64,000 bases of DNA. Source: Deferribacteraceae bacterium V6Fe1. Lineage in GTDB: Bacteria > Chrysiogenota > Deferribacteres > Deferribacterales > Deferrivibrionaceae. Shown piece after piece: positions 1-64,000 of this stretch. How positions within the stretch are numbered: position 1 is the first letter of the stretch; each line of letters starts with the position of its first letter. The stretch lies in assembly GCA_022813675.1 (NCBI GenBank), contig CP063375.1:880001-944000 (forward strand), written 5' to 3'. The notes beneath the pieces were generated by a model that did not search any database, was not told the DNA's origin, and worked only from the letters and a program-made list of their open reading frames with translations. A program made the position numbers and the translations under genes.

Positions 1-477
1 TTATATCCGCCGATGTCAAATAAGGTTGACCATGAGGCTGAGCTTGCGGTTGTTATCGGCAAAAAATGCAGCCAGGTCTCCGAAAAAGATGCTATGAAAT
101 ATGTGTTTGGTTATACCTGCTTAAATGATATCACTGCAAGAGACATACAAAAGAAGGAAAACAAATTTACAAGAGCAAAGTCATTTGACACTTTTGCCCC
201 ATTCGGCCCTTTTATTGAAACCGACTTTGACTATGAGAATGTCGGAGTAAGGTGCAGGGTAAACGGAGAAATTAGGCAAGATGGCAATACAAAAGATATG
301 ATTTTTAAAATACCTTTTCTTATTTCATTTATTTCAAACGTAATGACCCTTCTGCCGGGTGATATTATCGCCACAGGCACACCATCTGGGGTTGGCGGGC
401 TCAATATAGGGGATACCGTTGAAATTGAGATTGATGGGCTTGGAAAATTAATTAATTATGTCAAAGCAAGAAATTAA
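1..477 (+). CDS. Fumarylacetoacetate hydrolase family protein (C-terminal part)
   Basis: The reading frame is open from the first base, so the N-terminus lies outside the window. The visible part has the FAH-family core. There is an EAELAVVIGK metal-ligand segment, a GYTCLNDITARD stretch, a SFDTFAPFGP loop and a C-terminal TGTPSGVG motif. Members hydrolyse or isomerise acylpyruvates and related 2-oxo acids using a divalent metal; many are oxaloacetate tautomerases or fumarylpyruvate hydrolases, and I cannot tell which substrate applies here. It overlaps the next gene by 20 bp, so the two are probably cotranscribed. The family assignment is firm and the reaction is not. Confidence 0.85.
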   Translation, partial: LYPPMSNKVDHEAELAVVIGKKCSQVSEKDAMKYVFGYTCLNDITARDIQKKENKFTRAKSFDTFAPFGPFIETDFDYENVGVRCRVNGEIRQDGNTKDMIFKIPFLISFISNVMTLLPGDIIATGTPSGVGGLNIGDTVEIEIDGLGKLINYVKARN

Positions 478-709
478 GTGCTTTATGTGTGGTGCCTGCT
501 GTGTGGCGTATGATATATCTACGCTAAAAAAGCCGGCAGGCACCCCTTGTGAATTTTTATGCAAAGACGGCAAGTGCGGCAATTATGAAAACAGACCTAA
601 GGTGTGCAGAGATTTTAAACCGGATGAGATATGTGTTCTTATTTCTACACTTGATTTTGAAGACAAGGTTAAGGTGATTCAAAGGATTTATGGTATATCC
701 GAAGAATAG
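458..709 (+). CDS. YkgJ-type cysteine-cluster protein
   Basis: A small protein of 83 residues. It has an N-terminal CFMCGACC cluster and further cysteines (CEFLCKDGKC, then RPKVCRDF). This is the pattern of the YkgJ/UPF0153 family, thought to bind zinc or an iron-sulfur cluster. Its function is not established. The start overlaps the end of the FAH-family gene by 20 bp, and it ends one base before the convergent regulator gene, so it is the last gene of its operon. The family usually has 80-130 residues, so this one is complete. Confidence 0.75.
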   Translation: MSKQEIKCFMCGACCVAYDISTLKKPAGTPCEFLCKDGKCGNYENRPKVCRDFKPDEICVLISTLDFEDKVKVIQRIYGISEE

Positions 710-710
710 A

Positions 711-1376
711 TTACTGCTTTCGGTAGAGAGATTTTCTTAAAAAGCTATACATTTTTTCTTCATCCAATTTAAATGTAATTTCTGGTATCTTATCGGTGTC
801 AAGCGTATAAATTACCTCCTCCTTTTCCAAAACAAAGAGAGCTTTTAATATTTCCGGCTGATCCAAGTGCATCATTTCTGTTAGTTTTTTTAGGTGAATC
901 CCTATATTTTTAATTTTTTTGTTCACAAATGTGTCAATCAGGTAAAAACATATTGTCGATATCAATTTATATTCCAGTGCGTTAGCGTATTTATTGTTAA
1001 TTTCGTTCAATCTCTCAATGAGTGAGCTCATTACTGAAAAATTAAATTTAGGTATTTTGGATGCCGCCTGCAAAAATGTATTCTTTGAAAAAGCTATTAC
1101 TTCCACAGGTGTTTTGGCTCTGACCGATGCTGACCTTTTGTTTTCGAGAAATACAGCCATTTCACCAAATATGCTTATGTCACTTATGGTATTTATTACA
1201 TAAAGTGAGCCTGCATCATCTTGCTTCAATATCTCAAGGGTGCCGTTTTTTAAAACATATACAGAACCCGCATCGTCCCCTTCTTTAAAAATAAACGTCC
1301 CTGGTGTAAACTTTTCAATTTTTCCTGATTTTTCCAACAATTTGAGTATGTTGTCATCAATACTAATATTTTTCAT
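711..1376 (-). CDS. Cyclic nucleotide-binding (Crp/Fnr-like) regulator
   Basis: The protein has 221 residues. Residues about 10-125 form a cNMP-binding beta-barrel with the typical pattern FKEGDDAGSVYVLKNGTLEI, FGEMAVF and RSASVRAKT. The C-terminal part (about 150-215) looks like a Crp-type winged helix, with the probable recognition region KKLTEMMHLDQPEILKALF. The start is supported by AGGGGTCGAG just upstream of the ATG. It is transcribed divergently from the tRNA cluster and converges with the YkgJ-like gene. It is likely a transcription factor responding to a nucleotide or other small ligand; the ligand and targets are unknown. The HTH is weaker than the sensor domain, so a pure sensor role is possible. 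Confidence 0.75.
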   Translation of the reverse strand: MKNISIDDNILKLLEKSGKIEKFTPGTFIFKEGDDAGSVYVLKNGTLEILKQDDAGSLYVINTISDISIFGEMAVFLENKRSASVRAKTPVEVIAFSKNTFLQAASKIPKFNFSVMSSLIERLNEINNKYANALEYKLISTICFYLIDTFVNKKIKNIGIHLKKLTEMMHLDQPEILKALFVLEKEEVIYTLDTDKIPEITFKLDEEKMYSFLRKSLYRKQ

Positions 1377-1429
1377 CTCGACCCCTGAACATATTTTAGC
1401 ACATAAATATACTTTGACGCAAAAAAATG

Positions 1430-1456
1430 TTGACTTTTTTAAGGTGTTTTGATAAT
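1430..1456 (+). promoter_or_regulatory. Candidate promoter of the tRNA cluster
   Basis: A TTGACT box at 1430-1435 and a GATAAT box at 1451-1456 are separated by 15 bp and lie about 35 bp ahead of tRNA-Arg. The spacing is shorter than the usual 17 bp, so this is a moderate-confidence sigma-70-like call. Confidence 0.4.
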
Positions 1457-1491
1457 GGTATCAGTCCTTGATAAGAGGGGTTTTCTTGTGT

Positions 1492-1565
<74 letters not shown>

Positions 1566-1573
1566 TTTTTTAT

Positions 1574-1647
1574 GGTGGGTGTAGCTCAGTTGGTAGAGCC
1601 CAGGATTGTGGCTCCTGTTGTCGCGGGTTCGATCCCCGTCACTCACC
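1574..1647 (+). tRNA. tRNA-His (GTG)
   Basis: A cloverleaf with anticodon GTG in the loop TTGTGGC. The acceptor GTGGGTG pairs with CACTCAC with one G-T pair. An extra 5' G at 1574 can pair with C73, which is the usual histidine identity feature. Confidence 0.93.
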
Positions 1648-1660
1648 CTTTTATAAGTTT

Positions 1661-1742
1661 GCGAGTGTGGCGGAACTGGTAGACGCGCTAGACTTAGGAT
1701 CTAGTGTCTTTCGGCGTGGGGGTTCAAGTCCCTCCACTCGCA
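1661..1742 (+). tRNA. tRNA-Leu (TAG)
   Basis: An 82-base tRNA with a long variable arm (GTGTCTTTCGGCGT), acceptor GCGAGTG/CACTCGC and discriminator A. The anticodon is TAG in the loop ACTTAGGA. Confidence 0.95.
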
Positions 1743-1751
1743 TAAGTAGCC

Positions 1752-1824
1752 GCGGGTGTAGCTCAGCTGGTAGAGCGCGACCTTGCCAAGGTTGAGGTCG
1801 CCGGTTCGAGTCCGGTCACCCGCT
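1752..1824 (+). tRNA. tRNA-Gly (GCC), integration target of element 1
   Basis: A 73-base tRNA with acceptor GCGGGTG/CACCCGC, anticodon GCC and U73. Its T arm onward (1805-1830) is the left attachment site of element 1, and the same bases recur at 6552-6577. The tRNA itself remains intact. Confidence 0.95.
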
Positions 1825-1830
1825 TTTTTT
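1805..1830 (+). repeat. attL of element 1
   Basis: The 26 bases run from TTCGAG in the T arm to the run of seven T after the tRNA, and match 6552-6577 exactly. The identity continues to 1864 and 6611 (60 bp) because a decayed second element follows the right end. Confidence 0.9.
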
Positions 1831-1925
1831 GCGTCCGTCATTCGGTGTCATATCCTTTCATATTACCTTATTTTACAAATATTTGCAGATATTTTTTGAC
1901 TTTTCATATTTTTGTCAATAACTAT

Positions 1926-2073
1926 TTTTACTCGAAAAAACGAGTAAAAAAACGAGTAAAAAGTCATATTTTGGGCATTCTTTACTCGTTTTTAAGACAA
2001 AGTACTTGTTTATTAGTAATTTGTAAGAAATTTTTATGCTTTTTTACATTTTCTCTCATCAAAACTTTACTCG
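1926..2073. promoter_or_regulatory. Candidate integrase arm-type sites, left end of element 1
   Basis: CGAGTAAAA-type motifs occur at 1926-1934 (reverse), 1941-1950, 1953-1962, 1981-1988 (reverse) and 2066-2073 (reverse), between attL and the integrase start. The same motif recurs near the right end (about 6458-6503). Clustered repeats near both ends of an integrase-borne element are typical of arm-type binding sites for the N-terminal domain; binding itself is inferred. The set is duplicated in element 2. Confidence 0.5.
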
Positions 2074-2107
2074 CAAATATTACAAATAAAAATTGCGAGG
2101 TGTTTTT

Positions 2108-3330
2108 ATGGCAAAGAAGAATATGTCAGAAAAAGAAATTAAGAAACTCAAACCGGTCGAAGGAAATATTTTAAAAGAGAGGGTATCGTATAGGCTGTAT
2201 ATTTATGTTTATGAAAATGGCAGAAAGGTGTGGTATTACCGTCAAAGCAATAATTCTGACAAACTTATTGGTGAATATCCGATAGTTTCATATACCGAAG
2301 CTTTTGACCGTAGAGATAAAATGAGTAATGCAGAAAAAATGGGCATTCCTCTATCATTGGAAATTAAGGTGAATGACATGTTTTATAAGTATTTTGAATT
2401 AAAAAGTAACAGATGGTCCGATTACACAAGAAAAAGAAAGAAGCAAATTTATGAGAAGGACATTAAGCCGATATTGGGTGATATGCTGATACAAAAGGTA
2501 ACGATAAACCACATTTTAAAAGTTGTAAAAGTCATTGAAGACAGAGATGCCCTTCATACATTGGAAAAGGTAGTGGTGATTATTAAGAATATATTTAATA
2601 AAGCAAAAAGCTTTGGTTATATACAAATAAACCCGGCCAGTGAATTGGAAGAGCTTGTAAAAAAACCTGTAAGAAAAAACTATGCCGCTTTAACAGACCC
2701 AGAGGGTATAAGTAACCTTGTAAAAGGTTTAGAGTACTATAAGGGTAATAATATAACAAAAATGGCTTTACAATTTCTTTTGCTAACCGCCCAAAGGAGC
2801 TATACAGTCAGGGCAGCTAAATGGGAAAATATAGATATTGAAAATGGGATTTGGGATATTCCGGCTGAAGATATGAAGATGAAAACACCTTTAAGATTGC
2901 CTTTATCAAATCAGGCAATTAACTTACTGAAGGAAATGAAACAATATACCGGTGATAAAAAGTATATCTTTTACTCATTTTATTCCAAAAGCGGAATATT
3001 AAGTGAAAATACATTTAATTTGGCTTTAAGAAGAATTGGTTTTAGCAGTGATGAAACAGTAGCACATGGACTTAGGACAAGTTTTATGAGCAGTATGGCG
3101 GAAATGGGTTTTCCTGTTGATGTTTTAAATCTTATTCTTGACCATAAAAGAGAAATAAAATTGAGGCAGCTTACAATAGGTCGGAAAGGTTTGAAGATAA
3201 AAAGATGGTATTGCGGGCTTGGGCTGACTATCTTGATAAACTTAAAAAGTCTGAGAGACCGTCAGCTATTAAAATAAAGCTTGCCAAGTCAAGTATAGAA
3301 TCTTACTCAATAGTAGAAAGGGTATCCTAA
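2108..3330 (+). pseudogene. int: P4-type tyrosine integrase, element 1 (frameshift removes catalytic Tyr)
   Basis: The start at 2108 (MAKKN) follows a GCGAGG ribosome site. The N-terminal 90 residues are the arm-binding DUF4102-like domain. The catalytic domain keeps Arg (TAQRS), the HGLR motif and the LDHK histidine. The A-run at 3146-3149 is one base shorter than in element 2 (18465-18469). The frame therefore shifts right after LDHK and the protein ends at 3277, losing the AAYNRSE segment with the nucleophilic tyrosine. The lost frame continues to 3330. As it stands the gene product should be inactive. A homopolymer sequencing error cannot be excluded. Confidence 0.85.
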
Positions 3331-3344
3331 ATGGATATCCTTTT

Positions 3345-3529
3345 TTAATCTTCATTTTTGGCATTTTCAATAAATTCAGTGATATCTGACAACCGCCATA
3401 ATTTAACCCCCATATTTAATTTTATGGGCTTAGGGAATATCCCGGCTTTCATTCCTCTCCTGTAAGTGCTTTCAGAAACCTTAAAATTTGAAGTACATCT
3501 TTTAAGCGAATAAAACCATTATCGTGCAT
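3345..3529 (-). pseudogene. AlpA/excisionase-like regulator, element 1 (frameshifted)
   Basis: This is the counterpart of the intact 61-residue gene at 18665-18850. One A is missing from the run at 3483-3486 (four A here, five in copy 2), which breaks the frame in the helix-turn-helix. It lies tail-to-tail with the integrase, a usual arrangement for recombination-directionality or regulatory genes of P4-like islands. Confidence 0.75.
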
Positions 3530-3590
3530 ACTTACCCCCCATAAAGTTTAGTAGCAATAAGATACCAACGTAAAGTTTACCTGATATAAA

Positions 3591-3610
3591 TTTTGGTTAA
3601 TCAACCAAAA
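3591..3610. promoter_or_regulatory. Inverted repeat upstream of AlpA, candidate operator
   Basis: TTTTGGTT and AACCAAAA face each other around a 4-base centre (AATC), about 60 bp upstream of the AlpA-like start. The same repeat is at 18912-18931. The position fits an autoregulatory site; no binding evidence is available. Confidence 0.4.
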
Positions 3611-3904
3611 TAAGTTTTGATTTTAAATTCGGTTTTTAATGGTTAGATTTTCAAGCTACTCAATATATATATGTTAGCGAAATCCTCCCGACTTTAAGGC
3701 TCGAGATACCCTTGAAAATCTATAAAAACCTACAAAATCGTAGGATAGCAAAGGATACAATCTGCCATAAATGTATTTTGTTGTAGCAGAACCAAATACG
3801 AGACAACTGCAATTTTAAATTGCAAATAGCTCCTTACAGCAGTTTTTCTGTTTTTTCTGTAAAGTTATCTTATTGATAACAATACAAATAACCTAATAAA
3901 ACCA

Positions 3905-4037
3905 CAATTCATTCACATTGTAAATGTGAACGAATTGGGCAAGGTTTTTGATATACTTTTTTATATCATTTACGTTTGAGATATTTAAATCTCTTCGAGA
4001 TTTGTTTTATTTATGTGACACTGCACATAAATAAAAC
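3905..4037. other. Cluster of three strong hairpins (candidate structured RNA or recombination/replication site)
   Basis: Hairpin 1 (3905-3937) has a 6-bp plus 8-bp stem split by one mismatch and the loop GTA. Hairpin 2 (3987-4003) pairs AAATCTC with GAGATTT around TTC. Hairpin 3 (4004-4037) has a perfect 14-bp stem, GTTTTATTTATGTG with CACATAAATAAAAC, and the loop ACACTG; it abuts hairpin 2 directly. All are repeated in element 2 (from about 19226). The function is unknown. Confidence 0.6.
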
Positions 4038-4252
4038 GTTAAATATACAATCACTGTCGACGCAGTTCTCCTGCCTATTTTTTATCTTTAACGAACTCTT
4101 GCTATATAATATAAGCTAGTCAAGTTTTTTTATTAGTTTTTTACAGCATTTGATAAAGTTGCTAAAATTAGAAAGATAACCGAAAACAGTCAGGAATAAT
4201 AGTTTGACTGAGTAAAATTATTTCATAAAAATTTAAAAAATGCGTAATAAAG

Positions 4253-4282
4253 TTGCGATATCTATTTTAAAGGTGGTATAAT
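4253..4282 (+). promoter_or_regulatory. Candidate promoter for the CRISPR transcript, element 1
   Basis: TTGCGA at 4253-4258 and TATAAT at 4277-4282 are 18 bp apart, about 310 bp before the first repeat and pointing into the array. The same boxes occur in element 2. It could instead drive a leader RNA. Confidence 0.45.
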
Positions 4283-4288
4283 TAGAAA

Positions 4289-4592
4289 GAGTTTGCAGCT
4301 TGAAAGCTGAATAAGTTGTGAGTGATAAGTAAAACAAACAATGGTTTTTGTTTTAATTTGGCGACTTGATTTCAAGTTGATTTTTAAAATTTGCTATTTT
4401 TAACGCTTATTGTTAATTGTCAATAAGTTACAGGAAAAGTTAGATAGGTAGAACTTGAAATTTTTAATCGTTATTTATCAATAAGTTACAAAATGGGGTA
4501 TCAAAATTTACAAAGTAGAAAAATTGATACCCCCCCCTTCTTTAAAAATGCCCTTGCAAGTATCTGAAAATATGGTATTAAAAAGGGGTGCT
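4289..4592 (+). promoter_or_regulatory. CRISPR leader, element 1
   Basis: An AT-rich leader directly before repeat 1. It contains a 13-bp direct repeat TCAATAAGTTACA (4420-4432 and 4478-4490) and a 10-bp inverted repeat GGGGTATCAA/TTGATACCCC (4495-4504 and 4524-4533). The orientation is supported by the array itself: spacers unique to this copy are at this end and shared spacers lie further away. Confidence 0.65.
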
Positions 4593-6188
4593 ATTGGAAT
4601 TTATGACCTGACTTGAAGGGATTACGACTTTTCTGCTTGCTCTAAAGCATTTCTAATTTGTTCTTCTATTGGAATTTATGACCTGACTTGAAGGGATTAC
4701 GACTTTAAACCGAGTGTCAGCGGAGGCCCCAGCATCTGCATTGGAATTTATGACCTGACTTGAAGGGATTACGACATTTTACTAAAAAATGATTAAACAC
4801 AAATCGGGAACAACATTGGAATTTATGACCTGACTTGAAGGGATTACGACAGTATATTGAAAACCGGTGGCATGAACAGACGGAGGCACATTGGAATTTA
4901 TGACCTGACTTGAAGGGATTACGACTTATTCTCTTCATCCCACGCTCTGAATTTTATATCTATTGGAATTTATGACCTGACTTGAAGGGATTACGACATT
5001 AAAGACTACTTTACTGTTACTGTTTACAGTAATATTATTGGAATTTATGACCTGACTTGAAGGGATTACGACATTTGCTCATCAAGAGTCCTAAACTCTT
5101 GACCTTTTGATTGGAATTTATGACCTGACTTGAAGGGATTACGACAAAACAGTATTCTTATTTCTTTTAACAAATGGCATCTTATTGGAATTTATGACCT
5201 GACTTGAAGGGATTACGACCCTATGGTTGCCTACAAATATAACTTCTTTATTGTTTTCATTGGAATTTATGACCTGACTTGAAGGGATTACGACTTTTAC
5301 CCAACATGGTCTACAATTCTCCTTGTAAACTCATTGGAATTTATGACCTGACTTGAAGGGATTACGACTAATGCAAGACCCAATGCTTTCATTGTGAAAC
5401 TAAACATATTGGAATTTATGACCTGACTTGAAGGGATTACGACAATGCTTTCATTGTGAAACTAAACATCTCTGCCTCCTTATTGGAATTTATGACCTGA
5501 CTTGAAGGGATTACGACTCCCTTTCCATCGCAAATGCCCACATTATATTCCATCTATTGGAATTTATGACCTGACTTGAAGGGATTACGACATACTTATA
5601 TTTCTGGCAAAGCAGGCTAATAAACTGATTGGAATTTATGACCTGACTTGAAGGGATTACGACCCTTCCAGCTTTGTAAGTGGATGGATATAAGTATATA
5701 ACATTGGAATTTATGACCTGACTTGAAGGGATTACGACTTGTCAGTTTTTGATGAAAAAAAGTGTCTTATATATTAATTGGAATTTATGACCTGACTTGA
5801 AGGGATTACGACTGTTCATACTTCCTCCATATCTCAATTATTTGTTGTTTAATTGGAATTTATGACCTGACTTGAAGGGATTACGACTCATTACTCTCAG
5901 GAACGGCGATGCGCTCTACCTTATAGTATTGGAATTTATGACCTGACTTGAAGGGATTACGACTTTTTACAAGTCTATTTATCATCAGCTTCACCCTCAC
6001 CCAATTGGAATTTATGACCTGACTTGAAGGGATTACGACAATTACTGATTAAATCCCCAGCGTCAGAAATTGTTAAAAATTGGAATTTATGACCTGACTT
6101 GAAGGGATTACGACTTAAGAAAACATCTCTTTCTTCAGCAGTTAGGCTTTCCATTGGAATTTATGACCTGACTTGAAGGGATTACGAC
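4593..6188 (+). CRISPR. CRISPR array 1: 22 repeats, 21 spacers
   Basis: Identical 36-bp repeats begin ATTGGAATTTATGACC and end GAAGGGATTACGAC. Spacers are 36-40 bases. The last 8 bases of the repeat (ATTACGAC) would form the crRNA 5' handle if transcribed from the leader. Variable spacer lengths and the weakly folding repeat fit a class 1 (type III or I) system better than type II, but the subtype is not decided. Spacers 14-17 (5592-5851) are identical and in the same order as spacers 9-12 of array 2; the other 17 are unique. Spacers 11 and 12 overlap by 26 bases. No cas genes are present in the window. Confidence 0.99.
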
Positions 6189-6551
6189 TTATACCGTAAT
6201 GCGAGACTTGTAAATCGTTATCCGGATATTTTTTAATGAAGTTAGGAGATGGCTACAATTTTTCTTATCTATCATTTTTATGACTCTTTTCTGATTTGGT
6301 TATTCGTCTTTTCTCCATTTCTGTTAATGTTAAATGTATAATTATTCCCCAGTAAAAGCCCTTAAAATCGGTAGTGTATAATCAGAATCGCAATAAACCA
6401 GGGTTAAAATTTGCTATTGAAAAATATTCACAATTTAAGCATATTTTACGGGTAAAGTGAGTAAAGTGAGATGATGAAAAATGAGTAAAAAAACGAGTAA
6501 AAATATGTGCGTTACAGAAAAAGTCAATTATAGGAATATGTTAAAGCTTAT
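6189..6551. other. Right end of element 1
   Basis: A 363-bp non-coding stretch after the last repeat. Near its end are TGAGTAAAG (6458-6466), TGAGTAAAAA (6482-6491) and CGAGTAAAAA (6494-6503), matching the left-end arm-type motifs. At least five single-base differences from element 2 are visible here, many more than in the 2.8 kb left part. Confidence 0.6.
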
Positions 6552-6577
6552 TTCGAGTCCGGTCACCCGCTTTTTTT
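6552..6577 (+). repeat. attR of element 1
   Basis: An exact copy of 1805-1830, carrying the TCCGG T-arm version of tRNA-Gly(GCC). Without the element, the tRNA would run straight into what now follows 6577. Confidence 0.9.
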
Positions 6578-6738
6578 GCGTCCGTCATTCGGTGTCATAT
6601 CCTTTCATATTGTAAGTTTATCTTGTTGATAATAAATAACCTGCTTTATCGATTCATCATATTGTAAATATTATTTAATTGGGTAAGGTTTTTGATATAC
6701 TTTTTCCTATCGGTTACATTTGAGATATTCAATTCTCT
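6571..6738. mobile_element. Decayed remnant of a third element copy
   Basis: The bases after attR repeat the left inner end of the element (identical to 1831-1864), then jump to sequence about 75-80% like 3858-3995 of the element by eye. Shared words include AAGGTTTTTGATATACTTTTT-like sequence and TTTGAGATATT. The integrase, AlpA and array are deleted. This is a scar of an older tandem insertion at the same tRNA. Nothing recognisable follows up to the Fic gene apart from an inverted repeat. Confidence 0.7.
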
Positions 6739-7022
6739 GTATATTTTTTATTCTGACATTATATTTTGTATTTATAAGTTCTAAATATCAGTAAAATAAA
6801 TTGATTTAGAGACGCTCAATTTGGAGGCGCTACACCATCAATGATAAAAAGATTTCAAGGGAGATAGGGGCACAATTAAATTGACATTAACGAATAGTAT
6901 GGTAAAAACTTGCAATATAAGTTTAGATGTGTCACGTTTTAAAAATCTGCTTGTTTGCGTGACACAACAAACTATTTGTGATAACTTAAATTAGCGTCTA
7001 AATGATAAAAATAGAGTGACAA
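6739..7022. other. Intergenic region before the Fic gene
   Basis: No ORF is seen. GTGTCACG (6929-6936) and CGTGACAC (6958-6965) form an 8-bp inverted repeat with a 21-base gap, about 60 bp upstream of the Fic start; this is a possible operator. A TTGACA at 6881 could be a -35 box. Confidence 0.4.
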
Positions 7023-7994
7023 ATGAATGGTGAGGAACTGATTAAAAAAAGGAAAGACATATTAGAGGGTTTAGGTGGTCTTCCTGAGCCGGAAGTAATA
7101 AATAAAGAATGGCTATATCTGTTAGGAGAAGAAACAAGAAACTCTATATTAGTTGAAGGATATTTTGTATCGGAAAAAGAGCTAAAAACTGTTTTGTTAA
7201 AAAATCAACCTATGACAAGGACAGAAGAGGAAGCTTTTAACTATTTCAGAACAGCCTCATTTATTTATGAGCTTGCTTATGAAAATTATAAACAGAAAGA
7301 ATTTTTATTTGGGATACCATTGATAAGGCAGATAAATAAAAGCCTTGGTAATAGTGGTGAGTTCAGAAAAGGTGAAATAAAGGTTGCAGGAGCAAAATTC
7401 AATCCACCTGAAAGTTATGTACAAGATTGGGCTAATATATTTGTAGATTTCATTAATCATACTGAAAAGGATTTTAATTTTAATAATATTTCGATTTCAC
7501 ATGGTTTCTTTGAAGAGATTCATCCTTTTATTGATGGCAACGGAAGGACGGGGAGAATAATTTTAAATTATCTTTTTATTAGTAAAGGGTATCCACTTGT
7601 GGTAATTAAGGGTGATGAAGATAATAAAAAACTTTATTATAGGGGGCTCGAAGAGATTGATGTTCAAATATCTGAGGTTTTTCAAAAGTATAAAAATAAG
7701 CATCCAAATGGGGACGAAATTATTGGTCAACTTAAGGCTACAAAATCAAAACTGTTGAAAAATCTGATATTAGAGAGTCTAATAGACAGTTTGGACAGAA
7801 TAATTATAGGTATTCTTGAAAGGCAAGGCAAAAAATTAGAACTGGTATCAGATTTATTATCTGATATAGGTTATAGCCCATCGAGTGCAAGACAGCTTAT
7901 AAAAAGAGGGAAAATAATAGCAGTAAAAAGGGATAATAAATGGTTTTCTATAAAAGATATAGTTAATAAATTTCTTAAAGTAGAGAGTGTGTGA
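7023..7994 (+). CDS. Fic-domain protein with N-terminal inhibitory helix
   Basis: The protein has 323 residues. The Fic core has the full active-site motif HPFIDGNGRTGR at about residues 167-178, with catalytic His and the phosphate-binding GNGR, so it should be an active AMPylase or a related nucleotidyl transferase. SILVEG at about 41-46 matches the (S/T)xxxE(G/N) inhibitory helix of class II Fic proteins, so the activity is probably self-restrained. The C-terminal 80 residues look like a winged-helix tail (ARQLIKRGKI). There is no separate antitoxin gene. It sits right after the decayed element remnant and may be old cargo; this is inference from position only. Confidence 0.88.
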   Translation: MNGEELIKKRKDILEGLGGLPEPEVINKEWLYLLGEETRNSILVEGYFVSEKELKTVLLKNQPMTRTEEEAFNYFRTASFIYELAYENYKQKEFLFGIPLIRQINKSLGNSGEFRKGEIKVAGAKFNPPESYVQDWANIFVDFINHTEKDFNFNNISISHGFFEEIHPFIDGNGRTGRIILNYLFISKGYPLVVIKGDEDNKKLYYRGLEEIDVQISEVFQKYKNKHPNGDEIIGQLKATKSKLLKNLILESLIDSLDRIIIGILERQGKKLELVSDLLSDIGYSPSSARQLIKRGKIIAVKRDNKWFSIKDIVNKFLKVESV

Positions 7995-8078
7995 ATTGAT
8001 AATGTTTCTCAGATAATGTTGGGAAAAATTATATACAAAGTAGTGTTTTTTGAAAATTGAAGCCAAGGAGGTTTTAAT

Positions 8079-8447
8079 ATGAAAGTGGTTAGATTTAATA
8101 ATGCCGAGAGTTATGAGCCTGAGAAGGATTGGAAAAGGGTGAGTCTTTGTAACCAAAATGATATATCTATAGAGCATTTTGTAAAACCGCCAAAGCATGC
8201 TTCCCCAAAGCATTCTCATCCCAATGCTCAGATTTTGATTGTCCTAAAAGGTAAATTGGAAATTTGGACAAAAGAGGACGGGGCTGTAGTGCTGGATGAA
8301 ATGGATACTGCTTACATAGACGGTAATCAGGAGCATATTGTTACAAATCCGCTTGAAGACGTTGTGTCTGTAGGGCTTGACATCTTTGTTCCGGGCAGAT
8401 CTTTTGATTTTTGGCTGAAGAAGAAGGAATTGCTTAATAATAAATAA
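8079..8447 (+). CDS. Small cupin-domain protein
   Basis: A single-domain cupin of 122 residues. It has the first-motif histidines (SPKHSHPNAQILIVLKG) and a second-motif histidine (DGNQEHIV). Such proteins bind a metal and serve as small enzymes or sugar/ligand sensors; the substrate is unknown. AAGGAGG lies 5 bp ahead of the ATG. It is monocistronic, ending at a shared terminator with the convergent DJ-1-like gene. Confidence 0.8.
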   Translation: MKVVRFNNAESYEPEKDWKRVSLCNQNDISIEHFVKPPKHASPKHSHPNAQILIVLKGKLEIWTKEDGAVVLDEMDTAYIDGNQEHIVTNPLEDVVSVGLDIFVPGRSFDFWLKKKELLNNK

Positions 8448-8452
8448 AAAAA

Positions 8453-8469
8453 GGCGGGAAAGCCCCGCC
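8453..8469. terminator. Bidirectional terminator
   Basis: GGCGGG and CCCGCC pair around a 5-base loop, with an A-run on the left and T-rich sequence on the right. It lies between two convergent genes. Confidence 0.75.
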
Positions 8470-8487
8470 ATATTTTACTAAAATCTT

Positions 8488-9075
8488 TCAAGGTTCAATT
8501 TTACTGCCTAACATTTCCAAAAACTTTCTCATCCATTCGGGATGTGCAGGCCATGCAGGTGCCGTTACAAAATTTTTATCCACAATGGCGTTTGAAAAAG
8601 TATCATTAACGTTGCACCATTTACCCCCTGATTTTACGATATCCGGCATAACTGCAGGGTATGCTGTGCAAAATACATTTTTTAGCACATCAGCTGCCAC
8701 TAAAATTTGCTGCCCGTGGCAAATGGAAGCGATTGGTTTATTTGTTTCGGCAAATTCTTTAACAATCTGGATAAGTCTTGCGTTCAATCTTAGATATTCG
8801 GGGGCTCTGCCTCCGGGTATTACAAGTGCGTCGTAGTTGTTTACGTCAACCTTATCAAAATCAGTATTAATTGCAAAGTTGTGCCCAGGCTTTTCAGAAT
8901 AAGTCTGATCCCCTTCAAAATCATGCACGGCTGTTTTGACAGTGTCACCTGGTTTTTTGCCGGGGCAGACGGTATCTACCTTGTGTCCAACCATTGTTAG
9001 TATTTGATAAGGTACCATTGCTTCATAATCTTCTACAAAGTCTCCGACTAACATCAGGATTTTCTTCGCACTCAT
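8488..9075 (-). CDS. DJ-1/PfpI family protein
   Basis: The product has 195 residues. It has the class I glutamine-amidotransferase-like fold with VIPGGRAPEYLR and the nucleophile elbow ASICHGQQIL (Cys about residue 113). Family members act as glyoxalases/deglycases, chaperones or proteases; which one applies is not evident. I chose the ATG at 9075 because GAGGTG lies just upstream; a GTG at 9087 would overlap that site. Confidence 0.85.
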   Translation of the reverse strand: MSAKKILMLVGDFVEDYEAMVPYQILTMVGHKVDTVCPGKKPGDTVKTAVHDFEGDQTYSEKPGHNFAINTDFDKVDVNNYDALVIPGGRAPEYLRLNARLIQIVKEFAETNKPIASICHGQQILVAADVLKNVFCTAYPAVMPDIVKSGGKWCNVNDTFSNAIVDKNFVTAPAWPAHPEWMRKFLEMLGSKIEP

Positions 9076-9249
9076 AATGCACCTCACTGTAATTTTTATT
9101 GATGGAAATTGGCATCCATATTATAGCACAAATTTAGATAAATTAACTTAAACGTGTTGTGAATCTTCTTTGGTAAGTCCTTTTGCGTTACTTGAATTTA
9201 GAAATATGTGGAGTATGATTATTTGATAGACATTTATAAAACAGAAAAA

Positions 9250-9340
9250 CGGAGAGAGAGGGATTTGAACCCTCGGTACCGGGTGAACGGTACACACGAT
9301 TTCCAATCGTGCTCCTTCGGCCAGACTCGGACATCTCTCC
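9250..9340 (-). tRNA. tRNA-Ser (GGA)
   Basis: A 91-base tRNA with a long variable arm. The acceptor GGAGAGA pairs with TCTCTCC, and anticodon GGA lies in the loop TTGGAAA. Confidence 0.95.
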
Positions 9341-9353
9341 AGAAAGAAGGAGT

Positions 9354-9382
9354 TGAATACCATTAAAATTGCACAGTGTCAA
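9354..9382 (-). promoter_or_regulatory. Promoter of tRNA-Ser
   Basis: Read on the minus strand, TTGACA (9382-9377) and TATTCA (9359-9354) are 17 bp apart. The -10 box ends 13 bp before the tRNA. Confidence 0.6.
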
Positions 9383-9672
9383 TAGTCGATTGATAGTCAA
9401 GATCTGCGTTATTTGCCAAAATAAAACAAAACTATCTTTTATTATATTTTTTTCAGAAAATAAAAATGTTGTGCAGTGTTAAAAAATTCGCAAAAGGTTA
9501 ATTTCACTTAAAAATAGACGATATGTATCTTGCTTGGTAAGTATTTCTTAAAAATAAAATATAGCTAATTAGCGGAATTTTTGAATAATTTGTTCAACGG
9601 TACTAAAAAAGCATTATATTTTTTAGTTAAATTAAAAAATATTGAATATTGCTAAAAAAAGCCTTAAAAAGA

Positions 9673-9701
9673 TTGACGAAGTAAAAGGCCGATGTTATAA
9701 A
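9673..9701 (+). promoter_or_regulatory. Promoter of the PFOR gene
   Basis: TTGACG at 9673-9678 and TATAAA at 9696-9701 are 17 bp apart, giving a 5' leader of about 55 bases with AAGGAGG at 9751-9757. Confidence 0.6.
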
Positions 9702-9761
9702 TTAAGAGCTGTAATATAAGAAAATCAAGAATCTGTGTCATACATAAAATAAGGAGGAAAT

Positions 9762-12700
9762 ATGGCTGAGAAAAAATTTGTCAACATTGATGGTAATACT
9801 GCTGCAGCTTATGTTGCGCATGCTACCAACGAGGTTATTGCCATTTATCCGATTACACCATCGTCTGTAATGGGAGAGCTCGCTGATGAATACAGTGCTA
9901 AGGGCAAGAAAAATATCTGGGGTACAGTTCCGAAAGTTGTAGAATTACAATCTGAAGGTGGGGCATCAGGTGCAGTTCACGGAGCTTTGGCTGCTGGTGC
10001 TTTGACTACTACTTTTACTGCATCACAAGGTCTGTTATTGATGATTCCTAATATGTATAAAATAGCTGGTGAGCTAACACCTACAGTTTTCCATGTAAGT
10101 GCAAGGGCAGTTGCTACACATGCTCTTTCAATTTTTGGTGACCACTCTGATGTTATGGCTTGCCGTCAGACAGGCTGGTCTATGCTTGTTTCTAATAATC
10201 CTCAAGAATCAATGGATTTTGCTCTAATCGGTCAGGCTGCTACACTCAGGTCAAGAGTGCCAGTCCTACATTTCTTTGATGGATTTAGGACTTCCCATGA
10301 GATTAGAACTACTGAAGAGATCCCTTTTGAAGTAATGAAAGAGATGATAGATGATGAGCTTGTCAAAGCTCATAGAGAAAGAGGGTTGAGCCCTGATCAC
10401 CCTACAATAAAGGGTACTGCTCAGAACCCCGATGTATTTTTCCAGGGAAGAGAAGCTTCTAATAAATTTTACGAAGCAGCTCCTGCAATTTTCAAGCAGG
10501 AGATGGAAAAATTCTTTAAACTAACCGGTAGAAAATACAATCTTTTTGACTACATCGGTGCTCCTGATGCTGAAAAAGTGATTATTATGATGGGCTCAGG
10601 TGCTGATGTCGCTGAAGAAGCTGTTGAATATATGAATTCTCTCGGAGAAAAGGTAGGTCTTATGAAGATAAGACTTTACAGACCATTTTCACTTGAGGAT
10701 TTTGTAAAGGCTTTACCAAAATCTGTTTCAAAAATTGCTGTGCTTGACAGGACAAAAGAGCCGGGCGGACTTGGCGAGCCGCTTTATCTTGATGTTAGGA
10801 CTGCTATCGGCGAAGCTATGCAGAAGAAAATGGTTAAATTTGACAGATATCCTATAATTATAGGTGGCAGATATGGGCTCGGTTCAAAAGAGTTTACCCC
10901 TGCAATGGTTAAGGCAGTATTTGATAACCTTGATGCGGCAGAGCCAATTAATAGCTTTACCGTTGGTATTGAAGATGACGTGACAAATAAAAGCCTCAAA
11001 TATGACCCGAGCTGGCTTACTCCACAGGATGGTGTTTTCAATGGTATGTTTTTTGGACTTGGGTCTGACGGTACAGTAGGCGCAAATAAAAACTCTGCAA
11101 AAATTATCGGTGAATTGACCGGCAGTAATGTTCAAGCTTACTTTGTTTATGACTCAAAGAAGTCAGGCTCTATGACCACTTCTCACGTCAGATTTGGGAA
11201 GAAGCCTATCAAAAGTTCATACCTTGTTCAGGAAGCCGATTTCATAGGATGCCATAATTTTTCTTTCCTTGAGCAGTATGACATAGTTACAAAGCTTAAA
11301 AAGGGCGGCACTTTCCTTCTTAATAGTATCTATTCAGCTGATGAAGTTTGGGATAAACTTCCTGCAGAGGTTCAGAAACAGCTTATTGAAAAAGGTGCAA
11401 AGTTTTATGTTATCAATGCAAATGAGATTGCTGAAAAGATTGGGCTTGGCAATAGGGTAAATGTAATACTCCAGACTGCATTTTTTAAGATTGCCAATGT
11501 CGCACCATTTGACAAAGTGGTTGAATCTATCAAAAAGGCAATTGAAAAAACTTACGGTAAATATGGTGACAGTGTAGTTAATATGAATAAAAAAGCTGTA
11601 GATGCAGGTGCTGACGAGCTTTATGAAGTAAAAGTCCCAAGCTCTGTAACCAGCTCAATAAAAATGAGTAAATATATCAATGATCCTGACGCTCCTGAAT
11701 TTGTGAAGAAAGCTATCAGTAAAATGGTTGCAAATGAAGGGGATGATGTACCTGTTTCTTGGTTGCCTGTTGACGGTACTTTCCCTGTGGGTACAAGTAA
11801 ATACGAAAAGAGAAATATTGCTATAAATGTGCCTCAATGGGATCCAGAAGTATGTATCCAATGTGGTATCTGTTCTTTTGTTTGTCCACATGCTACAATA
11901 AGGATGAAAGTTTATGATGAGGAAATTTTAAAAGATGCTCCGGCTACATTTAAATATACCGATGCCAAAGGCAAGGAATTTGCAGGGATGAAGTTTTCAA
12001 TCCAGGTTGCAGTTGAAGATTGTACCGGCTGCGGTGCATGCGTATTTAACTGCCCTGCCAAGAGCAAAACTGACCCAACACATAAGGCAATTAACATGGT
12101 ACCACAGGTGCCATTGCGTGAGACTGAAAGAGAAAACTTAAAGTTTTTCCTTTCAATACCTGAGCTTGATCCTTCAAAATATAACAAGACAACCCTCAAA
12201 GGGAGTCAGCTTGCTCCTCATATGTTTGAGTTTTCAGGTGCCTGTGCCGGTTGCGGTGAAACACCATATGTCAGGCTTATGTGCCACCTTTTTGGTGATA
12301 GGGCTATAATTGCGAATGCTACAGGTTGTTCATCTATCTACGGAGGAAACTTACCGACTACTCCATATACTACAAGACAGGATGGTTTGGGACCGGCTTG
12401 GGGTAACTCACTGTTTGAAGATAACGCAGAGTATGGTTACGGTATGAGGCTTGCCGTTGATAAATTCAATGAGCAGGCGGTTGAGATTTTGAATTCTTTA
12501 AAAGACAAGCTTGATGGCAAGTTGGTGGATGAGATTTTGACTGCTCCTCAAAAAACTCAAATTGAAATTGAAGAGCAGAGAAACAGGGTAAAAGCTTTGA
12601 AAGAAGCGCTTAAGACAATAGATGCTCCAGAGGCTAAAAAACTCCTTGAGCTTGCCGATTATCTGGTGAAAAAATCTGTCTGGATTGTTGGTGGTGACGG

Positions 12701-13325
12701 TTGGGCTTATGATATTGGTTATGGCGGTTTAGATCATGTGCTTGCTGATAATAAGAATATAAATGTACTTGTGCTTGATACAGAAGTGTATTCTAATACA
12801 GGTGGACAAGCTTCAAAATCTACAACTATTGGTTCGATTGCTAAGTTTGCATTTGCTGGTAAAGGAACCGAAAAGAAAGACCTTGCAATGATTGCAATGA
12901 CATATGGTCATATCTATGTGGCTAAAGTCTCTCTTGCAAACCCTGCTCAGTGTATTAAGGCATTTGTTGAGGCTGAAAGTTATGATGGGCCATCTATTAT
13001 CATTGCCGAATCTCATTGTATTGCTCACGGTATCGATATGTCAAAAGGTGTTGAGCAACAAAAGCTTGCCGTTAACTCAGGATATTGGATGCTTTACAGA
13101 TTTAATCCTGAGCTTAAAAATGAAGGTAAGAATCCTTTGACTATTGACAGTAAAGAGCCGACAATGTCTGTCGAAGATTTTATGAAGACAGAAAATAGAT
13201 TTAGAGCTGTAGCAAAGATGTTCCCTGAAAGGGCTAAAATGTTGGCAGAGCTTGCTGAAAAGAGTGTAAAAGCGAGAAATTCTCTCACGAGACAATTAGC
13301 TGCAAAAATAGACTGTACCGAATAA
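9762..13325 (+). CDS. nifJ: Pyruvate:ferredoxin (flavodoxin) oxidoreductase, single-chain type
   Basis: The 1187-residue protein is the full-length fused form. It oxidises pyruvate and CoA to acetyl-CoA and CO2 with reduction of ferredoxin, or runs in reverse for CO2 fixation. Domain order: the pyrimidine/transketolase-like N-terminus (YPITPSSVMGE); a gamma-type domain with the Rossmann-like segment; two 4Fe-4S motifs at about residues 698 (CIQCGICSFVCP) and 754 (CTGCGACVFNCP); then the thiamine diphosphate domain with CAGCGETPYVRL (about 826) and GGDGWAYDIGYGG (about 977). AAGGAGG lies 4 bp before the ATG. It is a single-gene unit with its own promoter and terminator. It is oxygen-sensitive as a family and points to anaerobic metabolism. 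Confidence 0.97.
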   Translation: MAEKKFVNIDGNTAAAYVAHATNEVIAIYPITPSSVMGELADEYSAKGKKNIWGTVPKVVELQSEGGASGAVHGALAAGALTTTFTASQGLLLMIPNMYKIAGELTPTVFHVSARAVATHALSIFGDHSDVMACRQTGWSMLVSNNPQESMDFALIGQAATLRSRVPVLHFFDGFRTSHEIRTTEEIPFEVMKEMIDDELVKAHRERGLSPDHPTIKGTAQNPDVFFQGREASNKFYEAAPAIFKQEMEKFFKLTGRKYNLFDYIGAPDAEKVIIMMGSGADVAEEAVEYMNSLGEKVGLMKIRLYRPFSLEDFVKALPKSVSKIAVLDRTKEPGGLGEPLYLDVRTAIGEAMQKKMVKFDRYPIIIGGRYGLGSKEFTPAMVKAVFDNLDAAEPINSFTVGIEDDVTNKSLKYDPSWLTPQDGVFNGMFFGLGSDGTVGANKNSAKIIGELTGSNVQAYFVYDSKKSGSMTTSHVRFGKKPIKSSYLVQEADFIGCHNFSFLEQYDIVTKLKKGGTFLLNSIYSADEVWDKLPAEVQKQLIEKGAKFYVINANEIAEKIGLGNRVNVILQTAFFKIANVAPFDKVVESIKKAIEKTYGKYGDSVVNMNKKAVDAGADELYEVKVPSSVTSSIKMSKYINDPDAPEFVKKAISKMVANEGDDVPVSWLPVDGTFPVGTSKYEKRNIAINVPQWDPEVCIQCGICSFVCPHATIRMKVYDEEILKDAPATFKYTDAKGKEFAGMKFSIQVAVEDCTGCGACVFNCPAKSKTDPTHKAINMVPQVPLRETERENLKFFLSIPELDPSKYNKTTLKGSQLAPHMFEFSGACAGCGETPYVRLMCHLFGDRAIIANATGCSSIYGGNLPTTPYTTRQDGLGPAWGNSLFEDNAEYGYGMRLAVDKFNEQAVEILNSLKDKLDGKLVDEILTAPQKTQIEIEEQRNRVKALKEALKTIDAPEAKKLLELADYLVKKSVWIVGGDGWAYDIGYGGLDHVLADNKNINVLVLDTEVYSNTGGQASKSTTIGSIAKFAFAGKGTEKKDLAMIAMTYGHIYVAKVSLANPAQCIKAFVEAESYDGPSIIIAESHCIAHGIDMSKGVEQQKLAVNSGYWMLYRFNPELKNEGKNPLTIDSKEPTMSVEDFMKTENRFRAVAKMFPERAKMLAELAEKSVKARNSLTRQLAAKIDCTE

Positions 13326-13331
13326 TTATAT

Positions 13332-13352
13332 GGGGGCTTAGCCCCCTTTTTT
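13332..13352 (+). terminator. Terminator of PFOR
   Basis: GGGGGC and GCCCCC pair around TTA, followed by six T, 6 bp after the stop codon. Confidence 0.85.
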
Positions 13353-13731
13353 ATTTTCCCGGGCTTTTGTGGACATGCACTACTTTTAATTTTCCATCAA
13401 AATTGACTACCACTCTACTTTCATTTACGACTTTGTGTGCGATTTCCTCATTTTTTGAGGATACTACTAATGTGTATGACAGTATTGCACAATTTCCATA
13501 AATTTGTGCCCGTTTGTCAAGAAGCATAATATTAAATTTGTTATGAGTGCCTGCCCAGTCGGCTTCCATCATAAATTTATGAAAATCAAGTCCGTCAATT
13601 CTGTGAGGAGCCACAAACCATTCATAAAGACCTAAGTCCTCTACACACGAATCTTTGTATTTTTCAAAATTTCCCGAGTAAATTGCATTGAGATGCTCCT
13701 GCAAAAATTCCCACAATATCTTTTCGTTCAC
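13351..13731 (-). CDS. NTF2-like (SnoaL / CaMKII-association type) protein
   Basis: A 126-residue single-domain protein of the cone-shaped alpha+beta NTF2 fold. It has the pattern EHLNAIYSGNFEKY, an ADWAGTHN segment and a C-terminal strand pair ending VVHVHKS, similar to the calcium/calmodulin-kinase II association domain family. Its function in bacteria is unknown. It starts with GTG at 13731, supported by AGGAGG 7 bp upstream. The end touches the PFOR terminator. Confidence 0.65.
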   Translation of the reverse strand: MNEKILWEFLQEHLNAIYSGNFEKYKDSCVEDLGLYEWFVAPHRIDGLDFHKFMMEADWAGTHNKFNIMLLDKRAQIYGNCAILSYTLVVSSKNEEIAHKVVNESRVVVNFDGKLKVVHVHKSPGK

Positions 13732-13800
13732 ATTGACCTCCTGCTAAAACTTGTTGATAATTTATAAAGTTTCATTTAATTATATCAGTCAGAGGTGAAA

Positions 13801-14679
13801 ATGCCATACTTATTACTGGCTTTAAGTGCACTTTTTTGGTCAGGAAATTTTGTGTTGAGTAAAGGGATGGCTGCATCTATCCCGCCAATTGCCCTTGTGT
13901 TTTGGCGGTGGACAGTTGCAGGTATAATCCTTGCCCCATTTGTGCTGAAAAAGTTTATTAATAACTGGGATATTGTAAAGCAACATACTAACTATTTGTT
14001 AGCTGTGTCATTTCTTGGAGTGACCACATTTAACGCACTTGTCTATATGGCGATGCACTATACTACCGCCGTGAATGCCGTGCTTGTCAATTCCTTTACC
14101 CCTGTTATAATTTTCATCTTTTCCGCATTGATTTATAAAGAAAGGATTACTTTTGTGCAGTTAATTGGGATTATTGTTTCAATATCAGGTGTCTTTACGA
14201 TAATGACTAAAGGGGATTTGAGGATATTGCTTACTATGAAATTTAACTTTGGGGATATTTTGATTTTACTTGCTGCTACATCTTGGGCATTGTATTCTGT
14301 CTTGTTGAAAAGTTTGCCCAAAGAGATAGATAGGCTTACTTTTTTGATGACTATAATTATTTATGGGACTTTAATGCTGCTCCCTTTTTATCTGATTGAA
14401 TTATATTTGGGATATACATTTTCTGTTGGTTTAAATGAGGCGTTTACAATAGGTTATGTTGCAGTATTTGCATCTGTTTTGGCTTTTATTTGCTGGAATA
14501 GGGCGGTAAGGGAAGTAGGTGCAAATAAGGCAGGCCCTATGGTGCACCTGATGCCTGTGTTTGGTACGATATTGTCTTATATCTTTTTGAAAGAGAAGAT
14601 ATATCTATTTCATATTACGGGTATTTTGCTTGTTTTTACCGGGATTTTTACTACGGGGTTTAAACTTGGCAGAAAATAA
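13801..14679 (+). CDS. EamA/DMT-family inner-membrane transporter
   Basis: The 292-residue protein has ten predicted membrane segments in two EamA repeats. The first starts LSALFWSGNFVLSKG and the second ILLAATSWALYSVLLK. The fold is that of drug/metabolite exporters; the substrate is unknown. I use the ATG at 13801 after AGAGGTG rather than the upstream GTG at 13795. The last 75 bp overlap the end of the convergent ygiQ gene. Confidence 0.85.
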   Translation: MPYLLLALSALFWSGNFVLSKGMAASIPPIALVFWRWTVAGIILAPFVLKKFINNWDIVKQHTNYLLAVSFLGVTTFNALVYMAMHYTTAVNAVLVNSFTPVIIFIFSALIYKERITFVQLIGIIVSISGVFTIMTKGDLRILLTMKFNFGDILILLAATSWALYSVLLKSLPKEIDRLTFLMTIIIYGTLMLLPFYLIELYLGYTFSVGLNEAFTIGYVAVFASVLAFICWNRAVREVGANKAGPMVHLMPVFGTILSYIFLKEKIYLFHITGILLVFTGIFTTGFKLGRK

Positions 14680-16341
14680 CTCTTTTTGAAGTCTTTTCCC
14701 CTTTAATCCTTTTTCCACAAAAATCTTCTTTTTTTCAAACGGGTCATACTCTAAGAAATACATCAATGATGAAATAGTTAGAGGTAAAGGTGTAAATATC
14801 TGAACTTGCTCAGGATTGCAATGCAACTCTTTTTCCATGAAGTCTTTGGCATCTTTCATCTGATTTATGTCGCAACCGGGGTGAGCAGCGATCATATAGT
14901 ATGTTAGAAATTGTTTTTTACCATACTGCTTAGATATTTCATAAAAATCTTTGACAAACTTTTTTAAGAGCTCTTTTTGAGACGGCTTACCCATCAATTT
15001 TAGCACTTTTTCATCAACATGTTCAGGTGCAATTTTGAGTTGTCCGGATACATGCTCACCTATAAGTCTTTTTAAGTAATGTTTGCCATAAGAAGAATCG
15101 TTATAAATCAGGTCAGGCCTTATACCTGATGCAATAAATGCTTTTTTTACTGATGGTATTTTTGAAACCTTTTCCAACAGATTTATCTGACTACGGTGAG
15201 AGATTTTCAGAGAGCTGCAAATTCCATCGGCTATGCATCTTTTGTCTTTACATTTGCCAAATTTGAGTTTTTTAGCACATTCAACTTTATACATATTTGC
15301 GGTAGGTCCGCCCAAATCTTTGATGTATCCTTTAAAATTTGTGTTAAGAGATAATTTTTTAACTTCGTTTAATATTGAATCTTCACTGCGAGAAACAATG
15401 GTAGTCCCTTGGTGCACGGCAATTGCACAAAAATTGCACTCACCGTAGCACCCCCTGTGAGTGGTAATGGAGTCACTTATTGTCTCAATTGCCTTAATCT
15501 TTTCTTTATATATTGGATGTGGTTTATTTTCATAGTCAAGATTGTAAATCTCATCTATTTCGCTTTCGGTTAAATGCCTCATTGGCGGATTGTGGATAAG
15601 GTAACGGTTGTCATATTTTTGCATAAGCCCGACTGCATTTAACGGGTCATTATTTGCATAAAGTTGCATATAACAATCGGCAAGTTTGAATTTATCTTTT
15701 AGCAATTCATCGTAATCCGCTAACCTAATATAGTTATCAGCAGGCTCTTTTGAAATGTAGCAAAGCCCATTTATGTCATTAATTGGTAAATTATTTTTGA
15801 GGGACTGTGCTATTTGAAGTGTGGTCAATTCGGCCATTCCGTAGACGAGGTAATCAGCCTTTGAGTCAAATAGTATAGACCTTTTTATGGAGTCAGACCA
15901 ATAGTCGTAATGGGCTATCCTTCTAAGGCTTGCCTCAATTCCACCGATAACTATTGGTTTGGTGTTTTTAAAGTGTTGACGAATGAGATTGACATATTTA
16001 ATTACTGCTCTGTCAGGTCTTTTATTGTTTAACCCGCCAGGCGTGTAGTCGTCGGTTTTTCTTTTCTTTAGAAGGGATGTATAGTTTGCCACCATGGAGT
16101 CAACACTTCCGGCTGTAACTCCCCAAAAAAGATTCGGTTGGCCAAATTTTTTAATCTCGTCACTATCAAGAGAAGGCTGAGGAATAATTGCTACTTTGAA
16201 ACCTTTATGCAACAGATATTTACCAAGAACAGCCACTCCGATATAAGATGAGTCGATATAGGCATCACCAGTGATAAAAATTATATCTATGCTGCTCCAT
16301 CCTAAATTTTTAACTTCTTCCGGTGTTATTGGCAAAAACAT
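14605..16341 (-). CDS. ygiQ: YgiQ family radical SAM protein
   Basis: The product has 578 residues, a usual length for the family. The N-terminal 200 residues (FITGDAYIDSSYIG, VIGGIEASLRRIAHYDYW) are the characteristic YgiQ region. The radical SAM cluster motif HRGCYGECNFC is at about residue 298, with CxxxCxxC cysteines for the 4Fe-4S cluster. The C-terminal tail is very basic (KFKPRSKNPGKNKQ). The substrate is not established. The start is supported by GAGGAAA. It is convergent with and overlaps the DMT transporter by 75 bp. Confidence 0.92.
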   Translation of the reverse strand: MFLPITPEEVKNLGWSSIDIIFITGDAYIDSSYIGVAVLGKYLLHKGFKVAIIPQPSLDSDEIKKFGQPNLFWGVTAGSVDSMVANYTSLLKKRKTDDYTPGGLNNKRPDRAVIKYVNLIRQHFKNTKPIVIGGIEASLRRIAHYDYWSDSIKRSILFDSKADYLVYGMAELTTLQIAQSLKNNLPINDINGLCYISKEPADNYIRLADYDELLKDKFKLADCYMQLYANNDPLNAVGLMQKYDNRYLIHNPPMRHLTESEIDEIYNLDYENKPHPIYKEKIKAIETISDSITTHRGCYGECNFCAIAVHQGTTIVSRSEDSILNEVKKLSLNTNFKGYIKDLGGPTANMYKVECAKKLKFGKCKDKRCIADGICSSLKISHRSQINLLEKVSKIPSVKKAFIASGIRPDLIYNDSSYGKHYLKRLIGEHVSGQLKIAPEHVDEKVLKLMGKPSQKELLKKFVKDFYEISKQYGKKQFLTYYMIAAHPGCDINQMKDAKDFMEKELHCNPEQVQIFTPLPLTISSLMYFLEYDPFEKKKIFVEKGLKGKRLQKELFSAKFKPRSKNPGKNKQNTRNMK

Positions 16342-16373
16342 GCAGTTTCCTCAATCCTGTGTTATAATTTGCT

Positions 16374-16919
16374 ATGAAAATTATTACCATACCAAATATT
16401 CTAACAATATTTAGGTTTTTTGTAATCCCCTTTGCCGCATACAATATATACATTTCAAATTTTTATACAGCACTATTTTTAATTTTTATTGCGGTTGTGA
16501 CTGACGGGCTGGACGGATTTATCGCTCGAAAATTTAATCAGACATCCAAATTGGGCAAGATAATTGACCCGATAGCTGACAAATTGCTTGTGATTGTAGG
16601 ACTTGTAACGGTTTACTTTAATAAAGATATAGAGTTTAATAGCATTTTGATAGCGGTAATCATATTTAGAGAGATTTATATTTTAGCAGGCGGGCTATTT
16701 TTGCTGATTAAGTCAAAAAGATTTAAAATATCCCCAACTATTGTAGGCAAGGTTACCGCATTTTGTGAATTTATGATGCTGATACTGATAATATTAAATC
16801 AGATTACGATAACAATGAACTATTTTTTAGAATTAAGTATATGGGCTGTAGTTATTATGCTGATAGTTTCATTTGTGCAGTATACAGTACTGGGGTTTAG
16901 ATATTTGAGTGATTGGTGA
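16374..16919 (+). CDS. pgsA: CDP-diacylglycerol-glycerol-3-phosphate 3-phosphatidyltransferase
   Basis: A 181-residue membrane enzyme of phosphatidylglycerol synthesis. It carries the CDP-alcohol phosphotransferase motif DGLDGFIARKFNQ...GKIIDPIADK at about residues 45-70, with the aspartates that bind the metal. About five membrane helices are seen. There is no Shine-Dalgarno sequence; a TATAAT at 16363-16368 ends only 5 bp before the ATG, so the mRNA may be leaderless. It is the last gene before tRNA-Gly(CCC). Confidence 0.9.
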   Translation: MKIITIPNILTIFRFFVIPFAAYNIYISNFYTALFLIFIAVVTDGLDGFIARKFNQTSKLGKIIDPIADKLLVIVGLVTVYFNKDIEFNSILIAVIIFREIYILAGGLFLLIKSKRFKISPTIVGKVTAFCEFMMLILIILNQITITMNYFLELSIWAVVIMLIVSFVQYTVLGFRYLSDW

Positions 16920-17071
16920 CTATTTATCCTGATGTTATGATATTGTGAGAGATTAACTTATTGCTAAATATAGATTGTGCTTTCCAAAACACGAATCATG
17001 GTTTACGATTCACGGCTCTTTAAATTGGCCGATTGACAAATTTTAAAAAAAGTATTAAATGAATAATCCGT

Positions 17072-17144
17072 GCGGGTGTAGCTCAGTTGGTAGAGCATCA
17101 GCTTCCCAAGCTGAGGGTCGCGGGTTCGAGTCCCGTCACCCGCT
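17072..17144 (+). tRNA. tRNA-Gly (CCC), integration target of element 2
   Basis: A 73-base tRNA with acceptor GCGGGTG/CACCCGC, anticodon CCC and U73. Its T arm reads TCCCG where the Gly(GCC) gene reads TCCGG. This one-base difference distinguishes the two att halves of element 2. Confidence 0.95.
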
Positions 17145-17150
17145 TTTTTT
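17125..17150 (+). repeat. attL of element 2
   Basis: The T arm to T-run of tRNA-Gly(CCC). It differs from 21276-21301 by one base (TCCCG versus TCCGG). Confidence 0.9.
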
Positions 17151-17427
17151 GCGTCCGTCATTCGGTGTCATATCCTTTCATATTACCTTATTTTACAAAT
17201 ATTTGCAGATATTTTTTGACTTTTCATATTTTTGTCAATAACTATTTTTACTCGAAAAAACGAGTAAAAAAACGAGTAAAAAGTCATATTTTGGGCATTC
17301 TTTACTCGTTTTTAAGACAAAGTACTTGTTTATTAGTAATTTGTAAGAAATTTTTATGCTTTTTTACATTTTCTCTCATCAAAACTTTACTCGCAAATAT
17401 TACAAATAAAAATTGCGAGGTGTTTTT

Positions 17428-18650
17428 ATGGCAAAGAAGAATATGTCAGAAAAAGAAATTAAGAAACTCAAACCGGTCGAAGGAAATATTTTAAAAGAGA
17501 GGGTATCGTATAGGCTGTATATTTATGTTTATGAAAATGGCAGAAAGGTGTGGTATTACCGTCAAAGCAATAATTCTGACAAACTTATTGGTGAATATCC
17601 GATAGTTTCATATACCGAAGCTTTTGACCGTAGAGATAAAATGAGTAATGCAGAAAAAATGGGCATTCCTCTATCATTGGAAATTAAGGTGAATGACATG
17701 TTTTATAAGTATTTTGAATTAAAAAGTAACAGATGGTCCGATTACACAAGAAAAAGAAAGAAGCAAATTTATGAGAAGGACATTAAGCCGATATTGGGTG
17801 ATATGCTGATACAAAAGGTAACGATAAACCACATTTTAAAAGTTGTAAAAGTCATTGAAGACAGAGATGCCCTTCATACATTGGAAAAGGTAGTGGTGAT
17901 TATTAAGAATATATTTAATAAAGCAAAAGCTTTGGTTATATACAAATAAACCCGGCCAGTGAATTGGAAGAGCTTGTAAAAAAACCTGTAAGAAAAAACT
18001 ATGCCGCTTTAACAGACCCAGAGGGTATAAGTAACCTTGTAAAAGGTTTAGAGTACTATAAGGGTAATAATATAACAAAAATGGCTTTACAATTTCTTTT
18101 GCTAACCGCCCAAAGGAGCTATACAGTCAGGGCAGCTAAATGGGAAAATATAGATATTGAAAATGGGATTTGGGATATTCCGGCTGAAGATATGAAGATG
18201 AAAACACCTTTAAGATTGCCTTTATCAAATCAGGCAATTAACTTACTGAAGGAAATGAAACAATATACCGGTGATAAAAAGTATATCTTTTACTCATTTT
18301 ATTCCAAAAGCGGAATATTAAGTGAAAATACATTTAATTTGGCTTTAAGAAGAATTGGTTTTAGCAGTGATGAAACAGTAGCACATGGACTTAGGACAAG
18401 TTTTATGAGCAGTATGGCGGAAATGGGTTTTCCTGTTGATGTTTTAAATCTTATTCTTGACCATAAAAAGAGAAATAAAATTGAGGCAGCTTACAATAGG
18501 TCGGAAAGGTTTGAAGATAAAAAGATGGTATTGCGGGCTTGGGCTGACTATCTTGATAAACTTAAAAAGTCTGAGAGACCGTCAGCTATTAAAATAAAGC
18601 TTGCCAAGTCAAGTATAGAATCTTACTCAATAGTAGAAAGGGTATCCTAA
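17428..18650 (+). pseudogene. int: P4-type tyrosine integrase, element 2 (frameshift in the middle)
   Basis: Identical by eye to the element 1 integrase except for A-run lengths. The run at 17935-17938 has four A where element 1 has five (2605-2609). The first frame therefore stops at 17949 after the arm-binding and core-binding parts. The rest stays open to 18650 in another frame, starting again at the ATG-less LEELVKK region, and contains the entire catalytic set: Arg (TAQRS), Lys (KMKTPLRLPLS), HGLR, LDHKKRN and the tyrosine in AAYNRSE. The two copies break at different places, so a complete integrase (about 407 residues) can be pieced together from both. Confidence 0.88.
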
Positions 18651-18664
18651 ATGGATATCCTTTT

Positions 18665-18850
18665 TTAATCTTCATTTTTGGCATTTTCAATAAATTCAGT
18701 GATATCTGACAACCGCCATAATTTAACCCCCATATTTAATTTTATGGGCTTAGGGAATATCCCGGCTTTCATTCCTCTCCTGTAAGTGCTTTCAGAAACC
18801 TTAAAAATTTGAAGTACATCTTTTAAGCGAATAAAACCATTATCGTGCAT
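18665..18850 (-). CDS. AlpA family / excisionase-like DNA-binding protein, element 2 (intact)
   Basis: A 61-residue protein with the MerR-like winged helix of AlpA/Xis proteins: FIRLKDVLQIFKVSESTYRR, then GIFPKPIKL and WRLSDITEFIENA. In P4-like islands AlpA controls integrase expression and excision. It faces the integrase gene tail to tail, with an inverted repeat (18912-18931) upstream of its own start. This is the only intact recombination-related gene of the two elements. Confidence 0.85.
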   Translation of the reverse strand: MHDNGFIRLKDVLQIFKVSESTYRRGMKAGIFPKPIKLNMGVKLWRLSDITEFIENAKNED

Positions 18851-19913
18851 ACTTACCCCCCATAAAGTTTAGTAGCAATAAGATACCAACGTAAAGTTTA
18901 CCTGATATAAATTTTGGTTAATCAACCAAAATAAGTTTTGATTTTAAATTCGGTTTTTAATGGTTAGATTTTCAAGCTACTCAATATATATATGTTAGCG
19001 AAATCCTCCCGACTTTAAGGCTCGAGATACCCTTGAAAATCTATAAAAACCTACAAAATCGTAGGATAGCAAAGGATACAATCTGCCATAAATGTATTTT
19101 GTTGTAGCAGAACCAAATACGAGACAACTGCAATTTTAAATTGCAAATAGCTCCTTACAGCAGTTTTTCTGTTTTTTCTGTAAAGTTATCTTATTGATAA
19201 CAATACAAATAACCTAATAAAACCACAATTCATTCACATTGTAAATGTGAACGAATTGGGCAAGGTTTTTGATATACTTTTTTATATCATTTACGTTTGA
19301 GATATTTAAATCTCTTCGAGATTTGTTTTATTTATGTGACACTGCACATAAATAAAACGTTAAATATACAATCACTGTCGACGCAGTTCTCCTGCCTATT
19401 TTTTATCTTTAACGAACTCTTGCTATATAATATAAGCTAGTCAAGTTTTTTTATTAGTTTTTTACAGCATTTGATAAAGTTGCTAAAATTAGAAAGATAA
19501 CCGAAAACAGTCAGGAATAATAGTTTGACTGAGTAAAATTATTTCATAAAAATTTAAAAAATGCGTAATAAAGTTGCGATATCTATTTTAAAGGTGGTAT
19601 AATTAGAAAGAGTTTGCAGCTTGAAAGCTGAATAAGTTGTGAGTGATAAGTAAAACAAACAATGGTTTTTATTTTAATTTGGCGACTTGATTTCAAGTTG
19701 ATTTTGAAAATTTGCTATTTTTAACGCTTATTGTTAATTGTCAATAAGTTACAGGAAAAGTTAGATAGGTAGAACTTGAAATTTTTAATCGTTATTTATC
19801 AATAAGTTACAAAATGGGGTATCAAAATTTACAAAGTAGAAAAATTGATACCCCCCCCTTCTTTAAAAATGCCCTTGCAAGTATCTGAAAATATGGTATT
19901 AAAAAGGGGTGCT
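18851..19913. other. Non-coding block and CRISPR leader of element 2
   Basis: Matches 3530-4592 with two base changes seen (TTTTTATTTT for TTTTTGTTTT, and GATTTTGAAAA for GATTTTTAAAA). It repeats the operator-like inverted repeat, the three hairpins (from about 19226), the TTGCGA/TATAAT promoter and the leader with its GGGGTATCAA inverted repeat. No ORF is seen. Confidence 0.7.
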
Positions 19914-20912
19914 ATTGGAATTTATGACCTGACTTGAAGGGATTACGACCTCATTAACGGCTTATCTTTGAGACAAGTGTCAATAAGCATTGGAATTTAT
20001 GACCTGACTTGAAGGGATTACGACCCAAACTATCAAGACCGCTTAAAAACTTTGCCAACTCTTATTGGAATTTATGACCTGACTTGAAGGGATTACGACT
20101 TTTTCGGTAACTTCGGTTTCAGAAACTTCAGTTTCAACATTGGAATTTATGACCTGACTTGAAGGGATTACGACCAAACTATCAAGACCGCTTAAAAACT
20201 TTGCCAACTCTTTATTGGAATTTATGACCTGACTTGAAGGGATTACGACTGAGACAAGTGTCAATAAGCTCTTGCTTGACCTTTTCATTGGAATTTATGA
20301 CCTGACTTGAAGGGATTACGACTTTGTTCGTTTGTGGGCTTGTGTGGAGAAGCCCAAAGCAATTGGAATTTATGACCTGACTTGAAGGGATTACGACTTA
20401 TATTTTTATTTTAAGCAGACACCCCGTATTGGAATTTATGACCTGACTTGAAGGGATTACGACCAAACGACTTTAATTTGTCTTTTGCGAAAATCTGCCT
20501 TGTATATTGGAATTTATGACCTGACTTGAAGGGATTACGACATACTTATATTTCTGGCAAAGCAGGCTAATAAACTGATTGGAATTTATGACCTGACTTG
20601 AAGGGATTACGACCCTTCCAGCTTTGTAAGTGGATGGATATAAGTATATAACATTGGAATTTATGACCTGACTTGAAGGGATTACGACTTGTCAGTTTTT
20701 GATGAAAAAAAGTGTCTTATATATTAATTGGAATTTATGACCTGACTTGAAGGGATTACGACTGTTCATACTTCCTCCATATCTCAATTATTTGTTGTTT
20801 AATTGGAATTTATGACCTGACTTGAAGGGATTACGACTCAAGCGTTTTTTCTCTAAAGCATACTGCAAATAAATTTATTGGAATTTATGACCTGACTTGA
20901 AGGGATTACGAC
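19914..20912 (+). CRISPR. CRISPR array 2: 14 repeats, 13 spacers
   Basis: The same 36-bp repeat as array 1. Spacers are mostly 36-39 bases; spacer 7 (20398-20427) has 30 and spacer 8 (20464-20505) has 42. Spacers 9-12 equal spacers 14-17 of array 1. Spacers 2 (20025-20063) and 4 (20175-20213) are the same target shifted by one base. Spacers 1 and 5 share 20 bases. Spacer 13 next to the tail is not in array 1. Leader-proximal spacers 1-8 are unique to this copy. Confidence 0.99.
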
Positions 20913-21275
20913 TTATACCGTAATGCGAGACTCGTAAATCGTTATCCGGATATTTTTTAATGAAGTTAGGAGATGGCTACAATTTTTCTTATCTATAATT
21001 TTTATGACTCTTTTCTGATTTGGTTATTCGTCTTTTCTCCATTTCTGTTAATGTTAAATGTATAATTATTTCCCAGTAAAAGCCCTTAAAATCGGTAGTG
21101 TATAATCAGAATCGCAATAAACCAGGGTTAAAATTTGCTATTGAAAAATATTCACAATTTAAGCATATTTTACGGGTAAAGTGAGTAAAGTGAGATGATG
21201 AAAAATGAGTAAAAAAGCGAGTAAAAATATGTGCGTTACAGAAAAAGTCAATTATAGTAATATGTTAAAGCTTAT
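20913..21275. other. Right end of element 2
   Basis: A 363-bp non-coding end matching 6189-6551 with about five single-base changes. It carries the same TGAGTAAA/CGAGTAAAAA motifs. Confidence 0.6.
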
Positions 21276-21301
21276 TTCGAGTCCGGTCACCCGCTTTTTT
21301 T
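21276..21301 (+). repeat. attR of element 2
   Basis: Carries TCCGG, the tRNA-Gly(GCC) form, although the insertion is in tRNA-Gly(CCC). This half therefore came in with the element. The sequence changes to unrelated chromosomal DNA right after the seven T. Confidence 0.9.
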
Positions 21302-21440
21302 CTAAATTAATTTATGTCAATTCTTATTTTTAAATGTTAACAATATGTTATGTATAGTCCAAAAAAGTAAACATACCATTAGTTATGTGTTGTTCTTTGC
21401 TTAGGTTTTGAATAAATATTTAAGAATAGTTAAAAATATA

Positions 21441-21468
21441 TTGACAATTAAGGAGAAAAAGATAGTAT
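21441..21468 (+). promoter_or_regulatory. Promoter of the mshA-like pilin gene
   Basis: TTGACA at 21441-21446 and TAGTAT at 21463-21468 are 16 bp apart, about 28 bp before the start codon at 21496, with TGGAGG as ribosome site. The element insertion left this promoter intact. Confidence 0.6.
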
Positions 21469-21495
21469 TCTATCAGTATTTAATGGAGGTTTATT

Positions 21496-21957
21496 ATGAA
21501 TAAAAAAGGTTTTACACTAATTGAATTAGTGATCGTAATCGTAATTCTCGGTATTTTGGCTGCTGTAGCTGTGCCTAAATTTGCCAATCTTTCAAAAGAT
21601 GCAAAGATTTCAGTTGTTAAAGGTTTGGGCGGTGCAGTAAACGCTGCTAAAGACATAGTCAGAGCTAAGTGGCTTATTCAGGATAATCAAAGTGCAGATA
21701 ATATAACCGTTGATGGGCAAGTGGTTAAAGTAAATAGTAAAGGGTATCCTTTGGCAACGTCAGAAGGTATAGGTGTAGCTGTCAACTTTGATACTGATAA
21801 GTTTGATAATGGAACAGTTGGAACTACAGCTTATTACTTTAACTATACCGGAACAAATGCTCCTACAGTTACAACATCAATTGATTGTGGAGTAATTTAT
21901 AATGTTAAAACTGACAACTCTACAGAAGTTATTATTGGTACTGACGGTTGTGAATAG
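21496..21957 (+). CDS. mshA: Type IV (MSHA-type) major pilin
   Basis: The prepilin has 153 residues with a short leader MNKKG, cleavage before FTLIE, glutamate at mature position 5 and a hydrophobic helix to about residue 27. The C-terminal half has two cysteines (DCGVIY, DGCE) that may form the pilin loop. It has its own promoter and a strong terminator, as expected for a highly expressed major subunit. The assembly genes lie at 24995-37257 and the motor gene at 55556-57238. MshA is the likely role; GspG-like pseudopilin is an alternative. Confidence 0.85.
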   Translation: MNKKGFTLIELVIVIVILGILAAVAVPKFANLSKDAKISVVKGLGGAVNAAKDIVRAKWLIQDNQSADNITVDGQVVKVNSKGYPLATSEGIGVAVNFDTDKFDNGTVGTTAYYFNYTGTNAPTVTTSIDCGVIYNVKTDNSTEVIIGTDGCE

Positions 21958-21967
21958 CATATAGGAC

Positions 21968-21996
21968 AAGGCGGCTCAGTTGAGCCGCCTTTTTTA
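21968..21996 (+). terminator. Terminator of the pilin gene
   Basis: An 11-bp stem (AAGGCGGCTCA with TGAGCCGCCTT) with a 2-base centre, followed by T residues, 10 bp after the stop codon. Confidence 0.9.
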
Positions 21997-22059
21997 TATT
22001 TTTCCTTCTTATAGCTTTTAACTTCAAATGTTGAACTCAAAAATTGAACTTAGAACCTT

Positions 22060-23109
22060 TTACATATGACAAAACCACCCCTTTGTTATATTGCATATTT
22101 TAACTACAGACAACATTACAGGGACTTCTACCAATACCCCTACCACTGTAGCAAGAGCTGCACCTGATTCGGGTCCAAAAAGTGTAATTGCTGTTGCAAC
22201 AGCAAGCTCAAAAAAGTTACTTGCACCGATGAGTGCTCCCGGAGCTGCAATATTATGATTGACTTTGAAAAACTTCATTAGCAGATATACGATAGAAGAG
22301 TTGAAATATACCTGAATTAATATAGGGATTGAAATTAGTATGACATGAAACCATCTTGTGGTAATATTGTCAGATTGAAAAGCAAATATTAACACAAGAG
22401 TCAATAGCAGGGCAGATATTGCCACAGGGTGAAGTTTTTGTATAAAATTATTAAACCACTCTTCAGATTTGACTCTTAACAATACTGACCTTGTCCATGC
22501 ACCCAGAGCAAGGGGGATTACAATAAAAACTACCACCGAGTAAAATAATACCATAAATGGCACTGTGAGATTTGAGGCACCACTAACCAAAAATTTAACG
22601 ACCGGAGCAAAAGCAATGAGCATTATCAAATCATTAAAAGCAACCTGCACAAGAGTATATCCCGGATCGCCGTCCACAAGATAACTCCATACAAAAACCA
22701 TAGCTGTGCAAGGGGCAGCCGCCAAAATAATCACCCCTGCTGTGTATTGGTCAGCAAGCTCAGGCCCGATTAACGGGGCAAAAAATATTTTGAAAAACAG
22801 ATAACCAATGAGAGCCATGCTGAATGGTTTAACAAGCCAGTTTACAAATCCAGTAATCAATAGCCCTTTTGGATTTTTACCAACGTTTAGCACGGAAGAA
22901 AAATCTACTTTTAGCATCATCGGGTAAATCATCAACCATATTAAAATGGCAATAGGGAGATTAATTTGTGAGCCCTTGGCAAACTCAATATTTCTCAAAG
23001 ATTCAATGACTCCGGGGATTAATTTCCCCAAAATAATTCCAACTACCATACAGATTGCCACCCAAAGGGTCAAATATCTGTCAAACAAGCTCATCTTTTT
23101 GTTTGACAT
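22060..23109 (-). CDS. arsB: ACR3-type arsenite efflux permease
   Basis: The 349-residue membrane protein has about ten helices. It is of the ACR3 family, with the conserved cysteine in AAPCTAMVFVWSYL and the GASNFFELAVATA segment. It exports arsenite (sometimes antimonite) across the inner membrane. It is the third gene of an arsR-arsC-acr3 operon; its start is directly adjacent to the arsC stop. The name arsB is used loosely for this family. Confidence 0.93.
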   Translation of the reverse strand: MSNKKMSLFDRYLTLWVAICMVVGIILGKLIPGVIESLRNIEFAKGSQINLPIAILIWLMIYPMMLKVDFSSVLNVGKNPKGLLITGFVNWLVKPFSMALIGYLFFKIFFAPLIGPELADQYTAGVIILAAAPCTAMVFVWSYLVDGDPGYTLVQVAFNDLIMLIAFAPVVKFLVSGASNLTVPFMVLFYSVVVFIVIPLALGAWTRSVLLRVKSEEWFNNFIQKLHPVAISALLLTLVLIFAFQSDNITTRWFHVILISIPILIQVYFNSSIVYLLMKFFKVNHNIAAPGALIGASNFFELAVATAITLFGPESGAALATVVGVLVEVPVMLSVVKICNITKGWFCHM

Positions 23110-23535
23110 TTAAAATTCCTCCAATAAATTTTTCAATTCACCTTTTATATAATCTTTAATTTCATCCCTCACTTTTATAAATACCTTTACTTTTTCTTCT
23201 TCGCTCCCTTCAAATTTTGCAGGGTCATCAAACCCTTTGTGAATGATTTTTGCCTCTTTTAAATACATTGGGCACGTTTCATTGGCGTGGCCGCATACTG
23301 TAACTACCACATCAAAATCGATATTGCCTAAATCCTGCAACGTCTTTGAATAGTGAGAGCTGACATCCACATTGTCAGCAGTCATGACCTTTACCATGTA
23401 GGGATTGAGTCCGTGTTTTTCAATGCCGGCAGAATATACGTCATATTTGTCGCCAAGATATAATTTTCCATAGCCTTCAGCCATCTGGCTTCTGCACGAG
23501 TTGCCCGTGCACAAGAAAAGTAGCCTCTTTTTCAT
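23110..23535 (-). CDS. arsC: Arsenate reductase, thioredoxin-coupled type
   Basis: A 141-residue low-molecular-weight-phosphatase-fold enzyme. The P-loop CTGNSCRS lies at about residues 9-16. The later cysteines (VTVCGHANETCPMY) serve the intramolecular disulfide relay. The general-acid aspartate is in DDPAKF. It reduces arsenate to arsenite for export by the adjacent ACR3 pump. It overlaps the upstream arsR-type gene by 4 bp. Confidence 0.93.
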   Translation of the reverse strand: MKKRLLFLCTGNSCRSQMAEGYGKLYLGDKYDVYSAGIEKHGLNPYMVKVMTADNVDVSSHYSKTLQDLGNIDFDVVVTVCGHANETCPMYLKEAKIIHKGFDDPAKFEGSEEEKVKVFIKVRDEIKDYIKGELKNLLEEF

Positions 23536-24245
23536 ATCAAATTCTCCTCTTTTAAATGTTCATAAATATCGTTATAGGCTTTATCTATTTGTTCAAAATT
23601 TACATCATCAAAATCTATATCCTCTATATCCCAAAATAGTATTTTTTGGGCATTAATGCTGTTTTTATGGGATTTGTATGCTTCTTTGCATACAAAAATA
23701 ACCGTGTCATAATTTTCTTCCAAGAAATTATTGATGTGTTTTGGGAAAAAGTTTTTATTAGGAAACTTTTCCTTTAAAAAGGTTTTGACATTTTTGTTTA
23801 TTATAGTACCCGGGTTTGTGCCTGCACTAAAGACGGAAAAAGTGGTGTTATTTTTTAGGATAGCCTCAGTGATTTGGCTTCTGCAAGAGTTTTTTGTGCA
23901 TACAATGAGGATTGTCTTGTTGTCAGAGCAAGATGACTCGAGATTATTTAAAATAGATATATCTTTTAAGGCTGTATCGGTTGCGCCGAAATTTTTTAAG
24001 ATTGATTGTAGGATTGAATAAAAGTCGGAGTCTAACTTTTTGTTAATGGAGTAGTAAATCCATTTGCCGTTTTTTTCTCCAATGATTATATCCGCATTTT
24101 TTAGCTTTGAAAGATGTGTGGAGAGGGTAGATTGCTTTAATTTTAAGACCTTTTCTATTTCGCAAACACAAAGTGATTTTTCTTGCAAAAGGTTTAATAT
24201 CCTTAGTCTTTGCTCGTCGGCAATTGTTTTGAGAAAGTTAATCAT
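23532..24245 (-). CDS. arsR: ArsR regulator fused to an ArsC-like phosphatase domain
   Basis: The protein has 237 residues. Residues 1-85 are an ArsR winged helix with the metalloid-binding pair in SLCVCEIEKV and recognition helix LKQSTLSTHLSKL. Residues about 108-235 are a second low-molecular-weight-phosphatase domain with an intact P-loop CTKNSCRS. The fusion could make the repressor respond to, or itself reduce, arsenate; catalysis is unproven, and the resolving cysteines of stand-alone ArsC are not obvious (only FVCKEAY). It is the first gene of the ars operon, with an operator-like repeat just upstream. Confidence 0.88.
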   Translation of the reverse strand: MINFLKTIADEQRLRILNLLQEKSLCVCEIEKVLKLKQSTLSTHLSKLKNADIIIGEKNGKWIYYSINKKLDSDFYSILQSILKNFGATDTALKDISILNNLESSCSDNKTILIVCTKNSCRSQITEAILKNNTTFSVFSAGTNPGTIINKNVKTFLKEKFPNKNFFPKHINNFLEENYDTVIFVCKEAYKSHKNSINAQKILFWDIEDIDFDDVNFEQIDKAYNDIYEHLKEENLI

Positions 24246-24251
24246 ACGGAT

Positions 24252-24279
24252 AACATATCAATAAATTGCGATATGTCAA
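24252..24279 (-). promoter_or_regulatory. ars promoter with overlapping ArsR operator candidate
   Basis: On the minus strand, TTGACA (24279-24274) and TATGTT (24257-24252) are 16 bp apart. The inverted repeat ACATATC/GATATGT (24253-24276) covers the spacer and both boxes, as expected for repression by ArsR. Confidence 0.65.
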
Positions 24280-24376
24280 TATGAAAAATGTAAAAATGTT
24301 AAATGGTTGTATTTTGCTTGAAATAAAAAGTAATAAGTATTAAAATTTAAAATGAGTTATACTCGGAGAAATCTAT

Positions 24377-24958
24377 ATGCCACCTTTAGCTAAAAAAACT
24401 GACAAAAAATATACATATCAAGATTATTTAAATTGGCCTGATGATGAAAGGTGGGAAATTATTAATGGTGATGCGTATAATATGAGCCCATCTCCTGTAA
24501 GAAAACATCAGGCTATAAGCAGAAATATAACTTGGCAAATTGGTTTGCAAAAAGATAAATTAAAGAGTTGTTCCTTTTTTGAAGCACCAATGGATGTTGT
24601 TTTTGATGAGTATAATATAGTTCAGCCTGATATATTTATAGTGTGTGATAAAAATAAAAAAACTGATTATATTTTTGAAATACCAGCACTAATTATTGAA
24701 ATAGTTTCCCCTTCAACTGAGCTTAAAGATAAAAGAGAAAAATTTCATCTTTATGAACGTTTTGGTGTAAAAGAGTATATAATAATTTATCCGGAAAGAG
24801 AATATATTGAAAGATACATACTTAAAAGAGGGAAATATGGCGCACCTGAGATTTTCAACTGGGATGAAACATTAAACATGAAAACGTTTGATTTAGAGAT
24901 ATCTTTATGGGAAGTATTTGATAAGGATATTAGCAGTGAAGATTATGGTAACATTTGA
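24377..24958 (+). CDS. Uma2 (DUF820) family protein, PD-(D/E)XK fold
   Basis: The 193-residue protein has the Uma2 signature: YLNWPDDERWEIINGD at the N-terminus, the acidic VQPDIFIV and EIVSPST strands at about 79-112, and FHLYERFGVKEYIII. These are the catalytic-core elements of a restriction-endonuclease-like fold. The biological role of the family is poorly known; cyanobacteria and other groups carry many copies. It sits between the ars operon and mshQ and has no partner gene. Confidence 0.85.
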   Translation: MPPLAKKTDKKYTYQDYLNWPDDERWEIINGDAYNMSPSPVRKHQAISRNITWQIGLQKDKLKSCSFFEAPMDVVFDEYNIVQPDIFIVCDKNKKTDYIFEIPALIIEIVSPSTELKDKREKFHLYERFGVKEYIIIYPEREYIERYILKRGKYGAPEIFNWDETLNMKTFDLEISLWEVFDKDISSEDYGNI

Positions 24959-24994
24959 TTTAAAAGAATATTATTTCAAAAAAGATGGTGTTTG

Positions 24995-27900
24995 ATGAAC
25001 AAGAATAACCTTTTATTGCCTATATTATTATTGGTTAATATGTTGTTAATTACCAATATAATATATGCATATGATTATGAAGTGTTTGCAACTAATAATC
25101 TTTCGTGTGCTGGAGAAAGAACTAATGAAACCTTAAACTGCAATGCTGGTGAGTTTACAACTATTGTTGATATACTAACAAATGGAGACTCAACTACTTG
25201 TATAGAAGGTCAATCAACAACAATTGATATAATAGTGACACTAAAAGATAACAAGGCTAAAAGATATGATATTGGTTTTTTTGTGGGAGAAAACAATAAT
25301 GATCCTAGATTGCAAACGGGGAGCTGTTCTGTTGCCACATTTGATAGTAGTAAAAGTAATTCTGATTCTTGGATTGATATTGATGGTGACAGTTGTAGTG
25401 ATTTTGAAAAAAATGGTAACTCTACTGTAAAAGTAAGTAATGTTGTTGTAAGTTGCACAGATGGAAATAGTGATGGCACCTTAGATATTCCATATACAGT
25501 TACATATCAGCAAAATGATAAAAAAACCTGCAATGGTCCTAATAATGTTTCAAACGCTAAAAAATCTAAATGTAATTATGGCTCTGCATCAATTAACAAT
25601 ATTATTGTAATACCTAAGCCCATTGCCGATTATTACTTTGATGAGTGTAGTTGGGATAATGATTTGTCAACTTTTGAAGTAGAAGATAGTGGTTCAAACA
25701 GTTACGATGGAACATCTGTTAATGGTCCAATTACTGTGGATAATGACACCGCTGGTGGTAGTATTGGTAGGGTTGGTTATTTTGACGGGGTGGATGATTA
25801 TATAGAAATTCCTCAAGCAGCAGCTGATATACTTAAAGGTACAGCATCTCTAAGCTTTTGGATTAAAACATCACAAACAGGCAGTGACACTGACTGGAAA
25901 GCACCAGGTATTATAGGGACAGAAGTAGCAGGGAGTGTAGATGATATTTTTTGGGGTTGGATAGACGCAAGCGGTCACATAGGAGTATCTAAAGGGGACA
26001 ACTACAATAATTCAAAATCAACCAAACCTATTAACGATAATATTTGGCACCATGTAGTTTTAACAAGAGATGCCAATAATGGTAATATAAAAATATATAT
26101 TGATGGTGTTTTAGATAAATCTGGTCAAACAGATTCTGGTCTAATTGGAAATAGCTTTAAATATATTGGTAGCATTTATGATACTGCAGGTACACATACC
26201 TTTTTCCAAGGATATTTAGATGAAGTAAAAATCTACGATAAAATTCTTACAGATTCGCAAGTTCAAAGTATCTATAATAATGAAAAAGCCGGGAAAAATT
26301 GGGACGGGACAGATAGAGTGCCACCTTGTTGTTGTGTGCCCGAAAATGGTAATCTAATTGCCAATCCTAGCTTTGAGACATTATGTAATTCTAATATTAT
26401 TAAAACATTTAATAATATTGAAGGTGGCACTGTGCATCATAGAAAAAATGTTTGCGGTTGGAACGTGGCAAATAAGTCATATATAATAGAAACTTGGGAA
26501 AATACTACAAAAAAACCGGCAAGCGATGGAGTTGTATTTGCTGAAATTGATGGAAATGGCGGCGATGTGGATAGAATATGGCAAATTTTGCAAACCGAAC
26601 CTGGAAAACAATATACAATTGAATTTGATTACAAAAAAAGGGATAGTAGTCATAAGGATAATGTTACAGTCACTTGGAATGGGGAAGTGGTGCTATCTAT
26701 ACCAGATAGTATGTTTAGTGTTAGTGAATGGAAAACTGCCTCAATAACTGTTACCGGTACTGGTAGTGATAATTTTACAATAGGTGAGACGCAAGATGCT
26801 GACGATAGCTATGGTAGCTGGATAGACAATATAAGAGTAGTGGAAAGTAGTGGTTATAAATATCTTTTAATAGATAGTTCTCCAACAGCCCTGACATGCC
26901 AGCCTACCGATGTGAAAATAACAGCATGTGTAAATGATGATTGCAGTCAAAAGTATACAAATGGCGTTATTGATATAACTTTATCAGCAGATAGTGGAGC
27001 TGGTTGGCTAACTAATCCTGTTAGCATAAGTAATGGAGATAGTTTTATAACAACCGGATTAAAAAAAACTGAACCAGGCCAAACCACCTTATCAATTACC
27101 TCAGCTAATCCAACGCCAACAGATACCCCAATTTATAAATGCTCATGGGATCCAAATTGTGTAGTTACATTCTACGACTCAGGATTTATTTTCGATATTG
27201 CAGATACATATTCCTATAAACCTCAAGATGTGACAATTAAGGCTGTGCGCAAAGATGACCAGACACAAGCCTGTATACCTGCATTTCAAAATACAAGTCT
27301 TGATGTTAATTTTACATTTGATAATTTAAGTGCAAATCCAACAAATACTGCACCTGAAATAGACAATATTACACTTTCTAATAAAATAACACTTAATTTT
27401 GACAACAATGGAACAGCTACTTTTAATGTTATTTACAAAGAGGCTGGTAAATTAAGTTTTACAGCTACTTATGATAATGGGTCAGTTTATGCTGTTGGTT
27501 CTGATACAGCAGTTTTTAAGCCATTTGGCTACTATGTTTATACGTCTGATAATGACTCTCAAGCTGATAACGGTGCAAATAGCACAGTATTCAAAAAAGC
27601 AGGTGAAGAGTTTAAATTATCAGCAAAAGCGGTAGGTTGGCAAAGTGACACTGATACAGATTTATCAAATAATCCTGTAACAAAAAATTATTCAGAAAAA
27701 AATATTTCTGTAACTCATACTTTAGTAGAACCTTCAGGTGGTAATAATGGAACAATTGGTGTTACATCTCTTGATTTTACAGATGGTGAGGCATCTATTG
27801 ATAACCAAACCTTTAGTGAAGTTGGAATTATAACATTTACTGTTACTGACGATGATTATTTCGGTGCAGGCCCTATATCAGGCACAAGTGCAAATATTGG

Positions 27901-28789
27901 AAGGTTTATACCTTATAATTTTGTTATAGATAATATCAACAATGGGACACTTGCTAACCAGAGTGGAAATTTTAACTATGTAGGCCAAACTACAACATAT
28001 CAAGACGCTTTAAGGCCAACCTTTATAATTAGAGCAGTCAATAAAGATAATCAAACAACTACAAACTATAGAGGTGATTATTTTAAGCTGGATGCTAATG
28101 AAATCACTTTAAACTATCCTGCAACTGATAACCAAACAAAAGGGATAGATGGTAATTATCTACCTATTACATTTGATAAGGCATCATTAACTTTGGTTAA
28201 AGGTAATGGAACAGGTGAGGTAACTTTTGGTTATGATAATGTTACTTATGACAGAAATGTGAATACTCTCGTTAATCCTTTTACCCCTAACTTTAGTATT
28301 GAAATTACAAATGCTAATGATGGTGAGCTGTCTACTGATTTTGTAGATAAACGAGTAAATGTTACTGGCAGCACAATGTATTTTGGAAGGCTTAATATTC
28401 ATAATGCTTATGGAAGCGAGCTTGATAATGTTACGGCAGAGGTGGTTACTGAGTATTATGATGGTAGTAATTGGAAGATTATTGAAGACAACACCACAAG
28501 TGTTGAAATTGGACATTTTATTTTGGATAATTTTACTGATAACCTTAATAGTGGAGAAACAACAATAGTTGGTGTAAATAGCATTAGTAGAGGTGTTGGT
28601 GAGGTTACTTTGTCTGCACCTGGTGAAAATAACGAAGGGAGTGTCGATTTGAGCTTGGATATTTCCACAGCTCCATATTATAATTGGCTTAATGATATAT
28701 TTGACAATGAATCACGAGGCACAGTAACTTTTGGCATTTACAGAGGCAGAGACAGGATAATCGATTGGCAAGAGGTGCCGGCGAGATAA
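24995..28789 (+). CDS. mshQ: MshQ-like surface protein with LamG domain
   Basis: The 1264-residue exported protein has a signal peptide (about 1-25, LLLPILLLVNMLLITNIIYA). The N-terminal region is cysteine-containing. Residues about 205-425 form a LamG/concanavalin-like domain (YFDGVDDYIEIPQ, then YLDEVKIYDKILTDSQV). A second beta-sandwich (about 450-620, FDYKKRDSSHKDNVTVTWNG) follows. The C-terminal half has repeated Ig-like strands of the kind found in MSHA biogenesis protein MshQ (DUF6701). MshQ is a likely tip or surface adhesin of MSHA pili. Start ATG at 24995. It heads the pilus gene cluster, separated from the minor pilins by the MNT/HEPN pair. Confidence 0.75.
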   Translation: MNKNNLLLPILLLVNMLLITNIIYAYDYEVFATNNLSCAGERTNETLNCNAGEFTTIVDILTNGDSTTCIEGQSTTIDIIVTLKDNKAKRYDIGFFVGENNNDPRLQTGSCSVATFDSSKSNSDSWIDIDGDSCSDFEKNGNSTVKVSNVVVSCTDGNSDGTLDIPYTVTYQQNDKKTCNGPNNVSNAKKSKCNYGSASINNIIVIPKPIADYYFDECSWDNDLSTFEVEDSGSNSYDGTSVNGPITVDNDTAGGSIGRVGYFDGVDDYIEIPQAAADILKGTASLSFWIKTSQTGSDTDWKAPGIIGTEVAGSVDDIFWGWIDASGHIGVSKGDNYNNSKSTKPINDNIWHHVVLTRDANNGNIKIYIDGVLDKSGQTDSGLIGNSFKYIGSIYDTAGTHTFFQGYLDEVKIYDKILTDSQVQSIYNNEKAGKNWDGTDRVPPCCCVPENGNLIANPSFETLCNSNIIKTFNNIEGGTVHHRKNVCGWNVANKSYIIETWENTTKKPASDGVVFAEIDGNGGDVDRIWQILQTEPGKQYTIEFDYKKRDSSHKDNVTVTWNGEVVLSIPDSMFSVSEWKTASITVTGTGSDNFTIGETQDADDSYGSWIDNIRVVESSGYKYLLIDSSPTALTCQPTDVKITACVNDDCSQKYTNGVIDITLSADSGAGWLTNPVSISNGDSFITTGLKKTEPGQTTLSITSANPTPTDTPIYKCSWDPNCVVTFYDSGFIFDIADTYSYKPQDVTIKAVRKDDQTQACIPAFQNTSLDVNFTFDNLSANPTNTAPEIDNITLSNKITLNFDNNGTATFNVIYKEAGKLSFTATYDNGSVYAVGSDTAVFKPFGYYVYTSDNDSQADNGANSTVFKKAGEEFKLSAKAVGWQSDTDTDLSNNPVTKNYSEKNISVTHTLVEPSGGNNGTIGVTSLDFTDGEASIDNQTFSEVGIITFTVTDDDYFGAGPISGTSANIGRFIPYNFVIDNINNGTLANQSGNFNYVGQTTTYQDALRPTFIIRAVNKDNQTTTNYRGDYFKLDANEITLNYPATDNQTKGIDGNYLPITFDKASLTLVKGNGTGEVTFGYDNVTYDRNVNTLVNPFTPNFSIEITNANDGELSTDFVDKRVNVTGSTMYFGRLNIHNAYGSELDNVTAEVVTEYYDGSNWKIIEDNTTSVEIGHFILDNFTDNLNSGETTIVGVNSISRGVGEVTLSAPGENNEGSVDLSLDISTAPYYNWLNDIFDNESRGTVTFGIYRGRDRIIDWQEVPAR

Positions 28790-28821
28790 AATTTAGGTAA
28801 TGAGGTTATAAATATAGTTTA

Positions 28822-29142
28822 ATGTCTGATATTAGTGTGAGTAAAAAAAACAGTAAGAGAATTAATGCTATTATTTGCAATATTGTAGAAGAATTAACTA
28901 AATATTCTCCAAATAAAATTATCTTATTTGGCTCAAGAGCTGGTGATAGCTTTCGTGAAAATTCTGACATTGATATAGCTGTGGATTTAAAGCTCAGCTT
29001 TCGAGAAAAAAGAAAGTTAAAAGAAAAAATAGATAAATTAAGTGGCATATATAGTGTTGATATGGTATTTTTACCTGATATTGATGATAAATTTTATACT
29101 AAAATAATTGAGACGGGAAAAGTGCTTTATGAAAAAGAGTGA
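28822..29142 (+). CDS. MNT-domain nucleotidyltransferase (antitoxin of HEPN/MNT pair)
   Basis: A 106-residue minimal nucleotidyltransferase with the active site GSRAGDSFRENSDIDIAVD (about residues 37-55). The GSxAxG and SDID elements are complete. In HEPN/MNT modules this enzyme neutralises the HEPN toxin by AMPylation. It overlaps the following gene by 14 bp, the usual tight coupling. No strong ribosome site is seen before the ATG. Confidence 0.85.
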   Translation: MSDISVSKKNSKRINAIICNIVEELTKYSPNKIILFGSRAGDSFRENSDIDIAVDLKLSFREKRKLKEKIDKLSGIYSVDMVFLPDIDDKFYTKIIETGKVLYEKE

Positions 29143-29515
29143 TGTTCTGCTTAAAATCCAAAATTTTGAAAATGCATTAGAAAGGTTAACAGAATCAATA
29201 AAAATTGCACAAGGTGAACTTGAAAAAGATGGGGTAATACAGCGGTTTGAGTTTACCATTGAGCTATTATGGAAGGCACTGAAAGCTTTGCTTTCTTATG
29301 AGGGAATTGAATGTAACTCACCCAGAAATTGTATTAAAGAAGCTTTTAAAGCAGGTATTATTAGCGATAATGAAGTAATACTTGATATGATTGAGGATAG
29401 AAATTTAAGCTCTCACATATACAATCAAACAACAAGTGAAGAAATATTTCTAAGAATAAAAAGTACTTATGTTGATTATCTTAATAGCTTGAAGTTAAAA
29501 AATAAGTTAATTTAA
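29129..29515 (+). CDS. HEPN toxin / nucleotidyltransferase substrate-binding protein (HI0074-like)
   Basis: A 128-residue all-helical protein of the HI0074 (NTase substrate-binding) branch of the HEPN fold. The RX4H-type RNase motif is visible as RNLSSH at about residues 91-96. FEFTIELLWKALKALLSYEG is the characteristic helix. With the upstream MNT gene it forms a toxin-antitoxin pair. Start ATG at 29129, within the MNT gene. The pair interrupts the MSHA gene cluster. Confidence 0.85.
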   Translation: MKKSDVLLKIQNFENALERLTESIKIAQGELEKDGVIQRFEFTIELLWKALKALLSYEGIECNSPRNCIKEAFKAGIISDNEVILDMIEDRNLSSHIYNQTTSEEIFLRIKSTYVDYLNSLKLKNKLI

Positions 29516-29536
29516 TTATATATTTATGGAAAAACA

Positions 29537-29995
29537 ATGTTAGGTAGAAATATTAATAGCAAAAAAGGGTTCACACTCATAGAGCTAATTATCGTTATAA
29601 TTTTAGTTGGTATAATTAGTATATATATTGCACCAAAAATGACTACAAAGGGGTTTAAGGAAGAAGCTGAAGTAACAAGATTTAAGACACATCTAAGATT
29701 TATTCAGCACAAAGCTATGGTTAGCGGTGGGTTATACGGGATAGAAATAAGCGGGAATAGATATAAAATGTTGGACAATATTACAGTCAAGAGACTGCCT
29801 GATGCAGATAGAGATGAGGTTAATGTGTCTCAAAATCTAAATATGACAAACTCTGAAATCTCAGACAACAAATTATATTTTGATTATCTTGGTAGACCTA
29901 TTAAAAGTGATAAAAGTCTACTCAAATCAACGACAATATTTAATGTAAACGGGAAAGTGGTAAAGCTTGATCCTTATGCAGGGGGGATTTATTAA
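29537..29995 (+). CDS. mshC: Minor prepilin, MshC/GspH-like
   Basis: The prepilin has 152 residues with a leader ending SKKG, cleavage before FTLIE, and a hydrophobic helix (LIIVIILVGIISIYIA). The mature part resembles MshC/GspH minor pilins (FKTHLRFIQHKAMVSGG). It begins an uninterrupted pilus operon running to 37257. Its end overlaps the next prepilin gene. The exact subunit name follows gene order and is tentative. Confidence 0.7.
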   Translation: MLGRNINSKKGFTLIELIIVIILVGIISIYIAPKMTTKGFKEEAEVTRFKTHLRFIQHKAMVSGGLYGIEISGNRYKMLDNITVKRLPDADRDEVNVSQNLNMTNSEISDNKLYFDYLGRPIKSDKSLLKSTTIFNVNGKVVKLDPYAGGIY

Positions 29996-30494
29996 AAACA
30001 AAGGGTTTACTTTAATTGAAATTGTAATCTTTATTGTAGTTTTTTCATTAGGTGTTATGGGGATAATGGTGCTTTTTTACAAGACCCTTGGAAAAACATC
30101 TGACCCGCTTTTGAGGGTACAAGCCGTTCAAACTGCGCAAGCGGTAATGGAGATTGTTGCAGCTAAAAAATTTGACGAAAATACTCCAAATGGAGGTGGT
30201 AGTATAGGGTTAAATCAAATAACTATTGGCCCTAATGAAGCTCAAATAAAAAAATATGATGATATTGACGACTATGTGGACTCATGCGGTGTGGGAAAAA
30301 GCTATTCATCAACCGATTTAGATTTAAAAGGTGACTATAATATAACCATAACAGTTTCTTACGCACATGTTGTGGGTAATAGTGTGACAGAGGATTGCAA
30401 TAATAAAGATAATTATAAAATGATAACCGTTACAGTTGGTAAAGATAGCTTAAATGAAAACTATACATTAAAAAGGCTGAAGGGAAATTTTTAG
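29976..30494 (+). CDS. mshD: Minor prepilin, MshD/PilV-like
   Basis: About 172 residues. The leader KNKG precedes FTLIEIVIFIVVFSLGVMGIM, which has the PilV/MshD-like pattern. The start is uncertain. The ATG at 29976 has no clear ribosome site, while AGGGGGG (29979-29985) stands just before an in-frame ATT at 29990, giving IKNKGFTLIE. It overlaps the end of the preceding prepilin gene by 20 bp. Confidence 0.65.
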   Translation: MQGGFIKNKGFTLIEIVIFIVVFSLGVMGIMVLFYKTLGKTSDPLLRVQAVQTAQAVMEIVAAKKFDENTPNGGGSIGLNQITIGPNEAQIKKYDDIDDYVDSCGVGKSYSSTDLDLKGDYNITITVSYAHVVGNSVTEDCNNKDNYKMITVTVGKDSLNENYTLKRLKGNF

Positions 30495-30497
30495 TAA

Positions 30498-31319
30498 ATG
30501 AGATATTTGAATAATGAGGGAATGTTTGGAAAAAAGTTTAATTTTGTGAGTAGAATTTTGGACAATATAAAATACCATCGGCTTCATTTGTTTAAGTGTT
30601 CAGCTGAAAAAGGTTTTACCCTAATTGAAATTATTATTACAATATTGCTGTTAGGTATTGTTGTCAGCCTTGGAGTGGGGATAATATCATCAGTTTTTAC
30701 CGGATACTCTGATACTGTGACAAAAGATTATCTGTATAGTGAATCAAAGTTTATTATTGAGAGAATTGATAGGGAGCTTAGAAATACCATTCCTAATACA
30801 GTAAGGCTTCATAGCTCGGATACTGTTTTACAATTTGCATTGTTTTCTGATGCATCTTATTATGAGAGGTTGTCTGACAAAAAGAAGATTAAGTTAACTG
30901 AGTCAGGTTTTTTAAAGATGGGGGACAATATTTCTATATATAACACCAAAGATAATCAGTTTTATGATATGTCCAGAGTTTATCAAATCATTGATAATTC
31001 TACCAATAATGTAACGTTAGATAAAAAGGTTCAAAAATATTCTCCGTATAACAGATTCTTTGTGGTTGACACACCTGTTACAATATTTAAATCCGGGAAT
31101 TATATAAAAAGATGTTTTGGGTATACCATTGATAATAGTATTACAGGTGAAGATGTTGGCATCTGCAACATATTAGGCAGCTATGTTGATAGTGTTAAGT
31201 TTACTTATGACCCTGGAAACAGATGGCGTAATGCAGTTGTAAATATTGATTTGACATTAAAGAAAAACGATGTAAGCATTACACAAAAGCATCAGGTGAA
31301 TATTAGAAATGTGCCGTAG
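30498..31319 (+). CDS. mshO: Minor prepilin, MshO/PilW-like
   Basis: The protein has 273 residues with an unusually long leader of about 38 residues before the cleavage site EKG/FTLIEI, if the ATG at 30498 is used; an in-frame TTG near 30588 would give a normal short leader. The mature protein has the PilW/MshO-like pattern (IIERIDRELRNTIPNTVRL, FFVVDTPVTIF). It is the fourth pilin-like gene of the locus. Confidence 0.7.
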   Translation: MRYLNNEGMFGKKFNFVSRILDNIKYHRLHLFKCSAEKGFTLIEIIITILLLGIVVSLGVGIISSVFTGYSDTVTKDYLYSESKFIIERIDRELRNTIPNTVRLHSSDTVLQFALFSDASYYERLSDKKKIKLTESGFLKMGDNISIYNTKDNQFYDMSRVYQIIDNSTNNVTLDKKVQKYSPYNRFFVVDTPVTIFKSGNYIKRCFGYTIDNSITGEDVGICNILGSYVDSVKFTYDPGNRWRNAVVNIDLTLKKNDVSITQKHQVNIRNVP

Positions 31320-31671
31320 AAATAACAAAGGGATGTCAATAATTGTTGCAGTATTTATGCTGGTGGTATTTGGTTTTATCGGTATGGCACTTGTGGCAAT
31401 GTTAACAAATCAAAGCATAAGCTCCAGTGAAGAATTTTTATCAACTAAAGCACTTTTTTTGGCTGAAAGTGGGGTTGAAATAGCTATTGTGGATAATAAA
31501 AGCCCGGGGAGTTACGGCCCATATACTATAGGAAACGGAAATATTGACTTTATTGTGACTGATATTGGTGATATTTTAAATGATTCCGAGTATAAAGATA
31601 TTTACAAAGTTGAATCTACTGGCTATATAGGTGATGTAAAAAGAAAAGTTTTGGTTAAATACAAAAGATAA
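31309..31671 (+). CDS. mshP: MshP/PilX-like pilus protein
   Basis: A 120-residue membrane-anchored protein. The N-terminus NKGMSIIVAVFMLVVFGFIG resembles a prepilin helix without the FTLIE consensus, as in MshP and PilX. The segment STKALFLAESGVEIAI is typical of that family. It overlaps mshO by 11 bp and the mshM-like gene by 1 bp (TAATG). Confidence 0.7.
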   Translation: MCRRNNKGMSIIVAVFMLVVFGFIGMALVAMLTNQSISSSEEFLSTKALFLAESGVEIAIVDNKSPGSYGPYTIGNGNIDFIVTDIGDILNDSEYKDIYKVESTGYIGDVKRKVLVKYKR

Positions 31672-32906
31672 TGTTTGAAAAATTTTTTAATTTAAAAGAT
31701 GACCCTTTTAGGATAACACCTGACCCACAGTATTTTTATGCCTCTGACTCTCATGAGGATGCTATTAACTTACTCAAATTTGGTATAGAGCAAAAAAAAG
31801 GTTTTATAAGCCTTATAGGTGAAGTTGGCACTGGGAAGACGACTATTTGTAGAGTATTGCTGAATACCGTTGTCAACTGCGAGTCATCATTGATACTTAA
31901 CCCTCTTATGAGTCCTGAAGAGATTTTATTGCAAATTGTAGAGGATTTTGAAATACCTTACGAAAAAGGTGAGAATAGCGGTAAACTATATAATAGGTTG
32001 GCTGAGTTTCTAGTATCTAATTACAACAAAGGAAAAAATGCTATAATTATAGTTGATGAGGCACAAAACCTTTCTTTTGAAGCCTTTGAAATGATTAGGC
32101 AGATATCAAATATTGAAAAAGAGGATGCTAAGCTTGTTCAAATTATTCTTGTAGGGCAAAATGAGCTTGAAGAAAGATTAAGTGAGAATAAGTTAAGACA
32201 GTTAAATCAAAGGATTGCAATAAGGATTAGTCTTTCTAGTCTTACTTTGGAAGAGACCGAATTTTATATAGAGCACAGGCTTTCTAAGGCATCAATTTTT
32301 AGAAAACATATTTTTGCCAAATCGGCTATTAAAGAAATTTATAATATTACAAGAGGAAACCCAAGAGAGATAAACCAAATTTGTGAAAATTGTTTGGTTA
32401 TTGCGGCAAGTCTGGGGAAAAAACAGATTGATAAGGCTATAGTCAGAGAGGCTGCATCCATTTATAGAGGGAGTAATAAAAAGGCTCAATTTAACTATAA
32501 AAAAATTCTTGCACTTGTGATGTTGATAGCTGTTATATTTACAGGTTTTGTGCTTTCAGACGCTAAAAAGCTAATACAAAATTTTGTGGCAACAAAAAAA
32601 TTACAACAAAATGTTTCAACTCTTTCTCAAACTAACCAGGAAAATGAAATTGTAAAGAATGTCGATAATATGACAGAGGAGACTTTAGCTGGTGAGACTA
32701 TTAAAAAAGAGTGTGTCTTTACAAAGGTCTCAGTAAATCTTAGGGCAGAGCCGTTATTAATTGATAATGTAATAAAAAGATTGCCTGAAGGGTTAAAGTG
32801 TGATATTCTAAAGCAGAATGACGGATGGGTAAATGTTGACTGTGGGTTAAATGTGGGTTGGGTCGTAAAAAGTGATAAATATATTGATGTTGTTGATTGT
32901 GAGTAA
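31671..32906 (+). CDS. mshM: MshM/ExeA-like AAA+ ATPase with C-terminal SH3 domain
   Basis: The 411-residue protein has an N-terminal ExeA/GspA-type AAA+ ATPase (FNLKDDPFRITPDPQYFY; Walker A GEVGTGKTT at about 50-58; Walker B AIIIVDEAQN at about 124). There is a membrane helix at about 280-298. The periplasmic C-terminus (about 343-411) looks like a bacterial SH3 domain (SVNLRAEPLL, GWVNVDC). In GspA/ExeA the periplasmic part binds peptidoglycan and helps insert the secretin; the SH3 could do that here. Confidence 0.82.
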   Translation: MFEKFFNLKDDPFRITPDPQYFYASDSHEDAINLLKFGIEQKKGFISLIGEVGTGKTTICRVLLNTVVNCESSLILNPLMSPEEILLQIVEDFEIPYEKGENSGKLYNRLAEFLVSNYNKGKNAIIIVDEAQNLSFEAFEMIRQISNIEKEDAKLVQIILVGQNELEERLSENKLRQLNQRIAIRISLSSLTLEETEFYIEHRLSKASIFRKHIFAKSAIKEIYNITRGNPREINQICENCLVIAASLGKKQIDKAIVREAASIYRGSNKKAQFNYKKILALVMLIAVIFTGFVLSDAKKLIQNFVATKKLQQNVSTLSQTNQENEIVKNVDNMTEETLAGETIKKECVFTKVSVNLRAEPLLIDNVIKRLPEGLKCDILKQNDGWVNVDCGLNVGWVVKSDKYIDVVDCE

Positions 32907-32908
32907 GT

Positions 32909-33604
32909 ATGAGCAGACTTGCTAAGTATTTAAAAAGTGAAAAAGATGCAAGACAGGTCAAAGGTTATGGGCAGAAAGGTTTTTCAACTTTTGATATTGA
33001 CCCGTATTTGACAGTATTTTTTTTGCTAATTTTACTTGTTGGCGGGTTTTATTTTTATAAGATTAAAACTTCCGATTATTTTAAAGGAGCAGAATTCCCT
33101 TCTATTGGTGAATATGAGACTAAGTTTAGTGCAGTTGTCAAAGACTACAGTAAGTTTCAGATTGATTCTTCATATTATGATTTTATAAAGGCAATAAAGT
33201 ATAATAATAAGGTTGAAGCTTTAGATATTGCTAAAAAATATACTGATGACAGCCTACTTGGTATTTATGAAAGTATCTATGGCAATCCAGACAGGGCGAT
33301 AGCTATCCTTAAAAAAGAATATAAAAATAAACAAAATCCCGAATATTTACATCATTTATTGTATTCTTTTGGCAGAAAAGGTGATATCGGGAGTATGAAG
33401 GTTTACTTTGACAAAGCTGTTGAAATTAAGCCTGAGACTTATTTGGTGTATGCAACAAGTTTGGAAGAAAAAGGGTTTTTAAAAGATGCATATAAGGCAT
33501 ATATGGAAGCACTTAGTAAGACTGAGTCAAATGAAGTAAAAAATAAGCTTGTAGTAAAAACAAAGCTTTTGGAAAAATATCTTAAAAGTAGGGGTATGTT
33601 ATAA
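32909..33604 (+). CDS. mshN: MshN-like membrane protein with TPR repeats
   Basis: A 231-residue protein with one membrane helix (about 34-52, YLTVFFLLILLVGGFYFY) and a helical periplasmic region with TPR-like pairs (LGIYESIYGNPDRAIAIL, YLVYATSLEEKGFLKDAYKAYMEAL). The position after the mshM-like ATPase matches MshN in proteobacterial MSHA operons. Sequence similarity is too low to be sure. Confidence 0.6.
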   Translation: MSRLAKYLKSEKDARQVKGYGQKGFSTFDIDPYLTVFFLLILLVGGFYFYKIKTSDYFKGAEFPSIGEYETKFSAVVKDYSKFQIDSSYYDFIKAIKYNNKVEALDIAKKYTDDSLLGIYESIYGNPDRAIAILKKEYKNKQNPEYLHHLLYSFGRKGDIGSMKVYFDKAVEIKPETYLVYATSLEEKGFLKDAYKAYMEALSKTESNEVKNKLVVKTKLLEKYLKSRGML

Positions 33605-34581
33605 AAAGTATTAATGTCATTGCACTTTTAAATTCAAAGGTTGAGGCATACACTTTTGAGAAAAAAAGTGAAATTAAACTTGTTTCATTTTTTAGCACGG
33701 ATATTAGAGATATTGTAGAGATTAAAGCAGAAGATTTGGTTTTTTTGTTAAATATAGAGGATAAGTCCAAGTACACTATTTTAGTTGATTGCTCTTATGA
33801 AGTGCTAAAAAATATATTTGTCTTTCCGAAAAATACTCCTGACTTGAAGAATAGGCTATATGCAAATTTTAAAGAACGGTACAATATTTCTTTATCAGAT
33901 TATTATATAGATTTTTTATATAATGAAATCGAAGAAGAAATTGCGGCTTACGTGTGCGGTGCACCAAAAAAATATGTGGATGAGGTTGCCGGCTATCTGA
34001 CAGAGCATAAATTTAAATTGTTGGCTTTAGAATCAGACATCGATGCTCTTGGGAGGTCTTTGTATACGCCAAGCGAGACAGCACTTAAGATTCATGTAAT
34101 GAATGATGAAATACTTATTATGGTTACAAAAGGCAAAACGCTCTTGGCAGAAAGACTTGTAACGTTTGGCTATAAAAACATAATTGATAATTTTGCAAAA
34201 CTTGGTGGTATTGACTTTGAAAAGGCAAAGAATCTGTTTGAAACCAAAGGTTTTTTTGATGAGGACATAAATGACCCTGAATCGGTGAATATGAAAGATG
34301 CAATTATAGATTCTCTTGATTTGGCTGGGGTAGAGGTCCAAAAAACACTTGATATGTTTTATCGTAGTTTTAAAAATGAGAAGATTGATAAAATAATTGT
34401 TTCAGGAAAGTTTATAAATGTTAATAAGGTGAATGTTTATTTTACAAAACTGTTTAATGTTGAAACAGAAATAGTTAATATTTTGCAGCACATTTCTGTT
34501 GATGAGGATATGCAAGAGCTGTTGGTCGGCGCTACAGCACTTGAAATAGCTATTGGAGCAGCACTAAGGAGCAAGTTTTGA
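33601..34581 (+). CDS. mshI: MshI/PilM-like pilus assembly protein, non-canonical start
   Basis: An actin-like PilM-type protein. The frame is open from 33592 but contains no ATG, GTG or TTG until a TTG at 33736. The segment 33601-33735 reads as a good N-terminal strand pattern (KSINVIALLNSKVEAYTFEK), and TAGGGG (33589-33594) stands 6 bp before an ATA at 33601. I therefore place the start at ATA 33601 (326 residues). The rest includes VCGAPKKYVDEVAGYL and DKIIVSGKF. In MSHA/type IV systems it forms the cytoplasmic side of the alignment complex with the next two genes. Confidence 0.65.
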   Translation: MKSINVIALLNSKVEAYTFEKKSEIKLVSFFSTDIRDIVEIKAEDLVFLLNIEDKSKYTILVDCSYEVLKNIFVFPKNTPDLKNRLYANFKERYNISLSDYYIDFLYNEIEEEIAAYVCGAPKKYVDEVAGYLTEHKFKLLALESDIDALGRSLYTPSETALKIHVMNDEILIMVTKGKTLLAERLVTFGYKNIIDNFAKLGGIDFEKAKNLFETKGFFDEDINDPESVNMKDAIIDSLDLAGVEVQKTLDMFYRSFKNEKIDKIIVSGKFINVNKVNVYFTKLFNVETEIVNILQHISVDEDMQELLVGATALEIAIGAALRSKF

Positions 34582-35162
34582 AGTTTTTTACAAGTAAGAT
34601 GTTATCAAAAAGTGAGATAAACCTTTTACCAGAAAAATATAGATACGATATATTTAAAGGGGTAGTTTTAAAGGTCTGCTTGTTGGTGTTTATATTTAAT
34701 ATTATCTTCATAGGCATGCTTTATACTGACAAAGTATTTGAACTTAGAGATCTTCAGAAAACTTATTTCTTTAAAAAAAGGGAAAACAATAAAATATTGG
34801 CTCTAAATGATAAACTGTTAAAATATCAGAATGAAAAACAAAATCTGATTAAAGAATTGAACGCACTCAAAAGTATTGAAAACGAGATAAAAGAGGTTAA
34901 ATACAAGTCTAATTCCGCACTTTACGATATAATTACCTTGCTTGAGCTTTTGACAGGCAAAAATGAAATTGTAAATATGAGCTACGCCGGAGGGGTGTTT
35001 AGAATAGAGGGTGTCTCAGACAGCCCGAAAGAATTTTATAGATTTTACAGTATATTGGATAAAAGTAAAGGTATAGTTTCGGCGGACTTTCAAAGTCTTG
35101 AGAAAAAGGATGGGAAATTAAACTTTTCACTTGTAGTTAAGATGAAGGGGATAGATGGATAA
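34578..35162 (+). CDS. PilN-like pilus assembly protein
   Basis: The 194-residue protein starts INLLPEKYR, the short cytoplasmic motif by which PilN binds PilM. It has one membrane helix (about 31-48), a coiled-coil region (about 60-110) and a small periplasmic domain. The TTG start at 34578 overlaps the previous stop codon and has AAGGAG 6 bp upstream. It completes the PilM-N-O-like inner-membrane complex with its neighbours. Confidence 0.75.
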   Translation: MKFFTSKMLSKSEINLLPEKYRYDIFKGVVLKVCLLVFIFNIIFIGMLYTDKVFELRDLQKTYFFKKRENNKILALNDKLLKYQNEKQNLIKELNALKSIENEIKEVKYKSNSALYDIITLLELLTGKNEIVNMSYAGGVFRIEGVSDSPKEFYRFYSILDKSKGIVSADFQSLEKKDGKLNFSLVVKMKGIDG

Positions 35163-35700
35163 AATAAAGACCCGAGATATTGTAATACTTGCTGTTTTGC
35201 TAATTTTTTTGGTTGATTATGTATTTGCTCGCTATATCTATGAGCCTATTAGTCAAAAGATAAAAACTACAAAAAATCAAATTATTGATGTGGATAATCA
35301 GATCGCTTCAAATATAGGTACCTTTAATAATTTGATAAAAATTCCTGAAGATTTAAAACGACTTAGAAAATCTATATTGGAACAAAAGATTAAAAATATT
35401 TTGTTACATGAAAAGGTAAAGACTGCTGATGAGGTTAGTGATATTTTAAAAACATTTTTGCTTGAAAGTGGTATAGATATTGATAAGGTAAGCCTTACCT
35501 CTTCCAATATCACTGATGGTGTTTATACTTACGAGTTTCAGCTTAATTTTAAGACAAATTCGTTAAACCTTGTCAGATTTATAGATAAGGTTGAAAATAC
35601 CGTGAGTTTTATGGATATTTCTTCGTATTCCATTAAAAATGGCACAAAATATATGGATGTTTCCATGAGCATAAAAAGTAAATACTTGGGGAAACAATGA
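35155..35700 (+). CDS. mshJ: MshJ/PilO-like pilus assembly protein
   Basis: A 181-residue protein with an N-terminal membrane helix (IVILAVLLIFLVDYVFARY), a coiled coil (about 40-90) and a ferredoxin-like periplasmic domain (YEFQLNFKTNSLNLVRFIDKVE). It is the partner of the PilN-like protein and overlaps both neighbours by a few bases. Confidence 0.7.
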   Translation: MDKIKTRDIVILAVLLIFLVDYVFARYIYEPISQKIKTTKNQIIDVDNQIASNIGTFNNLIKIPEDLKRLRKSILEQKIKNILLHEKVKTADEVSDILKTFLLESGIDIDKVSLTSSNITDGVYTYEFQLNFKTNSLNLVRFIDKVENTVSFMDISSYSIKNGTKYMDVSMSIKSKYLGKQ

Positions 35701-36047
35701 AATATTTTTTGATATTTATACTGATAACAGGTGTTGTTTTTGCGGGAGATTTTCTTGTTACTGACACTTTACCTGATAACTACAGGTATCTGACAAGCCT
35801 TAAAAGGTTTGAATTAAAAGAGACATCTAAGCCGATGGTTGATTCCGAAAAAAGAGAGAACATTTCAATGGCGATTTCTTTAACGGGTGTTTTTGAGATG
35901 AATAACAGATATTTTGCCATTATTGATGATGAAATATACACTGAAGGTGATGTTATTAAAGGTTACAAGATAATAAAAATTGAGCTTAATAGAGTAACAT
36001 TCCTAAATAACGGGAAAAAGGTGGTAAAAGATGTCAGAGACAATTAA
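35697..36047 (+). CDS. mshK: MshK/PilP-like periplasmic protein
   Basis: A 116-residue exported protein. The signal peptide MKYFLIFILITGVVFAG is followed by a small beta domain (ISMAISLTGVFEMNNRYFAI, then VIKGYKIIKIELNRVTF) of the PilP/GspC homology-region type. That domain links the inner-membrane complex to the secretin. It overlaps mshJ by 4 bp and mshL by 17 bp. Confidence 0.68.
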   Translation: MKYFLIFILITGVVFAGDFLVTDTLPDNYRYLTSLKRFELKETSKPMVDSEKRENISMAISLTGVFEMNNRYFAIIDDEIYTEGDVIKGYKIIKIELNRVTFLNNGKKVVKDVRDN

Positions 36048-37257
36048 GAGAAGAATAATTGTATTCATTATATTGTTGTTTAGTTTTAATCTTTATGCTG
36101 CTGAGGATAAGATCTCAGTAAATTTTAAAGATGCAGATATTCGGACTGTAGTCTCATCTATTGCCAAAACTAAAGAGCTCAATGTTGTCATACCACCTAC
36201 TGTTTCCGGTAAAATATCTATATATCTGAAAGATGTTACTTTTGAAGATGCTATGAAAAATATAAGTGAAGCGTCCGGAATTACTTACAAAATTGAAAAT
36301 AATATACTATATGTCAATAAGGTAGGTGAAGGTAGTCTTGGAGAATCAGAGGATTTCTTTTATTACCCAAGATATATAAACTTACAAAAGCTGTCAGAGA
36401 TTTTGAAAAATTACATATCTGCAAATGCTAAAATAGTAATTGATGATACAAGCGGAGCTCTTATAATAACTGACAGTAAAACAAAGCTTAATAAGCTAAA
36501 AGAGATAATTGATAAGGTAGATAAACCTTTAAAACAGGTTTTGATAGAAGCTAAAATTGTGGAGATGTCCAAAATTGGAAGCAGGGATTTGGGGATACAG
36601 TGGGGCGCAAATTATAATGCTACCAGCACTAGCTATAATTTCCCAAACAGTATTTCTGTGGGTGGCGGCGCCAGCGGTTATGCGGTAAATTTACCAGTCA
36701 CTGAGCCTGCAGGCGCATTAAATATTTTATTGGGTTCGGCTACCGGGTCATTATTGCTTGATGTTAGATTGCAGGCGTTGGAAAAAAGTGGCGAGGCAAA
36801 AATTGTATCGGAGCCCAAAATCGTAACAATGAATAATCAGCAAGCGCATATTGAAAGCGGTGTAGAGTTTAAATATAAAGTAACGACCACAGATACTACT
36901 AATATAGAAGAGGATGAGGCCAAATTATTGCTAACGGTAACCCCTCAGGTTACTCCTGATAATAATATCCTTCTTAATGTGCAAGTTGAAAAGAGTGAGC
37001 TTGACTTTACTCGAGAGGTTGACGGTTATCCGCTGAAGATTACAAGAAAAGCTGAAACATACCTTATGGTAAAAAATGGAGAGACAACCATTATCGGTGG
37101 TCTAAACCAAAAGTCTACTTCTAACAGCAACAGCGCAGTGCCGTATCTTAGTAAAATACCGCTGTTAGGTGCACTGTTTAAGAGCCAGTCAAAAGCAAGT
37201 ACACTTGATGAACTAATGATATTTATAACACCAAAGATTATTGTAACAGGAAGTTAA
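36031..37257 (+). CDS. mshL: MSHA secretin
   Basis: The 408-residue outer-membrane secretin has a signal peptide (about 1-25). The N0/STN domain is at about 28-90 (ISVNFKDADIRTVVSSIAK), an N1-type domain at about 110-170 (YINLQKLSEILKNYI), and the secretin domain at about 175-405 (VLIEAKIVEMSK, GEAKIVSEPKIVTMNNQQA, GETTIIGGLNQ, IPLLGALFKS). It forms the pore through which the pilus leaves the cell. It is shorter than proteobacterial MshL. It is the last gene of the pilus operon. Confidence 0.88.
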   Translation: MSETIKRRIIVFIILLFSFNLYAAEDKISVNFKDADIRTVVSSIAKTKELNVVIPPTVSGKISIYLKDVTFEDAMKNISEASGITYKIENNILYVNKVGEGSLGESEDFFYYPRYINLQKLSEILKNYISANAKIVIDDTSGALIITDSKTKLNKLKEIIDKVDKPLKQVLIEAKIVEMSKIGSRDLGIQWGANYNATSTSYNFPNSISVGGGASGYAVNLPVTEPAGALNILLGSATGSLLLDVRLQALEKSGEAKIVSEPKIVTMNNQQAHIESGVEFKYKVTTTDTTNIEEDEAKLLLTVTPQVTPDNNILLNVQVEKSELDFTREVDGYPLKITRKAETYLMVKNGETTIIGGLNQKSTSNSNSAVPYLSKIPLLGALFKSQSKASTLDELMIFITPKIIVTGS

Positions 37258-37396
37258 TTTAGAATATTTCAATATTCCTAACGTTGTTTTATTTAATTTA
37301 AAGTTTTGCTTGAATTAGTCGATATACAATCTTATACTATCACTACAGACAGTATTATGCTGTGTTTAATCAAAACATAGTTTTAATGGGGGTTTT

Positions 37397-39187
37397 ATGG
37401 AATTTTTTAAAAAAATTTATATCGGTCTTGAAAAGAAAGTTTTTAATTCTATCACCAAGAAGTTAATCGGGAATTTTGGTTTTTTGATATTTTTACATCT
37501 TATTTATGTCGTGACGTTTTATATTTTTGCAAGCAAATTGCACAACATACTTAAAAGTGCCAATATCAACGATGAAATTTTAAAAAGTATATTTTCTTAC
37601 CTTGATAATATATTTGTGCTTTATCTGACTGTTATTGGCATCGGTATACTTTCAGTCTTTGTTATGATCTATTTTATGAGGCATCTTATCGTAAGGCCAG
37701 TCAAGTTATTGGTGCAAAGTTTTGATACTGTTAGTCACGGTGAAGGTGATTTGTCAGAAGATCTGCCTTGTGTCAGCTATGATGAATTTAGAACATTATC
37801 AGAAAGCTATAATAGATTTATAAAAAGTATCAGAAGTATGCTTTCAAGTGTTAGGGAAAACGGTGTCATTATCGCTGTAGAAAGCGCAAAAGTCCTCAAA
37901 AATATTCAGGATACGGAGCAGAGTACCAGTGAGCAGAGCAATTTAGCGGAATTGATATTTAATGCAAGCAATGAGGCAACCGCCGCAATAAATGAAGTAG
38001 CAGAAAATGCAAACTTTATTTCCGAATCTACAAAAAATAACCTTGAAGCCGCAAAAACATCGTACAGCGGGATGTTGGATATAAAAAATAAGGTGCATCA
38101 TGTAGATGAAAACCTCCAAAAATTTAAATCAACAACGGATGTATTAAGTAAAAATTCTGAAAAGATTATGGAAGTCACCAAACTTATCAATGAAATATCT
38201 GACCAGACCAATTTGCTTGCCTTAAATGCTGCAATAGAGGCAGCAAGGGCAGGTGAGCATGGCAGAGGGTTTGCCGTGGTCGCTGATGAGGTAAGAAAGT
38301 TAGCGGAAAAGGTAAAAGATGCCACCTCTGAAATTTCAGAAAATATTAACAATATGAACAAAAATGTTATTGAGACCAAAAAAGGGACAGACAGTATTTA
38401 TGAATTTGTAAAGGACACAAATGAAGTGATTGAACATTCTACCAATCAATTTAGTGCTATGATTGAGGATTTTGAAAATACGAGTGAACAGCTTTTAAAG
38501 ATTGCTTCAGCCATTGAAGAGATCTCTATTACAAACTCTGAAATTCACGAAAACGTCAACAAAATTAACAATATAAGCAGTGAAGTGGTCAACAGGATGA
38601 GAATGTCTTTGGATGCCACTAAAGTGCTGAATGATAAAACGGAAACTATGCAAGAGCTTGTTTCAAAATTTAGAGTTGGTGAAGGTAAGGTCGAGCAGGT
38701 GATTTTAATCGGGGAAAAATACAGAAATATTTGCGCCGAAAAGATAATGGAGATTGCAAGAAATACTAACGTGTTTGATAAAAATTACAAGCCTATACCA
38801 AATACAAATCCAACTAAATATTCGACAAGCTATGACTCTTATTTTGAAAGGATATTAAGACCTATTTATGATGAGGCCCTACGTGAAGTCCCTAAAGGTA
38901 TTTTTGTGCTCTGTGTGGACTCTGCAGGCTATGCTCCTACTCATTGCAGCAAATATGCAAAGCCACTTACCGGAAACTACGAGGTTGACCTTGTTAATAG
39001 CCGTGATAAGAGGATTTTCAATGATACGGTGGGACTTAGGGCGGCTAAAAGTCAAGCTAAGTTTCTGCTTCAAACTTATATGCGCGATACAGGAGAGATT
39101 ATAGCTGATTTATCGTTTCCGATATATATACAAGGTAAGCATTGGGGTGCAATCAGAATAGGGCTTTCACCTGAAGCATTGATATAA
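37397..39187 (+). CDS. Methyl-accepting chemotaxis protein with C-terminal sensory domain
   Basis: The 596-residue protein has two membrane helices close together (about 25-52 and 72-97) with almost no periplasmic part, then HAMP (about 98-150) and the MCP signalling hairpin (tip [21 protein letters not shown] at about 268-290). After the hairpin comes an extra cytoplasmic domain (about 430-596, [47 protein letters not shown]) that looks PAS/Cache-like. Sensing is therefore probably cytoplasmic, with His and Cys residues that might hold a cofactor; this is inference. No other che gene is nearby. Confidence 0.88.
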
Positions 39188-39213
39188 AAAAGCGACCCTA
39201 AAGGGTCGCTTTA
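39186..39213. terminator. Bidirectional terminator
   Basis: AGCGACCCT and AGGGTCGCT pair around AA, with A residues on the left and T residues on the right. It is shared by the chemoreceptor and gap. Confidence 0.85.
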
Positions 39214-39215
39214 AT

Positions 39216-40652
39216 TTATGCAGGGATAGTTTTGAGATTTACACCGGCAATTTCTTGCACAAGCCTTATTACCTGGTTGCTGTAACCGTATTCATTGTCA
39301 TACCAAAGGTATAAAATACACTTATTTCCATCTACAATGGTAGCCTCACTATCTACGATACATGCATATCTTGAGCCTACAAAATCGGAAGATACAACTT
39401 CAGGAGAATTGGTATAATCTATCTGATTTTGAAGTGGAGAGTCTAAGGAAATGTCCCTCAAGTAAGAATTTACATCTTTTTTAGTAGTTTGTTCAGCCAA
39501 ATTTAATTGTAAGACTGCCAAGGAAACGTTTGGGGTTGGGACACGTATGGCATTTCCCGTTAATTTCCCTTTTAACTCGGGCAATGCTTTTGCCACAGCA
39601 CTTGCAGCACCTGTTTCTGTAATTACCATATTAAGTGGCGCACTTCTGCCTCTTCTGTTTTTTTTGTGATAATTATCCAACAGATTTTGATCATTGGTAT
39701 ATGAGTGGCAAGTCTCTATATGCCCTGATATAATGGTGAATCTGTCATTGATAGCTTTTAAAACAGGGACAATAGCATTGGTTGTGCAGCTGGCAGCCGA
39801 AAGTATCTTTTCGTTAGGGTCAATAGTATTGTTATTGACTCCATAAACAATATTTGGGATATCACCTTTGCCAGGAGCTGTCAAAAGCACTTTGGATACA
39901 CCTTTTGCCTTCAAATGCTTGGAAAGACCTTCTCTGTCTCTCCATTTTCCTGTGTTGTCAATAACAATAGCATCTTTTATCCCATAAGACTCATAGTCAA
40001 CATTTTCTGGTGAATCGGCATAGATTACTTTTATCATTACACCGTTTGCCACCAAAGCATTCTCCTCTTCATCTACAATTATAGTTCCGTTGAATGGACC
40101 ATGGACAGAGTCTCTTCTTAAAAGTGCCGCTCTTTTGACAAGGTCATTATCTTTCCCTTTTCTTACCACTATTGCCCTTAATCTGAGCTTGTCCCCTTTG
40201 CCGACTTTGTCAATCAATATTCTGGCAAGGAGCCTTCCTATTCTTCCAAATCCGTAAAGTACCACATCTTGAGGTTTATCAAGGACATTTTCACTTTTAC
40301 CCAAAACTTCACTTAATTCGGATTTTAGAAACTCATCCAAGTTTGCAGTACCTGAATTAATAAATTTTGTGGTGAGTTTACCAATATCCAATCTGCAAGG
40401 GGTAATGTTAAGGCCTTCTACAGCTTTTAATACAGGGTAAGTTTCTCTGACGGAAAGCTCGTTTTCCAAAATCTGCCTGGCAAATCTATGCTCTTTTAAG
40501 ATTTCTATGGCAGTTTTGTTAACCAAAGGTTTACCGTAAAGGTATGAAACAACGCTTCTTTCTCTGTAAAGTCTTCCTATTAAAGGCAGCATCTCTTCAG
40601 CAAGCATAAGTCTTTCATTAAAGTCCCGAAAATATTGCGCTTCTTTGTTCAT
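39216..40652 (-). CDS. gap: Glyceraldehyde-3-phosphate dehydrogenase, long form
   Basis: The 478-residue protein has an N-terminal helical extension of about 125 residues before the Rossmann domain (YGFGRIGRLLARIL). The catalytic cysteine lies in SAASCTTNA (about residue 286), with substrate-binding RSAPLN and the C-terminal WYDNEYGYSNQV. It catalyses oxidation of glyceraldehyde 3-phosphate with NAD(P) and phosphate, or the reverse in gluconeogenesis. The long form is a known variant in several phyla, about 140 residues longer than typical GapA. I use ATG 40652 after AGAGGTTG, not the upstream in-frame start. Confidence 0.92.
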   Translation of the reverse strand: MNKEAQYFRDFNERLMLAEEMLPLIGRLYRERSVVSYLYGKPLVNKTAIEILKEHRFARQILENELSVRETYPVLKAVEGLNITPCRLDIGKLTTKFINSGTANLDEFLKSELSEVLGKSENVLDKPQDVVLYGFGRIGRLLARILIDKVGKGDKLRLRAIVVRKGKDNDLVKRAALLRRDSVHGPFNGTIIVDEEENALVANGVMIKVIYADSPENVDYESYGIKDAIVIDNTGKWRDREGLSKHLKAKGVSKVLLTAPGKGDIPNIVYGVNNNTIDPNEKILSAASCTTNAIVPVLKAINDRFTIISGHIETCHSYTNDQNLLDNYHKKNRRGRSAPLNMVITETGAASAVAKALPELKGKLTGNAIRVPTPNVSLAVLQLNLAEQTTKKDVNSYLRDISLDSPLQNQIDYTNSPEVVSSDFVGSRYACIVDSEATIVDGNKCILYLWYDNEYGYSNQVIRLVQEIAGVNLKTIPA

Positions 40653-40786
40653 AAAACAACCTCTTTTTATATTATTTAATTTATTAAATATAATGTGAAA
40701 AACCAAACCCAGAGCTTTATAAACCAATCTTTTGATAAACTCAACTACTTATCTTCTGCTGATAGATTTTATCGTTTAAGGTCACT

Positions 40787-41851
40787 CTAAACTATTTTTT
40801 TCCCTTTCATTCTATACACGATAGCTAATATTTCTGCCACCGCTTTATACAATGATTCCGGGATTTCATCTCCAATTTCTACTGAGCTAAAAAGGGAGCG
40901 CGCTATTGGCGGGTCTTCATGAATCAATACTCCATGTTCTTTGGCAAGCTCTCTGATTCTTAGTGCAATTAGTCTTTGCCCCTTTGCAACCACTTTTGGT
41001 GCTCTATCCTTGCCGGCTTCATATTTGATTGCCACTGCATAATGGGTGGGGTTGGTTATTACAACATCAGCTTTAGGGACCTCTTCCATCATCCTTTTTC
41101 TTGCCATCTCCATTTGCAGACTTCGAATTCTCCTTTTTATCAAAGGGTCCCCTTCCATCTGCTTAAACTCTTCTTTAACTTCCTGTTTTGTCATTTTTAA
41201 ATCTTCTTCATATTGCCACTTTTGGTAAAAAAAATCTAATACGGCCAAAAAAAGCATTAGCAGAGCAATTTTAAATGAGAGTTCAAAAATAATTTGACCA
41301 AGGAAAGTAATGCTGACCAGAGGGTCTGCATTGGCAAGACTTATTATTTCACTAATCTTTGATTTGACCACCAAGTAAGCTACAAAACCGACAACAAAAA
41401 TCTTAAAAATAGATTTGACCAGCTCTACAAGACTCCTTTTTGAAAAGAGATTTTGTAATCCTTTGATTGGATCGAGCCTGTCAAATTTAGGCTCTAAAGC
41501 CTTTGGAGTTAATATGAATCCGAATTGTGCAATATTTGTAAGGACTCCAACAAATATGAGAATTGCAAAAAGGGGTAAAACCACTTTGCCGCAGAACTTA
41601 AATGACAATAACATAAGCAGGTAGACAGAGTCTTTATTAAGCTTAAGGTTTGAGTATTGTAGCATTTCAGTGAATAACAATTTAAAATCGTCTATAATAA
41701 TCGGCGTGTAAAAATACATAAAAAGGATACTGACCATAAGTATAAGTGCAGTGGAAAGTTCACGACTTTTTGGTACATTCCCTTCTTCAATGGCCTTTTG
41801 TCTTCTTCGGGGGGTGGCCTGTTCCGTTTTGTCAGAATCGGTTTCCGGCAT
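40787..41851 (-). CDS. flhB: Flagellar export switch protein FlhB
   Basis: The 354-residue protein has four membrane helices in the first 220 residues and a cytoplasmic C-terminal domain with the autocleavage motif NPTHYAVAI at about residue 263. That motif switches secretion from rod/hook to filament substrates. The N-terminus SDKTEQATPRRRQKAIEEG is typical. It overlaps the fliR stop by one base, and the flagellar pair stands apart from other flagellar genes here. Confidence 0.95.
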   Translation of the reverse strand: MPETDSDKTEQATPRRRQKAIEEGNVPKSRELSTALILMVSILFMYFYTPIIIDDFKLLFTEMLQYSNLKLNKDSVYLLMLLSFKFCGKVVLPLFAILIFVGVLTNIAQFGFILTPKALEPKFDRLDPIKGLQNLFSKRSLVELVKSIFKIFVVGFVAYLVVKSKISEIISLANADPLVSITFLGQIIFELSFKIALLMLFLAVLDFFYQKWQYEEDLKMTKQEVKEEFKQMEGDPLIKRRIRSLQMEMARKRMMEEVPKADVVITNPTHYAVAIKYEAGKDRAPKVVAKGQRLIALRIRELAKEHGVLIHEDPPIARSLFSSVEIGDEIPESLYKAVAEILAIVYRMKGKKIV

Positions 41852-42630
41852 TATCCACCTAACATTTTAAAAATTGTTAATACATTATTAAAAAAATCAT
41901 AAGTTATGATTTCAAAAACACTGTAAAAATATGTCATGCTAAATATTACTACTATAAGACCTGCGGCAATCTGAATAGGAAAGCCGACAATCAGAATATT
42001 AATCTGTGGAACCAAACGTGCAATAATACCCATTACTACGTGAGTAATAATCAGTGTCACAAACACGGGAGCGATTATTTTTAGTGCAATTATAAATATT
42101 TGAGAGAATAATTTTACGATAAATATATATGAGCCGTTTGGGATTACAAATGAGCCTATTGGGACTACCTGCACACACTGGACAAGGGATTGAATAATCA
42201 ATCTATGCCCGCCGATGCTTAAAAAAATCAAAATCATCACTATATTTTGAAACTGTGCAATGATAGACACTTGGGAATTAGTCTGAGGGTCAAGGACATT
42301 AACCACTCCAAATCCCATTTGAAAACCGATAATTTGCCCCCCGAATTGAACTCCGACAAATAGAAATCTGCCTATCATCCCAATCATAATTCCTATTAAA
42401 AGCTCTTTTATGATTATTAATATCAATAGCACAGTATTTATGTTTGTAAAATTTACCGGTGGAACAAGGTGATAAACCAAGATAGCAAGGATTAGGGAGA
42501 AAAAAATCTTGACTCTGTTGTCAATTATTGTGCTGCCAAAAAAAGGGGCAGTGAAGAGAATTCCGCCTATTCTTATAAATATTAAAAAGTAAAATACAAA
42601 GGAACTGGTTTGATTCAAAAAGTCAAACAT
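41851..42630 (-). CDS. fliR: Flagellar export protein FliR
   Basis: A 259-residue integral membrane protein with about six helices (FVFYFLIFIRIGGILFTAPFFG; QFGGQIIGFQMGFGVVNVLDPQ; VTLIITHVVMGIIARLVPQINIL). It is part of the FliPQR export gate in the basal body and is translationally coupled to flhB. Confidence 0.93.
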   Translation of the reverse strand: MFDFLNQTSSFVFYFLIFIRIGGILFTAPFFGSTIIDNRVKIFFSLILAILVYHLVPPVNFTNINTVLLILIIIKELLIGIMIGMIGRFLFVGVQFGGQIIGFQMGFGVVNVLDPQTNSQVSIIAQFQNIVMILIFLSIGGHRLIIQSLVQCVQVVPIGSFVIPNGSYIFIVKLFSQIFIIALKIIAPVFVTLIITHVVMGIIARLVPQINILIVGFPIQIAAGLIVVIFSMTYFYSVFEIITYDFFNNVLTIFKMLGG

Positions 42631-42674
42631 TTATAGTCTCCGACAATATCGTATGGATATTGCACTACAAATTT

Positions 42675-42708
42675 GAGCTACAACCGTATTGCAAAGCGGT
42701 TATAGCTC
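42675..42708. other. Strong hairpin between the DHOD-like gene and fliR
   Basis: GAGCTA-C-AACCG pairs with CGGTT-A-TAGCTC (one mismatch, 10-base loop). No T-run follows on the minus strand, so this is a processing or weak termination site at best. Confidence 0.4.
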
Positions 42709-42734
42709 TAACATTCATTTTTTAAATAATGCAC

Positions 42735-43706
42735 TTAAAACAGTTTATTGTTGGCAATTTTCATATATTGCAATCTTTCAAGCCTTTTAACTTCATTATT
42801 GATTTTAATCTCTTTGTAAATATCTGAAATATTTTCTATACTATTCTTATCTAAATAAAAGTTTATACCATCAATAATCTCTTTTATAGATTCGACTCCA
42901 TTTTTATATGTTTTGGATACTACTTGCACGGTTTTAGCTCCGGCCATAATGTATTGCAGAGCGATGTCTGGTGAGTGTACTCCTGTTGATGCTGATATAT
43001 CTATATCTACAAGGTTTGAACAGATAGCAACCCATCTTAAAACGGAATATGCTTCGTCCGCACTACTATAAACATTTGCCGGCATGTATTCCCTTTTATC
43101 AAGATTTATTCCCACTCTGTAATATCTGTTAAAAAGAGTAACCCCGTCAGCTCCACAATTTTTTAAATTTTTTACCATATAAGGAATATTTGTGAAAAAA
43201 TGGCCAATTTTAACAGCCACAGGGATTTTTATTTTTGATTTTACGCCGGTTACAGTGTTAAAATATTTTTCTTCAATCTTTCTTGGGTCCTCCTCAGGAT
43301 TGAATGACATATAGGATAAATTTATTTCTATTGCGTCTGCTCCTGCATCTTCTATACTTTTAGCAAAATCTGTCCACCATTTTTCTCCGGTGCAGTTGAC
43401 ACTGGCAATTATCGGTACATTTGAAACTTTTTTTGCTTTGGTTACAAAATCAATATACGGCTTACTCCCATATAAAACCGATACATCACTTAAATTGTAA
43501 TCGTATGATTCCGGGTGAAAGTCTGTTACAAAGTCATTTGCCTCAGAGGCAAGCTCTTCTTCAAACAGTGATTTTAAAACAATTGCACCGACATTAAGCT
43601 CGCTGAAAGCTTTTATGTTTTCAATGGAAAAAGTGAGTGTTGAGCTTCCCGCTATGACCGGGTTTTTCAAATTTAGTCCTAAGTAGTTTGTTGTCAGATT
43701 TGCCAT
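42735..43706 (-). CDS. Dihydroorotate dehydrogenase-like flavoprotein
   Basis: A 323-residue TIM-barrel protein of the PyrD/DHOD-like group (TTNYLGLNLKNPVIAGSSTL, ASVNCTGEKWWTDFAKSIEDAGADAIEINLS, VAVKIGHFF, GADGVTLFNRYY, STGVHSPDIALQYIMAGAKTVQV). It lacks a clear orotate-binding set, and similar proteins are annotated as DHOD-like without a proven substrate. It sits between ftsK and fliR in a mixed minus-strand run. FMN binding is inferred from the family. Confidence 0.75.
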   Translation of the reverse strand: MANLTTNYLGLNLKNPVIAGSSTLTFSIENIKAFSELNVGAIVLKSLFEEELASEANDFVTDFHPESYDYNLSDVSVLYGSKPYIDFVTKAKKVSNVPIIASVNCTGEKWWTDFAKSIEDAGADAIEINLSYMSFNPEEDPRKIEEKYFNTVTGVKSKIKIPVAVKIGHFFTNIPYMVKNLKNCGADGVTLFNRYYRVGINLDKREYMPANVYSSADEAYSVLRWVAICSNLVDIDISASTGVHSPDIALQYIMAGAKTVQVVSKTYKNGVESIKEIIDGINFYLDKNSIENISDIYKEIKINNEVKRLERLQYMKIANNKLF

Positions 43707-43717
43707 ATTGACTCCTT

Positions 43718-45850
43718 CTAATCATTTTTAATTAATACTTCTCTTGGTTTTGATGTTCCGTCACTTGGGGCTACGACCCCTTGTTTTTCCATAATTTCCA
43801 TTATTCTGGCCGCTCTATTATATCCTATTTTTAAATATCTTTGAATCATTGATATCGATGCCATCCCTTTTTTTTGCACCAAATCGAGAGCCTCGTAATA
43901 TTTTTCGTCCATTTCATCTTCAGATATTTCATCTATCCCCACAGTTTCCTCTTTTACAAGGTCCATATTGTATTCAGGTTGTCCTAATCTTTTCAGGTAG
44001 TCCACGACATCACTTACCTCTTTTTCACTGACAAAACATCCGTGAACCCTTACAGGGTCGCTACTGCCAGGTGGGATAAAAAGCGAGTCACCGCGACCAA
44101 GTAGAATCTCCGCCCCATTTTGATCGAGAATAGTTCTGCTGTCTGTTTTGGAAGATACTCTAAAAGAGAGTCTTGCTGGCATATTTGCTTTTATGATGCC
44201 TGTGATAACATTGACTGAAGGCCTTTGTGTGGCAAGTATTAAATGAATCCCAACTGCACGAGCCATTTGGGCAATTCTGATAATCGACTGCTCTACTTCT
44301 TTACCCGCAACAATCATTAAATCGGCAAACTCATCAACTACTACTACCAAGTAAGGCATTGTGGTAAGCTCATTATTGTTTTTTGAAGCAAGTTCATTGA
44401 AAGAGTCTATATTTCTTACTTTATGTTCGGCCAAAATTTCATATCTGTTTTCCATTTCAACTACAACATTTTTTAAAACCGTAGCCGCATGCTTGGGGTC
44501 GGTGACAACAGGGGCTGCCAAATGCGGTATATCCTCGTAAGAGCTTAACTCTACCATTTTAGGGTCGATCATGACAAATTTTACTTTGTCCGGAGAGGAT
44601 TTGAAAAGTATTGAACACACGATGGTGTTTATACAGACAGATTTACCGCTTCCGGTTGTCCCAGCTATAAGAAGGTGAGGCATCTTTCCAAGATCAGAGA
44701 CATATGGCTTACCGGAAATATCTTTCCCAAGGATTATGGTTAAAGGGGAGCTGCTTTTTACAAAACTTGAGGAGCTGATAAGTTCTTTGAGGTAAACGGT
44801 TGCCCTTTTTTTATTTGGCAGCTCTATTCCTACCACAGATTTACCGGGTATCGGGGCGATTATTCTTACACTTACGGCACTCATGGCCCTTGCCAAATCC
44901 CCTTCAAGCCCTGCTATCCTGTTTATTTTAATCCCCGGTGCGGGTTCAAACTCATATAAAGTCACCACGGGCCCCGGTTGAATCTCCTTAATTTTCCCTT
45001 CCACACCAAATTCAAGGAGCTTTTCTTCAAGAAGTTTCCCTTTTCTTTTAAGTTCAGCTTCGGTTTCGGTTACTTCTGTGGTTTCAAAGTCTTCCAAAAG
45101 ATCAATTGGAACAGTATATTCTGCCTTTTTACTTTGAATTGCAACTTTGGAAATTTCTTTGATTGTTACTTCATTCTCAACATTTAACGGTTCATCATCT
45201 ATCACTGCTTCAGGTTCATCATTTGCTAAATGTGCCTTTTTCCCCTTGGGTAACTTTTTCCCCTTTTTTGTTCTATTAAAAACATTTCTAAAGTCAGGCA
45301 GTGTGAAATTAAATCGAAGTGTCATTATTTCGTAATTTCTAAAAAGTAGTATTAAAATTATTATTAAAACAAAAATCGCAGATAATGCACCGCCATACTT
45401 GCCGAGAATTGACTGTAAAAATGTGGCTGCGACACTTCCAATAATTCCACCCATATGTTTCTCATTAAAAATAGGGTCATTGTTATTCAAAAAACCACTA
45501 AAAAGAGCCAAAAAACTGATAAAAGAAAACGATAAAATTAAATCAAAAATAAATCTTTTGACCTTTCTGTGTCTTTCAACATTTTTATAAAATAGCCCGA
45601 TAGAAATAAAAATAAGAAGAAATGGTAGTATAAATGATGCCCATCCAAAAATATTGCCCAAAATATCAGCGTAATAAGCACCGATTTTACCAAAAAAGTT
45701 GTTCACTTTAATTTCATAATTGGAAAAAATTATATTTGAAAAGCTCGGGTCTTTTTCAGAATATGAGAATAATGACAAAGTTGTGAAAGTTATAAAAAAG
45801 GCATTTAAGACAATAAATATTTTAAATAAAAGTGTGTTTTTTACAGCCAT
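43718..45850 (-). CDS. ftsK: DNA translocase FtsK/SpoIIIE
   Basis: The 710-residue protein has four to five membrane helices in the first 190 residues, a short linker and then the motor domain (Walker A AGTTGSGKSVC at about 397-407; Walker B VVVVDEFADLM). The C-terminal winged-helix gamma domain (YNMDL..., MASISMIQRYLKIGYNRAARIME) reads KOPS-type sequences. It moves chromosome termini at division and directs XerCD. It is shorter than E. coli FtsK because the linker is short. It overlaps uppP by 10 bp. Confidence 0.95.
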   Translation of the reverse strand: MAVKNTLLFKIFIVLNAFFITFTTLSLFSYSEKDPSFSNIIFSNYEIKVNNFFGKIGAYYADILGNIFGWASFILPFLLIFISIGLFYKNVERHRKVKRFIFDLILSFSFISFLALFSGFLNNNDPIFNEKHMGGIIGSVAATFLQSILGKYGGALSAIFVLIIILILLFRNYEIMTLRFNFTLPDFRNVFNRTKKGKKLPKGKKAHLANDEPEAVIDDEPLNVENEVTIKEISKVAIQSKKAEYTVPIDLLEDFETTEVTETEAELKRKGKLLEEKLLEFGVEGKIKEIQPGPVVTLYEFEPAPGIKINRIAGLEGDLARAMSAVSVRIIAPIPGKSVVGIELPNKKRATVYLKELISSSSFVKSSSPLTIILGKDISGKPYVSDLGKMPHLLIAGTTGSGKSVCINTIVCSILFKSSPDKVKFVMIDPKMVELSSYEDIPHLAAPVVTDPKHAATVLKNVVVEMENRYEILAEHKVRNIDSFNELASKNNNELTTMPYLVVVVDEFADLMIVAGKEVEQSIIRIAQMARAVGIHLILATQRPSVNVITGIIKANMPARLSFRVSSKTDSRTILDQNGAEILLGRGDSLFIPPGSSDPVRVHGCFVSEKEVSDVVDYLKRLGQPEYNMDLVKEETVGIDEISEDEMDEKYYEALDLVQKKGMASISMIQRYLKIGYNRAARIMEIMEKQGVVAPSDGTSKPREVLIKND

Positions 45851-46626
45851 ACAATACTTATAATACCAATTACCAAACAGTAAAGAGCAAATATTTTAAG
45901 TGAAGCCCTTTTTATGAAAAGTAACAATGCATGGATGGAAAAAAGCCCCGCCAGGAATGCCGCTATCATACCTGATGCGTAATTTGTAACAAGAGTGTAG
46001 TCTAAAACAGGTAAATCCTTTAGCTGTAAAATTGTTGCGCCCAAAACTGCAGGCAGTGCCATTAAAAATGAAAATTCAGCAGCTTCTTCCCTTTTTACAT
46101 TCATGTATATAAGTGCCGAAATGGTTGAGCCTGATCTTGAAATGCCCGGTATTACGGCAAGCCCTTGTACTATACCAACCAAAAAAGATTTGCCAAGTGT
46201 TATCCTTCCTGTTGGATTTTTTCTGTCAGAAAAAAACAGGATAAGTGAAGTCAAAATCAAACTATACCCAACCATAGTAGTTGAGCTAAACAGCACTTCT
46301 GCCTTATGATTTAGATAAAGCCCGATTACCCCTGTTGGGATACTTGCCCAAAATATCCCCCAAATATATGTTTTGTTGTCAAAGTATGTTATTTTAAAAC
46401 CTGGCACAAATATCCCTAAAAAACCTTTTAAAAGCACTTTTATCTTTTTCCAGAAGTATACTATTACTGCCATAAAGGTGGCAAAATGAAGCATAACATC
46501 GAACAAGATACCCGGTTGATGGAAATCCTTAATCAACGATTGGGCTATTACAAGATGCCCTGAGCTACTAACCGGCAAAAATTCTGTTACCCCTTGCAAC
46601 AAACCGAGCAGTATATATTCAAACAT
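45841..46626 (-). CDS. uppP: Undecaprenyl-diphosphatase
   Basis: A 261-residue inner-membrane enzyme of the BacA/UppP type. The two signature motifs are present: GVTEFLPVSSSGHLVI near the N-terminus and PGISRSGSTI at about residue 160. It dephosphorylates undecaprenyl diphosphate, recycling the carrier of cell-wall precursors, and as a family gives bacitracin tolerance. Confidence 0.95.
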   Translation of the reverse strand: MFEYILLGLLQGVTEFLPVSSSGHLVIAQSLIKDFHQPGILFDVMLHFATFMAVIVYFWKKIKVLLKGFLGIFVPGFKITYFDNKTYIWGIFWASIPTGVIGLYLNHKAEVLFSSTTMVGYSLILTSLILFFSDRKNPTGRITLGKSFLVGIVQGLAVIPGISRSGSTISALIYMNVKREEAAEFSFLMALPAVLGATILQLKDLPVLDYTLVTNYASGMIAAFLAGLFSIHALLLFIKRASLKIFALYCLVIGIISIVWL

Positions 46627-46645
46627 GAAAAACTCCTACAAATTA

Positions 46646-48292
46646 TTATAAAATATTGAAACCATCTTTAATTACTTTAATTTCCGGTCTTCGGTCAAAC
46701 CTTTTTTTGAAAATTTTTTTAATAAATTTTGTTAATATTTCATCAAACTCAAACTCACCACTTAGAGAAGATTCAATAAGTAAGCCTATATTGTCGTTTA
46801 TCTGTTTTTTTATGTAATATTGCAACTCATTGGTAAGTGTGAAACCGATGGCATTTAAATCTATTATTTTAAAGTCATTTTCCCTAAGAGAGTAGCTTAA
46901 TAAAAATACGCCGTCCCTTGCCATATTTTTTCTTATTTTTAATTCCTCTTCTCCAAAGATAAACCCTCCGCGTGTGTCTATATATGTTTTGCCGAAAGGT
47001 ATATCTGAAACGCTTATTAAATTTTGATTATTATCAAAAGCGATTTTCTTCCCATTTTCAGTAAAGATACAATTTGATGAGCTGAAGTCTAAATCTTCGG
47101 TGATATTTTGGATATTTTTCCTTAAGTGAGTGTATTCTCCGTGGATAGGTATAAAATATTTTGGTCTTATTAGTGATGTAATTATTTTAACATCTTCCCT
47201 ATAAGCATGACCGGAAACGTGGATATTTTCCTTTTCTATGTCAACAACTTCAGCTTCATAATAGAAGATATGATTTATAGCTTTCGCGAGATTTTTTTCA
47301 TTGCCTGGTATTACCCGTGATGAGATTATAAACAAATCCCCTTTTTTAACCTGCAAAGAGTTTCTCTCTTTTGAAACAATTTTGTAAAGGGTGCTATTTA
47401 CTTCCCCTTGGCAACCTGAAATTATAAAACACAATTTATTGTCTTCATATTTTTTAGCATTACTCAAACTGATGATATTTTCAGGGTTATATTTAAGATA
47501 GCCAAGCTGAGTGGCAATATTTATGTTTTTTGTTATTGACCGCCCCTCTATAACTACTTTCCTCTTTAATTTTTCACATATATCCAATACTTGACTGATA
47601 CGGTCAATATTTGAAGAGAATGTGGTAAAGAATACCCTGCCTGAAGCACAAGATATTATTTTGTATAAATCTTCGTAAACAGATTTTTCTGACGGTGACA
47701 CCCCTTCCCGCTGACAACTTGTTGAATCTATTAAAATACCCGTTATCACTTCATTTTCCAAAAATTTAATAACCCTTTCCTCTGAAAAAGGTTTTTGAGA
47801 AATGGGCGTCTTGTCGATTTTAAAGTCGGACATATGGATAAATGTATTATTTTTCCCTTTTATTTTTATGCAAAAGGTATCCGGGATAGAATGATTTATT
47901 TGTAAGAAAGATATTGAAATATCATCTATAACAACACACTCCATATCTGAAATCACTTTTAGTTCAGCTTTTACTTTCTCTTCGGTAAGCTTGTGTTTTA
48001 AGAGATTAAGAGTTAGTTTCCCGCCGTAAATAGGAACATTGAAATTTTTCAAGAGATAGCTTATTCCGCCTATATGGTCTTCGTGCCCATGGGTTGCTAC
48101 AATCCCTTTTATTTTGTCTTTTATATTGTAGATATATGAAAAGTCAGGAATTATATAATCAACACCCGGCAGAGATAAATCAGCAAACATAACACCGCAA
48201 TCAACGATTATGGCGGTTGTTTCCGTTTCATAGACATACATATTCATGCCTATTTCACCCAAACCGCCGAGAAAAGAGATTTCCATACACAT
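46646..48292 (-). CDS. rnj: Ribonuclease J
   Basis: The 548-residue protein is of the metallo-beta-lactamase/beta-CASP family. The metal site is ATHGHEDHIGGI at about residue 64; other elements are HSIPDTF, HMSDFKID and the C-terminal HVSGHA and HGEYTHL beta-CASP motifs. It is a 5'-3' exo- and endoribonuclease in RNA maturation and decay. The start may be ATG 48286 (MEISFLGG), two codons inside. It replaces or complements RNase E. Confidence 0.92.
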   Translation of the reverse strand: MCMEISFLGGLGEIGMNMYVYETETTAIIVDCGVMFADLSLPGVDYIIPDFSYIYNIKDKIKGIVATHGHEDHIGGISYLLKNFNVPIYGGKLTLNLLKHKLTEEKVKAELKVISDMECVVIDDISISFLQINHSIPDTFCIKIKGKNNTFIHMSDFKIDKTPISQKPFSEERVIKFLENEVITGILIDSTSCQREGVSPSEKSVYEDLYKIISCASGRVFFTTFSSNIDRISQVLDICEKLKRKVVIEGRSITKNINIATQLGYLKYNPENIISLSNAKKYEDNKLCFIISGCQGEVNSTLYKIVSKERNSLQVKKGDLFIISSRVIPGNEKNLAKAINHIFYYEAEVVDIEKENIHVSGHAYREDVKIITSLIRPKYFIPIHGEYTHLRKNIQNITEDLDFSSSNCIFTENGKKIAFDNNQNLISVSDIPFGKTYIDTRGGFIFGEEELKIRKNMARDGVFLLSYSLRENDFKIIDLNAIGFTLTNELQYYIKKQINDNIGLLIESSLSGEFEFDEILTKFIKKIFKKRFDRRPEIKVIKDGFNIL

Positions 48293-48386
48293 GATAGAAT
48301 AATTATAGATGTTAAATCGTTTAAATGCAAATGATAATGAATGATAAATAAGAAGTAATTGATATATGTAAAGTGTGTTGAAGGGT

Positions 48387-48415
48387 AAAAAAGGGTAACC
48401 ATTTCAGGTCACCCC
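48387..48415 (-). terminator. Terminator of purC
   Basis: On the minus strand, GGGTGACC and GGTTACCC pair (one G-T) around a 6-base loop, followed by six T. Confidence 0.75.
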
Positions 48416-48422
48416 TTTATGT

Positions 48423-49301
48423 TTATTTTGTTAAAATTTCCATGATTTCAAGATACTTTCTTGACGCTTGTGCAGCAACATCAGCAGGAAGTTCTGGCCC
48501 GGGTGCTGTCTTATCCCAATCCAAAGTTTCAAGGTAGTCCCTGACATATTGTTTATCCATACTCTGTTGAGGTTTTCCTACTTCATATTTTTCTTTAAAC
48601 CAAAATCTTGAAGAATCAGGTGTCAATAATTCATCGATGATGATTATTTTTCCATTATAAAGCCCAAACTCCATTTTTGTATCAGCTATAATGATACCTT
48701 TTTTTTCTGCATATGTAGAAGCCTTTAAGTAGATTTGAATGGCAAGGTTTTTTAATTTTTCTGCATTCTCTTCCCCTACTATTTTTTTAAATTTTTCAAA
48801 ATCAATATTTTCGTCATGAGCTCCTACCTCAGCCTTAGTTGCAGGTGTAAATATAGGCTCGGGAAGTTTTTCTGACTCTCTTAACCCTAATGGAAGCTTT
48901 ATTCCACAAACTGTACCTGTTGTTTTATAATCTTTCCACCCTGAACCACTTAAATATCCTCTAACCACACATTCAGCCATAAAAGGTTTGGCTTTTTTGA
49001 CAAGCATACTTCTGCCTTCAAGCTGCTCTTTGTATTTTTGGCAGACAGGAGGCATCTTGTCTATATCGGTAGTTACAATATGGTTTTCCACAATATCACT
49101 CATCATATCAAACCAAAATTTTGACAGTTGAGTTAATACGTAACCTTTTTTTGGTATCCCTGTCGGCAAAATTACGTCAAAGGCCGAAAGCCTGTCGGTA
49201 GTTACAATCAGAAGATGCTCTCCAAGGTCGTAAATATCCCTTACCTTTCCTCTACCGACAAGTTTCATGTCGGCAAAATCCGTTTTCATTAAAACATCCA
49301 T
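48423..49301 (-). CDS. purC: Phosphoribosylaminoimidazole-succinocarboxamide synthase
   Basis: A 292-residue SAICAR synthetase of purine synthesis. It has the N-terminal [18 protein letters not shown] nucleotide-binding strand pair, [29 protein letters not shown] and DTKMEFG. It adds aspartate to CAIR using ATP. AGGGGGA supports the start at 49301. It is the only purine gene in this window. Confidence 0.96.
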
Positions 49302-49310
49302 GAAATCCCC

Positions 49311-50960
49311 CTAATTTATTTTTTTAAATCTCTTTATAGCCTCTATTCCGCCCAAAATATTGTAGGCTTTATATCCTAAGTTTCTTAGAATTTTTGTGGC
49401 GAGATACCCTCTGAAGCCCACGGCACAGTATACCACAACCGGTGTATTTTTATCCAGCTTTTCAAGGTTATTTCTCAAATCGTTTACATAAATATTTATT
49501 GAATTTTCCAAATGGTACATTTTGTATTCGATACTTGTCCTTACATCCAATAATTGAAAATGCCATTCCCCTTTTTCAAGCTCTAAATAATATTCGGGGG
49601 TTATTCCAAAGCCTTCACCCCTTACCTGATTTGCCGCCACATAACCTGCCATATGCTCTACATCTTTGGCAGAGCCGTGTGGTGGTGAATAACAAAGATC
49701 AATATTTTCAAGGTCAAATACTGTCAGATTGCCGTAAATGGCAGTAGAGATTACATCTATTCTTCTTGGGACCCCTTCCTCTCCCGAGGCGGTTGCTCCG
49801 AGTATTTTTCCTGTTTTCTTTTCGTATATCAATTTTAAGAATATAAATTTGGGGTTTGGATAATATTCCGCATGCTGTGCATTTTCCACATAAACGGCAT
49901 CAGCATCAAACCCGGCATCTATCGCCTGTTTTAGAGTAAGTCCCGTGTGCGCCACAACCGCATTATTAAAGCTCACCACAGAAGCACCTATGACCCCCTT
50001 AAAAGTCATATTCCCCCCTGCAGCATTACATCCGGCTACTCTCCCCTCTTTGTTGGCGGGACCGGCAAGAGGCATTAGTACATTTTTTCCGGTAATAAGA
50101 TTATGCTTTTCTACCATATCGCCTGCAGCATAAATATCTATAACTGAAGTTTCCATTTTTTCGTTTACAAGGACTCCGCCAAGCTCGCCAATTTGTATGC
50201 CGGCCGTTTCAGCAAGCTCGGTGTCGGGTGTAACACCTGTAGCAAGGATTAGAAAATCTACCACAAGCTCTTTTTGATCGGAAAAGTAACATTTTATTTT
50301 GTCGTCAAACTTTTCAACCTTCACAAGGGCGGTCCCCGTTCTAATATCGATGCCACATTTTAATGCTTCGTCGTAAATTTTGAGTGAGCACTCGGGCGGA
50401 AAGGCAGGCAGTATGTTTTTTTCATATTCTACGAGAGTTGTTTTAATATCTGCATGATAAAGGGCTTCAGCCATCTCTATCCCGATGTAACCACCGCCAA
50501 CAATCAGTGCATTTTTTGAAGATTCAATCTTTTTTACAATTTTTTCCGCATCTTCCACACTTCTGACGAAGAAATAATCCACACTCTCTATCCCCTCAAT
50601 TTTAGGGATAATCGGTTTCCCCCCTGTTGCAAGGATAAGTTTGTCATATTCGATTACATTTTGCCCTTCATCTGTCTCAACCACAATTTTTTTAGTGACA
50701 GGGTCTATGAATGTCGCTTTTGTATTAAGCAAGATGTTAGTGTTAAATCTGCTTCCAAAAGACTTCTTGTTGTGCAAAATGATATCTTTTTTGTGCGGGA
50801 TAACTTTACCGACGTAGTAAGGCAGTCCGCAGTTAGCATAAGAGATATAAGAGCCTTTTTCTATAATTGTTATTTCGGCATCTTCAGAGACTCTTCTTGC
50901 TTTTGCGGCAGCCGTTGCACCTGCAGCCACTCCGCCTACAATTACTATTTTTTTACCCAT
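49311..50960 (-). CDS. CoA-disulfide reductase with C-terminal rhodanese domain
   Basis: The 549-residue FAD flavoprotein belongs to the CoA-disulfide/NADH-oxidase group. The FAD-binding GGVAAGATAAAKARR is at the N-terminus, the single redox cysteine is in SYANCGLPYY (about residue 43), and the NAD motif is VGGGYIGIEMAEAL (about 155). The rhodanese domain (about 460-549) has an active-site loop VVYCAVGFRG. Such fusions reduce CoA disulfides, persulfides or polysulfide in anaerobes. It overlaps the mtaB stop by one base. Confidence 0.9.
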   Translation of the reverse strand: MGKKIVIVGGVAAGATAAAKARRVSEDAEITIIEKGSYISYANCGLPYYVGKVIPHKKDIILHNKKSFGSRFNTNILLNTKATFIDPVTKKIVVETDEGQNVIEYDKLILATGGKPIIPKIEGIESVDYFFVRSVEDAEKIVKKIESSKNALIVGGGYIGIEMAEALYHADIKTTLVEYEKNILPAFPPECSLKIYDEALKCGIDIRTGTALVKVEKFDDKIKCYFSDQKELVVDFLILATGVTPDTELAETAGIQIGELGGVLVNEKMETSVIDIYAAGDMVEKHNLITGKNVLMPLAGPANKEGRVAGCNAAGGNMTFKGVIGASVVSFNNAVVAHTGLTLKQAIDAGFDADAVYVENAQHAEYYPNPKFIFLKLIYEKKTGKILGATASGEEGVPRRIDVISTAIYGNLTVFDLENIDLCYSPPHGSAKDVEHMAGYVAANQVRGEGFGITPEYYLELEKGEWHFQLLDVRTSIEYKMYHLENSINIYVNDLRNNLEKLDKNTPVVVYCAVGFRGYLATKILRNLGYKAYNILGGIEAIKRFKKIN

Positions 50961-52210
50961 TATAACCTCTGTATTATTAAATTTCCGTCAAAAGTGATAC
51001 TGACCACTTCCCCTTTAATAAAAGTATTTCTGACTGCATTTGTTAAAATTTCCGTTTCAAGATAATTGCTTGTAAGCCCTTTATTATCTTTTTCCACCAA
51101 AACTTCAACTTCACGCCCAAAAAACTTTTTTGCAAAATTAAACTTAAGACTTTCAGCGATTTCTCTGAGATGTTTTGCCCTTTCATTTCTAATCTTTACA
51201 GGCACACTGTCCGGCATTGTTACCGCTTTTGTCCCTTCCCTTTCCGAGTATGGGAATACATGTATATAGTTTAATCCTGCATCAAAAATTGTTTGCTTGG
51301 TTTCTTCAAACTCATCTTCCCCTTCGCCGGGAAATCCTACAATTACATCTCCGCCTACTATTGCATCCGGATTAATGCGTTTAATCTTTTTAACTGTTTG
51401 TATAAACTCATTTTTTGAATAATTTCTGTTCATAAGTTTTAAAATCTTATCAGACCCGCTTTGAAGAGGGATATGAAAGTGCGGACAAAATTTTTTATTT
51501 GTAAGAATAAGATGTATTAATTCATCATCAATCTCATTTACTTCCAAAGATGAAAGTCTTATTCTGAATTCACCGTCAATCTTAACAAGCTCTTTAAGTA
51601 AATCCTTCAGAGAGGAATTTATATCTTTACCGTATTTCCCTATATGAATACCAACAAGGACTACCTCTTTGTAACCGTTTGCAATAAAATTTTTAAAAGC
51701 AGCTACGACACTTTCAATTTTTCTGCTTCTGGGTTTACCTCGTAGACTGGGGATAATGCAATACGAGCAGTAAGCATCACAACCGTCTTGAATTTTTAGA
51801 TAACCCCTTGTTTTGTCTCTAACAAGATTTTCACTAAATTCTTCAAAATGCTCGACTGTTTCAATGTCGTCAAAATTATCTTTTTCTTTTAAAATATACT
51901 CAAATATATCTGCTTTCCCCGAATTTGTGATGACTATGTCAGCCAAATCTTTCCCCTTTTCTTTGAGCATATCCGCTCCGCAGCCCGTTATGGCGATTTT
52001 TTTGCCGGGGAAGTTGGTCTTCGTTTTTTTTATGAAACTCTTAAACTTTTTTACCGCATTATCGGTTACCGCGCAAGAATTTATGATAACGATGTCTGAT
52101 TCCTCTATTGTGTTAACAATACTGATATTTTTTGTTTCTGCATCAAGTTTTAAATTTTCTGTTTCGACTTGGTTGACTTTGCACCCTTGTGTATAAAAAT
52201 ATATTTTCAC
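50960..52210 (-). CDS. mtaB: tRNA t6A37 methylthiotransferase
   Basis: A 416-residue methylthiotransferase of the MiaB/MtaB group. The N-terminal UPF0004 domain has FYTQGCKVNQVETE and SCAVTDNAVKK; the radical SAM cluster is CDAYCSYCIIPSLRG (about residue 143). The C-terminal TRAM domain is short. The CKVNQ variant favours MtaB (ms2t6A) over MiaB or RimO. Confidence 0.92.
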   Translation of the reverse strand: MKIYFYTQGCKVNQVETENLKLDAETKNISIVNTIEESDIVIINSCAVTDNAVKKFKSFIKKTKTNFPGKKIAITGCGADMLKEKGKDLADIVITNSGKADIFEYILKEKDNFDDIETVEHFEEFSENLVRDKTRGYLKIQDGCDAYCSYCIIPSLRGKPRSRKIESVVAAFKNFIANGYKEVVLVGIHIGKYGKDINSSLKDLLKELVKIDGEFRIRLSSLEVNEIDDELIHLILTNKKFCPHFHIPLQSGSDKILKLMNRNYSKNEFIQTVKKIKRINPDAIVGGDVIVGFPGEGEDEFEETKQTIFDAGLNYIHVFPYSEREGTKAVTMPDSVPVKIRNERAKHLREIAESLKFNFAKKFFGREVEVLVEKDNKGLTSNYLETEILTNAVRNTFIKGEVVSITFDGNLIIQRL

Positions 52211-52242
52211 ATTTTCTCCAATTTTTTCAAATTTATGGTTGA

Positions 52243-52333
52243 ACTTTATTATATTATGTATATCTTTAATATACCCTGTAGGTTCAACACATAAAGTTAC
52301 CTTGGCACCCTTTGAAAATCGGGTGCTTTTTTA
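52243..52333 (+). other. Nested inverted repeats with a terminator-like end; possible small RNA
   Basis: Between mtaB and the FliL-like gene, GTTGAAC and GTTCAAC flank an inner GTATAT/ATATAC hairpin. About 20 bp further, GCACCC (52305-52310) pairs with GGGTGC (52321-52326), followed by T-rich sequence. There is no ORF upstream on this strand for the terminator to serve. Confidence 0.35.
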
Positions 52334-52403
52334 TTTTATACCTTAGATAAAAAAAGTGAAGTATTTTATTTAAAAATTTTTTCTGTTTTGTTATATTGTG
52401 TGT

Positions 52404-52874
52404 ATGAATAAAAAAAATCTAATTATACTTTTGGCTGTTGTTTTGCTAATAGGACTCTTAATATTTTCTTTAAGGAGTCATTTGAATTTATCTTTAGGAC
52501 TTTTGGTTAAAAAGGTTGATTTTAAAAACGATACTGTTTTTAAAAATTATAAGATTAGAGATGTTAAGTTAGGTGATGAATATGCGGTGCAGCTCAGGGA
52601 TATTGTGGCAGGGACCGGAGACAGAGAGAAAAGATATTATCGTCTTGATATGACTATTACGGTCACTGACAGGTCGAGCCAAAAAATAATTGTCAAAAAT
52701 GATGCAATTACTGCAGCAGTAATTGCCAATACACTTTCGGAGTTTAAGGTAAGCGATGTGTCTACTGCAAAAGGGAAAGAATTTTTAAAAAGTACGATAA
52801 AGAAAAATCTCGAGGCCAAGTATGGTGGCAATTTCATAAAGGATGTCTACTTTGAAAAGTTTATCTACAATTGA
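52404..52874 (+). CDS. FliL-like membrane protein
   Basis: A 156-residue protein with one N-terminal helix (LIILLAVVLLIGLLIFSL). The C-terminal domain matches the FliL pattern: RYYRLDMTITVTD, a helix around AAVIANTLSEFKVSDVSTAKGKEFLKSTI, and the terminal strand VKDVYFEKFIYN-like. FliL associates with the flagellar stator. This gene is far from flhB/fliR and overlaps glnD by 32 bp. The sequence match is moderate. Confidence 0.65.
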   Translation: MNKKNLIILLAVVLLIGLLIFSLRSHLNLSLGLLVKKVDFKNDTVFKNYKIRDVKLGDEYAVQLRDIVAGTGDREKRYYRLDMTITVTDRSSQKIIVKNDAITAAVIANTLSEFKVSDVSTAKGKEFLKSTIKKNLEAKYGGNFIKDVYFEKFIYN

Positions 52875-55452
52875 TATTAAATCTTTAAAAAATAAATTCT
52901 GGCATCGCTTTGAATATATAAAAGAGAATAGACAAAATACCAGAATATCCTGGCAAATGATGGGCATGCTTGCATCACTCTGTGATGATACCGTAAAAGA
53001 AATTTATAACTTGATAGACAATCAATCAAAAAATATTTGTTTATTAGCTATTGGGGGCTATGCAAGGCAGGAGATGGCTCCGTATTCCGATATAGATATT
53101 CTTATATTGCATAGGAAGGCGTTAAGTGATTCGGATAAAGATTTGATTAATATTTTTACCACAACCTTATGGGATTTGAAACTTCAACCGGGCATTCAAA
53201 TTAAAGAGTTGTCGGAGATTACCGATGCTGCTCTCGAGGATGAGGTCGTTAAGACTTCATTTCTTGATAATAGATTTTTGGTCGGTGAGATTGATATATA
53301 TAATGATTTTTTAAAAATCTTGAATGAAAAGGTTATTAATAGAGGAAAAGAGAAGTTTTTACTTCAAAAGGTTTCCGAGCAAAGAAACAGAGCAAAGAAA
53401 TACAGAGATTCAATATATAAAATTGAACCGAATATCAAAGAAGGTAAAGGTGGAGTAAGGGATGTAAACACAATCTATTGGATTTCAAAAACCCTTTATA
53501 ATGATAATACACTTAGAAATCTTATAAATGCAGGGATTATAGATATATCTGATTATGATGACCTTGTTGAGTCAGCAGAATTTATTCACAGAATAAGGAT
53601 AGAGATTCACTATTTCCATAACCGAAAATATGATGTCTTGAGCATTGACAGTCAGCCAAATATCGCCGAAATACTTGGATATATGAACACGTCAAGTATG
53701 CTGGCGGTAGAAGTATTTCTAATGGATTACTACAAAGCTGCAAGAAAAATCAGGGATATAAGTCGAAAAGTTATAGACAATACAATTGTTAAATTTATTT
53801 TTAAAGATAGGGCATCGAAGTCTGTCAAAAGCATTGCCACCGACCTATTTAAATATGAAAATTTTATTACAACCAACAATAAAGCTTATTTTTTAGAAAA
53901 TCATAAAAATATTTTGTATGTGTTTTATTACGCAGCTCAATATTCTTTAAGACTGTCAGATTCCCTGAAAGAGCTTTTGCAAGAAAGTCTTTATCTTATT
54001 TCGGATAGTTTCGTGAAAAAATACGGAGAAGTCTTTATTAAAATTATTTCAAAAACACCTTATTCTTCAAAAATATTAACACTCATGGCCGATACAGGGG
54101 TTTTGCAAAAATTTATTCCCGAATTTGATAAAATAGTTTGTAAACCGCAATTTGATATGTACCATCACTACACAGTTGATGAGCATACCATACTGGCGGT
54201 AGGCTATATCGATAAGCTTCATGATGCTCTGCCATCCCAATATGCAGATTACCAAAATGAATTCCAAAAGCTTGAAAGAAAAGATTTACTGATTCTTGCA
54301 ATTCTTCTTCACGATATCGGAAAAGGGCAGGGGAAAAACCACTCTGTTGTAGGGGCTAAAATGTCTAAGATAATCTGCAAAAGATTGGGAATGAATATGG
54401 ATGATACCGATACTATTTATAATCTTGTTGAGCAACACCTATTGATGAGTCATATCTCTCAAAGGCGTGATATTCATGATATTGAAGTCATTGAGCACTT
54501 TATAAGCCATTTAAACAATAAAGAAGAATTAAGGTTACTGTTTCTTTTGACTTATGCGGATATGAATGCCGTAGGGGGCAATTTATTTAATGAATGGAAA
54601 AATTCACTATTAAAAGAATTGTACCAAAGGGCTTATTATCAGTTTGATCAGGATGATATACAGACTGAGTTTAAAAATATTGTTGAAAGCAAGAAGAAAA
54701 GGTTGTTGGAAAGGGTTGCGGGGGACGAAGAGCTTCTTGCCATATTTGGCATACTTGAAGATGATTATATATTTTCCAATAAAATAAAACATATCTACAG
54801 ACATATTAAGATGGCTTCAAGCCTCAAAGACAATATTTCGCTGGTGGAATATGCCATAAGAAAGGATATTCACGCGATTAATATTATGGTTTGCACAAAA
54901 GATAAAGCCGGTATTTTGAAAAAGCTGGTAGGTGCTATTGCTTATATGGATTTCAATATTTTAGGAGCACAAATATATACTTTTGGCAAAAACATAGCCG
55001 TGGATACATTTCAGGTTTCACTTGAAAATGTAGATTTGGAGCAGGTTGAAACTGCCATGGATAGACTTAAGAGCACAATAGACAGCATTTTGCTAAATGA
55101 AAAAGATATCGATTCCATGCTGCAAAAGAGCAGAATTAATCTTTTTGGTAAAAAGAAGTTGCAACGTCATTTAAATAGCAAAGTGAATCTGGATAATGAA
55201 ATCTCTTCCCAATATTCTGTTATCGACGTGTTTACTTATGACTATAAAGGGCTTTTGTATGATATTCTAAAAATATTTGAAGAGAATGGCATATATGTCC
55301 AAAGTGCAAAAATTTCCACTGACGTTGACAGGGTTGTTGACTCATTTGCTGTTACCGATTTAAACGGCAATAAGTTGTCTGACAAGCTTTTTAATGAGAA
55401 GATTAAACCTTTGATTTTGGCAAAACTTGAAAGCCCGGACAAAATTAACTAA
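52843..55452 (+). CDS. glnD: Protein-PII uridylyltransferase / uridylyl-removing enzyme
   Basis: The 869-residue protein has the normal length. The nucleotidyltransferase domain with LAIGGYARQEMAPYSDIDILIL is at about 70-90 and KEGKGGVRDVNTIYW at about 200. The HD domain is at about 440-560 (YTVDEHTILAVGYI, ILLHDIGKGQGKNHSVVGA). Two C-terminal ACT domains lie at about 690 and 800. It senses glutamine and modifies PII to control nitrogen assimilation. The start at 52843 lies inside the fliL-like gene, so translation is probably coupled. Confidence 0.95.
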   Translation: MSTLKSLSTIDIKSLKNKFWHRFEYIKENRQNTRISWQMMGMLASLCDDTVKEIYNLIDNQSKNICLLAIGGYARQEMAPYSDIDILILHRKALSDSDKDLINIFTTTLWDLKLQPGIQIKELSEITDAALEDEVVKTSFLDNRFLVGEIDIYNDFLKILNEKVINRGKEKFLLQKVSEQRNRAKKYRDSIYKIEPNIKEGKGGVRDVNTIYWISKTLYNDNTLRNLINAGIIDISDYDDLVESAEFIHRIRIEIHYFHNRKYDVLSIDSQPNIAEILGYMNTSSMLAVEVFLMDYYKAARKIRDISRKVIDNTIVKFIFKDRASKSVKSIATDLFKYENFITTNNKAYFLENHKNILYVFYYAAQYSLRLSDSLKELLQESLYLISDSFVKKYGEVFIKIISKTPYSSKILTLMADTGVLQKFIPEFDKIVCKPQFDMYHHYTVDEHTILAVGYIDKLHDALPSQYADYQNEFQKLERKDLLILAILLHDIGKGQGKNHSVVGAKMSKIICKRLGMNMDDTDTIYNLVEQHLLMSHISQRRDIHDIEVIEHFISHLNNKEELRLLFLLTYADMNAVGGNLFNEWKNSLLKELYQRAYYQFDQDDIQTEFKNIVESKKKRLLERVAGDEELLAIFGILEDDYIFSNKIKHIYRHIKMASSLKDNISLVEYAIRKDIHAINIMVCTKDKAGILKKLVGAIAYMDFNILGAQIYTFGKNIAVDTFQVSLENVDLEQVETAMDRLKSTIDSILLNEKDIDSMLQKSRINLFGKKKLQRHLNSKVNLDNEISSQYSVIDVFTYDYKGLLYDILKIFEENGIYVQSAKISTDVDRVVDSFAVTDLNGNKLSDKLFNEKIKPLILAKLESPDKIN

Positions 55453-55555
55453 AGTTGCCGAATATGGCCAACATAATGGTATAACAGCTATATTTTCATA
55501 TAGGCTTAAAATATGGCTGCAATATATTCATGCCTATTTGTATGTTACCTCACGC

Positions 55556-57238
55556 TTATTCGTCCTTTATAACGGTAACCCTTAAGATTTCTTCAATGGT
55601 TGTAATGCCCATTTTTGCAAGTTTAAGACCTGAGTCAAACATCGTTGAAAATCCGCCTTGTATGGCTGCTTTTCTCAATTCCTCACTGTTTGCACCTTTT
55701 ACAACCATTTCTCTTAAGTTAGAATTTATTTTAAGCACTTCATAAATTCCAATCCTCCCTTGGTATCCCGTATAATGGCATTCAGGGCATCCTTCCCCTT
55801 TTACAAACCGTACATTTTCTTCTATTTCTCCAATTCTATCAAGAAATTCTTGTGGCGGGGTATATTCAACAGCACAATTCATACATACTTTTCTAACCAA
55901 TCTCTGCCCGACAATTCCTATCAGTGAGGAGCCTACCAAAAATGGTTCAATCCCCATATCCATAAGTCTTACAACTGCGCTTACCGCGTCGTTAGTGTGT
56001 ATCGTTGATAGGACTAAGTGACCGGTAAGTGAAGCTTGTATTGATATCTCTGCAGTTTCTTTATCCCTTATTTCACCAACCATTATTATATCAGGGTCTT
56101 GCCTTAAAATAGACCTTAATGCGGAGGCAAAAGTCACATTTGCGGATTCATCCACTTGCACTTGATTGATAAGTTTAAAATTGTATTCAATTGGGTCTTC
56201 AACGGTTACAATATTTTTTTCAACGGAGTTTAGTTTTGAAAGGGTAGCATATAATGTTGTGGTCTTACCGCTACCGGTAGGTCCTGTTATTAATATAATC
56301 CCATACGGTTTTGAAATAATGGATTCATAAATTTCAAGGTTTTGACTACTCATCCCGATACTTTTCAAATCCAGGACAACGTTGCTTCTGTCAAGTATCC
56401 TTAAGACAACCTTTTCTCCGTAGTATGTAGGGAGGGTCGAAGCCCTGAAGTCTATATCCTTGAAATTTACTCTAATCTTAAATCTCCCGTCTTGAGGAGC
56501 TCTTTTTTCCGCGATATCCATATTTGCAAGAATTTTTATCCTTGAAGTTATGGGTGAGTGCAGACTTTTGTTGACTGCCAATACTTCATGTAAAATACCG
56601 TCAATTCTATATCTGACCCTGAGCTTATCTTCATCAGGCTCAATATGGATATCACTTGCTCCTTCATTTATCCCTTTTGTTAAAATACCATCTACCAAGT
56701 TTACAATCGGGGCATCTTGAGACAAGCTTTCCAAAAATTCATCATCTGAAAGGTTGCCGATTATCTTTTTTTCTACATCCGTTGCTATCTTGAACAATCT
56801 GTCTTCCGTACCATAGATTTTTTCAAGGCCATAATAAAGGTCATCAGTAGTCAAAAGTACAGGCAAAATATTTTTCCGTGTCATTCTTGAAAGTTCATCC
56901 ATAGCATCTATGTTCATCGGGTCGTTTGTTGCAAGTGTGATGAGATTATCAGAATATTTAAGAGGTATTACTTTATATTTTCTTGCAATCTGCTCAGGGA
57001 TAAGCTTTTTAAGGTCAGCAGTCAGCTCATAATCAGAAATGGAGACCATTTCTACACCCACTTGTTCAGATACTGCTTTTAAAAGGTCATATTCGGTTAT
57101 ATAATTAAGGTCGATAAGTATCTCACCAAGTTTTTTCCCTGTCCTTGCCTGTTCGCTTAAGGCAACTTTAAGCTGCGCCTCTGTAATAAGATTTTTACTT
57201 AAGAGTAATTCACCGATTTTTACTTTTTTAAGCTTCAT
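55556..57238 (-). CDS. mshE: MSHA/type IV pilus extension ATPase with MshEN domain
   Basis: The 560-residue GspE/PilB-type motor has an N-terminal MshEN region with two c-di-GMP-binding-like repeats (KIGELLLSKNLITEAQL..., KKLGEILIDLNYITEYDL). The ATPase follows (Walker A GPTGSGKTTTLYA; Asp box ILRQDPDIIMVGEIRD; His box GHLVLSTIHTNDA) with a tetracysteine zinc site (CMNC, CPEC). It powers pilus assembly, and the N-domain suggests control by c-di-GMP. AAGGAG supports the start. It is the last gene of a housekeeping operon, 20 kb from the other msh genes. Confidence 0.88.
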   Translation of the reverse strand: MKLKKVKIGELLLSKNLITEAQLKVALSEQARTGKKLGEILIDLNYITEYDLLKAVSEQVGVEMVSISDYELTADLKKLIPEQIARKYKVIPLKYSDNLITLATNDPMNIDAMDELSRMTRKNILPVLLTTDDLYYGLEKIYGTEDRLFKIATDVEKKIIGNLSDDEFLESLSQDAPIVNLVDGILTKGINEGASDIHIEPDEDKLRVRYRIDGILHEVLAVNKSLHSPITSRIKILANMDIAEKRAPQDGRFKIRVNFKDIDFRASTLPTYYGEKVVLRILDRSNVVLDLKSIGMSSQNLEIYESIISKPYGIILITGPTGSGKTTTLYATLSKLNSVEKNIVTVEDPIEYNFKLINQVQVDESANVTFASALRSILRQDPDIIMVGEIRDKETAEISIQASLTGHLVLSTIHTNDAVSAVVRLMDMGIEPFLVGSSLIGIVGQRLVRKVCMNCAVEYTPPQEFLDRIGEIEENVRFVKGEGCPECHYTGYQGRIGIYEVLKINSNLREMVVKGANSEELRKAAIQGGFSTMFDSGLKLAKMGITTIEEILRVTVIKDE

Positions 57239-57268
57239 ATCTGCTCCTTATTCAGCCCTTATAATGGG

Positions 57269-57517
57269 TTACAAATAAAATTTCAAATCTTCAATGTTTG
57301 TAATTGCTTTGTAAATGTTTTCAAGCTCTCCATAAGATTTTACCATTACCGTAACTGTATAGCTAATAAAATTTTCATCTCTGCTTGCCTTTGGATCAGG
57401 GATATCAACATCAAAAAATAATTCTCTCACCGATAATTTAAAGTTTTCGCTGTTTTTCCCGACTATTTTAAAAGTATGCAAGCAGGGAAATTTCATTAAA
57501 TCTTGCATATTTGACAT
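57269..57517 (-). CDS. DUF493 (YbeD-like) family protein
   Basis: An 82-residue alpha-beta protein resembling YbeD: a central FPCLHTFKIVGKNSENFKL, then ISYTVTVMVKSYGELENIYKAI and a hydrophobic C-terminal strand. The fold is ACT-like in structure; the function is unclear. The start at 57517 follows GAGG; the longer in-frame start overlaps the upstream gene more. It overlaps the radical SAM gene by 22 bp. Confidence 0.7.
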   Translation of the reverse strand: MSNMQDLMKFPCLHTFKIVGKNSENFKLSVRELFFDVDIPDPKASRDENFISYTVTVMVKSYGELENIYKAITNIEDLKFYL

Positions 57518-58695
57518 GTATTGTCCTCGTTTGCTATATTTTGTGCAATTTTTAATTGGGTCAGCCACTGCCCAAAAATTCTCCCTTTCCCTTCATACTT
57601 TTTTATCTCTTTTATAAATTTGTCAGGGATAGGGGTAGGGGATTCATTTTCCCATTTACTCCCCGGCAGAGGCATAAAGTAGTGTGAATGAATTCTAACC
57701 TTTTTGTGCCAATCAGAAATCCATGCAAAAGTCTCATTCAATGTTTCTTCCGTTTCAAAAGGGAGGCCGAATATAAAATCCACATCCACATTAAATCCAT
57801 ATTTTAAAAAGATATCAATGGCATTTTCGACTTTGTTAATTTCGTCAGACCTGTTAATTTTTTTGAGCTGACTTTTTGATGCAGTTTGCAAGCCAATTAC
57901 AACTCGTCTGTTATAGCAAAATTCCTTTAAGATTTTTACAAGGTCTTCTGTGACAAAATAAGGGTTTATTTCTGAAGGGAAAGAGCCGAAAAATATCCTC
58001 GCTCTATTTTCAGTGACCTTTTTTATCCCAGTCAATAAATCGTAAATGGCGTTGATATTTATACTTTTGTCATACATATAAGATGCGGCATCGGGGGAGA
58101 TAAATCGGTAATCTTTTTTCTCATATTTGTATGAGTATCGAATATTATTTAATATGCTTTCTATGCTTCTATGCCTAAGTTTCCCGGGGAAAAGTGCAGG
58201 TGTTTGACAGTAGCTGCATCTGTATTGACACCCTCTCATTATTTCAATGGCACCAAACATTAATACTTTTTTGGGGTAGGCATCAAATTCATCCAGATTA
58301 ACTTTTGTATTATTTTTATAAATCCCTTTTTGTAAGCTTCCTTGAAGATGAGATTCCACAATCTCTTTTAGTACAAATTCCCCTTCCCCCACACAGACGC
58401 AGTCAAAAAGTTCAGCCATCTTTTCAGGTCTGGCGGAAGGGTGTGGACCGCCGCAGACTAAAATATTTCCCTCCGTCTTGAGCATTGACACAATGTTGAT
58501 ATATTTTGTAAAATTAAGGCTATTAAAAGAGCAGAATATCATACTGTTTTTTAATTTTAACTGCGGTATATTTTCAAAATTTACCACAGAGTATGAATAT
58601 TCGGGAAAAAATTTTTCAAAAGCGCAAATTAGAGCGCGAATTGAAAATCTGTTAAATTTGTCGAGTATGAATACAAAATCAGTTTTTTTTGACAT
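57496..58695 (-). CDS. B12-binding-like / radical SAM protein
   Basis: The 399-residue protein has an N-terminal B12-binding-like Rossmann domain (LVCGGPHPSARPEKMAELFD) and a radical SAM domain with CQYRCSYCQTP at about residue 157. The layout resembles the MJ_1487-type family; the substrate is unknown. No cobalamin-binding DxHxxG is obvious, so B12 binding is doubtful. It overlaps nfeD by 17 bp. Confidence 0.8.
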   Translation of the reverse strand: MSKKTDFVFILDKFNRFSIRALICAFEKFFPEYSYSVVNFENIPQLKLKNSMIFCSFNSLNFTKYINIVSMLKTEGNILVCGGPHPSARPEKMAELFDCVCVGEGEFVLKEIVESHLQGSLQKGIYKNNTKVNLDEFDAYPKKVLMFGAIEIMRGCQYRCSYCQTPALFPGKLRHRSIESILNNIRYSYKYEKKDYRFISPDAASYMYDKSININAIYDLLTGIKKVTENRARIFFGSFPSEINPYFVTEDLVKILKEFCYNRRVVIGLQTASKSQLKKINRSDEINKVENAIDIFLKYGFNVDVDFIFGLPFETEETLNETFAWISDWHKKVRIHSHYFMPLPGSKWENESPTPIPDKFIKEIKKYEGKGRIFGQWLTQLKIAQNIANEDNTCQICKI

Positions 58696-59914
58696 ACAGA
58701 AGCATATCCTTGTATTTGTAGACCTCTACTTCATCTCCCGGCTTCAAACTTTCTTCACCGACAGCATCCCAGTATTCACCGTTAATAAACACTTTGCCTT
58801 TGCTCCCTTCCCAAACTTTTACGACAGCGGTCATTCCAATAAGTTTTTCCATCCCTGTTTCAGGTTTCTTTTTAAAATCTTTTAACACAAGCCTTCCGAT
58901 AATTACGGCAATTGCGATAATGAAAATGATTGTGGTTGCAATAACGGTATATGAAACACCAATTTCCATATTCCCCTCTTTATTAAAGAGCAACTTCATC
59001 CCAAATATAAGGCTTATGATTGAAGCCACCGTCAAAAGTCCAAAGCTCGGGATAAAAATCTCAAGAGCCAAAAGTGCTATCCCTGCCAATATTAGCAAAA
59101 GAGCCATATAATTTAAAGGGATAATATTTATGCCAAATAAAAACAAAATAATTGCTACGATTCCTATTCCCGCAAAAACAAACGTCCCCGGCATTTTTAG
59201 TTCTAAAAAAATACTTAGTACTGCAATAATTAAAAGAAGGATTAAGACATTGGGGTCGGATAAAAATATGGAAATCTTTTCATAGACGTTTGGTTTGATG
59301 TATATGCTGTTTAAATTATTTTCATGATATTCTTTTTTTATTAACTCAAGTATGTCGCTGTCAGAGTTTGCAATATAGTCAATTAGTCCGTTTTTTATAG
59401 CCTCTTTTGCAGTATAACTCTTTGAATTTAGCACAGTATCAAGAGCAGCATCAATATTGCGACCTTTCTTTTCAGCGATTGATTTTATGAAGGCAGCTGT
59501 GTCATTTTCAACCTTTTTACCTATCTCCCCTTCAATATCTTTCCCTGTAACGCTTACAGGGTGGGCAGCACCGATATTGGTCCCTTCGGCCATAACAGCT
59601 AAATCTGATGCCAATACGATAAAAGTACCTGCCGAGCCTGCTCTTGCCCCTTGAGGGGAAACAAACGATATGACCTTTATATCGCTTTCAAAAATATCCT
59701 GAACGATTTTTCTCGTCGAGTCAAGCACACCTCCGGGTGTGTCTATTTTAAGCACAAGAAAGCCTGAGTCCTTCTCTGTCAGCTCAATAGCATTTCTGAT
59801 ATATTTGCTTGTGAAAGGGCTTATCACCCCTTTTACTTCAAGAAAGTATACATTTTTTGCAAAAAGCGTTGAGGTTGATAGTGCAATCAGCAAAAATACC
59901 AAAATTTTCTTCAT
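58679..59914 (-). CDS. nfeD: NfeD-family membrane serine protease (ClpP-class)
   Basis: The 411-residue protein has a signal peptide (MKKILVFLLIALSTSTLFA). The ClpP-class protease domain (about 20-210) has its Ser in GARAGSAGTF and a catalytic Lys in AAFIKSIAEKK. Four membrane helices lie at about 225-345, and the C-terminal OB-fold NfeD domain (GMTAVVKVWEGSKGKVFINGEYWDA) ends the protein. It may act in membrane-protein quality control with stomatin-like partners, which are absent here. ATG 59914 is chosen because GAGGCG lies just upstream. Confidence 0.9.
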   Translation of the reverse strand: MKKILVFLLIALSTSTLFAKNVYFLEVKGVISPFTSKYIRNAIELTEKDSGFLVLKIDTPGGVLDSTRKIVQDIFESDIKVISFVSPQGARAGSAGTFIVLASDLAVMAEGTNIGAAHPVSVTGKDIEGEIGKKVENDTAAFIKSIAEKKGRNIDAALDTVLNSKSYTAKEAIKNGLIDYIANSDSDILELIKKEYHENNLNSIYIKPNVYEKISIFLSDPNVLILLLIIAVLSIFLELKMPGTFVFAGIGIVAIILFLFGINIIPLNYMALLLILAGIALLALEIFIPSFGLLTVASIISLIFGMKLLFNKEGNMEIGVSYTVIATTIIFIIAIAVIIGRLVLKDFKKKPETGMEKLIGMTAVVKVWEGSKGKVFINGEYWDAVGEESLKPGDEVEVYKYKDMLLYVKKN

Positions 59915-59925
59915 ATCGCCTCGCA

Positions 59926-60579
59926 TTAAACTTTTTTAAGTTTAAAAAAATGTATTTTCCCCGGTATTGCGAATTTTCTATAATATTTTGTTTGATAATA
60001 GTCTATAAGGTCTGTTTCATAAGGTTTTTCAAAACAAGAAGTCAGAGAGACCACTGGCTTTAGGTTTTCTGCTATCTCTTCACCGTAATCGTTATGGTCT
60101 GTTGCTATGAAGATATGTCCGTCTTTTACAAGTTTATCCGATAAGAGCTGCAGAAAGTCTGTTTTTAATAGTCTTCTTTTGTTGTGCTTTTTTTTAGGCC
60201 ACGGATCAGGAAAGTTTATATAAAAATTTTTTACGCTGTTGCTTGGCAAAAGATTTACAAAAAAAGCTCCATCGTAATGTATCAACCTTACATTTTTGCT
60301 ATCAAGCTTTTCACACCTTTTAATGGCTTTTCGAATGATTTTTTTATAAACCTCAAACCCAAGGAAATTTTCATTTTTGTTAAGATTGGCATAATGGGCT
60401 ATAAATTCACCATTGCCAATGCCTATCTCAACATTAACGGGATTTTCGTTACCGAATATTTCCTTGAAATCAATTTTGTCATATTCGGCGTAAGGGGTTA
60501 TTTGAGGTTTTATCTCGTCAGAAAAAGCATAAATTTTTTCTGTAAAATCTAACTTTAAATGAATTAAATCAGTTTCCAT
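59926..60579 (-). CDS. trmB: tRNA (guanine-N7-)-methyltransferase
   Basis: A 217-residue SAM-dependent methyltransferase with the SAM motif VEIGIGNGEFIAHYA and the family signature INFPDPWPKKKHNKRR, methylating G46 of tRNA. It overlaps the upstream hydrolase gene by 16 bp and lies in the operon ending in mshE. Confidence 0.95.
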   Translation of the reverse strand: METDLIHLKLDFTEKIYAFSDEIKPQITPYAEYDKIDFKEIFGNENPVNVEIGIGNGEFIAHYANLNKNENFLGFEVYKKIIRKAIKRCEKLDSKNVRLIHYDGAFFVNLLPSNSVKNFYINFPDPWPKKKHNKRRLLKTDFLQLLSDKLVKDGHIFIATDHNDYGEEIAENLKPVVSLTSCFEKPYETDLIDYYQTKYYRKFAIPGKIHFFKLKKV

Positions 60580-61433
60580 TTTACACCATTGTCTATTATA
60601 GCAGTAACTTTTTCAAGTTTTTCAAGATATTTTAAATAACCTTTTATGGTAGAAGATACAAGTAAGAAATATTCTGCTTCAAACGGGATATTTAATACAT
60701 TCATTATCTTTGCTGAGATATCATCTGCGTTGGCATATAGCATCTTTTTTAAAGTGTCTGTAATCATTCCGGAAATGAATTCGGTATGTTTTATATTTTC
60801 ATCAATTAAGCCATTTGTGTCATCTTTAGATAATACCCCTTTGTGACAAAAGACTATGTATTCAAAATCTGTATTTTTTAGCTTGTTAAGGGAATTAACA
60901 TATTCTTCAACGTCATAAAGATAAAGTATTTTGTGCTTTTCGATAACCTCTTTTGAAAATATGGCATCCCCTGCATATAATATATTGTTAATTTTAAAGC
61001 CGCAATGTCCAGGAGAGTGCCCGAAAAGTTCGATTACTTCAGCTTTTAAATTTGTATGGTTTTCAAAGGTTGAAACATTGGTCAGAGGTTTGGCACATAA
61101 AAATTTGCTTTTACCCTTTTTAAATGACGCTCCACCATAAAGAAGAGCGGATTCAAGTTCAGGAAGAGAGCAAAAAGATAATTCATTTTTATGAATATAA
61201 GTCTTGCAATTATTTCTATTTTCGAAAAAGCTATTTCCGCCAATATGGTCAGCATGGGAATGAGTGTTTAAAATTGCTACTACATCTTTGCCTATAGTTT
61301 TACTGAGCTTTTTTGCCGCATCGACACTTAGACAGGTATCAAATAAAGTCACGCCGTCACCAGTGTCAATAAAAATTGTATTCAGTGCTCCAGAGTCTAT
61401 TATAAAAATATCATTAAGCTTTGTAATTTTCAT
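60564..61433 (-). CDS. Metallo-beta-lactamase-fold hydrolase
   Basis: A 289-residue protein with the MBL zinc site NTHSHADHIGGNSFF and later FGHSPGHCGF, AGDAIFS and FCHKG. The C-terminal 80 residues are helical (TEFISGMITDTLKKM, LVSSTIKGYLKYLEKL). It is similar to glyoxalase-II-like hydrolases; the substrate is unknown. It overlaps the DUF1858 gene by 20 bp. Confidence 0.85.
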   Translation of the reverse strand: MKITKLNDIFIIDSGALNTIFIDTGDGVTLFDTCLSVDAAKKLSKTIGKDVVAILNTHSHADHIGGNSFFENRNNCKTYIHKNELSFCSLPELESALLYGGASFKKGKSKFLCAKPLTNVSTFENHTNLKAEVIELFGHSPGHCGFKINNILYAGDAIFSKEVIEKHKILYLYDVEEYVNSLNKLKNTDFEYIVFCHKGVLSKDDTNGLIDENIKHTEFISGMITDTLKKMLYANADDISAKIMNVLNIPFEAEYFLLVSSTIKGYLKYLEKLEKVTAIIDNGVKWKLI

Positions 61434-61620
61434 TTATGAATTTTTCTAACTCTTTAATCAAAATGTTTACGTCCAATCCGTGCATAAGGCACCCTTTTTC
61501 AAGGGTTTCTGTTTGAATCCCCATGCAACTGATGCATCCCATATTGAGGCTATTGAAAACTTCCACACATTTTGGGTATTTTTTTAAAACATCTGAAATC
61601 TTCATATTTTTGTTAAGCAT
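61414..61620 (-). CDS. DUF1858 small CxxC protein
   Basis: A 68-residue protein with the DUF1858/ScdA-N pattern: ISDVLKKYPKCVEVFNSLNMGCISC, then the conserved C-terminal helix. The paired cysteines suggest metal or redox chemistry. It heads the minus-strand operon DUF1858-MBL-trmB-nfeD-radical SAM-DUF493-mshE. Confidence 0.8.
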   Translation of the reverse strand: MLNKNMKISDVLKKYPKCVEVFNSLNMGCISCMGIQTETLEKGCLMHGLDVNILIKELEKFINENYKA

Positions 61621-61715
61621 AGCTTCCTCCTTTAAAAAAAGACTTGATTATTTTATCATATTTATGTTAGCATTCCGTCTTCTCAAAATCAAGAAATATA
61701 TAGGAGGACCTTAAA

Positions 61716-61907
61716 ATGGCAAGAAAGTGTGATATTTGTGGAAAAGGCCCTATGTTTGGAAATACAATAAGTCACGCCCACAACGTATCTAAAAGGGTAT
61801 TTTACCCTAACGTTCATAAAGTAAGAGTTGTGGAAACTGACGGTTCTGTTGTCAGAAAGAAAGTTTGTACCAAATGTCTTAAGGCCGGAAAAGTCAAAAA
61901 AGCTTAA
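61716..61907 (+). CDS. rpmB: 50S ribosomal protein L28
   Basis: The 63-residue protein has the zinc-type N-terminal CDICGKGP, then SHAHNVSKRVFYPNVHKVR and CTKCLKAGK. It has four cysteines, i.e. the C+ form. GGAGG lies 9 bp upstream of the ATG. It is transcribed divergently from the DUF1858 operon and followed by a hairpin. Confidence 0.96.
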   Translation: MARKCDICGKGPMFGNTISHAHNVSKRVFYPNVHKVRVVETDGSVVRKKVCTKCLKAGKVKKA

Positions 61908-61938
61908 ATGCCTGCACCTGATGCAGGCATCTTTCCCT
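61908..61938 (+). terminator. Terminator of rpmB
   Basis: ATGCCTGCA and TGCAGGCAT pair around a 5-base loop directly after the stop codon. The following T-run is interrupted (CTTTCCCTCTT). Confidence 0.65.
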
Positions 61939-62081
61939 CTTAAAAGTCTATATCGCCCTATATGACTAAATCTCTTTTTTCCCGGAATAAGAAGAAATCG
62001 GGTGATTTGAGCTTTAAAAATCATTTATCTTTGTATCAATATGTGTATAATATTTTTTTATAAAAATTTAGCAGGTGCAAT

Positions 62082-63425
62082 TTGAGAGTAGTTATTATCG
62101 GTGCAGGGGAAGTCGGGTACAACATCGCGGAACAGCTGATTCTCGAAAAGAAGGATGTTATCCTTATCGATAAAGACCCCGAAAAAACCAAAAGAGCCTC
62201 TGGTCATTTGGATTGTCTTGTTTTAACGGGCGAAGGGACTAATATCGATACTTTGAAGCAGGCAGGGATTGAACAGGCGGATATATTTATCAGCGTTACA
62301 AATTCTGATGAAGTAAATATGATCTCCTGCTTTGTTGTGGCAAATGAATTTAATGTGCCGGTGAAACTGGCTCGAGTGCGCAATCTTGAATATGGTAAGA
62401 CAAGAATGTTTACCAAAACAAAGATTGGAATCGATTTTGCCGTTAACCCTGAATTTGAAGCAGCCAAATCCATTGTGAAGACTGTAGAGCATGGTGCGAC
62501 TACCGATGTCTTCTCTTTTGAAGACTTGGATGTTCAGTTTAGAGATGTCTATGTTGATGAAGAGTGCAATCTTGACGGGAAAAGTATAAAAGATATTAGG
62601 CAGCTTGTTACGGGTGATTTTCTTATTGCGGGGATATTAAGGGATGATGATATAATTATTCCTCACGGAGAAACGGTTGTCAAAAGTAATGACCATATTT
62701 TTGCCGTCGGTACAAAGAAAAGTATTTATCAGTTTTTACAAAAGAGTGGTATTAAAAGCAAAAAAATAAAAAAAGTGCTAATTATCGGTGGTGGAAGCAT
62801 AGGTAGCAAAGTGGCTGAGTCGCTAAGTTTTCGCGGAAGGTCGGTTACTGTTGTCGACAGTGACTATGATGTTTGCAAAAATTTGGCTGAAAAGTTCCCT
62901 GATGTAACTGTACTGCACGGTGATATTTCGGATGATTCTATTTTTGAAGATGAGCAGCTTGATGAACACGATTTGATTATTACAACTACCGATAAAGAAG
63001 AATTAAATATATTAACTGCGGTTTATGGCAAAACTCTTGGGATAAAAAGAGCTATTGCACTGGTGAACAAAGCTAATTACCTTAAGATATCGAGAAATTT
63101 AGGGATAGATGCTACCATAAGTCCAAAAATAAGCTCTGCAAGTGCTGTCTTGAGATTTATCAGGCGAGGGAATATCAAGGCAGTTCACACGATTTTTGAC
63201 GGTATGGCTGAAGCGATAGAGTTTAAAGTCTCTCCCGGAAGCTCAATAGCAAACAAGCTTGTCAAAGACCTGCATCTACCTGAAAAAACACTTATTGTCG
63301 CAGTAAATAGAAATTATGAAGATTATATCCCTGGCGGTGATTTTGAAATCAAGCCTGGTGACAATGTTATTGTGTTTGCTAAAAAAGAGTCGATAAAGAA
63401 GCTCGAAGAGTCAGTAATAGTCTGA
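62082..63425 (+). CDS. trkA: Trk potassium uptake system NAD-binding subunit TrkA
   Basis: The 447-residue protein has two RCK units, each with a Rossmann NAD site (GAGEVGYNIAEQLI at the N-terminus and GGGSIGSKVAESL at about 236) and a TrkA-C domain. It gates the TrkH channel encoded next. It starts with TTG at 62082. Confidence 0.95.
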   Translation: MRVVIIGAGEVGYNIAEQLILEKKDVILIDKDPEKTKRASGHLDCLVLTGEGTNIDTLKQAGIEQADIFISVTNSDEVNMISCFVVANEFNVPVKLARVRNLEYGKTRMFTKTKIGIDFAVNPEFEAAKSIVKTVEHGATTDVFSFEDLDVQFRDVYVDEECNLDGKSIKDIRQLVTGDFLIAGILRDDDIIIPHGETVVKSNDHIFAVGTKKSIYQFLQKSGIKSKKIKKVLIIGGGSIGSKVAESLSFRGRSVTVVDSDYDVCKNLAEKFPDVTVLHGDISDDSIFEDEQLDEHDLIITTTDKEELNILTAVYGKTLGIKRAIALVNKANYLKISRNLGIDATISPKISSASAVLRFIRRGNIKAVHTIFDGMAEAIEFKVSPGSSIANKLVKDLHLPEKTLIVAVNRNYEDYIPGGDFEIKPGDNVIVFAKKESIKKLEESVIV

Positions 63426-63426
63426 T

Positions 63427-64000
63427 ATGAATCTTTTAAGTGTAATTAGAGTAATTGCTGTACTTGTCATTGTCTTGTCGGCATTTATGATTATTCCTGC
63501 TGGTACTGCCATTTACTATGGTGAATATAACGTGGCCGTTGCTTTTTTGAAAACGATTGTTTTCTTTGCCGCTGTTGGTGGAATTTTGTATAAAACAATG
63601 TCTAATCGTGTAAAGCCCAACTTAGGGATAAGGGATGGATTCTTGCTTGTGACTTTAAGCTGGATTGCAATCTCCTTTATAGGTGCGATACCGTTTTATC
63701 TAAGCGGTGAAATCAAAACATTTACGGATGCCTTTTTTGAAACGGCTTCAGGATTTACTACGACAGGAGCAACAATCCTTGAAGATATAGAAGGGGTGGC
63801 AAAGTCGGCTCTTTTATGGCGTGCTTTGACACATTGGCTCGGTGGAATGGGTATTGTTGTATTGACAGTCGCGATTTTACCAATTTTAGGTATTGGTGGC
63901 TTACAGCTTGTAAAAGCAGAAGCCCCTGGGCATACGGTAGATAAACTTTCCCCGCGGATAGCCGAGACTGCAAAGATATTATGGAGTATATATGTAGGTT
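63427..64000 (+). CDS. trkH: Trk potassium uptake membrane subunit TrkH (N-terminal part)
   Basis: The frame starts with ATG one base after trkA and stays open to the window edge (191 residues seen). It shows membrane helices and the first selectivity-filter loop ASGFTTTGATIL, followed by RALTHWLGGMGIVVL, the TrkH/KtrB pattern. The C-terminal part lies outside the window. Confidence 0.95.
   Translation, partial: MNLLSVIRVIAVLVIVLSAFMIIPAGTAIYYGEYNVAVAFLKTIVFFAAVGGILYKTMSNRVKPNLGIRDGFLLVTLSWIAISFIGAIPFYLSGEIKTFTDAFFETASGFTTTGATILEDIEGVAKSALLWRALTHWLGGMGIVVLTVAILPILGIGGLQLVKAEAPGHTVDKLSPRIAETAKILWSIYVG

Follow-up and report, generated by a model that had tools for sequence, protein, structure and literature searches.

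Two copies of a probable non-autonomous tRNA island carry a cas-less CRISPR array in Deferrivibrio metallireducens V6Fe1

The complete genome of the thermophilic bacterium Deferrivibrio metallireducens V6Fe1 (2,358,333 bp) contains two nearly identical elements, A and B, with sizes of 4.8 and 4.2 kb, each at one tRNA-Gly gene of the 64,000-nucleotide stretch of DNA that was analysed (the window). Both elements are organized in the order att, P4-type integrase, AlpA, structured non-coding block, CRISPR leader, array, and a right end with att. Elements A and B are probably two copies of a small non-autonomous tRNA island, in which a slot of the type used for defence cargo has been filled with a host-type CRISPR leader and array. 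The arrays lack cas genes and, judged from their sequences, are presumably served by host Cas proteins in trans; immune memory itself appears to be the movable cargo. It is possible, although proposed more tentatively, that the island serves as a memory bank, the sole payload of which is a leader-bearing array that would keep acquiring spacers through host Cas1-Cas2 and be used by the type III-A system, with the memory copied within the genome and moved between cells.

Element A is inserted at a tRNA-Gly (gcc) gene, identified with ARAGORN and Rfam at positions 1752–1824, and element B at a tRNA-Gly (ccc) gene at 17072–17144; these and the other features of the window are on the forward strand unless the reverse strand is specified. 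The elements are bounded by a 26-bp att repeat, TTCGAGTCCGGTCACCCGCTTTTTTT, which overlaps the 3' end of the tRNA gene at the left end of A (1805–1830) and recurs exactly at the right ends of A (6552–6577) and B (21276–21301). The att at the left end of B (17125–17150) has one mismatch, which is the base of the ccc gene at position 10, whereas the distal att of B has the gcc-type sequence. This combination fits the entry of an element with a gcc-type att into the ccc gene. The backbones of A and B differ at 5 of 2770 and 5 of 389 aligned positions (about 0.3%). Their flanks are mutually unrelated, and beyond the elements only the tRNA-Gly genes are homologous. A third copy, which is a remnant with 99% identity over 510 bp, is located at another tRNA-Gly gcc gene (C1:1673663–1674172). 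The initial annotation had described one module, flanked by att repeats and present in two copies, at two tRNA-Gly genes; this description is borne out, with the remnant as an addition. Insertion at tRNA 3' ends with direct repeats, an adjoining integrase, and an AlpA-type regulator identify A and B as islands of the P4-type integrase/AlpA kind. As had been claimed, the leader and array are their only recognisable cargo: cas, virion, and replication genes were not found between the att sites, and there are no cas genes beside the elements.

Pfam matches (PF00589, PF22022, and PF13356) show the integrase to be a tyrosine recombinase of the P4 type. The gene of A (2108–3277) was delineated from the list of open reading frames, Pfam matches, and comparison with copy B and the intact 407-residue gene of a sister species. 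A deletion of one base pair at about 3146 places its C-terminus out of frame after residue ~346, and the integrase gene of B (17428–18650) is broken by a 1-bp deletion at about 17925. The alpA gene of A (3345–3529, reverse strand), aligned to the intact copy in B, contains a frameshift at about 3483, again a 1-bp deletion. AlpA of B is intact and 61 residues long (18665–18850, reverse strand; PF05930, 27.3 bits versus a cut-off of 21). The annotated identities of integrase and AlpA thus agree with the Pfam families, but the genes are not all whole. Because neither element copy has an intact integrase frame as sequenced, the copies may be immobile. Each of the three frame defects is a change from A5 to A4, and the genome was assembled from Nanopore and Illumina data (PMC11896075). 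Since the deletions lie in repeats that are nearly identical, they are possibly errors of this assembly. A search of genome contigs with the integrase identified one relative only: in a sister metagenome-assembled genome, the syntenic tRNA-Gly ccc gene has a truncated copy.

The cargo slot of A extends from the structured block to the conserved right end (4143–6404). Homology to the related islands L024 and L055 ends at 4142 and restarts at about 6405, and the right end of A (6405–6577, including the att) has 72.6% identity over 175 bp to that of an element from a sister species. Deferrivibrio, Deferribacter, and Flexistipes share a scaffold that consists of the integrase and the structured block, in many cases AlpA, and in most a second recombinase pair. 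The relatives insert at the same tRNA-Gly genes, and their cargo slot mostly holds restriction-modification, KAP-NTPase, or other defence genes: a type II restriction-modification system in L116, a type I system in L118, the KAP NTPase PDC-S20 in L117 and L119, HerA/GHKL genes in L024, and a pPIWI-associated nuclease plus MBL in L115. Variable cargo likewise occupies this slot in A and B, with the structured block on one side and the right att end on the other. The element of the sister species, putative D. essentukiensis (G009), is located in the same tRNA-Arg/His/Leu/Gly cluster and at the same tRNA-Gly gene. It has a 78%-identical integrase, AlpA, the second recombinase pair, the structured block, and both att repeats, and its cargo is a lipoprotein gene, without an array or cas genes. 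The proposal that the integrase-plus-array element forms a self-contained class of its own is not supported in that form: the scaffold is that of a family of tRNA islands with mostly other defence cargo. The array-bearing form, for which the initial annotation had suggested a search in related genomes, was not seen at related loci of other Deferribacterota and was observed as one lineage in one genome. Relatives with cas or phage genes enclosed by these att sites, named beforehand as evidence against the proposal, were looked for and not found, and no cas gene was recognised in the related elements examined.

The second recombinase pair comprises a PF12835 protein and a protein of about 109 residues, encoded in the relatives between alpA and the structured block. 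The pair is absent from A and B, and its sole match in V6Fe1 is in a tRNA-Leu island; a search of viral contigs with the second recombinase returned no relative. An integrase-less remnant of a related element lies in tandem with A (6578–7994) and contains left-end sequence, a fragment of the structured block (6611–6738, 76% identity), and a Fic gene (7023–7994); no right att of this remnant was found. Searches for the origin of the 150 bp preceding the leader of A (4143–4291) and of the segment 6189–6404 gave only weak, A+T-rich matches. One 68-bp match with 75% identity, on the downstream side of the chromosomal csm-side array, is at most suggestive.

The 36-bp CRISPR repeat is present in 36 exact copies, 22 of them in array A (4593–6188, 21 spacers) and 14 in array B (19914–20912, 13 spacers), as against none expected from 100 shuffles. 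The annotated leader and array are therefore present in both elements. The leader of A is 300 bp long (4292–4592), and that of B (19613–19913) is 99% identical to it. The approximately 1 kb of conserved non-coding DNA noted previously exists, but consists of two parts, the structured block (3526–4142) and this leader. Spacers A14–A17 are the same as B9–B12, and no other spacer is identical between the arrays. By contrast, the leader-side spacers, 13 in A and 8 in B, are all different despite the backbone divergence of about 0.3%, which indicates that they were acquired after the copies had separated. The crRNA handle predicted for both arrays is the 8-nucleotide ATTACGAC.

The cas locus of the host, which the initial annotation had suggested should be located and its repeat compared, provides a match for both leader and repeat. 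The only cas1 of the genome (C1:1460308–1461165) is positioned 0.56 Mb from the elements, beside a type III-A system. The host repertoire includes this single cas1, a complete set of Csm1–5, and Cas6, and no Cas3 was detected in V6Fe1 above the cut-off. The element repeat is the same as that of the array near cas1 at 34 of 36 positions, and the sister species has 14 copies of its exact sequence in a csm-adjacent array. With the leader of the chromosomal array near cas1, the element leader shares 93% identity, and the last 60 bp are the same; its identity to other Deferrivibrio leaders is 79–82%, but 72% to that of G010. The arrays of A and B are thus orphan arrays: neither the elements nor their immediate surroundings contain cas genes, and leader and repeats match a cas locus elsewhere in the genome. 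They do not belong to the chromosomal CRISPR-cas locus, the other arrangement that the initial annotation had named as evidence against its proposal.

These features are consistent with a mechanism in which the P4-type tyrosine integrase, helped by AlpA, would insert the island into the 3' ends of tRNA genes. The cargo slot of this lineage would have taken up a leader and array of the CRISPR type native to the host, and the integrase would move a circular form of the island from one tRNA-Gly gene to another. Transcription of the array in each host would proceed from its own leader, host Cas6 would process the transcript, the crRNAs would be loaded on the host type III-A (Csm) complex, and host Cas1-Cas2 would extend the array at its leader end. 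The island would thereby carry adaptive memory as cargo and borrow the enzymes. The anatomy, att signatures, tRNA targets, cargo slot, host-like leader and repeat, and leader-end spacer differences are observed; current excision and transfer, expression, and interference and adaptation in trans are inferred.

Spacers B1 and B5 sample one target twice, as do B2 and B4. A class-wide spacer search scored few candidates per genome and was dominated in V6Fe1 by the arrays themselves, which limits its value for detecting self-targets. One of the chromosomal spacers in a sister species also matched the target of B1 and B5, which indicates that this target belongs to a shared invader. Concatenated spacers had no targets among phages and plasmids, three 20–21-mers from the doubly sampled targets had no match in IMG/VR, and no spacer matched the related islands compared here beyond chance length. 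Because no target was found in the phages, plasmids, and three IMG/VR probes, protection by the arrays is putative.

The arrays could be relics of decaying islands that caught an array by chance recombination, and be neither expressed nor used. The frameshifts in both integrases and in alpA of A, the loss of the second recombinase pair, the reduction of the third copy to 510 bp, and the lack of spacer targets found in phages, plasmids, and IMG/VR probes are in line with decay. However, all 36 repeats are identical, the leader is intact, with its last 60 bp matching the host leader exactly, and the wholly different leader-side spacers of copies whose backbones diverge by about 0.3% imply acquisition after the copies had parted; relics are a fairly unlikely explanation. 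Instead of benefiting the host, the arrays might also be used in competition with other islands or phages, as proposed for viral mini-arrays. The double sampling by B1/B5 and B2/B4, and the sister-species chromosomal spacer against the B1/B5 target, could be read in this way. The spacers nevertheless lack matches to the related islands compared beyond chance length, and number 21 and 13, versus one or two in viral mini-arrays (PMC11656645), and such a role is considered unlikely.

An ancestor with cas genes is conceivable, but it is distinctly improbable that A and B arose by deletion from a larger island, originally with a full CRISPR-cas system, and kept only the array. Relatives do contain extra genes, the second recombinase pair, between alpA and the structured block, and Vibrio integrase islands are reported to carry complete CRISPR-Cas systems (PMC5109276, PMC6360697). 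However, no cas gene was recognised in the related elements examined, the host cas operons have their own arrays and lie away from tRNA genes, and the array occupies the slot that relatives use for other cargo. That B arose from A by segmental duplication through homologous recombination would agree with the near identity, shared orientation, and 15.3-kb distance of the copies, but is very improbable and was rejected because flanking homology past the att sites is absent, apart from the tRNA-Gly genes. Furthermore, both ends are at att repeats, the att bases of B mix those of target gene and element, and these tRNA-Gly genes are also insertion sites in relatives.

It is well established that tRNA islands carry defence genes, and cas-less arrays are known from plasmids and viruses. 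An island with memory as its sole defence cargo was not found in the literature consulted. The I55 family of Pseudomonas comprises tRNA/tmRNA-integrated IntY-AlpA islands ('phage defense elements') with phage-defence cargo (PMC12595487). Like A and B, they have a tyrosine integrase at a tRNA/tmRNA 3' end, direct repeats, AlpA, defence cargo, and no transfer genes; however, they hold defence genes rather than only a cas-less leader and array, and are larger, their shared region alone being about 18 kb. The 207 orphan arrays found on plasmids, for which use of host Cas in trans has been proposed (PMC9071438), are likewise cas-less arrays on mobile DNA. By contrast, the carrier here is a tRNA island with a known backbone and usual cargo, present in one genome in two copies with diverged arrays. 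Virus-borne mini-CRISPR arrays are cas-less, with host-like repeats, and depend on host Cas (PMC11656645, PMC8616872). The V6Fe1 arrays resemble them in lacking cas and in their host-like repeats, but are non-viral and have a full leader. No spacers against related elements were found among the phages, plasmids, IMG/VR probes, and related islands searched. Islands and integrative and conjugative elements of Vibrio and Campylobacter are reported to carry CRISPR as cargo of an integrase island as well (PMC5109276, PMC6360697, PMC8743540), but with complete CRISPR-Cas including the cas genes that A and B lack. The likeness to CRISPR-associated transposons and casposons is limited to the co-occurrence of CRISPR parts with mobile DNA. 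Assignment as a CRISPR-associated transposon was rejected in the absence of a Tn7-like transposase and Cas effector, as a casposon because the element has no Cas1, and as a viral mini-array given the lack of virion and replication genes and the 21 and 13 spacers instead of one or two.

If the island works as proposed, immune memory would be inherited horizontally apart from the enzymes, in about 2 kb as compared with a full CRISPR-Cas locus. The general question of whether spacer acquisition and action via host Cas occur in orphan arrays of mobile DNA becomes testable. In this type strain, which has been cultured and sequenced, the near-identical copies with a common block of old spacers and differing new ones represent a convenient natural experiment.

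The structured block of A (3526–4142, reverse strand, about 620 bp) reads toward AlpA and has a low folding energy (z -7.6) and strong covariation. That of B is located at 18847–19463 (reverse strand), with its core at 18904–19079. The core in A (3583–3758, reverse strand) was matched by the covariance model R1 with a cmsearch score of 142.9 bits, which follows by construction, because the model was built from 11 sequences including the window copy; the 95% DNA identity of the block to that of the tRNA-Leu island L024 of the same genome is independent of the model. No credible Rfam match was obtained in the block at gathering or relaxed thresholds, and R1 had no match in four proteobacterial plasmids with the same recombinase family. 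Among 48 genomes, 6 contain the block, at 12 places in total, and all 10 occurrences outside the window adjoin the second recombinase gene. Common to the whole island family, it provides a second, separate lead.

The window carries the same module behind two tRNA-Gly genes, which confirms the observation of the initial annotation. The module comprises an att repeat, an integrase gene, an AlpA gene on the strand opposite to the integrase, a structured non-coding block, a leader and CRISPR array, a right end, and a second att repeat. Copy A follows the tRNA-Gly gcc gene (1752-1824) and copy B the tRNA-Gly ccc gene (17072-17144). Outside the arrays, A and B are mismatched at 5 of 2770 and 5 of 389 positions. 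The att repeats have a 26-bp core. At copy B, the att next to the tRNA matches the ccc gene at the distinguishing base, and the distal att is of gcc type there, as expected when an element with a gcc-type att enters the ccc gene by a crossover within the final 16 bp. The third copy lies at another tRNA-Gly gcc gene (L025 5664-6200; C1:1673663-1674172). It is cut short after 510 bp of 99% identity and consists of an att, the first 53 integrase codons, and a partial right att. Directly behind copy A (6578-7994), at the same tRNA-Gly, lies a tandem remnant of another member of the island family. It has no integrase; its cargo is a Fic gene (SoFic/PDC-S04 match), and it retains part of the structured block and 34 bp from the left end of an element. 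The syntenic tRNA-Gly ccc gene of the sister Deferribacteraceae MAG is followed by a truncated integrase that is 63% identical.

As sequenced, no element copy has an intact integrase gene. The V6Fe1 genome is a single contig of 2,358,333 bp (the window is C1:880001-944000) assembled from Nanopore and Illumina reads; the genome paper does not mention CRISPR (PMC11896075). The elements contain three indels, each of which changes A5 to A4. They lie in sequence that is repeated in the assembly, a setting in which polishing with short reads works least well, so they may reflect either assembly errors or decay. One transposase gene is present in two copies (L024 8641-9858 and L025 7474-8693), each disrupted at a different site. 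Taken with the integrase frameshifts, the broken transposase copies raise the question whether indels remain uncorrected in the repeated parts of the assembly.

The elements belong to a family of islands with diverse cargo. In the sister species, taken to be D. essentukiensis (genome of 2,382,387 bp; PMC11896075), the identical tRNA-Arg/His/Leu/Gly cluster is occupied by a related element with a closing att. It encodes an intact 407-residue integrase (78% identical), AlpA, the structured block, a lipoprotein, and a second recombinase pair of 331 (PF12835) and 109 residues. An island at tRNA-Leu of V6Fe1 has the integrase, AlpA, the recombinase pair, and GHKL/HerA-type genes, and its structured block is 95% identical to that of the window. 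Similar islands occupy tRNA-Gly, tRNA-Leu, tRNA-Pro, and tmRNA genes in Deferribacter desulfuricans and Flexistipes; AlpA was not detected in some of these, which have another type of integrase. Past the block, the cargo of the relatives includes type II and type I restriction-modification systems, KAP NTPases of the PDC-S20 family, and an MBL protein together with a pPIWI-associated nuclease. The homology of the window elements to these relatives stops at 4142 and restarts at about 6405, with the leader and array exactly between. Since the array fills the gap where relatives have cargo, it is the cargo of a defence-type island. The initial annotation's proposal of an integrase-plus-array element as a self-contained, mobile memory carrier is thus partly supported: the array is the element's cargo; however, the island family exists with other defence cargo. 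The array-bearing form was found in one genome only. A search of open-access papers turned up IntY-AlpA defence islands (PMC12595487), plasmid-borne orphan CRISPR arrays (PMC9071438), and mini-arrays of viruses (PMC11656645), and no island at a tRNA gene whose cargo is an array without cas genes.

The 36-bp repeat is present in 36 perfect copies in the window and never in shuffled sequence. There are 21 spacers in array A and 13 in array B. Spacers A14-A17, counted from the leader end, are identical to B9-B12, and no other spacer is common to both. The shared block proves that the arrays descend from a common ancestor. The 13 leader-side spacers of A and the 8 of B do not overlap. New leader-end spacers on a nearly unchanged backbone indicate acquisition after the copies separated, either within the V6Fe1 cell line or while the copies still resided in different hosts. 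The far-side spacers that differ, four in A and one in B, fit repeat-mediated deletions. The same target was sampled twice by B1 and B5 and by B2 and B4, and A11 and A12 also overlap; the sister MAG has a chromosomal spacer that overlaps the B1/B5 target as well. Searches of phages and plasmids, and of IMG/VR with three probes, found no spacer targets. The reverse complement of A12 is AAGGAGGCAGAGATG and that of A17/B12 includes GGAGGAAGTATG, both resembling a ribosome-binding site with a start. A crRNA from such a spacer would pair with mRNA, which type III systems need; with two cases, this is no more than a hint.

The V6Fe1 genome has one cas1, preceded by a PrimPol gene and followed by cas2, and a type III-A operon encoding Cas10/Csm1-Csm5, Cas6, Card1, and a CARF-adenosine deaminase; no Cas3 was detected at or above the cut-off. 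The primase-polymerase adjoining cas1-cas2 (AEP-TOTE, PADLOC PrimPol) lies at L022 7169-8965, and the CARF-adenosine deaminase fusion lies downstream of the Csm operon at L023 946-3042. Comparison of the element repeat with those at the cas locus, which the initial annotation had called for, gives a near match: two chromosomal arrays flank the cas1/type III-A region, with repeats that depart from that of the element at 2 and 3 positions. The leader of the element groups with that of the array near cas1, to which it is 93% identical overall and fully identical over the last 60 bp; identity to the csm-side leader is 79%. The csm-side leader groups with D. essentukiensis leaders (92-93% to two of them). 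Because of this grouping, the array near cas1 is the most likely source or exchange partner of the element leader in the V6Fe1 lineage. In the sister species, the array on the csm side (contig C21; L082 8711-~11950) contains 14 repeats identical to the element repeat amid 30 of another type. Sequential acquisition hardly yields such a mid-array block, and exchange of blocks between arrays is therefore likely.

In the most likely mode of action, the integrase and AlpA would move the island between tRNA-Gly genes, seen here as past events. The leader may provide both the promoter for array transcription and the site of spacer insertion. Host Cas6 and the Csm complex would use crRNAs from the element array, and host Cas1-Cas2 would add spacers to it; the leader and repeat match and the divergence of the arrays point to both. 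The island may gain as it does from other defence cargo, through the survival of hosts that keep it.

The structured block lies on the minus strand at 3526-4142 in copy A and 18847-19463 in copy B, and elsewhere at 6273-6890 of the tRNA-Leu island (L024), at ~13000-13700 of the sister-species element (L055), and in L113-L119. In relatives it is positioned upstream of the second tyrosine recombinase (PF12835); copies A and B keep the block and lack the recombinase pair. In the orientation that points to AlpA or the second recombinase, nearly all members fold far more stably than shuffled sequences, with z from -4 to -7.5; the L085 block has z -2.6, and the segment used is mostly an inserted toxin-antitoxin pair. 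The alignment of the ~170-nt core from 11 sequences has 24 consensus pairs with 92.4% paired cells. Covariation is strong: two-sided changes affect 15 pairs and 57 cells, and the cell count compares to 20.7 +/- 3.5 in shuffles and 3-13 with slid partners. Derivation of the structure from the same sequences gives it an advantage over the slid forms, yet the excess is large. The covariance model built from the 11 sequences (R1) matches 12 sites, which come from 6 of the 48 genomes and all lie within such islands. No credible Rfam match was found in the block at gathering or relaxed thresholds. The block is a candidate for a new structured RNA or for a hairpin at a recombination site; the hairpins may form in RNA or in single-stranded DNA. 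A PF12835 recombinase with a ~95-residue partner is also encoded on small proteobacterial plasmids, Aeromonas caviae p7 (L139) and Halomonas pTHAF12_c (L142). Model R1 has no match at these two loci, and hairpin-rich non-coding DNA precedes the recombinase on both plasmids.
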